Under the pieces are notes generated by a model. The model was not told the DNA's origin. It ran no database searches and worked only from the letters and a program-made list of their open reading frames with translations. This document shows positions 1 to 35,535 of a stretch of DNA of 35,535 nucleotides, in pieces (the stretch's first letter is position 1; each line of letters opens with the position of its first letter). The position numbers were made by a program, and so were the translations under genes. Source of the DNA: Desulfobacteraceae bacterium (GTDB lineage Bacteria; Desulfobacterota; DSM-4660; Desulfatiglandales; Desulfatiglandaceae); the NCBI GenBank assembly GCA_030613055.1, contig JAUWMR010000046.1:1-35535 (forward strand), written 5' to 3'.

Positions 1-2
1 TC

Positions 3-116
3 AATGATCTCAGTTTTTCGGCAGTAGCAAAAGTTAACCAGAGAATATCGAAAGCAGTTAAAGAGAACAGGGCAATAAGAAAAAAGGTGGAGAAAATAAT
101 TTCAAAATTGTCCTAA
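3..116 (+). CDS. 3' end of a transposase-like gene, cut by the window edge
   Basis: An open frame enters from the left edge and stops at TAA 114-116, giving the last 37 residues of a protein. They are rich in Lys, Arg and Ile and contain a stretch reading LSFSAVAKVNQRISKAV. From memory this resembles the DnaA-like helix-turn-helix tail found on many REP-associated (Y1, IS200-like) transposases of Desulfobacterota; the catalytic domain would lie outside the window. The phrase GGGCTGACCCCGTATTCC just after the stop is also one I associate with such genes in draft genomes. Identification is tentative because only the tail is visible. Confidence 0.4.
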   Translation, partial: NDLSFSAVAKVNQRISKAVKENRAIRKKVEKIISKLS

Positions 117-276
117 TTCAAGGGCTGACCCCGTATTCCTCATTAGTAGATAACGCGAAATAGACTACCTATGAGGACCTGTTACTGAATGGTATGTCTT
201 CTTCAATAATCCTAAACCTGACTAAAATCAACCCAAAATAAATGAAAAGCCAACATTCGTGCGGTTAGATCACATG

Positions 277-342
277 TCAGACATATCACAGGATTCTTGG
301 GTGGTTGATATCATGCGGGTCTGGAGAGATATCTGGAACGAT
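277..342 (+). repeat. 66-bp direct repeat, copy A (upstream of fic)
   Basis: This block matches 2077-2142 without gaps at about 58 of 66 positions, including a 20-base identical core containing GATATCATGCGGGTCTGGA. The two copies lie exactly 1,800 bp apart and bracket the Fic gene. In one frame both copies encode nearly the same peptide (SDISQ...DIMRVW[R/K]DIW[N/S]D), so they may be remnants of a duplicated coding end rather than a target-site duplication. Confidence 0.8.
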
Positions 343-356
343 TAGTTTCTACACAG

Positions 357-462
357 AATAAGCTAAATAACACTCGACAAAATAAGCTAACCATGATACA
401 ATCAAACAATCTAAACTTGGTGTTACATAAAAAACTAATAGTTATACGGCGCAATAAGCTAA
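357..462 (+). promoter_or_regulatory. Three direct repeats of AATAAGCTAA upstream of fic (candidate operator)
   Basis: The decamer AATAAGCTAA occurs identically at 357-366, 381-390 and 453-462. Start-to-start spacings are 24 and 72 bp, the second three times the first. The last copy ends 16 bases before the fic start codon. Repeated identical sites just upstream of a gene whose product has a predicted DNA-binding N-terminus suggest autoregulatory binding. That role is inference; the repeats themselves are directly visible. Confidence 0.55.
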
Positions 463-478
463 TGAAAGCACAAGATTT

Positions 479-2035
479 ATGGCAAGCCCTCATGAAAAGC
501 TGGCTGAATCCCTTGCGGTCCTGAGAGCACTGCAAGAGCGCGGTGTCGTCGCCGTGCGTTCGGCTGATCTGACCCGGACGCATCGGGAACGCTTGGTCAA
601 AAACGGCTTCTTGCAAGAGGTAATGAAGGGCTGGTACATCCCCGCCCATCCAGACGAGTCCACGGGAGAGAGCACCGTATGGTACGCAGCGTTCTGGGGT
701 TTCTGTGCAGCCTATTTGAAGAAGCGTTTTGGGACGAATTGGAGCCTCTCTCCTGAGCATTCATTATTGTTGCATGCTGGGAACATGATGATTCCACGCC
801 AATTGCTTGTACGCTCACCGAAAGCCCGTAACAAGATCACTACGCTGCCGCATGATACATCGTTATTCGATATACGTGCGTCCCTGCCCGAGGTTGAACA
901 TATTGTAGAGAAGGACGGCTTGCGTCTGTTCTCTGTACCTGCGGGCCTGGTGAGCTGCGGATCCGGATTCTTTCGACAGAACGCGACGGACGCACGTGCG
1001 GTTATGGCCATGGTGCGTAATGCATCAGATGTGCTTGCATTGCTCCTTGAAGGCGGACACACCACGGTCGCCGGCCGTCTCGCAGGTGCGTTCCGAAATA
1101 TCGGACGTGACCGTATTGCGGACGATATTGTCAAAACTATGCAAACCGCAGACTACGACATTCGTGAAAAAGATCCATTCGAGGACACAATAAACCTAAT
1201 CCTGCCATCGCACGAACAGTCGCCGTACGTGAACCGCATTCGCCTAATGTGGCAACAGATGCGAGAACCAATCCTCAAACAATTTCCGGCCGCCCCTGGC
1301 CGACCTTCCGACATAGCTGGCTATCTCAAGGCAGCCGATGACATTTACGTTACGGACGCTTATCACTCGTTGTCCATTGAAGGCTATAGGGTCGACCCTG
1401 AGCTGATCGAACGGGTCCGCAGTGGCGAGTGGAATCCGGATGAGAACGAGGATGATGGCAAACACCGCAATGCCTTAGCTGCACGTGGGTACTGGCAGGC
1501 CTATCAGGCAGTCAGGGAAAGCGTACGCAAGGCATTAGAGGGCGAAAATCCCGGAGCAGTTGGCGATGATGATCACGGTGGTTGGTACCGTGAGATGTTT
1601 GGACCGAGCGTAACAGCCGGCCTCTTGCGAACAGCGGACCTCGCTGGCTACCGCAACGACCAGGTATATATCCGCCGCTCAATGCATGTGCCACCACGCC
1701 ATGAAGCGGTGCGAGACTGCATGCCGGCATTCTTTGATTTGCTGAGAGAAGAGCCGGAACCATCGGTGCGTGTTGTTCTGGGGCACTTCATGTTCGTATA
1801 TATCCATCCGTATATGGATGGCAATGGCCGTATGGGAAGATTTCTTATGAAAGTGATGCTCGCTGCGGGCGGGTATCCCTGGACCGTTATTCCGCTGGAA
1901 AAACGAGACGACTATATGGCTGCGTTGGAAAGCGGAAGTGTGGAACAGGATATTGCACCGTTTGCAATTTTTATTGGGCGCCTCGTTTCTGAAAATTTAG
2001 AATGCAAACAAGCACCACAGGCACCTACCAGTTAA
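479..2035 (+). CDS. Fic family protein (putative AMP-transferase) with AbiEi-like winged-helix N-terminus
   Basis: The C-terminal half carries a canonical Fic motif, HPYMDGNGRMGR, with the catalytic histidine at residue 443. Fic enzymes usually transfer AMP from ATP to a hydroxyl side chain of a target protein. An (S/T)xxxE(G/N) inhibitory motif is visible as SLSIEG at about residues 297-302, N-terminal to the catalytic core in the same chain, so the enzyme is probably self-inhibited. Residues ~1-170 resemble the winged-helix/antitoxin-like module of AbiEi-type regulators (LRALQERGVVAVRSADL; LVKNGFLQEVMKGWYIP). At 518 residues it is longer than minimal Fic proteins because of this module. The ATG at 479 is the first in-frame start after a TAA at 455, and the ribosome binding site is weak. 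It stands alone between two 66-bp repeats and behind three decamer repeats. A toxin-antitoxin or phage-defence role is possible but not shown. Confidence 0.9.
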   Translation: MASPHEKLAESLAVLRALQERGVVAVRSADLTRTHRERLVKNGFLQEVMKGWYIPAHPDESTGESTVWYAAFWGFCAAYLKKRFGTNWSLSPEHSLLLHAGNMMIPRQLLVRSPKARNKITTLPHDTSLFDIRASLPEVEHIVEKDGLRLFSVPAGLVSCGSGFFRQNATDARAVMAMVRNASDVLALLLEGGHTTVAGRLAGAFRNIGRDRIADDIVKTMQTADYDIREKDPFEDTINLILPSHEQSPYVNRIRLMWQQMREPILKQFPAAPGRPSDIAGYLKAADDIYVTDAYHSLSIEGYRVDPELIERVRSGEWNPDENEDDGKHRNALAARGYWQAYQAVRESVRKALEGENPGAVGDDDHGGWYREMFGPSVTAGLLRTADLAGYRNDQVYIRRSMHVPPRHEAVRDCMPAFFDLLREEPEPSVRVVLGHFMFVYIHPYMDGNGRMGRFLMKVMLAAGGYPWTVIPLEKRDDYMAALESGSVEQDIAPFAIFIGRLVSENLECKQAPQAPTS

Positions 2036-2076
2036 TTAATTGAATTGATAAAAATTTGCTCGTTTCTCTTGGCCTT

Positions 2077-2142
2077 TCAGACATATCTCAGGTTTTTGAG
2101 GTGGATGATATCATGCGGGTCTGGAAAGATATCTGGAGCGAT
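2077..2142 (+). repeat. 66-bp direct repeat, copy B (downstream of fic)
   Basis: This is the second copy of the block at 277-342, starting 41 bases after the fic stop codon. Here the shared reading frame continues past the point where copy A has a TAG, adding hydrophobic residues (DLFICWIVFAIIF) before stopping near 2183. See copy A for the comparison. Confidence 0.8.
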
Positions 2143-2690
2143 CTGTTTATTTGCTGGATTGTTTTTGCAATCATTTTTAGATAATTAAAGGTTTGCACCA
2201 TAAACTCAAGTAACTTCCTTTTCATTTTCTTGAATAATTCTTTAAACTTTGACCGTATCTGTCAAAAGTGTATGATACAGTTCACATCAGATTTCCTGTT
2301 ATCCAAAAATCCTTGACTAAATAGCTAATTTTAGTTAATTTTCTCTAAGTTTTCAAAATAGATATGATTTTACCCCTGAAAATGTATTTCACGGCTCTAA
2401 AACACATGTTTTTGGAATGATATCCTTTAAATATCAATAACCTAACTTGGTTTGAGCCCAGACCACTGATGATTGTGTGAAGATGACTTAGGGCTGACGT
2501 GAATGAGCATCGGGAATTTGTCAACCTGGTCAATAACGTCCCGTATCCTTCTCACAAGATCAAGCTCCGTGCTGGCGGATATGAAAGGTTTCTTGAGGCA
2601 CCGCCGCGGTTTGTCTATACTCCCGGGGCGAGGCATCCCCCACCCCCGACGCACACCAAACCCAAGGCGCTCGGCGCCGCAGACCAGAGA
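2143..2690. other. Gap without a supported gene between fic and the exporter gene
   Basis: The stretch 2143-2490 is A+T-rich and has no convincing coding frame or terminator. At 2517-2539 it contains TTTGTCAACCTGGTCAATAACGT, which matches 5688-5710 at 19 of 23 positions; that second site is the tail of a transposase remnant. A GTG at 2499 could extend the exporter by 64 residues, but the extension reads as low-complexity Pro/Arg/His sequence overlapping this repeat, so I treat it as non-coding. Confidence 0.5.
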
Positions 2691-5198
2691 ATGATAATGG
2701 ACCGACTCACTGCCTGGTACCTCCGTCTTACCCTGGACCGCCCCTGGATTATCATGGTCTTCATGGTGCTCTTCACCGCCGTCGCCGTCTACTACGCCCA
2801 GGGGTTCAAGCTGGATGCCTCGGCCGACTCCCTGACGCTGGAGAACGACCGGGATCTGCGTTACTACCGCGCCATCCGCGGCCGCTACGGCTCGGATGAC
2901 TTTCTGTTCATCACCTATACACCCAGGGCTGACATCCTCTCCGACGCCACCCTGGCGGACATCAAGGCCCTGCGTGATGAACTCGCGTCAATGGAGCGGA
3001 TTTCCTCGGTGACCAGCCTGCTGGATGTCCCCCTCATCGACAGTCCGCGGATGAGCTTCTCGGAAATCCAGGACGAGACCCGTACCCTGGAGCACCCCAA
3101 GGTGGATCGGGAACTCGCGCGGAGGGAGTTTACCCAAAGCCGCCTCTATCGCAATCTGTTGATGAGCCCGAACGGCAAAACCACCACACTGCAGGTCAAT
3201 TTTAAGCGCGACAAGCGCTATCATGAGCTTTTGCAGAAGCGCGAAGGGCTGCGGGCCAAGCGCCTGGAGGCCCAGCTGAGCCCGGAGGAGCAGACAGAAC
3301 TAGACGCCGTCACCCGGGAGTTCAAACACTACAGTAGCGGCTTCCGGGAACAGGAGAGTACAGACATCGCCCGGGTGCGGGCCATCCTCGACCGCCACAA
3401 GGAAAAGGCGGAGATCCATCTGGGCGGGCTGCCCATGGTCGCAAGCGATATGATCGACTTTATCCGTAACGATATCCGGGTCTTCGGCGTCGGGGTGGCG
3501 CTCTTCCTGATCACCCTGCTTGCCATCGCCTTCAAGCGCCCTCGTTGGGTGTTACTGCCCATGTTGATCTGCATCCTGGCCGGCATCGGCATGATAGGCT
3601 ACCTGGGCCTGGTGGAGTGGCCGGTGACGGTAGTCTCGTCGAACTTTATATCCCTGATGCTGATACTGACCCTGTCGCTTTCGGTGCATCTTATCGTCCG
3701 CTATGAGGAGCTGCAGCACGAGCGACCCGACAGCGACCACCTGTGGAAGGTGGGCGAGACTATAAAATCCAAATTTACGCCGTCGCTCTTCACAGCGCTC
3801 ACCACCATGGTGGCCTTCGCCTCGCTCATCTTCAGCGATATCCGCCCGGTTATGGACTTCGGCTGGATGATGATGGTGGGCGTCGGCATGGCCTTCGTGC
3901 TGGCCTTTCTAATCTTCCCCACCGTGCTCGCCCTGTTGAAGCCGAGCACCCCGGTCTTCCGCCGGGTAGACGTCACCGCCAGAATCACCCGCCGTTTCGC
4001 CCGGCTCATCGAGCGCCGAGGCAAAGGGACACTGATCATCTACGGCGCGGTGGTGATCCTGAGCGTGCTGGGGATCTTTAAACTCACGGTGGAGAACAGC
4101 TTTATCGATTACTTCAAAAAGACCACCGAGATCTACCAGGGGATGCTGCTCATCGACCGGCAGGTGGGTGGCACCACGCCCCTGGATGTCATCCTCAACC
4201 CGACCAAGAAGTTCCTGGCGTTCTATGCTGAGGAGCAGGCCGAAGCCTTTCCGGACGAGGGTTTAAAAATCCCCGGGGAGGGCGAGGCAGGCATCAGTGG
4301 CACAAGCTTCTGGTTCAACATCTTTGAGCTGGAGACCGTCTCCAAAGTCCACGAGTATCTTGAGGGTCTTTCGCAGACCGGCAAGGTGCTCTCCCTGGAC
4401 ACCACCATGGCGCTCCTCACCCAGCTCAATGACGACAAGTCCCTGGATAACTGGACCCTGGCGATTATGTATAAGAAGATGCCCGAGAAGGTGAAGCGCA
4501 TCGTGTTCGAACCCTATATGTCGAGCGACGGAAACCAGGTGCGCTTCGCCGTCCGGATCATCGACTCCGACCCCGAATTGAAGCGCGACGCCCTGATCAA
4601 ACAGATCCGCTCCGACCTGGTGGAGAAGCTGGGGCTGAAGCCGGAGCAGGTGGAGCTCTCGGGGATGCTGGTGCTGTACAACAACGTACTGCAGAGCCTG
4701 TTCCGATCGCAGATGCTCACCCTGAGCGTGGTTTTCGTCGCCATCATGTTGATGTTCGGACTGCTGTTCCGTTCGGTGCGTCTGGCGGCCATCTGCGTTG
4801 TGCCGACCTTGGTGGCGGCGGCGTTGATACTGGGGATGATGGGTTGGTTCGGTATTCCGCTCGATATCATGACCATCACCATCGCCGCCATCACCATCGG
4901 CATCGGGGTGGACGACACCATCCACTATGTACACCGCATCCGCGAAGAGTTCGCCTTGGACGGCGACTACTGGGCAGCGGTGCGACGCAGCCACGGCAGC
5001 GTCGGGCGTGCCATCTACTACACCTCGGTGACCATCACCCTGGGATTCTCCATATTGGCGCTTTCCAACTTCATCCCCAGTATCTACTTCGGCCTGCTCA
5101 CGGGTCTCGCCATGGTGGTGGCCCTGATCGCCAACCTGACCCTGTTGCCGCTGTTGATCGTCGTGTTTAAGCCTCTGGGTCAGGCTCGCAGCGCTTGA
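2691..5198 (+). CDS. RND superfamily exporter, MMPL/HAE3-type
   Basis: This is an inner-membrane, proton-driven efflux permease of the RND superfamily; the substrate is unknown, and lipids or hydrophobic compounds are usual for the group. The chain shows the two-fold RND layout: one helix near the N-terminus (PWIIMVFMVLFTAVAVYY), a large extracytoplasmic loop, five helices to about residue 430, then the same pattern again, about 12 helices in all. The second half contains the conserved GVDDTIHYVHR segment. I place the start at ATG 2691 or 2697 (MDRLTAWYLRL), which gives about 835 residues and puts the first helix close to the N-terminus. The gene is strikingly G+C-rich (around 60% by eye) against its neighbours and is flanked by repeats and transposase remnants, which points to transfer from another lineage. 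No membrane-fusion or outer-membrane partner lies nearby. Confidence 0.9.
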   Translation: MIMDRLTAWYLRLTLDRPWIIMVFMVLFTAVAVYYAQGFKLDASADSLTLENDRDLRYYRAIRGRYGSDDFLFITYTPRADILSDATLADIKALRDELASMERISSVTSLLDVPLIDSPRMSFSEIQDETRTLEHPKVDRELARREFTQSRLYRNLLMSPNGKTTTLQVNFKRDKRYHELLQKREGLRAKRLEAQLSPEEQTELDAVTREFKHYSSGFREQESTDIARVRAILDRHKEKAEIHLGGLPMVASDMIDFIRNDIRVFGVGVALFLITLLAIAFKRPRWVLLPMLICILAGIGMIGYLGLVEWPVTVVSSNFISLMLILTLSLSVHLIVRYEELQHERPDSDHLWKVGETIKSKFTPSLFTALTTMVAFASLIFSDIRPVMDFGWMMMVGVGMAFVLAFLIFPTVLALLKPSTPVFRRVDVTARITRRFARLIERRGKGTLIIYGAVVILSVLGIFKLTVENSFIDYFKKTTEIYQGMLLIDRQVGGTTPLDVILNPTKKFLAFYAEEQAEAFPDEGLKIPGEGEAGISGTSFWFNIFELETVSKVHEYLEGLSQTGKVLSLDTTMALLTQLNDDKSLDNWTLAIMYKKMPEKVKRIVFEPYMSSDGNQVRFAVRIIDSDPELKRDALIKQIRSDLVEKLGLKPEQVELSGMLVLYNNVLQSLFRSQMLTLSVVFVAIMLMFGLLFRSVRLAAICVVPTLVAAALILGMMGWFGIPLDIMTITIAAITIGIGVDDTIHYVHRIREEFALDGDYWAAVRRSHGSVGRAIYYTSVTITLGFSILALSNFIPSIYFGLLTGLAMVVALIANLTLLPLLIVVFKPLGQARSA

Positions 5199-5255
5199 TC
5201 GATGTGGAGACATCCCGGCCCATGGGCTCCATTGCTATATTGAAATATCAATTGG

Positions 5256-5328
5256 TTGTCGAGGACGCTCCGCGCCCTCGACAATGCGCTGCGGATTGCC
5301 ATCCGCTTGCTGTTCGGCGCTCCGCGCC
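5256..5328. repeat. Cluster of three REP-like hairpins after the exporter gene
   Basis: Three perfect inverted repeats follow each other. TTGTCGAGG (5256-5264) pairs with 5276-5284 around an 11-base loop. GCGGAT (5291-5296) pairs with 5301-5306. GGCGC (5316-5320) pairs with 5324-5328. The string CGCTCCGCGCC occurs in both the first and the last unit, as in a BIME/REP pair. No T-run follows, so this is not a classic intrinsic terminator, although it may protect the mRNA 3' end. The G+C-rich composition matches the exporter gene rather than the rest of the window. Confidence 0.6.
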
Positions 5329-5520
5329 TCACAATCGTGGAAAGCGGGACACCCTTAAGTTGTTCAGTTTCTATGAATTGAACCCATAACATGCCGATTC
5401 ATCCTACTATGTCCACTTGAGATACCTCATAGAGATCACAGCCCTACCCAAATCTTTGATAAGAGAGTGGTTTCTTAGATTGTCGTCATCTTCATCAAAC
5501 CAGAAAAAGAAGGTATTAAC

Positions 5521-5700
5521 CTCAAAGAGATGCAGTCGGGCAGGCGTCGGGGAAGGATACCGAAAATCAGGTCGGATTTGGCGTATCAATTGATTACGGA
5601 TTATTGAATGACATTAGCGGAAACAAAGCGACAACTCGGTGTGTCCACATCTGCTATTTCAAAGATATTGAAAAGGCGGGAGCAGGGTTTGTCAATATAG
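5521..5700 (+). pseudogene. Remnant of a REP-associated (Y1-type) transposase C-terminus
   Basis: One frame encodes GRIPKIRSDLAYQLITDY, then an in-frame TGA (5605-5607), then MTLAETKRQLGVSTSAISK and ILKRREQGLSI, ending at TAG 5698-5700. The LGVSTSAISKILKR segment is a helix-turn-helix of the kind found at the C-terminus of REP-associated/IS200-like transposases. The internal stop and the lack of a catalytic HUH domain upstream mark it as decayed. The end of this remnant carries the TTTGTCAA...GTCAACAACGT sequence that recurs at 2517-2539. Family assignment is from memory of the motif. Confidence 0.5.
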
Positions 5701-5765
5701 TCAACAACGTCACCTATTACACACTTCTGATGATAACTCTGGCATCAACTCGTCTATTTGATTTA

Positions 5766-6521
5766 TCACCTTCGTTTACCTCTCCTGATTTTTCTGGCGT
5801 CTTCCTTCCAGCCCTTGCGTTTTTTTCCCTTGGCACGCCGGCGAGGATCGGGATCTCTGGAGGCATCCAGGACAAAGGTGCCGGGTGCAAAGTCAACAGG
5901 TTTTATTTTTGTTGTCTCTTTCTTTGATTCTTTCTCTTTTCGACTTTCCAGGATCTCTCTGGAAACGGGCGGGCCTGATATAAATTCGGCTGGAATACCG
6001 GGACTCAGATAAAGGCAGCCAAAGGAATTAAACAAAACACCCTTGCTTTCTGCTTCGGAGGTCAGTATCTCAAGCAATACAGGTTTTTGATCGTGCCTTT
6101 TTCCGATCCTCAGGCCCATCTCCTTATCCGGGGAAAGGACAAGATATCTGCCCTCGCTTACTTTTAGTCCCTTTTCCATTACTATGGGGTGGGCCTTTCT
6201 TCTTACCGGGGTAAAGAGGACCTTGGGCAGGGGTTGTTGAGCACCGTTAAGATCTACCTGCCACCGCCTGTCCAAAACCCTGATACGTTTTTCATCGCTC
6301 TGGAACAGCCCCCTGTCCCTGCCAAGGAGCACTTCATTGATATGGGAACTGCGAACATAATGCCAATCCGATTCTTCATGAATGGCCTGTAGCAGTTCTT
6401 TGTAGGTTACATAACCGTCCTTGTCCGGGATAAGCCCGAATTCATCCGGCCTGTGGCCAAGGATATAGGTAAGCATGCGGCATAAGCTATCCACCCTGTT
6501 TTGATGACTGCGTTTGGGCAA
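5766..6521 (-). CDS. kptA: Divergent RNA 2'-phosphotransferase (Tpt1/KptA family)
   Basis: Tpt1/KptA enzymes use NAD+ to remove a 2'-phosphate from RNA. The N-terminal module aligns with the family (LTYILGHRPDEFGLIPDKDGYVTYKELL), as does the ADP-ribosyltransferase-like half (RYLVLSPDKEMGLRIGKRHDQKPVLLEI). Two signatures differ. The usual Leu-Arg-His is Leu-Gly-His (G22-H23), and the usual Tyr-His-Gly-Thr is replaced by LFTPV. A Lys/Arg-rich tail of about 50 residues (KEKESKKETTK..., ending KIRRGKRR) extends it to 251 residues, against about 180-210 for typical KptA, and may bind nucleic acid. The start is TTG at 6521, with GGAGGG at 6536-6531 as ribosome binding site. It lies 121 bases downstream of the nicotinate phosphoribosyltransferase gene on the same strand. 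Activity is uncertain because of the motif changes. Confidence 0.75.
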   Translation of the reverse strand: MPKRSHQNRVDSLCRMLTYILGHRPDEFGLIPDKDGYVTYKELLQAIHEESDWHYVRSSHINEVLLGRDRGLFQSDEKRIRVLDRRWQVDLNGAQQPLPKVLFTPVRRKAHPIVMEKGLKVSEGRYLVLSPDKEMGLRIGKRHDQKPVLLEILTSEAESKGVLFNSFGCLYLSPGIPAEFISGPPVSREILESRKEKESKKETTKIKPVDFAPGTFVLDASRDPDPRRRAKGKKRKGWKEDARKIRRGKRR

Positions 6522-6642
6522 GCTGGAGTTCCCTCCTGTCCATCAAGAGATTGAGGACAACTTCCGGTTCTCAGGGGGTTCCTTTGGTTGAATTTAAGAC
6601 CAAGGCCCAGGGCTTAAGGCGCAAGGCGCAAGAATATAATGC

Positions 6643-7800
6643 CTACAACTCTACATTTTCCAGTTGCTGTATCACAAAATCACGGATGTCCCTGGGTTCG
6701 GGCAGGGATGTTTCAGTCTGATCATTAGATGATAATGGTGTAAGTATTTCTTCGAAGTCGTTGCCACAATTACATGGAGCCGGCTTCTGACCGGCGGGCA
6801 GGACGATGGTATTAAAACAGCCCTTACAACGGAACACGCTTTTAGACCCTGATCTTTTTCCCCTCTTTGAGATGGGTTTTCCATCTATCTCCACAATATC
6901 CATTGAAAAGTCTATTACAGGGGCATTGCTGATGGCAGTTCCCACGCCATAGGCATCGGCAAACTCGTTGTAACTGAGGATATGATCTTCATTCAGACCG
7001 CCACTCAAAAAGAGTTTGACATGATTATAGCCTCTTAGATCCAGTTCCCAGCGTACTTCCTCCATGATCTTGACAAAATCACCTCGCCGTGAATCGGGTG
7101 TATCCAGGCGAACCGCAAAAAGATCCTGACCCAGCGCCTTTGCCACGTTCAGGGTTTCTATTTTTTCATCATTAAAGGTGTCAATGAGGCTTACCCGCTT
7201 TACATGCGGTTCTATGATCTCGTGGAAGGCCTTTGAGGCCTCAACCGTATCACCCATAATGAGTATGAGTGCATGGGGCATGGTACCGGTTGGTTCTATT
7301 CCCACTAAGTCGGCTCCAAGGCCAACGGCCACGCCGTCACACCCTCCGATGTAGGCATTTCTTTCCACCAGCGGTGCGATGGCCGGGTGCATGCGCCGGG
7401 CACCGAAGCTGATCACCTGGCGCCTTCCGGCTGCCTTCCGACACTTGGCCGCCATTGTGGCAATTCCTGATGCCTGGCAAATAAATCCCAGAAATGTGGT
7501 TTCATATCGCCCGAAATCAAGGTATTTTCCACGAATTTCCATCACAGGCTGAAAAGGCGCAAAAAGGGTGCCTTCTTTCATAACCCGCACATCCACCGGG
7601 AGATCCTTTATCAGGGATACGCATTCCTCCACCCCTGCAAAGACAGCCCACTGCCAGCCCGCAGGGAGTCCCTTGGCCATAAACTCGGCCCGCACCTCTT
7701 TGTCGAGCCCCTTTGCCCTGAGGATTTTTTCTGTCCTCTCGAAATAGACATCCGTCACCTGGCCTTTTCTAATCTGTTCAGCAGTCGCTGTGTGTAACAA
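6643..7800 (-). CDS. pncB: Nicotinate phosphoribosyltransferase
   Basis: This cytoplasmic enzyme converts nicotinate and PRPP to nicotinate mononucleotide in the NAD salvage pathway. The core shows family features: SFGARRMHPAIAP, GIEPTGTMPHALIL, VSLIDTFNDE and LFLSGGLNEDHI. The C-terminal ~60 residues include FRCKGC and PAPCNCG, four cysteines suggesting a small zinc ribbon, as in the archaeal-type group; the length of about 385 residues fits that group. The best start is TTG at 7800, six bases after AGGAGG (7812-7807). Upstream in-frame ATG 7815 and TTG 7818 would place that ribosome binding site inside the gene. The downstream neighbour is an NAD-consuming KptA homologue, so the two may share a transcript. 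Confidence 0.92.
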   Translation of the reverse strand: MLHTATAEQIRKGQVTDVYFERTEKILRAKGLDKEVRAEFMAKGLPAGWQWAVFAGVEECVSLIKDLPVDVRVMKEGTLFAPFQPVMEIRGKYLDFGRYETTFLGFICQASGIATMAAKCRKAAGRRQVISFGARRMHPAIAPLVERNAYIGGCDGVAVGLGADLVGIEPTGTMPHALILIMGDTVEASKAFHEIIEPHVKRVSLIDTFNDEKIETLNVAKALGQDLFAVRLDTPDSRRGDFVKIMEEVRWELDLRGYNHVKLFLSGGLNEDHILSYNEFADAYGVGTAISNAPVIDFSMDIVEIDGKPISKRGKRSGSKSVFRCKGCFNTIVLPAGQKPAPCNCGNDFEEILTPLSSNDQTETSLPEPRDIRDFVIQQLENVEL

Positions 7801-7818
7801 GACTGACCTCCTCATCAA

Positions 7819-8218
7819 AGAGTTGTAGATTTAAGTAGTAGTCTTTTGTGTTTCGATTTTAAAACCATTTTGCCATTTTATTTATGCAACTAAAGGGTTT
7901 ACTTACCGGCCCCTAAACCCTGAACCCTATGTACTGTTACATAATATTATCATACCACGGTATTGTCAAACATCTGCCCAATGATCCCTTTATGATGCCG
8001 GCATTAAGTCAGGAGCAGGGTCGCCCCTTTTTTACATTCTTTTTACATTTATTTTACTTGCTGGTGACGACTTATTTTCTGTGCCGTGGTCAAATTTGCG
8101 GCACGATGGTGGTATGGAGAAAAATTCACGCTGTATTTGAGCCGGACATGGTCAATAGCGATGCTAATCGCGAGTGCTTGTAATCGGCGGCAATGCGGCA
8201 CAGACAAGGAGGTGCAGG
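7819..8218. other. Divergent intergenic region
   Basis: About 400 bases separate the divergent pncB and VWA-protein genes. Promoters for both must lie here, but I could not single out convincing -35/-10 pairs. Short open frames inside have no ribosome binding site and no recognisable product. The only clear signal is AAGGAGG at 8206-8212, the ribosome binding site of the VWA gene. Confidence 0.5.
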
Positions 8219-9592
8219 ATGAAGACTATAGTGAATAGAAAAAAGGTTGAGTGGTGGGTGATGGTGATTCTTATCCTCTTCGGGTTGTGTGGGGGAAGGT
8301 ATTTTGTGTCACCTGCGACAGCAAAGGCCCCGGGTTCAGGAGTTGATTGTCGTGTTGAGATTGACAGGAGTGTTCTGCTGGAAGATGGGCCTCAGAAGGT
8401 CGTGATCAAGGTCACGCTGGACGCCCCGCCGCCTCCGGAAAAGATCGAACGTCCGGCCGTAAATCTGTCGATTGTATTGGATCGGTCAGGTTCTATGTCG
8501 GGCCAAAAGCTGGAAAAGGCCAAGGAGGCGGCCATCGAGGCGGTCCGGCATTTAGGGCCGGGGGATATTTTTTCGGTTGTAGCATACGATCATAACGTGA
8601 GAACGGTTGTACCTGCCCGGAGCGCAAGACATGTTGAGTGGATCGAGAGACGGATCAGGGAGATCCGATCCGGCGGTAACACGGCCCTTTTCGGAGGCGT
8701 CAGCCAGGGAGCTGCGGAGGTCAGGAAGAACTTTAGAGGAAGATACGTGCATCGCATTATCCTCCTGTCTGACGGCATTGCCAACGTGGGACCGAGCACC
8801 CCGGAAGACCTCGGCCGGCTCGGTGCGGCTTTAATCAAGGAAGGTATTTCGGTTACCACTGTAGGAGTCGGTACAGACTACAATGAAGACCTGATGACCC
8901 GCCTCTCGCAGAACAGCGACGGAAACAGCTATTTTGTGGAGTCGAGCAGAGACCTCCCGCGAATATTTGCTGCCGAACTGGGTGATGTTCTGAATGTGGT
9001 TGCCAAGAAAGTTCGCGTGATCGTTGAATGTCCTGATGGAGTCAGACCTCTGACTATTATCGGACGTGAAGGCCGGATCAGAGGTCGAACCGTAGAACTA
9101 TATTTAAATCAACTTTACGGGGGCCAGAAAAAATACGCGTTGATAGAGGTGGAAATACCAGGCGAAAAGAGCGGCGAAGAAATTCACATTGCTTCGGTGA
9201 GGGTGTCCTATGAGAACCCTTTCACACAAAAAAGCGAGACTGCATCAGGAAGGGTTAGCGCCAGATTCAGTGACGACAGGGCCGAAGTGAACAAGTCAGT
9301 CAATATCGGAGTACAAAGAGATTATCAGCTTAATCTGAACGCGATTGCCAAGGACAAGGCAATTTCTCTTTCCGACATGGGTAAAAAAGACGAGGCTGTC
9401 AGTGAACTGAAGAAATCCGCCGGTCAGTTGAGGTATTTGGGGCAGAAATATGACGATGAAAAGCTTCTGAATGAAGCTGAAGCAATGGAGCAGCAGGCAG
9501 AACAGATAGAGGAGAAGGGCATGACCCGGAAGCACAGGAAAAGCCTTCGAACGGATTCTTACCAGATGAAGCACCAGCAATTGAGCAAGTAA
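8219..9592 (+). CDS. Exported von Willebrand factor type A domain protein
   Basis: The protein begins with a basic stretch and one hydrophobic segment (VMVILILFGLCGG) that looks like a signal peptide or anchor, so the VWA domain should be periplasmic or surface exposed. The VWA metal-ion-dependent adhesion site is intact: D88-R-S90-G-S92, a later Thr in GGNTALFGGV, and Asp in LLSDGIANVG. A beta-rich region follows, then a helical C-terminus rich in Glu, Lys and Gln (EAEAMEQQAEQIEEKG) that is likely a coiled coil. ATG 8219 follows AAGGAGG (8206-8212) with good spacing, which makes it a better start than GTG 8174. A sensor kinase gene begins 113 bases downstream, so the VWA protein may serve the two-component pair. 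Binding partner unknown. Confidence 0.85.
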   Translation: MKTIVNRKKVEWWVMVILILFGLCGGRYFVSPATAKAPGSGVDCRVEIDRSVLLEDGPQKVVIKVTLDAPPPPEKIERPAVNLSIVLDRSGSMSGQKLEKAKEAAIEAVRHLGPGDIFSVVAYDHNVRTVVPARSARHVEWIERRIREIRSGGNTALFGGVSQGAAEVRKNFRGRYVHRIILLSDGIANVGPSTPEDLGRLGAALIKEGISVTTVGVGTDYNEDLMTRLSQNSDGNSYFVESSRDLPRIFAAELGDVLNVVAKKVRVIVECPDGVRPLTIIGREGRIRGRTVELYLNQLYGGQKKYALIEVEIPGEKSGEEIHIASVRVSYENPFTQKSETASGRVSARFSDDRAEVNKSVNIGVQRDYQLNLNAIAKDKAISLSDMGKKDEAVSELKKSAGQLRYLGQKYDDEKLLNEAEAMEQQAEQIEEKGMTRKHRKSLRTDSYQMKHQQLSK

Positions 9593-9705
9593 AAAGGTGA
9601 TGTTCCGGTGAATTAGCTCCCTGAGTCTTACGCCTTAGGCCTTTACTTGATTTCAGGAATAAACTATATCAAATTATATTACCCAAATGAACCATGTAAC
9701 GACTT

Positions 9706-11415
9706 ATGAAGAAATGCCCCATTATTCTATATTGGTTACTCCTTCTCGTGCCGACTTTTGTAATAGGTGTATTTGCCTTTCAACTGCTTCGACATGAGCA
9801 GGAGCGGATTGACAAGGAAGTGCGTTTTTCGGCCCGGGACAGGGCGCGATCTATCGCGGAAACATTACAGATTACTGTCGCGGCGGTCGAGGACGGGCTT
9901 ACGGAAGCTTTGTGTCGTATTCACGGTAACAGGCTGACAGAGACTCTCCTCGAATGGGAAGAGAGCAATCCCCTGCTGAGAAATGTGTTTGTCTGGAAGC
10001 CGAAGGTCGGCCTTCAATATCCCGTGTCAGGTGCTTCCGCAACGTTGGAAGAGAGGCGCTTTAATGCCCGTTATAATGCACTTTTTTCCGGCCGTGTTCC
10101 ATGGCAGTCGGCCGGGGCTGAGACGGCCGATGCTGTGCCTTCAGATACCCTTGTTTCAGAACAGCCAAGTCTGGTTCGGGACATTAAAAAATTAAAAACA
10201 GGGAGGCAAAGGCTTGTAAGCCTGGCAAAAGGGGAGGGCGGGAGTTACAAAGACAGGAATATGGAGGCTGAAGAGGGCTCCTGTAAAGTCGGTGGCTGGA
10301 TTCCGTGGTTTGAGGAGAACAGGCTGTTTATCCTTGGATGGGTACAGCGACAACCGAATGGTCTTATCTACGGTGTGGAAATAGAGTTGATGACCCTTCT
10401 GTCCCGACTTGTTACAGACTTTCCCGCAACAGCACCCAAAGGTATGGTATACGCCCTCCTTGACGGCAGCGGCCAGATTTTACATCAGGCAGGAAACAGT
10501 GCGCTGGAACCAGGTTTGAGGCCTGACCTGACTGTGCCTCTGGCACCCTATTTACCGCACTGGCAGGTTGCCGTGTATTTTGTGGATGGCCGCTTGGCCG
10601 CGGTATCCGGCAAGGGGTTTATTATCCTGTCCGGTCTACTTCTTGCGATCTTCATCATAGCTATTATACTTGGAGGTTCCCTGCTGACCTGGCAGGCTCA
10701 TCGCAATATGAGGGAAGCCCAGCAGAAGACGTCCTTTGTTTCCAATGTCTCGCACGAACTAAAGACGCCTCTTACGAGTATCCGTATGTACGCGGAGCTC
10801 TTGAATGAAGGCAGGATCAAAGACCCGGAAAAGAAAGAGCACTATCTGCGGGTTATTGTCGATGAGAGCCGGCGCCTCACCAGGCTCGTGAACAACGTGC
10901 TGGATTTCAGCCGGCTGGAACAGGGCCGCAAGAATTATTATCTTGAAGAACTGGAATTGACGGGGTACCTGCGCGAAATCGTGGAACTTCACCGGTTGCG
11001 TATTCAAGAGGCAGGGCTGGCCCTTGAAGTTCAAATCCCGGAGGAAAAAATTGTACTTCTGACTGACCGTGACGCTATTGAGCAAGTGATGCTTAATATA
11101 ATTGATAATGCCATAAAATATGCAGCTGATGGTGGAGAGCTCGTGATCGCACTGAAAGTCAAAAATGGCAAATGCGAGATCAGGTTCATGGACCGCGGTC
11201 AGGGAGTGCCTCCAGAGCACCGGTCCAGAATTTTCAAAAAATTCCATCGTGTCGATGACACGTTGACAGCACAACAGCCTGGCTCCGGACTTGGGCTGAG
11301 CATCACGCGCAGACTCCTTAGGGATATAGACGGAGATCTTTTATATGAACCGCGTGACGGTGGGGGAAGCAGCTTTGTGGTTCTGGTGCCTTGTCGATCG
11401 CATCGCGAATCTTAG
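9706..11415 (+). CDS. Membrane sensor histidine kinase
   Basis: The layout is a transmembrane helix at ~6-26, an extracytoplasmic sensor of about 280 residues with no family I recognise, a second helix at ~305-327 (IILSGLLLAIFIIAIILGG), a HisKA domain with phospho-acceptor H350 in NVSHELKTPLTSIR, and an ATPase domain. The ATPase shows the N-box (LNIIDNAIKYA), G1 (DRGQGVP) and G2 (GSGLGLSI). All parts needed for autophosphorylation are present. No HAMP domain is evident. There is no good ribosome binding site before ATG 9706. The response regulator gene starts 44 bases after its stop, so the two form a cognate pair. Confidence 0.93.
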   Translation: MKKCPIILYWLLLLVPTFVIGVFAFQLLRHEQERIDKEVRFSARDRARSIAETLQITVAAVEDGLTEALCRIHGNRLTETLLEWEESNPLLRNVFVWKPKVGLQYPVSGASATLEERRFNARYNALFSGRVPWQSAGAETADAVPSDTLVSEQPSLVRDIKKLKTGRQRLVSLAKGEGGSYKDRNMEAEEGSCKVGGWIPWFEENRLFILGWVQRQPNGLIYGVEIELMTLLSRLVTDFPATAPKGMVYALLDGSGQILHQAGNSALEPGLRPDLTVPLAPYLPHWQVAVYFVDGRLAAVSGKGFIILSGLLLAIFIIAIILGGSLLTWQAHRNMREAQQKTSFVSNVSHELKTPLTSIRMYAELLNEGRIKDPEKKEHYLRVIVDESRRLTRLVNNVLDFSRLEQGRKNYYLEELELTGYLREIVELHRLRIQEAGLALEVQIPEEKIVLLTDRDAIEQVMLNIIDNAIKYAADGGELVIALKVKNGKCEIRFMDRGQGVPPEHRSRIFKKFHRVDDTLTAQQPGSGLGLSITRRLLRDIDGDLLYEPRDGGGSSFVVLVPCRSHRES

Positions 11416-11459
11416 AAAAAAGGTAATTGATGCGCTAATTTCTGTGAGGAACGTGTAAT

Positions 11460-12221
11460 ATGGAATCAATTCGGATTCTTGTCGCGGAAGATGATCCCAA
11501 GATCCTTGCGGGCCTTGTCGATATGCTTGAAAGTGAAGGCTACCGGGCTGTGCCTGCGATTGATGGAGAACAGGCCCTGAAGCTGTTTGATAGCAAGAGA
11601 TTCGATCTTGTATTATTAGATATCATGATGCCCGGTAAAAGCGGGTATGACGTATGCAGGGTTATCCGGTCTCAAGACGAAGATGTGCCTATTATAATGC
11701 TCACTGCCAAAGGGCAGGAGATTGATAAGGTAGTGGGGTTGCAACTCGGGGCCGACGACTATGTCACAAAGCCTTTTGGAGTGAATGAACTGTTAGCAAG
11801 AATCGCGGCAGTACTGAGGCGCTCCCGGAAAAAGGCAAAACAGCCGTCAGAAGAAGCGAAGGCCCCTGATCATTTTACATTCGGGAGCGCGGAAATAGAC
11901 GGGCTCCAGTACAGGTTAACGCAAGGCGGGCAGACTTTTGATCTTTCAGCCAGAGAACTCGGGCTTCTTCATTTCTTTTATGTTCACCCCAACGAGGTAT
12001 TGAGCCGGGACATGCTGTTAAACGCCGTGTGGGGAATTGACTACTTCGGAACACGGACCGTGGATCAGCATATCGCGCAACTGAGGAAAAAGGTTGAACC
12101 GGATCCGGATAACCCTACTGTCATAACTACGGTGCATGGTGTTGGATACAGGTATGAGAGAAGTCAGGAGTCAGGAGTCAGAAGTCAGGAGTCAGAAGTC
12201 AGAAGTCAGGAGTCAGATTAA
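11460..12221 (+). CDS. OmpR/PhoB-family response regulator
   Basis: The receiver domain has the acidic pocket E10-D11-D12, the phospho-acceptor D54 (VLLDIMMPG), the conserved Thr (LTAKG) and Lys (VTKPFG). It is followed by a winged-helix DNA-binding domain (LSARELGLLHFFYVHPNEVLSRDMLL ... TVDQHIAQLRKK ... VHGVGYRYE), so it is a transcription factor controlled by the kinase encoded upstream. GAGGAAC before ATG 11460 serves as ribosome binding site. Family members normally end a few residues after GYRYE. Here the frame runs on for about 20 residues encoded by a heptanucleotide repeat (SQESGVRSQESEVRSQESD), an odd repeat-derived tail. Confidence 0.95.
   Translation: MESIRILVAEDDPKILAGLVDMLESEGYRAVPAIDGEQALKLFDSKRFDLVLLDIMMPGKSGYDVCRVIRSQDEDVPIIMLTAKGQEIDKVVGLQLGADDYVTKPFGVNELLARIAAVLRRSRKKAKQPSEEAKAPDHFTFGSAEIDGLQYRLTQGGQTFDLSARELGLLHFFYVHPNEVLSRDMLLNAVWGIDYFGTRTVDQHIAQLRKKVEPDPDNPTVITTVHGVGYRYERSQESGVRSQESEVRSQESD
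12163..12218 (+). repeat. Heptanucleotide tandem repeat (GTCAGRA)8 inside the response-regulator 3' end
   Basis: Eight consecutive 7-base units, GTCAGGA or GTCAGAA with the last GTCAGAT, fill these 56 bases up to the TAA stop. Three units make 21 bases, hence a seven-residue protein period (SQESGVR/SQESEVR). Because 7 is not a multiple of 3, gain or loss of one unit would change the reading frame of the C-terminus. Confidence 0.95.
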
Positions 12222-12269
12222 GGTTAACGGCGTACTCTGTGGTTGAACATAAACGTAGAGGAAAGCACT

Positions 12270-12686
12270 ATGGCAGAAAGCGAATGGCACGAGACACAAA
12301 TCCGAATCCGATACAAGGACACGGATCGTATGGGAGTGATATACTACGGGAACTACCTGACCTTTTTCGAGGTAGGCCGTGCCGAGCTTATGCGGCACCT
12401 TGATTTTCCATACGCCGAAGTGGAGGCCGACGGATATATCCTGGTTGTAACCGAGGCCAAAGCAAAATATTATGCCAATGTGGGTTACGACTCATTGGTA
12501 ACCGTAAAGACAAGGATCGCAATGGTTAGACACGCAAGCGTGAGATTTGAGTATGAAGTTGTCGATGAAGCAGGCAAGCTGCTCGTAAGCGGTCACACGG
12601 CCCATGCCTGCCTGAACAAGGAGCTCAAACCTGCGAGAATGCCGTCTGAACTGAAAAAAATTATCGAGGAAAATATCGAATCATAG
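12270..12686 (+). CDS. Acyl-CoA thioesterase, YbgC/4-hydroxybenzoyl-CoA thioesterase type
   Basis: This is a single hot-dog-fold domain of about 138 residues. The signature YKDTDRMGVIYYGNYLTFFE includes the catalytic Asp that in this family lies in DTDxxG(V/I)(V/I)Y. The enzyme hydrolyses acyl-CoA thioesters in the cytoplasm; the substrate cannot be read from sequence. ATG 12270 follows GAGGAAAG and is preferred over TTG 12243. It lies 48 bases after the response-regulator gene and may be transcribed with it, with no obvious functional link. Confidence 0.9.
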   Translation: MAESEWHETQIRIRYKDTDRMGVIYYGNYLTFFEVGRAELMRHLDFPYAEVEADGYILVVTEAKAKYYANVGYDSLVTVKTRIAMVRHASVRFEYEVVDEAGKLLVSGHTAHACLNKELKPARMPSELKKIIEENIES

Positions 12687-12725
12687 GCAGGTGTCTCTTA
12701 TAATACGAGGTTTGTTGGTGTATCA

Positions 12726-12747
12726 TTGATTGTGTTCTTACAATCAA
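12726..12747. repeat. Perfect 8-bp inverted repeat between thioesterase and DsrE-like genes
   Basis: TTGATTGT (12726-12733) pairs with ACAATCAA (12740-12747) around a six-base loop. It is not followed by a T-run, so it could be an operator or a weak terminator. Confidence 0.4.
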
Positions 12748-12803
12748 GGCCATTCAACTGATTTCAATAAAGACCTCTTAATCCATGAGTAAAGGAGGTT
12801 ACC

Positions 12804-13115
12804 ATGAATGTAATGTTTATTATTACCTCAGATGATGGTGAAACCATCTGCAATGCAATGAGAATCGCCAATATTGCCGTTGATAAGGGCGATGAAGTAA
12901 GTGTTTTCATGCTTGGCAAAGGGGTCCTTTTCGAACAAAGCAGCAATGAGGAGTTTAATGTTCTGGAACAAGTGAGCAAATTTGAAGGGGATTTTTATGT
13001 CTGAGGTGTGTGTATGAAATCCCACGGTCTGGTGGAATCAAGCACATGTCCTATTGCCTGGATGGATGATCTCTATGAATTGTCCATAGAAGCGGATAAG
13101 GTGTTTACTTTTTAA
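12804..13115 (+). CDS. DsrE-family selenoprotein (UGA at codon 67 read as selenocysteine)
   Basis: The first 66 codons encode the N-terminal half of a DsrE/DsrF/TusD-like sulfur-relay fold (MNVMFIITSDDGETICNAMR...). A TGA at 13002-13004 would end the chain there, but the same frame continues as GVCMKSHGLVESSTCPIAW and then MDDLYELSIEADKVFTF to TAA 13113-13115. That continuation is the expected second half of the family, giving 103 residues. Related proteins carry Cys-Gly-x-Cys where this gene has TGA-Gly-Val-Cys, so UGA would put selenocysteine in a redox U-x-x-C motif. A hairpin with a GGTCT loop begins 14 bases after the TGA. AAAGGAGG precedes ATG 12804. The role is probably sulfur or selenium transfer, or redox. 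The alternative, a nonsense mutation, would not explain the intact downstream frame plus hairpin. Confidence 0.83.
13019..13038 (+). promoter_or_regulatory. Candidate bacterial SECIS element
   Basis: ATCCCAC (13019-13025) pairs with GTGGAAT (13032-13038) except for one C-A mismatch, closing the loop GGTCTG (13026-13031). The GGTCT loop is the same as in the E. coli fdhF SECIS, which SelB binds. The loop begins 22 bases after the TGA codon, within the usual bacterial distance (fdhF is about 19). The hairpin lies inside the coding frame, as bacterial SECIS elements do. Confidence 0.75.
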
Positions 13116-13141
13116 ATTTATGGCATAATCAGCGGCCGCAT

Positions 13142-13175
13142 AAGACCAGAACAAAGTGGTCAGGTCTTTTTCTTT
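13142..13175 (+). terminator. Likely intrinsic terminator after the DsrE-like gene
   Basis: AAGACC (13142-13147) pairs with GGTCTT (13163-13168), followed by a T-rich tract (TTTTTCTTT). GACCA/TGGTC offers an alternative inner pairing. Its position 26 bases after TAA 13113-13115, rather than after the TGA at 13002, fits the longer selenoprotein reading. Confidence 0.6.
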
Positions 13176-13332
13176 AATAACTCAAGTGACGCCGTGGAGA
13201 GTAAAACTCGACCCGGAGTAAAACTTTGGCTTTTTGAAAAAAGAGATCCCCGCGACCCTTCGAGACTTTTTTTAAAAAACCTAAACTATTACGACCCGGA
13301 AAAATTTCCGTGAAGGATTTAGGAGGCCTTGT

Positions 13333-13827
13333 ATGTCGGACGTGGAGATAGTGAGGGGTTATATTCCCGGGTCGATCGGTCGAGTCGCTGAGCTTCATGG
13401 TGTCTATTATCACGAACACTGGGGGTTCGGGCTCTTTTTTGAGGCGAAAGTGGCAACCGGGCTTTCAGAGTTCTTAGGGCGATACGACGAAAATCGTGAC
13501 GGCTTCTGGATCGCGTTGATGGAGGGTCGCGTTGAAGGCTCCATTGCAATCGACGGGATTCACGCCGATACCGAGGGAGCGCAACTTCGGTGGTTCATCA
13601 TGTCTGATGCCTTGCGCGGAAGAGGCATTGGCAATCGGCTGATTAATATTGCTATGGACTTTTGCGAAAACAAAGGCCACGAGCGAGTATACCTCTGGAC
13701 TTTTGATGACCTTAACGCTGCGAGACACCTCTACGAGAAGAGAGGCTTCAAACTCGTTGAGCAACAGAGAGGAACCCAGTGGGGTTCAAAGGTCAATGAA
13801 CAGCGGTTCGAACTATGGTTAGAGTAG
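13333..13827 (+). CDS. GNAT family N-acetyltransferase
   Basis: A 164-residue single-domain protein with the acetyl-CoA binding signature: LRWFIMSDALRGRGIGNRLI contains the R-G-x-G-I/A-G motif A. The C-terminal motif B follows (YLWTFDDLNAARHLYEKRGFKLVEQ). It should transfer an acetyl group from acetyl-CoA to an unknown small molecule or protein. AGGAGG at 13321-13326 lies six bases before ATG 13333. It stands alone, convergent with the protease-like gene downstream. The resemblance to the GNAT half of MarR-GNAT fusions is notable, but no MarR half is present. Confidence 0.9.
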   Translation: MSDVEIVRGYIPGSIGRVAELHGVYYHEHWGFGLFFEAKVATGLSEFLGRYDENRDGFWIALMEGRVEGSIAIDGIHADTEGAQLRWFIMSDALRGRGIGNRLINIAMDFCENKGHERVYLWTFDDLNAARHLYEKRGFKLVEQQRGTQWGSKVNEQRFELWLE

Positions 13828-13913
13828 ACCCTTTGGAAATTCGTAACATTTTAGTTTTTTGAAAAGAATAGTGTGTCGAAGCGAACGGAGTTCCAAATAG
13901 AATGAGAAGGTGG

Positions 13914-15434
13914 TCAGTTGAGGTTTTTAAGCGCGGGAAGATTATAGCGCTGCCGGAGCTGGTTTTCGATTTTCGGAATCTCTAAGGCATCGAGATAGAT
14001 CACCTTGGGCTCATGTTCGAACTCGATTTTATGAAAGCCGTTTACAGGTGTTTCAAGTGCGCTTACCGCGTCTTTAAGCCTGCGTATGGCTTGATGGTTG
14101 ATGCGTGTTATTACCAGATTCGACAGGCCTTCATAACCAATGGTATAGGATGTGGGCATGACACGGGATAGAATAACAATTTTTTCCCTGTCTTCCTCAT
14201 CAAGATAATTCTGGTTCTTCGCGTAATAAACCAGGTGCGTGGGTGCATTTATGGACCAGCGCGAGCCGAACTCCCGCAAATATGGCATGGAAAGCTCCTG
14301 AAGGATCAACCCCCCTAAGATATAATATCGCGGGGCAGTATCAATGAGATAGGGTGGTACCAAGTATGATTCGGATGGTCGATGGTCGGGCATGATATTC
14401 AATGTCAGCATTTTTCCCTCACGGAAGACCTTAAAGGGTACAGTGTCTCCAACATGGAAATTACAGCGTGTCAAATGGGCAATAGATATTTTTCCATAAC
14501 GGGTGTGCTCGTAATTACCGCGCCTGTCGATGGGAAACCCCGCCATTTCCATGATGATGTCGCCCTCCTGCAATCCCCCTTTTTCTGCAGCGCTGTCCCT
14601 GATTACTCCCTGAACGTAAACACCGCCGGTGCTGCCGGATATTCCGACGTACCGGCGCAACTGCGGGTCTTCAGTTGAAACCATTCTGAAACCTGCTAAT
14701 GGAAAACCGCGATACTCACCGTTGGCAGCATCTTTTAAAAAATGCTCGATTACCGGCGCTGCAATAACGTCAACGGTCTGTCCCTTGGCGTTATATCGCA
14801 TAAGAAGGCCCGCAAGTTTTCCATCTTTTACCACGGGCAGTGTGATATTGCCCAGGCGATACTGCAATGAACTGTTCAGCCGGTAGGTAAGAAAGGAGTT
14901 CCCATAGGGGTACTGCGCCAGTTCGATAGAAGTGATGGGGCCTTCGCTAACTGCGATATTCCCGTTGCGTTGTACCTGCCATGCAGACAGGTAGTCTCCC
15001 TGCACGGCTCCGGTTGTAAGTTCCAGCGGCCGCATGTCCTCTAAAAAACGCGGGTCCGTGGGCTGAAGCAGGGCCAGATTGGCCTCGTAATCAACCACCA
15101 CCACCTTCGCCGTGCTTTTCTCCCTGCTGTCTGTCTTTTCCAGTTCGATATAGCGATGGTTGGCGACCAGTTTAGATGTCACCAGAATACGTGGGCCGCT
15201 TATGATAACACCGATGGCTGTACCTGTAGAGGGCGATTTTGGCTGCCAGGGTCGGCGAAAACTGTAACCCTGACGTGTAACGTTTACCCTGATCACCGAT
15301 CGATTTGGGGCTAATGCCGTAATTCCGGCAGATCCGGATGGGGCAGGAACAATACAGCCTGTCCCCGCGAATAACAGGAAAATTACTATTAATAAAAGAC
15401 AAAACAAGATTTGCATTTGAGATTTATTTTCCAT
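13914..15434 (-). CDS. Catalytically dead trypsin-like/PDZ protein (pseudoprotease), putative lipoprotein
   Basis: The protein is a paralogue of the product of the gene immediately upstream (15510-17033) in length, domain order and local motifs. By position-for-position comparison all three catalytic residues are lost: His becomes K88 (ILVTSKLV for ILTNAHV), Asp becomes N119 (EANLALL for DCDLAIL) and Ser becomes I197 (GNITLP for GNSGGP). A PDZ domain follows (GGVYVQGVIRDSAAEKGGLQEGDIIMEM) and then a C-terminal region with a second PDZ-like part. The N-terminus has a strong hydrophobic stretch ending FAGTGC, a plausible but non-canonical lipobox. It probably acts as a periplasmic scaffold or regulator, perhaps of the active paralogue. 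The two genes are 75 bases apart on the same strand. Confidence 0.82.
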   Translation of the reverse strand: MENKSQMQILFCLLLIVIFLLFAGTGCIVPAPSGSAGITALAPNRSVIRVNVTRQGYSFRRPWQPKSPSTGTAIGVIISGPRILVTSKLVANHRYIELEKTDSREKSTAKVVVVDYEANLALLQPTDPRFLEDMRPLELTTGAVQGDYLSAWQVQRNGNIAVSEGPITSIELAQYPYGNSFLTYRLNSSLQYRLGNITLPVVKDGKLAGLLMRYNAKGQTVDVIAAPVIEHFLKDAANGEYRGFPLAGFRMVSTEDPQLRRYVGISGSTGGVYVQGVIRDSAAEKGGLQEGDIIMEMAGFPIDRRGNYEHTRYGKISIAHLTRCNFHVGDTVPFKVFREGKMLTLNIMPDHRPSESYLVPPYLIDTAPRYYILGGLILQELSMPYLREFGSRWSINAPTHLVYYAKNQNYLDEEDREKIVILSRVMPTSYTIGYEGLSNLVITRINHQAIRRLKDAVSALETPVNGFHKIEFEHEPKVIYLDALEIPKIENQLRQRYNLPALKNLN

Positions 15435-15509
15435 TATTCCACCAGTTTATTTCGAGTTTAAAACCACGTCCTCCCCCGCATAGCGGGATCTTCGATGGAC
15501 GTGAATTCT

Positions 15510-17033
15510 TTATTTAGCAGATACGTCCATCCAATCTTCAGGCACAATAGAATCACCCAAGTGCTCTTCCTTTAAAACACCGTATCCGCGAATGATGCGC
15601 TCCCTTGCCTCCTCTACCTCTTTTCTCTCCAGTATCACAGGCCGATGTTTGCCTAAAAGCCGGATTACATAATAATCGGCGGGTTCCTTCAAGGCATCGG
15701 AAACATCTTTAAGTGTCCTGATTGGTTTATCGTTGATCTTGTGAACGATTGAATTGACATAGCCGCGCAAATAGACATTGATCGGGTCGGGCAGGATTTT
15801 GCTCAGGACCACTATTTCGGGTGTCTTGAGATAAAGTTCATTATCGATAAAATGGTAATAATGATAGAGTATATTAATGTCTTTGATGTTGCTTGCATTG
15901 ATGAAATCATAAGATAGAGGCTGAAAAATCAGACCGCCAAAAACAACAAAACTCGGTCTAACATCATGACGTCTGCCCCTGATCAAATATGGCCATGGCG
16001 AATCTAACGGGACTGTCACTTCCATTTGCTTGCTTTCGCGAATGATTTTCAACCGGACGGAATCCCCTTTATACTTCCGTTCAACAACCTCCTCCATGCG
16101 AAGCCGTTCGTCACCCATTTCAACATATCCGTTACTGAAAATGGGCAGGTCGTCAATAGTCAGCAAAACGTCTCCTGGCCTGAGTACGCGGGCAGAGGGG
16201 GAAGTTTTTAAGACACTGCTTACGATTACCCCATAGTCGCCCGGGGCCAGACCCATGGCACGACGATACGCGTTGTTTAAAAGTGGAAATTGAAGTATAG
16301 AAAGATCAACATAGCGATCGTACCGGCCGTCATTTATATCTGTTAGAAATCGCTTGATTACGGGAACGGGAATCATATATCCCACGTTCTGGGCCACGTC
16401 GCCGCTAAATGCCTGGAACGCGACCCCTACGACCGTGTTATTCTGTAAGACAGGTCCTCCACTGTTTCCGGGGTTAACCGCCGCGTCGATCTGAATAGTC
16501 AGGTGACTGTCCACGGCGGAATGTGAGTACGCGCGGAAATCAATGCGGGAAACAACACCCCTTGTTACGGACAAACGCCTTCCCCCGATAGGGTAACCTA
16601 ATACCGTTACGGTTGAATCCAGGGAAGGGACCCCGCCTAACGATAAGGGTGACATGCCGTCAAAAAATGATTCGTCGGGCACTTCCAGTATGGCCAGATC
16701 ACAATCATGGGCGATAAACTTGACCTTAGCCTCATACATACGGGAATCATTTTCCTTTTGCACGGCGATAAACCTGGCATTACTTGATACATGGGCGTTG
16801 GTCAGGATCCGATTGCCGGAAATCAAGAAACCGGTCCCTGTTCCTCTTGTTATCCGGCCGGGATTCCATGGAACGGAATAGTCGGGAACTTGGGCAGCAA
16901 CACTGAGGCGCACGACGCCTTTACGCACCATTGCGATATCCTCGACCGCGGTGGAGCCCTCATGTCCCCAGGCTGATGATAAAAAGAACATCAAGATCAT
17001 GATGCTTAAAAAGGCGGGTGTCGTGGATTTCAT
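15510..17033 (-). CDS. Periplasmic trypsin-like serine protease with PDZ domains (Deg/HtrA-like)
   Basis: A signal peptide (FLSIMILMFFLSSAWG) directs export. The S1 fold has a full catalytic triad: H81 in ILTNAHV, D112 in DCDLAILEV, S191 in NPGNSGGP. A PDZ domain follows (GVIVSSVLKTSPSARVLRPGDVLLTIDD) and then a long C-terminal part of the type seen in plant and bacterial Deg proteins with an extra PDZ. It is a candidate protein quality-control or processing protease. ATG 17033 is preceded by AAGGAG, and the gene starts only eight bases after the stop of the Tm-1-like gene, so the two are co-transcribed. The next gene downstream is a dead paralogue. Confidence 0.9.
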   Translation of the reverse strand: MKSTTPAFLSIMILMFFLSSAWGHEGSTAVEDIAMVRKGVVRLSVAAQVPDYSVPWNPGRITRGTGTGFLISGNRILTNAHVSSNARFIAVQKENDSRMYEAKVKFIAHDCDLAILEVPDESFFDGMSPLSLGGVPSLDSTVTVLGYPIGGRRLSVTRGVVSRIDFRAYSHSAVDSHLTIQIDAAVNPGNSGGPVLQNNTVVGVAFQAFSGDVAQNVGYMIPVPVIKRFLTDINDGRYDRYVDLSILQFPLLNNAYRRAMGLAPGDYGVIVSSVLKTSPSARVLRPGDVLLTIDDLPIFSNGYVEMGDERLRMEEVVERKYKGDSVRLKIIRESKQMEVTVPLDSPWPYLIRGRRHDVRPSFVVFGGLIFQPLSYDFINASNIKDINILYHYYHFIDNELYLKTPEIVVLSKILPDPINVYLRGYVNSIVHKINDKPIRTLKDVSDALKEPADYYVIRLLGKHRPVILERKEVEEARERIIRGYGVLKEEHLGDSIVPEDWMDVSAK

Positions 17034-17041
17034 TATGCTCC

Positions 17042-18307
17042 TTAATTTTTTTTCATCATTTTATCAAATGTTTCTACCACAGCCAGCGCAAATTCTCCAG
17101 TATTAAGGTGCACGTCAAGCTCCCTTAATTCAATTTCGGGCTTAAGATGATTTTTGAGTTCGTCTACAAACACCTTATCAGTGCCGGGATCATGAAGCGG
17201 CTGGCCTTTGACACTGAGCGTGGACCAACCCCTATTGGGTATTAAGATTTTAACCGGTCCTTTTGCCTTATTAAGCTTTTCAGCCATGGTCTTAGCTACG
17301 AGCCTCAATTCTTCCGCGTTTGTTCGTGCCTGAACTCGGTAGGCGTCATGAAGATAATAATTTCTATCTGCCAGGTTTCGGGAGAGCCACAAGGGGTCCC
17401 CGCTATCCTTTCTCTTGAGAGGACCGCAGCTTATCATCTCAAAACCGCAGGGGGTAATAATTTGAGGAATACCCATTTTACCCGCTGCCTCAAGCCTGTC
17501 CGGCCCGGCCGCCCGGTTTCCTCCCAACAGTTCTTCACTTAAGCCGCTCGGGACAATATCCACAACTCCATCGAAGAACCCCTGACCTAAGAGCCTGTCC
17601 ATGGCCCTGTCGCCCACACCTTGCGCGTGACAGGGAATTATTTTATATCCCCTTTCCTCAAGATACTTGCCGACAAGATTGCAGCACATATCAGAGTAAT
17701 GAAATTCCGTCATCGCGACGAGGGGAATCTTCGACTCTTTAAGTGAGTCAATAACCGCATCCGCACCGGTTTCAACCATTCCGCAAATCGCGCCGGCAGC
17801 CCTGATCAAAACGCTCCTGCTGAGTTCATGGAGTCCGGCCATATCCACAACCGATGACATAATTGCGATATCCGATGCGCCGAAAAATCCACCGGCATAG
17901 CTGGGCATTGCGGCGCCACTTGACACCATAAGTTTTGGCACACCGAACGGCAGGGCTTTCATGATATTGGTGGCCACGGTTGTGTTGCTGACGCCTCCCA
18001 CGCCAACCACACCGGCAATTTTACCCGCCTGGTATAGTTCCAGCACCTTTTTGATTGCTCCATCGGTCATTAAGGCGGTTATTTCATACCTGGCCCTGGT
18101 CGAAGATTTAATCCCTTCCGTGCTTGACCCTCCGGCCTTTGCGATCTCTTCGCACGTAATGTCGGCTTTGATCAGCGATTTTTCCCCGCCCGTACTCATG
18201 TCTAAAATTATTGTCTGCTGTTCTTTCTGCTCGATCAGCCCCTTTAGAAATTCGACTTCTTTACCCTTTGTATCTAAAGAGCTGATAATAAGTATTGACT
18301 TAGGCAT
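17042..18307 (-). CDS. Tm-1-like ATP-binding domain protein (UPF0261)
   Basis: A 421-residue cytoplasmic protein of the family named after tomato Tm-1. Recognisable parts are the N-terminal ILIISSLDTKGKEVEFLKGLI, the Gly-rich nucleotide-binding GVVGVGGVSNTTVATNIM, the SSGAAMPSYAGGFFGASDI segment, and the C-terminal half with IITPCGFEMI. Bacterial members have no settled biochemical role and are often linked to catabolic genes. AAAGGAG precedes ATG 18307. It lies between the TRAP permease gene (59 bases upstream) and the protease gene (eight bases downstream). Its place in the TRAP operon suggests a role in handling the transported compound, which is inference. Confidence 0.9.
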   Translation of the reverse strand: MPKSILIISSLDTKGKEVEFLKGLIEQKEQQTIILDMSTGGEKSLIKADITCEEIAKAGGSSTEGIKSSTRARYEITALMTDGAIKKVLELYQAGKIAGVVGVGGVSNTTVATNIMKALPFGVPKLMVSSGAAMPSYAGGFFGASDIAIMSSVVDMAGLHELSRSVLIRAAGAICGMVETGADAVIDSLKESKIPLVAMTEFHYSDMCCNLVGKYLEERGYKIIPCHAQGVGDRAMDRLLGQGFFDGVVDIVPSGLSEELLGGNRAAGPDRLEAAGKMGIPQIITPCGFEMISCGPLKRKDSGDPLWLSRNLADRNYYLHDAYRVQARTNAEELRLVAKTMAEKLNKAKGPVKILIPNRGWSTLSVKGQPLHDPGTDKVFVDELKNHLKPEIELRELDVHLNTGEFALAVVETFDKMMKKN

Positions 18308-18366
18308 GATGAACTCCTTTGTGTATCAAAGGAATGTATTATAAAAGCTGAATTGTAACATCCCGC

Positions 18367-19680
18367 CTAATACATAAGATTAGGCAATAAGAGAATAATT
18401 TGGGGAAATGCCATCAGGATAATAACGCCAACAATTACCGCAAGCAGGAAGGGGAGAATACCTTTAAAAATGGATTCCAAAGGGACCTCACCGATGACTC
18501 CTTTCGCTACTCCGAAAACCACATAAACATTGATGCCCACCGGGGGGGTAATGACGCCCATTTCAGTAACCATAACAATAATTATGCCGAACCAAATGGG
18601 ATCATAGCCGAGGCTGGTAACCAGAGGAAAAAATATTGGGACGGTCAACGTTACAAAGGCAAGTGCGTCCATGAAACACCCGCCAAAAAAATAAATGGCC
18701 ACGATTATTCCCATGATGATATAAGGCGCCAGATCAAACCCACCTACCCAGGAAGCAATATCAAAAGGAATCCTGGTAACGGCCAGGAATTTGCCAAAAA
18801 CAGTGGCTCCGGCTATCAGCAACATAACCATACATGATGTCTTGAGGGTCTCGTAAAGGGAATTCACAAAGTTCTTCCAGGTAAGCTGCCGTCTGATCAA
18901 CGATACCGATAGGACACCGAAGGCCCCTACGGCCGCGGCCTCTGTTGGTGTAAAAAGACCGATAAACAGGCCGCCCATCACTAAGACAAAAACTGCCAGC
19001 GTTTCACCCATGCCGAGCAAGGATTTTATTTTCTCTTTCCAGGTAAAACTTTCTCCACGAGGACCCTGCTCCGGCGCGTAATGGCACCATATATATATCG
19101 AGATGATAAACAGGATGGTGACGAGGATTGCGGGGATGATTCCCGCGACAAACAGTGCCCCTATGGACTGTTCCGTAAGGACACCATATACGATCAGTAC
19201 TACGCTGGGAGGCATTATCATTCCAAGGCCGCCGCCTGATGCCACGGAACCGGTAGCAAGTTCATCCGCGTATCCGTATCTCTTCATCTCGGGCAGTCCG
19301 ACTGTAGCCATGGTAGCCGCGGTAGCAGGGCTCGATCCGCAGACCGCTCCAAACGCGGTGCAGGCGGACACGGTTGCCATTGCCAGTCCTCCACGGGTAC
19401 TTCCCAGATATTTGTAGCCCGTGTCATAAAGCCTATGGCTTATGCCGCTATTGAACGCTAACTGGCCCATGAGAACAAAAAGGGGGATAGTGGTCAGCCC
19501 GTATGAGGCGTAAACGTCATAAATATTTCTGGAGAGTAGGTTAAGTCCTCCTTTTCCTGAAATCATAATACTAAAGCCTAAATACCCTATCATGGCCATG
19601 ACGTAGGCCACGGGCATTCTGGACAGGAATATAAAGATCATCACTAAGATGCCGATAATACCAATTAAGGTAGGATCCAT
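18367..19680 (-). CDS. dctM: TRAP transporter large permease subunit (DctM)
   Basis: A 437-residue, highly hydrophobic protein with about 12 predicted helices, the sodium-coupled translocation subunit of a tripartite ATP-independent periplasmic transporter. Typical segments are SRMPVAYVMAMIGYLGF, the Gly/Ala-rich ACTAFGAVCGSSPATAATMA, GLFTPTEAAAVGAFG and EMGVITPPVGINVYV. Its ATG overlaps the stop codon of dctQ in a TAATG junction at 19680, a sign of translational coupling. It works with DctQ and the binding protein encoded upstream; the ligand is not evident from sequence. Confidence 0.96.
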   Translation of the reverse strand: MDPTLIGIIGILVMIFIFLSRMPVAYVMAMIGYLGFSIMISGKGGLNLLSRNIYDVYASYGLTTIPLFVLMGQLAFNSGISHRLYDTGYKYLGSTRGGLAMATVSACTAFGAVCGSSPATAATMATVGLPEMKRYGYADELATGSVASGGGLGMIMPPSVVLIVYGVLTEQSIGALFVAGIIPAILVTILFIISIYIWCHYAPEQGPRGESFTWKEKIKSLLGMGETLAVFVLVMGGLFIGLFTPTEAAAVGAFGVLSVSLIRRQLTWKNFVNSLYETLKTSCMVMLLIAGATVFGKFLAVTRIPFDIASWVGGFDLAPYIIMGIIVAIYFFGGCFMDALAFVTLTVPIFFPLVTSLGYDPIWFGIIIVMVTEMGVITPPVGINVYVVFGVAKGVIGEVPLESIFKGILPFLLAVIVGVIILMAFPQIILLLPNLMY

Positions 19681-20162
19681 TACTCACTCAGCTTTTTGAT
19701 TGTTTGAATGATATTTTGCAGAATAATGAAGGTGAATATTATGAAACAGAATGCCACTGTATAGATAATAATATGTTCAGGAAGTTCCAGGTTCATGGAA
19801 ACTTCGCCTGATTTTTGTATTGTATGGGCATAAAGGGCCATTCGCCATGTCACAACCCCAAACAAGCCTAAGCTTAAAATGCTGGTACATAGGTCAACAA
19901 TAGCTCGTGTCTTCTCGGAGAACACCTGCCATAATATCTCCACTCCTATATGTCCTTTAACCTGATGCGTGTATGGCAATGCCATAGCGACCGCCAGGGT
20001 TGCCATGAAGCCAACAAGCTCTACAGAACCGAAAATGGGATGGCCCATTAAACGGCCCACCACATCAGTGCATGTCAAAAACATCATACCCACAAGACAT
20101 GCAGCGCCTATTATCTTCATTTTCTGCAGGAGCCATTCAACGATTTTCAAGAATATATTCAT
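19680..20162 (-). CDS. dctQ: TRAP transporter small permease subunit (DctQ)
   Basis: A 160-residue membrane protein with four predicted helices (IIGAACLVGMMFLTCTDVVGRL; LVGFMATLAVAMALPYTHQV; AIVDLCTSILSLGLFGVVTW; IIIYTVAFCFIIFTFIIL) and the conserved GHIGVEIL segment of the DctQ family. It is the small membrane partner of DctM, and overlaps it by one base. A 142-base gap with two hairpins separates it from the binding-protein gene. Confidence 0.93.
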   Translation of the reverse strand: MNIFLKIVEWLLQKMKIIGAACLVGMMFLTCTDVVGRLMGHPIFGSVELVGFMATLAVAMALPYTHQVKGHIGVEILWQVFSEKTRAIVDLCTSILSLGLFGVVTWRMALYAHTIQKSGEVSMNLELPEHIIIYTVAFCFIIFTFIILQNIIQTIKKLSE

Positions 20163-20221
20163 GACTATAATTATTTCGATTTTTGTAATAGTTTAGCGCT
20201 TTGAAAACAGGTCCCCATGTC

Positions 20222-20278
20222 CTGCCCGCAGTACGGCAGGTAATATGCGACCCGGCCGGACACGGCCGGGTCGCATAA
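20222..20278 (-). repeat. Two hairpins between dctP and dctQ, one with a perfect 15-bp stem
   Basis: The stronger element pairs TATGCGACCCGGCCG (20245-20259) with CGGCCGGGTCGCATA (20264-20278) around a GACA loop, with no mismatch. Next to it CCTGCC (20222-20227) pairs with GGCAGG (20236-20241). Neither strand shows a T-run after the stem. In TRAP operons such a structure after the binding-protein gene commonly stabilises the upstream mRNA or partly terminates, giving excess binding protein; that role here is inference. Confidence 0.75.
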
Positions 20279-20304
20279 GGCTTTGCCTAATAAGCCCGTC
20301 ACTT

Positions 20305-21330
20305 TTACTTGCAGTATCCAGACAGGACCTTCACTGTGTAGTCGAGAGCCTCCTGGGCCGGAAGACCTTTAGCCTTGGCTGCCTTGACATACTCTCCAAG
20401 AACCGGATGAATGACTTTTTTCCATTTGGCCAACTCTGCATCGGGCAGGGTTATAAACTTGCGGCCCTTGGCCAGCATATATTTGCGGCCCTCCTCGTCG
20501 CTCGAGTCCCAGGCCGCGCCATGCTTTGGAATCCATTCCTTGTTGATCTGCGTAATTATTTTTTTGATATCCGCGGGCAGGGCGGCCCATTTACCCTTGT
20601 TCATCACTACGTAAAATGTGGAGGTATTGGCTATGGACAGGTCAAGGGTGCAGTATGCTATAACCTCGGCCATTCTCCAGCCTTTATTGACTTCAATGGG
20701 ATAAAGAGCGCCGTCCACCACGCCCTTCTGGAGCGCTTGATAGAGCTCAGGCATGGGCATGGTTACCGGTGTGCCGCCCAGGGCCTTGACCACCTTGGCC
20801 GTGGTGCCGTGGGAACGTATCCTGAGTCCTTTATTATCAGCCAGGGTTTTGACTGCCACTTTTCGCGTATGCAGAAGGCCCGGACCATGTGCATGAAGGT
20901 ACATCACCTGGGCGTCACTCAGCTCCTTGGGTTTGAATTTATTATATACATCATTGGCCACCATGGTTGCTATTTTACCGGTGGGATATCCCAAGGGCAG
21001 ATCCACAACCTCCATCAGGGTGAAGCGACCCCGGTTGTAGCCAAAGAGACAGAAACCGATGTCCGATAGTCCCTCTACCACGCCGTCATAAACCTGCTTG
21101 GCCTTGGTCAGGGTCTGGCCGGGATAGTGTTCAACCTTGACTCGGCCGTCGGTCCTTTTCTCGATTTCCCTGCACCAGGAATCTGCCAACTTTGCCTGGA
21201 TGTGGCTTGGCGGGAAAAAGTTACTGTAGGTGAGTTTTATGGGTGCGGCCTGTGACTGTAAAGGGGCCACAATCATAAAGGCGGCTCCTATTGCCGCGAC
21301 CAGGAAAAACAAAAAGATTTTTTTCTTCAT
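20305..21330 (-). CDS. dctP: TRAP transporter substrate-binding protein (DctP)
   Basis: A 341-residue periplasmic solute receptor. The signal peptide (FLFFLVAAIGAAFMIVAP) probably ends after QSQA. The mature part has the DctP fold, with LTYSNFFPPSH at the start, the GLSDIGFCLFGY segment and the ligand-clamping Arg region GLRIRSHGTT. That Arg normally binds a carboxylate, so an organic acid is the likely ligand. ATG 21330 is preceded by AAGGAGGA. It is the first gene of the minus-strand operon running to 13914 and delivers substrate to the DctQ/DctM pair. Confidence 0.95.
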   Translation of the reverse strand: MKKKIFLFFLVAAIGAAFMIVAPLQSQAAPIKLTYSNFFPPSHIQAKLADSWCREIEKRTDGRVKVEHYPGQTLTKAKQVYDGVVEGLSDIGFCLFGYNRGRFTLMEVVDLPLGYPTGKIATMVANDVYNKFKPKELSDAQVMYLHAHGPGLLHTRKVAVKTLADNKGLRIRSHGTTAKVVKALGGTPVTMPMPELYQALQKGVVDGALYPIEVNKGWRMAEVIAYCTLDLSIANTSTFYVVMNKGKWAALPADIKKIITQINKEWIPKHGAAWDSSDEEGRKYMLAKGRKFITLPDAELAKWKKVIHPVLGEYVKAAKAKGLPAQEALDYTVKVLSGYCK

Positions 21331-21676
21331 CTGGACATCCTCCTTGCTAAATGATGGGAATGTGACTGTAGAAACCTTAACCCAGACAAGGAACTCCTAT
21401 CACCTCCTTTCGACAACAAAACGCTGTACGCTGACATATTGAGTATTATGAACCTAAATATATTTTAAAAAAAGCAGTAGAGCCATAATTTTGAAAAGGA
21501 TAGGCCAAAGTCCATTATGTGTCAATTGAAAAGGCAACAGAAAGAATTATATGAAAATAGGTCCTTTAGCTGATTAATGGGCAGCGGTCATATTTTTGTC
21601 CGCTCGCTTGAAGGGATTAAAGGCGGTTGAAACTCTGTGTTCCGTGGTTATTTTGGTAGACGGAAAAAGGAGGTAA
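21331..21676. other. Divergent intergenic region with an extended Shine-Dalgarno sequence
   Basis: This region separates dctP from htpX and must hold both promoters, though I see no strong -35/-10 pair. On the minus strand AAGGAGGTGAT (21409-21399) is fully complementary to the 3' end of 16S rRNA. It precedes a small frame starting at TTG 21389 and ending in a TGA that overlaps the dctP ATG (ATGA at 21330-21327). This may be a 20-residue leader peptide coupled to dctP. The part nearest htpX has AAGGAGG at 21667-21673. Confidence 0.4.
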
Positions 21677-21682
21677 ATGAAT

Positions 21683-22597
21683 ATGGGAAACTGGTTTAGG
21701 ACGACAATGCTTTTAGGTATCATGACTGCCCTTATTGTATGGATAGGTAATCTTTTTGGCGGGCAGCAGGGGATGATACTTGCCTTTATCGTAGCTATGG
21801 GCATGAATTTTTTCAGCTACTGGTTTTCTGACAGGATTGTACTAAGGATGTACCGTGCAAGGGAGGTCACGCCTGATCAGGCCCCTGAAGTCTACGAAAT
21901 GGTGAGACAAATCGCCCACAGGGCCAATCTCCCGGTGCCCAAAATTTACATCATTCCCGAGAAATCACCCAATGCCTTTGCAACCGGCAGGAACCCGGAA
22001 CATGCGGTAGTAGCCGTTACCGAGGGTCTGATCAATCTAATGGACAGGGAAGAGATCATGGGAGTCCTGTCCCATGAAATGGCACATATAAAAAACAGGG
22101 ATATCTTGATAGGCTCAATTGCAGCCACCATGGCAGGGGCTATCATGATCCTGGCCAGTATGGCCCGGTGGACCGCCTTTTTTGGCGGGGGTTCGGATGA
22201 TGATGAAGGGGGCTTAGGCATAGTCGGTCTGATTGTCATGTCCATACTTGCTCCTGTTGCCGCCATGCTCATACAGATGGCTATTTCCAGGTCCAGGGAG
22301 TACCTTGCCGATGCCACGGGTGCCGGCTTCGCGGGACAACCCGGAGGACTGGCAAACGCATTGGAGAAACTCGGGGCCTATTCTAAAAGGCTTCCCATGC
22401 CGGCCAAACCCAATACTGCCCACATGTTTATCATAAACCCCTTAAGCGCCGGTAACTTAGCGAATCTGTTTTCCACACACCCACCGCTTGAAGAAAGAAT
22501 AGCCCGCCTTCGAGGGCAAAGGCCGCCTGCAGGGCACCACCTTGGCGGTGACAGGGGTAAAAATGAGGCCGAGGCAGCCAGGAGACGTCTGTCTTAA
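21683..22597 (+). CDS. htpX: HtpX-type membrane zinc metalloprotease
   Basis: An inner-membrane M48 metalloprotease involved in turnover of misfolded membrane proteins. Two N-terminal helices (TMLLGIMTALIVWIGNLF; GMILAFIVAMGMNFFSYWF) are followed by the catalytic HEMAH motif (His at about residue 131) in VLSHEMAHIKNRD. Two further hydrophobic segments come next, then the third zinc ligand in SREYLADATGA. The length of about 304 residues fits the family. Of the two ATGs (21677 and 21683), the second lies nine bases from AAGGAGG and is preferred; the first is only three bases away. Adjacent genes show no functional link. Confidence 0.95.
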   Translation: MGNWFRTTMLLGIMTALIVWIGNLFGGQQGMILAFIVAMGMNFFSYWFSDRIVLRMYRAREVTPDQAPEVYEMVRQIAHRANLPVPKIYIIPEKSPNAFATGRNPEHAVVAVTEGLINLMDREEIMGVLSHEMAHIKNRDILIGSIAATMAGAIMILASMARWTAFFGGGSDDDEGGLGIVGLIVMSILAPVAAMLIQMAISRSREYLADATGAGFAGQPGGLANALEKLGAYSKRLPMPAKPNTAHMFIINPLSAGNLANLFSTHPPLEERIARLRGQRPPAGHHLGGDRGKNEAEAARRRLS

Positions 22598-22646
22598 TGA
22601 ACATCCGTATTGCCTCCTCTCAATTTACTATTTTTTTAAATTTAAT

Positions 22647-22682
22647 GCTTGACATTTTGTTAAGCAGGTTTACTATATACTC
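22647..22682 (+). promoter_or_regulatory. Promoter and palindromic operator of the marR-type gene
   Basis: TTGACA at 22649-22654 is a perfect -35 box. TACTAT at 22671-22676, 16 bases further, is a fair -10 box, which puts the transcript start at about 22683, the A of the ATG. The -35 is embedded in an inverted repeat, GCTTGACA (22647-22654) against TGTTAAGC (22658-22665), with one mismatch in eight. A dimeric MarR protein binding here would block the -35, so autorepression is likely. Confidence 0.55.
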
Positions 22683-23144
22683 ATGAGTGAGAAAAGGGAC
22701 CATATAATTATCATTGAAAAATTCGGCAGGATGATAAACAAATTCAATTATATTGAAAAAATTCCGAGAGATTTTGGTACCGGTAAACTATTATATCCTT
22801 CAGAAATACACCTGATTGAGACCATTGGAAAAACCCCGGGAATTAATGTAACAGAACTGGCAAAAAGACACGGGATATCAAAAGCAGCTATCTCCCAGAA
22901 ACTCAAAAAACTTGAAAAAAAAGATCTGGTTGAACGATTTAAGGACAGCGAAAATGAAAAGTCAGTTTTGCTAAAATTGACAACCGAAGGAAAAATCGTT
23001 TTTAAAGGGCATGAACGTTTTCATTCAAAAATGGATTCGGGTATTATTCAGAAGATAAGTGAGATGCCACCGGCAAAACGAAAGGATTTTGAAAGGATTT
23101 TAGATGAAATAAACAGGTACGCTGATTCATTTATAAATATGTAA
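22683..23144 (+). CDS. MarR family transcriptional regulator
   Basis: A 153-residue winged-helix regulator. The helix-turn-helix reads VTELAKRHGISKAAISQKLKKLEKKDLVERF, followed by the wing (DSENEKSVLLKLTTEG) and a C-terminal dimerisation helix. It likely represses its own gene and neighbours in response to a small ligand. There is no Shine-Dalgarno sequence before ATG 22683, and the promoter appears to start transcription at the ATG itself, so the mRNA may be leaderless. A terminator follows the gene directly, so it is a one-gene transcript. The membrane-protein genes from 23517 are possible targets. Confidence 0.9.
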   Translation: MSEKRDHIIIIEKFGRMINKFNYIEKIPRDFGTGKLLYPSEIHLIETIGKTPGINVTELAKRHGISKAAISQKLKKLEKKDLVERFKDSENEKSVLLKLTTEGKIVFKGHERFHSKMDSGIIQKISEMPPAKRKDFERILDEINRYADSFINM

Positions 23145-23149
23145 ATGTG

Positions 23150-23182
23150 CTGCCCAATTTAAAATTACCGGGCAGTTTTTTT
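23150..23182 (+). terminator. Intrinsic terminator of the marR-type gene
   Basis: CTGCCC (23150-23155) pairs with GGGCAG (23170-23175), followed by seven T residues (23176-23182). It begins five bases after the stop codon. Confidence 0.8.
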
Positions 23183-23318
23183 GTGCTATAAGTTAAGCTA
23201 CTTAAAAAAAAAAGACGGCTAAAGATTGCTTATTGCCCATCCAGAAATCAAAGATTCCTGGTTGATCGCACGAATCCGAAAATATCTATTTTCGGATGAG
23301 CACTAATTAATGATGAAC

Positions 23319-23480
23319 TCATAAAAAGTCATTTTAACGCCTGGATACCCGCTTTCGCGGGTATGACGGCTATCATATCTGCTTGATATTAAATGCTTTA
23401 TTGTCATTCCCGCCCCGCATCAAGTGCGGGATAAACTACGGCGGGAATCCAGATAAATAGGAAAATACGACTTTTTACGA
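23319..23480. mobile_element. MITE-like palindromic element
   Basis: Ends TCATAAAAAGTC (23319-23330) and GACTTTTTACGA (23469-23480) form a terminal inverted repeat with one mismatch. Inside are an 8-bp perfect hairpin ATACCCGC/GCGGGTAT (23345-23364) and a nested pair, ATTCCCGCC (23406-23414) with GGCGGGAAT (23440-23448), enclosing CCCGCA/TGCGGG. It has no coding capacity. Such TCATTCCCGC...GCGGGAATCCAG elements are common in environmental proteobacterial genomes and are probably mobilised in trans. Together with the AT-rich flanks it fills the gap between marR and 23517. Confidence 0.6.
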
Positions 23481-23516
23481 AGCCGTCAACTAACAGAAGG
23501 AGGTAATAGGTAATAG

Positions 23517-23807
23517 ATGGAAACAACAATAAAGGAAACAGAACAAATTGTGGATACTATCAAAAGGTTCGGGACAGGGATAGCGATAATACTATTTCCG
23601 GTATTCTTCATAATCTCCAACGCAATTCACCCTGATTTATTCGACATTAGTATGATTCATGACGTGCAATCATGGATAGAACATTTTCATGGAAATAACC
23701 TGCTTCATTTTGCTCATATACTGGAATTATTTATGGCGCCTTTGCTTATAGTAACGGCACTACACTTCATGGGCAGGCTGAAAAAGAAAGGAGTGTACTT
23801 TGGTTGA
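23517..23807 (+). CDS. Small membrane protein, unknown function
   Basis: A 96-residue protein with two predicted transmembrane segments (GIAIILFPVFFIISNAI; ILELFMAPLLIVTALHFMG) joined by a His-rich loop (MIHDVQSWIEHFHGNNLLHFAH). I do not recognise the family. AAGGAGG lies upstream of ATG 23517, somewhat distant. The end overlaps by eight bases a 30-codon frame that itself overlaps the next gene, so the three appear translationally coupled. The histidines could bind metal or haem, which is speculation. Confidence 0.7.
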   Translation: METTIKETEQIVDTIKRFGTGIAIILFPVFFIISNAIHPDLFDISMIHDVQSWIEHFHGNNLLHFAHILELFMAPLLIVTALHFMGRLKKKGVYFG

Positions 23808-23892
23808 ATTAATTAATCTTATCGCGGCAATAGTATTATTCTTTGCCCTTATCCCATACGGAATTTCTGTTATTAAAGGAGGTATAAAATGA
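23800..23892 (+). CDS. 30-residue single-span membrane peptide
   Basis: TTG 23800 starts 30 codons giving a peptide with one hydrophobic helix (LINLIAAIVLFFALIPYGISVI) and a basic tail (KGGIK). AAAGGAG lies at 23786-23792, seven bases before the start. Its TGA (23890-23892) overlaps the next ATG (23889-23891) in an ATGA junction, and its last codons contain the AAAGGAGG ribosome binding site of that gene. Coupling at both ends argues that it is translated. Function unknown; it may be a subunit of a complex with the two flanking membrane proteins. Confidence 0.55.
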   Translation: MVELINLIAAIVLFFALIPYGISVIKGGIK

Positions 23893-24539
23893 TACCAGTA
23901 GAAAAATGGTGGGGCATAATCGGAGCATATGGTTCCAGTATCTGGCCAGCTCAAATAATATCAATAACAATCGCAAGCGCACTGGTTATTTATCTATTCG
24001 TTACGTCTGGAAAGAATGCAAATCTATTGATGAAAATATACCTGTCTTGCTCATTTGCCTGGATTGGCATTATCTTTTTTATAATTCAAGGTAAAGGACT
24101 GGCAGGTAATTATTTTTTCGGAACTTTATTTACAGTTGTAGCAATTTTATTTGTTCTGGACATATACAGGAAAAAGATGGAATTTTGTCTTCCCCAGGCA
24201 AAATGGCAGAAATATCTTACGATATTTTTAATGCTGGTTGTTCTCTGCTACCCCTTGTTCGGCATGGCATTCGGGCATTATTTCCCGAGGTTAATTATAT
24301 TAGGAACCCACCCATGCCCAACTGCAGCATTCGCTGTTCTTCTGCTTACAACAGCGCTTCCGCGGGTTAACAGGATTATTTACGGCATACTGTTGTTCTG
24401 GGCCGTTCCATTCCCAATATTCGTTCAAATTCCTAAATTCGGCGTTTATGAAGATTCAATCATGCTTGGAATTGGAATATATAGTTTGATTATGCTAATA
24501 ACGAACTGGAAGTCGGTAGGTGAAAGCAGTAGAGATTAA
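23889..24539 (+). CDS. DUF6064-like integral membrane protein
   Basis: A 216-residue protein with about seven predicted helices. The N-terminus, WWGIIGAYGSSIWPAQIISI, resembles the start of DUF6064 proteins, which have no known function. Other features are GLAGNYFFGTLF and GTHPCPTAAFAVLLL, a conserved-looking Cys-Pro segment at a helix end. AAAGGAGG is in place before ATG 23889, inside the preceding small frame. The last gene of a three-gene membrane cluster with A+T-rich composition. Confidence 0.75.
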   Translation: MIPVEKWWGIIGAYGSSIWPAQIISITIASALVIYLFVTSGKNANLLMKIYLSCSFAWIGIIFFIIQGKGLAGNYFFGTLFTVVAILFVLDIYRKKMEFCLPQAKWQKYLTIFLMLVVLCYPLFGMAFGHYFPRLIILGTHPCPTAAFAVLLLTTALPRVNRIIYGILLFWAVPFPIFVQIPKFGVYEDSIMLGIGIYSLIMLITNWKSVGESSRD

Positions 24540-24621
24540 TTATAGCAGTTAAGCAGGCAATAAACATTTGACAGAATGATCTCGCTATGGCGGGAATACT
24601 GTTCCTGTTAATCCTTGCCTG

Positions 24622-24638
24622 CCCCGCGGAACGCGGGG
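24622..24638. repeat. Short perfect hairpin in a MITE-like remnant
   Basis: CCCCGCG (24622-24628) pairs with CGCGGGG (24632-24638) around GAA. Flanking GGCGGGAATAC and GTTATCCCGTC resemble the palindromic element at 23319-23480, so this is likely a degraded relative filling the gap before 24696. Confidence 0.5.
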
Positions 24639-24695
24639 TTATCCCGTCTAAGTAGCCATACTATTAAAATTCACCTTATTTGCGGAGGCAGTGCC

Positions 24696-26066
24696 ATGAA
24701 AATTATAGTATTAAACGGAAGCCCCAAAGGCGACATAAGCGTCACCATGCAGTATGTGGCATATATCCGGAAGCGGTTCCCGCAGCATGAATTGAAAATA
24801 ATGAATATCTCTCAGAGGATCAACAAGATTGAAAAGGATGAGTCCGTTTTTCAGGGAATCATTGACGATATCAGGGCATCTGAAGCGGTGCTCTGGGCAT
24901 TCCCGTTGTATCTCCTGCTTGTGCCTTCTCAGTATAAGAGGTTTATCGAGCTTATCTGGGAGAGGGGGGCATTAGATGTGTTTAAAGACAGGCCCGCCGC
25001 AGTCTTTACTACATCCATTCACTTCTTCGATCATACTGCCCACGAATATATGCGCGCCATCTGTGACGACCTGGAGATGAGGTTTATAGGCGCATTTTCC
25101 GCGCATATGCGTGATTTGATGCAAGAAGAGGGAAGGGAAAAATTGAACATGTTTGCGTCTATTTTCTTTGAGGCCGTTGAAAAAAAGGCCCCTGCTACAA
25201 AAATCTACAAACCGATGATCAACGGTAACCTGGATTATGTCCCTTCGCGCTCCCAGGACAAAATTGATGCCAGGGGCAAGAAAGTAGTGATTGTCACTGA
25301 CTCCGAGGATAGCCAGACCAATCTGGGCCGAATGCTTGAAAGATTCAAGGACTCTTTTTCAAGCCCGGTTGAGGTGATAAATATCAGCGAGATGAACATC
25401 AAAGGACACTGCTTGGGCTGTCTCCATTGCGGGTTCGACTATCTGTGTCAGTACGAGGGTAAGGATGACTTTAATGAGATCTACCGGACAAAGGTGCAAA
25501 CCGCTGATATCCTCGTCTATGCAGGCACGATCGTAGACCGTTATTTGTCTTCCAGGTGGCATATGTTTTTTTGCCGGAGCTTCTTTTGCAACCACACACC
25601 GTCTCTGGTCGGCAAGCAGGTCGGGTTCATCATTTCCGGCCCATTGAGCCAAACACCTACCCTGAGACAGGTAATGGAGGCCTGGATCCAGATTCAGCAG
25701 AGTCATCTGGTTGATTTTATCTCAGATGAATATGAGGACTCGAATGAACTGGATCTGCTGCTGACCGATCTGGCTGGGCGACTTATCAGTTTTTCCGAAA
25801 AAGGTTATATCAGGCCCCGGAATTTTTTAGGCGTAGCAGGGATGAAGATTTTCCGTGATGAGATCTATGGGGGCTTGCGAGGAGTTTTTCAGGCCGATCA
25901 TAAATACTACAAAAAACACGGCCTTTATGATTTTCCGCAAAAGGATTATAAGAAAAGGCTCATGGCCGACGTTATGACGATTTTTTCCAAGATACCCCCG
26001 ATAAGAAAAGAATTTCCCAGGCGGATTAAAAAGGGGATGATCAAACCTTATCAAAAGTATCTATAG
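24696..26066 (+). CDS. NAD(P)H-dependent FMN reductase-like protein with two flavodoxin-fold halves
   Basis: The N-terminal half (residues 1 to ~175) begins MKIIVLNGSPKGDISVTMQY, the FMN phosphate-binding loop of the NADPH-dependent FMN reductase/flavodoxin-like family. A second half starts near residue 190 with KKVVIVTDSEDSQTNLGRML and has the Cys motif GHCLGCLHCGFDYLCQYEGKDDF, typical of iron-sulfur flavoprotein relatives. The C-terminal ~100 residues are basic (KKHGLYDFPQKDYKKRLM). At 456 residues it is about twice the single-domain length. ATG 24696 follows GGAGG. It is probably a cytoplasmic flavin-dependent oxidoreductase; the electron partner is unknown. It converges on the alcohol dehydrogenase gene with a gap of only three bases. 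Confidence 0.8.
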   Translation: MKIIVLNGSPKGDISVTMQYVAYIRKRFPQHELKIMNISQRINKIEKDESVFQGIIDDIRASEAVLWAFPLYLLLVPSQYKRFIELIWERGALDVFKDRPAAVFTTSIHFFDHTAHEYMRAICDDLEMRFIGAFSAHMRDLMQEEGREKLNMFASIFFEAVEKKAPATKIYKPMINGNLDYVPSRSQDKIDARGKKVVIVTDSEDSQTNLGRMLERFKDSFSSPVEVINISEMNIKGHCLGCLHCGFDYLCQYEGKDDFNEIYRTKVQTADILVYAGTIVDRYLSSRWHMFFCRSFFCNHTPSLVGKQVGFIISGPLSQTPTLRQVMEAWIQIQQSHLVDFISDEYEDSNELDLLLTDLAGRLISFSEKGYIRPRNFLGVAGMKIFRDEIYGGLRGVFQADHKYYKKHGLYDFPQKDYKKRLMADVMTIFSKIPPIRKEFPRRIKKGMIKPYQKYL

Positions 26067-26069
26067 GGT

Positions 26070-27110
26070 TTACAAAAGGGGTTTATCAATTCTCAAAACC
26101 TTTGCCCCCCGGATTTTCCGCTCTTTAAGCTCGGCCAATGCCTTGTTTGCCTCTTCTAATCTGTATTCCTGGACTTCGGGTTTTATGGGGATTTGGGCGG
26201 CCAGTTCCAGAAATTCGCTGACATCTTGCCTGGCTACATTGGCAACGCTTTTGATCTCCTTTTCAAGCCATAGATGAATGGGATAATCCAGCTTTAAGAG
26301 ATAGTCCTTGTCAACATTCTCTTTGCGAATTGCGTTTATTACCAGTCTTCCGCCTGCCCTTAGATTTTTAAGGGCTTCAACAATCGGTTTCCAGGCCGGT
26401 GTTGTATCAATGATGCAATCCAGTTTTTCGGGCGATGCCTCTTCAGTGTCTCCGGCCCAGACCGCCCCGAGTTCTTTGGCAAAATCCCTTTCTTTTTCAC
26501 TCCGTGCAAAGACAAATATCCTGGATGAAGGATATTTGTGTCTCGCCATCTTGAGTACAAGGTGAGCTGAGGCCCCGAATCCGGTAAGTCCCAGGTTCTG
26601 CCCGTCTTTCATTCCGGTCAATCTGAGGGAGCGGTAGCCGATGGCACCGGCACACAAAAACGGCGCCGCTTCCGAATCTGAAAACAGTCCGGGAATTTTG
26701 TAGGCGAAATTTTCCTGGATGACGGTATATTCAGCATATCCTCCGTTGGCATCCCTGCCTGTGGCCATAAAATTTTCGCATAAATTCTCCTGGCCTTCGA
26801 GGCAGAATTTACATTCGCCGCAGGCTGAATAGATCCAGCCGATCCCAACCCTGTCTCCGATCTTGAATTTTTCCGCACTGCTACCCCTTTTTTCCACTAT
26901 TCCGACAACCTCATGGCCCAGTACAACGGGAAATTGGGGCGGGGGCGTTCTCCCCTCAATTTCATCCAATTCGGTATGACAAACCCCGCAGGCCGTAACT
27001 TTTACCAGGATCTCCCTTTCGCCGGGAACAGGGACCGGCAGATCAGTCATTACAAGAGGAGTCCTGTTTTCCTTGAAACTGGAGATTCTGTTTAACACCA
27101 TTGCTTTCAT
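26070..27110 (-). CDS. Zinc-dependent alcohol dehydrogenase (MDR superfamily)
   Basis: A 346-residue medium-chain dehydrogenase. Catalytic zinc ligands are visible: C41 and the H66-E67 pair (LGHEVVG), plus a later Cys in PFLCAGAIGYR. The structural-zinc loop CGECKFCLEGQENLC has its cysteines. A Rossmann motif (LGLTGFGASAHLVLKMA) binds NAD(P). AdhP/AdhA-like enzymes oxidise alcohols or reduce aldehydes. Start ATG 27110 is preceded by AAGGAGG in the complement of 27119-27125. No partner genes are adjacent, so the substrate cannot be inferred. Confidence 0.93.
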   Translation of the reverse strand: MKAMVLNRISSFKENRTPLVMTDLPVPVPGEREILVKVTACGVCHTELDEIEGRTPPPQFPVVLGHEVVGIVEKRGSSAEKFKIGDRVGIGWIYSACGECKFCLEGQENLCENFMATGRDANGGYAEYTVIQENFAYKIPGLFSDSEAAPFLCAGAIGYRSLRLTGMKDGQNLGLTGFGASAHLVLKMARHKYPSSRIFVFARSEKERDFAKELGAVWAGDTEEASPEKLDCIIDTTPAWKPIVEALKNLRAGGRLVINAIRKENVDKDYLLKLDYPIHLWLEKEIKSVANVARQDVSEFLELAAQIPIKPEVQEYRLEEANKALAELKERKIRGAKVLRIDKPLL

Positions 27111-27317
27111 TGTATGTTAACCTCCTTGGTAACTGTTCATGGGTTCAGCGTTCAGCGGTTCGGGATTTAAAGATTAAGGGTAAACTCCGAATTAGGAATT
27201 TAGTCGTAAGCCTTTTATACAACTTCTGCATATTGAGCAGATATGTCTTCGCTCAATTAAAGTATTATAAACCGGATTGCACTCGTAGGACAAGGGGTTG
27301 TTAAAGAAGTGCTTATG

Positions 27318-27689
27318 TTAGCGATCTGATCTGGTACGGCTGTACAATACCCAGCCGTAGATACACAGATTTATTGACAGCACAAAAAGACCGAGGATGA
27401 TTTGTAGCCTCTGAGTTAGTGACACTGGATAAATAATGGGAACAATATGATGCTCAATAAAACCTGCTTCATATCCTGCCGAGCCACTTGCCTGTCGAAG
27501 CCAGTTCTCAAGGGGTGTGAGAGGGCAAAGCCAGCCTCGAAACTCGATCAAGGCTGCCCACAGGACAGCCGGGATATGGACCCAGACCCACCACCGCCAC
27601 TTGAATACCAGGAACCCGCCCAGCACTGAAAACGCTATGAAGCAGAGGTGAATGAGAACCACGATGTCCGCGAGTATTCGGTAATACAT
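27318..27689 (-). CDS. DUF2784 family membrane protein
   Basis: A protein of about 123 residues with three to four helices. Family features are the N-terminal YRILADIVVLIHLCFIAFSVLGG, the Trp-rich RWWVWVHIPAVLWAALIEF, the conserved GWLCPLTPLENWLR, and GFIEHHIVPIIYP. Function is unknown. ATG 27689 (MYYR) is preferred over TTG 27707. The Cys-Pro in the middle and the His pair are shared by most members. It follows the HNH gene on the same strand with a 111-base gap. Confidence 0.88.
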   Translation of the reverse strand: MYYRILADIVVLIHLCFIAFSVLGGFLVFKWRWWVWVHIPAVLWAALIEFRGWLCPLTPLENWLRQASGSAGYEAGFIEHHIVPIIYPVSLTQRLQIILGLFVLSINLCIYGWVLYSRTRSDR

Positions 27690-27800
27690 TTTTTGTTCCA
27701 GTAGCAATTTATCATAAGCCTGAAGGTGACGCTATAGTTCTCAGTGGGGGGTCTTATGGAGCAAGTCTCGAAGGGTCTTACGGATGATAGATCCATAGCT

Positions 27801-28205
27801 TTACTTGGGCTTAAGCAGATCCTTGAGATCGCCAAAGGGATTGTGGGTTAGCGACTCCTTCTGTTCGTTGCCGGATTGCGCACCACCCCCCTCTATATAG
27901 TCTAAGTAGCGGCGGTGCTCATTCTCATGACAGTAGATACAGAGGTTTTCCCAGTTGCTGCCGTCAGGGGGGTTGTTGTCATGGTTGTGGTCCTTGTGAT
28001 GAACGGTCAGGAGATGCACGTTTTTATTTGTGAACTCGCGGCCACAACGGGCGCATATCCAGGGATGGATCTTCAAGGACTGCTCCCGGTAGGTTTTTTC
28101 ACGCTCAGCCTGAGCTTTACGGGCCTTGGCAACAACGCGATTGATTCCCTCTCTGTCTATTTTGCTATCTGCTTGCCTGCCGGGGCCGGAACTCTTTAGC
28201 GTCAT
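27801..28205 (-). CDS. YajD-type HNH nuclease family protein
   Basis: A small soluble protein of about 134 residues. The HNH core is complete: two CxxC zinc knuckles (ICARCGREF and LCIYCHENEH) flank the HHKDHNHDNN motif with the catalytic His and Asn. It is preceded by a basic helix (KARKAQAEREKTYREQ). YajD-type proteins are widespread in proteobacteria with no settled function, and nucleic-acid binding or nicking is expected. Start ATG 28205 follows GAGGA at suitable spacing. It lies 74 bases downstream of the methyltransferase gene on the same strand and could be part of that transcript. Confidence 0.88.
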   Translation of the reverse strand: MTLKSSGPGRQADSKIDREGINRVVAKARKAQAEREKTYREQSLKIHPWICARCGREFTNKNVHLLTVHHKDHNHDNNPPDGSNWENLCIYCHENEHRRYLDYIEGGGAQSGNEQKESLTHNPFGDLKDLLKPK

Positions 28206-28279
28206 AACCAAATCCTCATATTTTTAGTTTATTCTTACAACGCCTGGAATCACAGGCGTGAGTTTACGAGCGTCCTTTT

Positions 28280-29056
28280 TTATTTCTTGCGGGCAATGAC
28301 GATCATGCGGTTGGTCATCATTCCATAATCCGCTTTTTCTGAATGTGATACAAAGTCCTTTTGGATGGTGACCGAATCAAAACCCACGGACTTCAACATT
28401 TTTGTAATTTTCTCCGGGCTGTAGAGGCGAATGCAGTAAGTTGTATCCCGTATTAGGCCCCTGGTTTTAGAGATGACAAGCTCCCGGCAGTAAGTGATAT
28501 CTTCAACCAGATATCTCTGGCGGCAGACAACAATTTCGTCATTTGCTTCATGCCAGGATTGAGGGATAAAATTCTTCAACACATATTCCCTGTCAGGAAG
28601 ATCTAAAAGGAGTGACCCTCCTGGCATGAGTAATCGGAATGCTTCGCAAAGGATCTTCCCGTTTTCACCTTCATCAATCAAATAGCCGAAGGAACTGGCC
28701 ATGACCATGATAACCCTGAACCTTTCATTAGGGAGATGGGAATCACGGGCATCGGCTTTGACAAACAGGGTATTAAATCCCTCCTTTTGGGCCATTTCTC
28801 TCCCCAGATCAATAAGAAATCCGGAGTAATCGAGAACGGTCACGTCCTTAAAGCCTCTGCGGGATAATTCAAGGGAGTGGCGGCCATGGCCCCCGCAGAG
28901 ATCCAGGATAGCCCAGGACTTTTCGAACTTAAGGATCTCCTCTAAAAAATCTACCTCCCGGCAGGTCAGGTCTTCATCGTATACGGAGCGGGCATCGGTT
29001 ATAAGATAAATATCATCGAACAGGGACTTCCACCAGTCAGGATTTACCGCTGACAT
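28280..29056 (-). CDS. Class I SAM-dependent methyltransferase
   Basis: A 258-residue Rossmann-fold methyltransferase. Motif I reads ILDLCGGHGRHSLELSRRGF, followed by the acidic loop VTVLDYSG, then VKADARD and VMVMASSFGYL. It methylates an unknown acceptor with S-adenosylmethionine. Its ATG (29056) directly follows the TAA (29059-29057) of the ATP-grasp gene, and its ribosome binding site (GGAGA) lies within that gene's end, so translation is coupled. In context it probably tailors the product of the ATP-grasp enzyme. Confidence 0.92.
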   Translation of the reverse strand: MSAVNPDWWKSLFDDIYLITDARSVYDEDLTCREVDFLEEILKFEKSWAILDLCGGHGRHSLELSRRGFKDVTVLDYSGFLIDLGREMAQKEGFNTLFVKADARDSHLPNERFRVIMVMASSFGYLIDEGENGKILCEAFRLLMPGGSLLLDLPDREYVLKNFIPQSWHEANDEIVVCRQRYLVEDITYCRELVISKTRGLIRDTTYCIRLYSPEKITKMLKSVGFDSVTIQKDFVSHSEKADYGMMTNRMIVIARKK

Positions 29057-30454
29057 TTAATTTTCTCCATTCATCAGGTCGGCACCCAGGCTGAAAAGCC
29101 CGTCAGAGACCATCAGCGCAGGGCTGCCCCGCCATGGCTGATTCAGGGCAAGTGCTTTTTCTTCTTCCCCTACTTTTACTACATGGTCCAGTTGTCCCTC
29201 ACGCCAGAGTTCCTCTAATTTGACCGCATCCTGCCAGAGGTTGCGGGCATACTTCCTGAGTTCATCCAAATGAGTCGTGGTCAATAGTCTCGGCCTTGGC
29301 GAGATCATGATTGGGCCCAAGAGATATGTAAACCCCATCTCAATTGCCTTTCGATTAACTTCCTCCTGGATCTGCGAAAGGGCGTTATAGCCCAGCTTCA
29401 ATAATGCCTGGTTAATACTGTCCACGGCCGCCTGGGGAGTTATATCGGTTTTCAGGATAGCAAGGGGCTGTATTCCTCCACCTGAGCCCACGTTCGTGGG
29501 GACGCCCCCAAAGCGGGCCAAAAACCCCTGAAGCCCTTCGTCTGTGATAAAACAGCGAAAATCGGTCTGCCACTCCTTAAGGTACAGGGATCGCTCCATC
29601 TCCAGTGGCCATGTACTCTGCTCGGACCAAAGGGATAAAGGGACCATTTGCTGCACAACATAATCTCCTGCGTCCAAGGCGGTTTGAATATGTTTCTTGC
29701 GGCTCTTTTTCATGTATCCCACGAATATGCCGTGGCCTGAGTACCCATGCGCCGGCTTGAGCACCAGGTCCTCCCAGTGTTCTTCCGTCCAGGCCACGAG
29801 ATTATCAATTATTTCTCCCTTGGGGCCTGTTGTGCTCCGGTGATAAAATTGCCGGGTCCATGGCGTATGTTTTAATGTATCCTTACTTAATACGTCCTTG
29901 TATTTGTCGGTGATTACTTCAAACAATCCCTTGGCGCCCAGGGGCTCCATGCCACGGGGATTTACTAAAATACCCTGTCTGATAGCCTCTTTAATTGGCC
30001 TGATTTCTTCATCCTGCCCTATCTTGATGAGAACATTCATGTTAAAATCCATAAAAATAACAGTGGCTTCATCTCCCCTGCAATATACCTTTCCATTTTT
30101 CAGCGAAAGGTGTTCCGGCTCGGCTAATGATGCCCTGACGCCGTCTAAAGTGTTCAGATAGTCCACGAAATTTTTATTTTCCAGCACAACGTCGAGGGTT
30201 TCTTTTTCAGCCAGGAGTACGGCATGAACGGGATTTTTCCCGTGGCAATTTTTGTGGGCTCGCAGTATCATGCGGGCAAAACCCGGTACGGCATTGATCT
30301 GGGGGTGTTCAAAATCGATATCAACACCTGTCTCCGTATTTTTTAAGATCATGTCCCATGCCATTTTTCCTAAAAGCTGGGCAATGCGCTGGTATTCCCA
30401 TCCACCGGGACTGCCCATGTTCCATTCCCCGTGATACCCCTTAATTATTTTCAT
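29057..30454 (-). CDS. ATP-grasp-like ligase (glutathionylspermidine synthase-related or circularly permuted type)
   Basis: A 465-residue protein I place in the ATP-grasp superfamily from the P-loop-like LVLKPAHGYSGHGIFVG (Lys at residue 233) and the later WQTDFRCFITDEGLQGFLARFGG and NVGSGGGIQPLAI segments that supply Mg-ATP ligands. Family members activate a carboxylate as acyl-phosphate and join it to an amine. The N-terminal half (MKIIKGYHGEWNMGSPGGW) has no domain I can name. Start ATG 30454 follows AAAGGAG and is preferred over 30526. It overlaps the upstream DUF885 gene by 14 bases and abuts the methyltransferase gene. The precise reaction is unknown. Confidence 0.72.
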   Translation of the reverse strand: MKIIKGYHGEWNMGSPGGWEYQRIAQLLGKMAWDMILKNTETGVDIDFEHPQINAVPGFARMILRAHKNCHGKNPVHAVLLAEKETLDVVLENKNFVDYLNTLDGVRASLAEPEHLSLKNGKVYCRGDEATVIFMDFNMNVLIKIGQDEEIRPIKEAIRQGILVNPRGMEPLGAKGLFEVITDKYKDVLSKDTLKHTPWTRQFYHRSTTGPKGEIIDNLVAWTEEHWEDLVLKPAHGYSGHGIFVGYMKKSRKKHIQTALDAGDYVVQQMVPLSLWSEQSTWPLEMERSLYLKEWQTDFRCFITDEGLQGFLARFGGVPTNVGSGGGIQPLAILKTDITPQAAVDSINQALLKLGYNALSQIQEEVNRKAIEMGFTYLLGPIMISPRPRLLTTTHLDELRKYARNLWQDAVKLEELWREGQLDHVVKVGEEEKALALNQPWRGSPALMVSDGLFSLGADLMNGEN

Positions 30455-32210
30455 TTGTTTTCTCCTTTTTTGTAAAACGCGCCTCCAGTCTCTTTTCAGC
30501 AAGATGGAACGGTATCTCACCCCCATCCAGGAGCGTATCGTGAAAAACCTTAATGCCTATTTGAGGAGAAAATTTTTCACGCAGCCGGATGATCTCGTAT
30601 GTCCCCATAAAATAACACAATTGATACCCTGGTGTCAGGCAGAATCGCCGGATTTGACGCCGAGCCCTTTTAGAGGAAAATCCGAGGATATGGATCTCTT
30701 TTTCTGCTTCGGCTAAGGTCATCTTTTCTCGCTGAAGCTCCACGTCTAATATGGCCCTGATACAACGCCATAATTGCCGTTGTAGCTGGACAAGCTTCTG
30801 GCGGGGGTCATGAATATACCCAAATTCGTCTAAAAGCTGCTCTGAATAACAGGCCCATCCCTCGTAGAAAAGAGGCGATTCAATCTGCCTGCGGATCGGA
30901 TTGGGATGATGAATTCGAATATGATCCAGGATGTGGTGGCCGGGATATGTCTCATGTGCCGATAAATAGGGACAGTGACTGGATATCATTTGCAGGTCTT
31001 CTTTTCCGGGAGTGATGTAAAAAACGCCACTTGCTTTTGCATCTCCTGTCAGTGGTGCCTTATACGATGCAGTGGCCCTCAGGGATTCCAGATAGGGCGG
31101 GGTTTTAAGAACAGCAACTTTCTCGCCGCAAGGAATTGTAATAATATCCTGTGAGTAAAAGAAGCGGCGGAGGTTTTGCACTTCTCTCTCATACAAATGA
31201 ATTGATCCTGCTTCCGAAGACACAGAAGGGAGCTGTTCGTTGATGATAATATCCCAGGTCTTGTTGCTGTCTATTTTTTTGGCCAGGGCCCGGATGTTTT
31301 CCAGGGTTTTGTGATAGCCATATCGGGCAATCTCAAGTATTTCCCCGGGGGATCTGTGATAACTCAGGCTGGCGGTAAGTATCTTTTTAAGTCCATCCTC
31401 TCCGATGGCAAATGAGCCTCTTGGGGATAATTGAAGCAAATCCTTTTTATATCGTTCACATGCGTCTAAGACCTCTTTGTTTTTTGCAAGAAGTTCCCTG
31501 TCTCTTCCCATGGTTTCTTCAATAAACGACCGGACATCACGGTTGTAAAAATCAAGTGCATCCCGGATCATATCAACAGCCACCTGGAGGAATATCTCCG
31601 GAGGGGACCGGAGACTGTCAGTGGCCAAACTGAGAAACGAGGGAATCCGGGCGAAAAGGTTGAGAAGATCTGGCTTTATCTGCTCAGGTGAAATATGGCG
31701 TTGAGAAATAATGTGATCCGTTGCAAAAAGAGGTATTTTGACATAAAGGGTTGGGTCATTCCTCCAGACTTCTGCATCATCGAACTCCCTGATAAAGCTT
31801 TCCATGCTCTGGGCAAGGAGCAGGCGATCTATGTAATCCTCTAAGTCATCGCAGTCCTCTTGCGAGAGCTGGCTCAAAAGGTCCCGTATATGCCGGATGT
31901 GGTCCTCGATTTTTCCTGGCGTGAGATCATCCAGCCTGCTCAGATGCTGAACCGCGGCTTCTGAGCGGGGAAGGAAATAGAATTCATCACTGGCGCATTG
32001 ATGGGGAAGGTGTTTTCCAAGATAGCCAAAGTATTCCCTTGCTATCAAACTGAAAGGCCGTGTCTTTGAATAACTGTTTTTCATGACTAATGAAAACGAA
32101 ATGACATGGTTATAATACCATGGCCATTTTTCAAAATCAAGAAGACAATCGATGAAAAAGTCAACTTTTCGAACGTGTTTTAAACCGCCTAATATCGATT
32201 CCCGAGACAC
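30441..32210 (-). CDS. DUF885 family zincin-like peptidase
   Basis: DUF885 proteins resemble M32-type metallo-carboxypeptidases. The HExxPGHH signature is present as HETYPGHH starting at residue 419, followed by FYEGWACYSEQL, which supplies the third metal ligand. The rest of the 589-residue chain is mostly helical, as in the family. No signal peptide is seen, so it should be cytoplasmic. The start is unsure: GTG 32210 gives the full frame, ATG 32084 removes 42 residues, and neither has a clear ribosome binding site. It is the first gene of a minus-strand cassette with overlapping or abutting ATP-grasp and methyltransferase genes, so it may process the substrate or product of the ligase. Confidence 0.85.
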   Translation of the reverse strand: MSRESILGGLKHVRKVDFFIDCLLDFEKWPWYYNHVISFSLVMKNSYSKTRPFSLIAREYFGYLGKHLPHQCASDEFYFLPRSEAAVQHLSRLDDLTPGKIEDHIRHIRDLLSQLSQEDCDDLEDYIDRLLLAQSMESFIREFDDAEVWRNDPTLYVKIPLFATDHIISQRHISPEQIKPDLLNLFARIPSFLSLATDSLRSPPEIFLQVAVDMIRDALDFYNRDVRSFIEETMGRDRELLAKNKEVLDACERYKKDLLQLSPRGSFAIGEDGLKKILTASLSYHRSPGEILEIARYGYHKTLENIRALAKKIDSNKTWDIIINEQLPSVSSEAGSIHLYEREVQNLRRFFYSQDIITIPCGEKVAVLKTPPYLESLRATASYKAPLTGDAKASGVFYITPGKEDLQMISSHCPYLSAHETYPGHHILDHIRIHHPNPIRRQIESPLFYEGWACYSEQLLDEFGYIHDPRQKLVQLQRQLWRCIRAILDVELQREKMTLAEAEKEIHILGFSSKRARRQIRRFCLTPGYQLCYFMGTYEIIRLREKFSPQIGIKVFHDTLLDGGEIPFHLAEKRLEARFTKKEKTNENN

Positions 32211-32369
32211 GCGATAAATGCTGAAGCAAAGGAAGGCTTAAAGATTGAATCGAAAGACATGAAAGTTGGAAGCAAGGGAAAGTAGAAAATTCCTGTTTGC
32301 AAAAAAGCAAATTTATATTATTATTATTCCAGAATTCAAAAAGGTAAGATTTTTATGGAGGGTAAATAA

Positions 32370-33473
32370 ATGGCGGAAAAAGATGTGTACGAACGATTGG
32401 CTCAACACCTTTCTTTTCTTGGAATGGGGTATCCTCCGACAGAAGATCTGGTGCAGATCCTGAGAGAAAATTTCAGCCCCACTGAAGCTGAGGTGGCGCT
32501 GGCAATTCCAACCCGGGTTATGCCGCTTCAATGCGTCGCGGCAGATGAAATTGCCGGCAAGGTTGAGCTTACCCAGGTAGAAGCGGAAGAGATGTTGGAT
32601 GGACTCTCCAAACGGGGATTACTTTTTTCAGCTATAACCGAAGACGGAAAGAAGGGATATGCCCTTCAGCAGGTCGGCTTTTCATTTCCCCAGACCTTTT
32701 TCTGGAAAGGTGATGATACACCCCATGCGAGGAATATGGCTGCCCTTGTAGCAAAATATTTTAACCGTGAGGTGACACGGAAGGCGTACAGTTCTGAGAC
32801 AAAAGCTTACAGATATATTCCGGTATCAGAGACCATTGAGCCTGAATTCCAATCTGTTTATCCCCACCATGCCATGGAAAGTGTCATTGAGAAGGCCACG
32901 GACTTTGCCGTGTGTCACTGTTCCTGTCGCATGGTAGCCAGGCTGAGGGGCAGGCCCTGCGAACATCCCACAGAGGTCTGCATTAAATTTGATGAAATCG
33001 CGCGATATGTGATTGACAAAAAATTGGGCAGGGAAATAACAAGAGATGAGGCGCGGGAAATTATAAAACAGAGTGAGGAAGCGGGATTAGTGCATTTTGT
33101 TGACAATGCCGTGGGTGACATAAAGCATAACTGTAATTGCTGCGGGTGTGCATGCTGGAATGTGGGGGCTCTCAAAAGAAGAAAGATCCCGAGGGATATT
33201 ATCATGGCAACTTATTTTATCAGGGAAACGGACCTGGATGCATGCACGGGTTGTGGCGAATGTGCTGAGATCTGTCCGGTTGATGCCGTGAGAATGGAAG
33301 ATGATGTCCCAGTGGTTGATCAGGACTGGTGCATCGGTTGCGGTGTGTGCGTCAGCAGATGCCCTACCGATGCGGCAAGAATAAAACTAAGGCCTGATAA
33401 AACAGGAGAATTGCCTGCCACTAATTTTGCCGAATTACACCACACGATACTCCGCGAGAAGGGCCTGATCTGA
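32370..33473 (+). CDS. Cysteine-rich 4Fe-4S protein with N-terminal winged-helix-like region
   Basis: A 367-residue protein with three parts. Residues ~1-90 look like a winged-helix domain (VALAIPTRVMPLQCVAADEIAGKVELTQVEAEEMLDGLSKRGLL). A central region carries CHCSC, a Cys pair around RGRPCEHPTEVC, and the dense CNCCGCACW. The C-terminal ferredoxin domain has two [4Fe-4S] motifs, CTGCGECAEICP and CIGCGVCVSRCP. GGAGGG precedes ATG 32370. Relatives occur in sulfate reducers and other anaerobes and may work in electron transfer or redox sensing. It is divergent from the DUF885 cassette across a 159-base region that must hold both promoters. Confidence 0.88.
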   Translation: MAEKDVYERLAQHLSFLGMGYPPTEDLVQILRENFSPTEAEVALAIPTRVMPLQCVAADEIAGKVELTQVEAEEMLDGLSKRGLLFSAITEDGKKGYALQQVGFSFPQTFFWKGDDTPHARNMAALVAKYFNREVTRKAYSSETKAYRYIPVSETIEPEFQSVYPHHAMESVIEKATDFAVCHCSCRMVARLRGRPCEHPTEVCIKFDEIARYVIDKKLGREITRDEAREIIKQSEEAGLVHFVDNAVGDIKHNCNCCGCACWNVGALKRRKIPRDIIMATYFIRETDLDACTGCGECAEICPVDAVRMEDDVPVVDQDWCIGCGVCVSRCPTDAARIKLRPDKTGELPATNFAELHHTILREKGLI

Positions 33474-34170
33474 AATTCAATATCATTCTCAATAATTCAG
33501 CCGTCTATGGACGCGACCGTGAGATAATATCCAATACCAGTCTGCCCGCCATCCATAGTATTACGGCGGACGGGCCGTCCGGCGGACAGGTCGAATGATA
33601 AATTTCCATATTTTAAGTGTTTTTCATTGGACATTGGTTATTGATAATTGGAAATTGGATTTTTTTGTACTCTGTCTCTTCGTGCCCTTCGTGGTAATAA
33701 GTATAACCCCCGAAATATTGATCTGTTCCATTTAAACTTATATCATACAAGTATTAGTAGTGGTAATATATCCCGGGTTTACTGGAGAAGTTGTGGGTAA
33801 GGGGAGGCGATAATCATCACCTCGTTGATTGACTTTTTAAGGGCGTTACATAGAATATATGGCAAAAAAACTTGTGCCCAGATTCCGGCTGGATATATAT
33901 CACTAACAGAGGTATACTTAATTTTCCTGTGACTAAAGAATTTATACAGCGTACTTGAATTCGGGAAAAGTAAAGAACAAGGCAATTGGGGTTCAGTTTT
34001 AAGGCTACAAAATAGTCAACAAATGATATGGTATACTGAAATCAGGGTAAAATTCAGCATTATGCAAGTATCCTAAACCGCTGAAGAACCTCTATCTCCT
34101 ATCAAAATCAACCATTTTACTTCTATGTGGAAAATTTTTTCACGCATAGCCAATTGTGAAGGGGTAAGTT
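33474..34170. other. Long intergenic stretch with palindromes
   Basis: About 700 bases without a convincing gene. The first part holds a nested palindrome: CTGCCCGCC (33542-33550) against GGCGGACAG (33581-33589) with one mismatch, enclosing a perfect CGGACGG-G-CCGTCCG (33567-33581). It resembles the GCGGGAATCC-type elements seen near 23400. The rest is A+T-rich, and a 68-codon minus-strand frame at 33779-33985 lacks a ribosome binding site. The ribosome binding site GAAGGGG of the next gene ends the stretch. Confidence 0.55.
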
Positions 34171-35535
34171 ATGAAGTATAAACTCTCCGATCTAATTGAC
34201 ATTGAAAAAAACCAAAGGCTTCTCGACAGTTTCTGTGATGCGGTAGGAATAGCAGCGGCGATTATCGATTTAGAAGGTGAAGTTCTTGTCGGATCGCGGT
34301 GGCAAAGAATCTGTACAGATTTTCATCGTGTGAACGAACGGACATGCGAGAAATGCATTGAAAGCGATACGCAACTTGCTAATGAATTACAGCAGGGAAA
34401 ACGGTTCTCTATTTACCAATGTCGAAATGGCCTGACTGATGCTGCATCGCCAATCATAATAGAAGATGAGCATATAGCTAATGCCTTTGTTGGGCAGTTT
34501 CTCCTGAAAACGCCTGATAGGGAATTTTTTCGCCGACAAGCCACTACATATGGGTTCGAGGAAACAGCTTATTTAGATGCCCTATCTAAGGTTCCTCTAG
34601 TGACGAAGGAAACCCTTCCTGGCATTCTTGATTTTCTCACCAACTTTGCGGAGATGGTAGCAATGATGGGATTGAAACATAAAAGACAAAAAGAAGCACA
34701 GGAAGCGCTGCGGGAAAGCGAGGCAGAAAAAAAGGCCATATTGGACGGGCTCACAACAAACCTAAGGTTTGTCAACAAAAATCTGGAAATACTATGGATA
34801 AACAAGGCCGCTGCTGATTCGGCTAATAAGTCCCCTGAAGAGATGATAGGGCATAAATGCCATGAATTTTGGGGTGATGACCCGAAAAAACCCTGCGATG
34901 GTTGTCCTTCAGTGAAAGTCTTCAGAACAAAAAAGACAGAACAGATTATCAGGCATACTCTGGATGGGACAATATTGGATCTAAAAGCTGAGCCGGTTTT
35001 TGACGATAGAGGAAACTTGGTCGGTATTGTTGAAATAGCCCATGATGTTACTGATAAATCCCGACTTGAAGCACAACTTCAACAAGCGCAGAAAATGGAA
35101 GCTATTGGCACATTAGGTGGTGGCATAGCTCATGACTTTAACAATATGCTCATGGGTATCCAGGGACGCACCTCTCTGATGCTAATGGATAAGGATTCTT
35201 CCCATCCTGATTTTGAACACCTCAAAGGAATAGAGGACTATGTTAAGAGCGCGGCAGATCTCACCAGGCAACTTTTAGGTTTTGCCAGAGGCGGAAAATA
35301 TGAAATCAAAACAACCGACATTAACGAAATGATCAAAAAAAGCTCCAGTATGTTTGGCCGCACAAAGAAGGAGATCAAGATTCACGAAAAGTATCAGAAA
35401 GATGTATGGACAGTAGAAGCAGACCAGGGTCAGATTGAGCAGGTTTTGATGAATCTTTATGTAAATGCCTGGCAAGCAATGCCTGGAGGGGGGGAGTTAT
35501 ACCTTGAAACAAAAAACGTCACTCTTGATGAGGAC
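34171..35535 (+). CDS. PocR-PAS sensor histidine kinase, truncated by the window edge
   Basis: The frame is open from ATG 34171 (preceded by AAGGGG) to the end, 455 codons, with no stop reached. Domains in order: a PocR-type sensory domain (~1-165) with the Cys pair of RTCEKCIESD and YQCRNGLTDAASPI; a coiled linker (RQKEAQEALRESEAEKK); a PAS domain (~185-300) with the Cys motif KPCDGCPSVKVF; a HisKA-type domain with the phospho-acceptor in GTLGGGIAHDFNNML; and the start of the ATPase domain (QIEQVLMNLYVNAWQAMPGGG). There is no transmembrane segment, so it is a cytoplasmic sensor. PocR domains are thought to bind small hydrocarbon derivatives. A receiver domain may follow beyond the window. 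Confidence 0.92.
   Translation, partial: MKYKLSDLIDIEKNQRLLDSFCDAVGIAAAIIDLEGEVLVGSRWQRICTDFHRVNERTCEKCIESDTQLANELQQGKRFSIYQCRNGLTDAASPIIIEDEHIANAFVGQFLLKTPDREFFRRQATTYGFEETAYLDALSKVPLVTKETLPGILDFLTNFAEMVAMMGLKHKRQKEAQEALRESEAEKKAILDGLTTNLRFVNKNLEILWINKAAADSANKSPEEMIGHKCHEFWGDDPKKPCDGCPSVKVFRTKKTEQIIRHTLDGTILDLKAEPVFDDRGNLVGIVEIAHDVTDKSRLEAQLQQAQKMEAIGTLGGGIAHDFNNMLMGIQGRTSLMLMDKDSSHPDFEHLKGIEDYVKSAADLTRQLLGFARGGKYEIKTTDINEMIKKSSSMFGRTKKEIKIHEKYQKDVWTVEADQGQIEQVLMNLYVNAWQAMPGGGELYLETKNVTLDED

Follow-up and report, generated by a model that had tools for sequence, protein, structure and literature searches.

The window, a stretch of 35,535 nt from a Desulfobacteraceae bacterium, carries a DsrE-family gene that runs in a single frame through an in-frame TGA, and its product is probably a selenocysteine (Sec)-loaded sulfur-transfer or thiol-redox protein in which U67 and C70 are paired on a DsrE/TusD-type fold, encoded as a single-gene selenoprotein and decoded via SelB, tRNA-Sec and a hairpin.

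The gene, its family and the host machinery

The frame opens with ATG at 12804, passes the TGA as codon 67 and closes with TAA at 13113-13115, exactly where the sequence-only reading had placed the frame, the TGA and the TAA. Read through, it gives a product of 103 residues with the motif U67-G-V-C70 (C-terminal part ...DFYVUGVCMKSHGLVESSTCPIAWMDDLYELSIEADKVFTF). The features of the locus are as follows:

12794..12798, + strand: Shine-Dalgarno GGAGG, 5 nt 5' of the ATG, strong as judged from the sequence
12804..13115, + strand: predicted gene of a DsrE-family selenoprotein; 103 codons, the 67th for Sec, ending in TAA
13002..13004, + strand: in-frame TGA, read as Sec67, in the alignment column of Cys78, the active-site residue in TusD/DsrE
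13011..13013, + strand: codon for Cys70, the second member of the UxxC pair, a Cys in 80/80 sequences
13019..13038, + strand: putative bacterial SECIS hairpin, with frozen silent sites and a covarying pair
13047..13049, + strand: codon for Cys82, the third of the conserved cysteines, without variation in alignment A1
13144..13161, + strand: terminator-like hairpin followed by a T-run, as had been proposed after the distal stop, but with a weak folding energy that is not significant

The claimed continuation of the family past the TGA, in the same frame and with the expected C-terminal half, is borne out by the Pfam DsrE domain (PF02635), which matches residues 1-103 across the TGA (E 3.4e-11; 43.8 bits vs a cut-off of 22.7). 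None of the NCBIfam models covers the UGVC DsrE subfamily.

The sequence-only reading had called DsrE-like selenoproteins an already reported class, and rightly so. DsrE-like UxxC selenoproteins (PF02635) were reported in 2005 from the Sargasso Sea (PMC1088965), a list of 2006 includes one from Desulfovibrio vulgaris (PMC1794560), and reviews list such proteins without a function (PMC9312934, PMC13188914), the former giving WP_014524487.1. Thus, the window protein belongs to a known kind, with which it shares the Pfam family, the UxxC motif, the replacement of a conserved Cys by Sec and an occurrence in sulfate-reducing Deltaproteobacteria. Its gene combines the Pfam match, a TGA at the place of the Cys, a putative SECIS and the presence of the Sec machinery. 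The published prototype may belong to the UGVC subfamily of the window protein or to one of the others met here (UG[ST]C, UGKC/UGKLM and UIPC).

With regard to the machinery, the sequence-only reading had named selA, selB, selC and selD as the genes to look for, and had regarded a lack of selB or selC as fatal. All four are present in the same genome, namely selB (E 2.8e-117), selA, a tRNA-Sec (selC) with anticodon TCA and a pair of selD genes, both of which contain one in-frame TGA. Since selB occurs in 263 of the 297 sampled genomes of the phylum (89%), its presence is necessary but weak evidence. The two selD copies (L017 and L018) lie on contigs C87 and C68, and a YedF-like N-terminal part beside the C87 copy runs off the contig edge. 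Elsewhere in the window, the frames at 23517-24539 were considered as a second interrupted gene and rejected, given the TAA between the two frames.

Fold, active-site column and subfamilies

The model obtained from the family alignment is confident (mean pLDDT 92.9, pTM 0.85) and has exclusively DsrE-type structures as its best PDB matches: 3mc3 (Z 15.6), E. coli YchN (Z 15.3), 2qs7 and 3pnx (both Z 13.3), TusC (2d1p chain B, Z 13.1) and DsrH (2hy5 chain C, Z 12.8). A search of the PDB by sequence returned nothing truly related, the sole match being nigerythrin at E 0.93. In the model, U67 stands at the end of strand 63-67, with a helix next. A multiple alignment through intermediate subfamilies, in which the TusD sequence of 2d1p was verified, places U67 at the same position as Cys78 in E. 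coli TusD (2d1p) and Allochromatium DsrE (2hy5), the residue that carries the persulfide in these proteins. The profile-profile comparison with TusD only was weak and aligned the N-terminal half, stopping short of the U67 region, and so the Cys78 equivalence rests on the multiple alignment through the intermediates. Although the fold is the same, the relationship is distant: related DsrE-fold chains are 12-18% identical to the model, and the window protein has 103 residues vs 128-130 for TusD/DsrE. Unlike these, it has the extra second Cys of UxxC, and its gene lacks adjoining TusB/C or DsrF/H partners. The TusD/DsrE equivalog model TIGR03012 is not among the matches of the window protein, which stays below its cut-off, and is matched by two of the 43 family members (best E 0.066).

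A mechanism can be put forward that is consistent with these results. SelB and tRNA-Sec would decode the UGA at codon 67 as Sec under the direction of the hairpin that lies 21 nt further 3', as conservation and the machinery suggest, and the product would adopt a DsrE/TusD-type fold in which Sec67 sits at the strand end and helix start, in place of Cys78. Most likely the protein would accept and pass on, or reduce, sulfane sulfur; Sec67 would be the group that attacks or carries, and Cys70 the thiol that resolves via a Se-S bond. If so, Sec at the persulfide-carrying position of sulfur-relay proteins would make a clean system for asking what difference selenium makes to sulfur transfer.

The search of the phylum sample found the DsrE family in 53 of the 297 genomes. 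Groups A to D share a single column with Sec or Cys: group A has the UGVC form of the window, group B UG[ST]C or a UGVC from other families, group C the Cys forms CGTC, CGKC, CKVC and CGTA, and group D UGKC/UGKLM. The TGA had been claimed to stand in place of a Cys of the homologues, and in the multiple alignment the more distant relatives of the Cys form indeed carry Cys in exactly that column. Three to four changes between Sec and Cys are required by the tree.

In four members of group D (L148, L150, L151 and L154) the second Cys of UxxC is a Leu (UGKLM or UGKLL), and Sec may act there without a resolving Cys, to judge by the motif; L146 has Ser at the same position. The genome of the window holds a second DsrE gene with an in-frame TGA and the motif V-U-I-P-C (contig C96, L021:199-537), which likely encodes a further selenoprotein, from another DsrE subfamily, and also a Cys-form DsrE (L020). 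In one genome the two forms are found in tandem, the Cys form lying immediately 5' of the Sec form (L137:4275-4853, minus strand).

Gene neighbourhood and the Tso cluster

The thioesterase and GNAT genes noted in the sequence-only reading do flank the gene in the window, but this context is not conserved: flanking genes differ in most relatives, and neighbourhood clustering with standard genes found no conserved operon. A CoA-disulfide-reductase-like flavoprotein is among the neighbours in some relatives. The genes of the recently described Tso selenoprotein cluster, each with its own TGA, became visible only once TGA was read through. Among the 75 loci with enough upstream sequence (80 relatives), 14 have tsoA, tsoX and/or tsoC directly upstream of dsrE on the same strand (L031, L048, L053, L060, L061, L062, L066, L068, L072, L076, L077, L079, L081 and L085); for L060, L061 and L072 the upstream region was also confirmed to encode the TsoR regulator. 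Representative genes score 206-221 bits for TsoA (NF045695, cut-off 170), 123-145 for TsoX (NF045809, cut-off 52), 114 for TsoC (NF045708, cut-off 45) and 150-166 for TsoR (NF045707, cut-off 115). Across 0.69 Mb, Tso motifs occur 19 times at these loci and one further time in the window, where the match lies within no recognisable gene.

The phylum sample points in the same direction. A tsoA gene is present in 26 of the 297 genomes, 12 of which have the DsrE family vs 4.6 expected (p 4e-4), and in 9 of these 12 pairs the two genes are 62-1988 nt apart on the same strand (five of group A, two of B, one of D and one Cys form). The DsrE genes linked to tsoA thus represent four divergent subfamilies, three with Sec and one with Cys. 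DsrE is absent from the components of the cluster listed in a recent review (PMC13188914). The linkage may already have been described elsewhere. In some relatives, then, the protein would join the Tso cluster. We tentatively suggest, as a proposal that falls a little short of even chances, that the family of DsrE-like selenoproteins works together with this cluster and supplies the Tso pathway with a DsrE-fold sulfur carrier, whose free-standing copies, such as that of the window, would do the same chemistry alone. In the genome of the window tsoA was not detected by the search that finds it in the 26 genomes, and the gene does not adjoin tsoA, tsoX or tsoC. A linkage that extends over Sec and Cys versions offers a concrete way into a selenoprotein pathway that sulfate-reducing bacteria carry and to which no function has yet been assigned.

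The same selenoprotein might instead bind a metal or metalloid (mercury, arsenic or others) through Sec67, Cys70 and Cys82, acting in a Tso/metal-stress response and not on sulfur. The Tso-linked relatives lie behind TsoR, a regulator of the ArsR/SmtB type, Cys82 provides a third conserved cysteine, and in SaoB, SaoC and UXX-star proteins Sec has been suggested to act as a metal ligand (PMC13188914). Nevertheless, we consider this role unlikely, given that tsoA goes undetected in the genome of the window, that the Sec column is a catalytic and not a metal site in TusD/DsrE, and that group D relatives lack Cys82 and some of them also the second Cys.

Less probable again is a role in carrying reduced selenium to SelD, as in the C-terminal domain of YedF (TIGR03527), which is DsrE-like and has CGTC in the same column as UGVC. 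YedF is matched weakly by 31 of the 43 family members (best 6e-4), but the window protein lacks its N-terminal TusA/SirA domain and reaches 15 bits vs a cut-off of 110 for the full-length model. Proximity to selD-yedF, which would fit such a carrier, is confined to 3 of about 80 loci, and the excess of genomes with selB (263/297) over those with the DsrE family (53/297) indicates that the family is not needed for Sec synthesis.

Conservation of the TGA and the downstream hairpin

For the preferred reading, a Sec-loaded sulfur-transfer or thiol-redox protein, the relatives provide the evidence on decoding. Scanning a single genome for each species yielded 92 of them, and the 80 that were kept are 60-82% identical and belong almost entirely to the Desulfobacterota, with the addition of one Nitrospiraceae bin; the culturable Desulfosarcina widdelii (L043) is among the relatives. 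In 79 of the 80, TGA at codon 67 is followed by the same C-terminus, whereas Cys occupies the Sec position in none; nor does any close homologue end at residue 66, the outcome that would have spoken for a genuine 66-residue product. The TGA is thus kept by selection. Residues 3' of it are strongly conserved, and silent changes are free outside the hairpin, as in coding sequence. Together with the Cys homologues, which read straight through, this pattern argues that the read-through protein is real.

The hairpin consists of arms at 13019-13025 and 13032-13038 and the loop GGTCTG at 13026-13031, which starts 21 nt after the UGA. A hairpin with 7-bp arms had been claimed; arms and loop are there, but in the window six of the seven pairs form, C13021-A13036 being a mismatch. 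The GGUCU of the loop resembles the E. coli fdhF SECIS loop. An Rfam search of the window gave no match. A fold test had also been suggested, and by this measure the element is unexceptional (z +0.47 over 40 nt and -1.5 over 65 nt), so that folding energy, not being significant, was rejected as proof of a SECIS and comparative evidence was used instead.

The comparison of the 80 sequences does reveal a selected element. Silent sites over the hairpin are frozen, with Ser as TCC in 70/72, His as CAC in 78/80 and the Gly codons as GGT in 76/80 and GGA in 70/74; an equally invariant Gly five codons 5' of the TGA uses all four codons, and the Pro, Cys and Leu codons just 3' of the hairpin show free silent variation. 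Loop bases 1, 2 and 5 (G, G and U) do not vary. Furthermore, a stem pair changes from T-A to G-C in five sequences (Fisher p 7e-7, a value that ignores relatedness). Frozen silent codons and a covarying pair thus point to a selected RNA element, and the hairpin at 13019-13038 is best read as a SECIS on this comparative basis. Its stability appears to be only mildly selected, since against a synonymous-recoding null the mean z is -1.4, with p<=0.05 in only 23% of the sequences. The relatives of the gene also supply annotation work with a rich natural alignment of the SECIS.

It is very improbable that the TGA is a true stop, with a 66-residue peptide as the product and the rest untranslated or a pseudogene: the standard code does end the frame there and the folding energy of the hairpin is weak, but the coding-like conservation beyond the TGA, its retention in the relatives and the uninterrupted Cys homologues all contradict it. 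A genome-wide reassignment of TGA, for example to Trp or Gly, has nothing in its favour beyond the in-frame TGA itself, runs against the presence of tRNA-Sec(UCA) and SelB, and is excluded, given that TGA ends 4 of the 26 long frames in the window.

The lone exception among the 80 relatives, L086, has TGG at the Sec position plus an in-frame TAG and is probably a decayed or misread copy. L084 (TAG at 3079) and L101 keep the TGA and have an in-frame TAG upstream of it. The single in-frame TAG codons of these three sequences may reflect assembly error, decay or other recoding.
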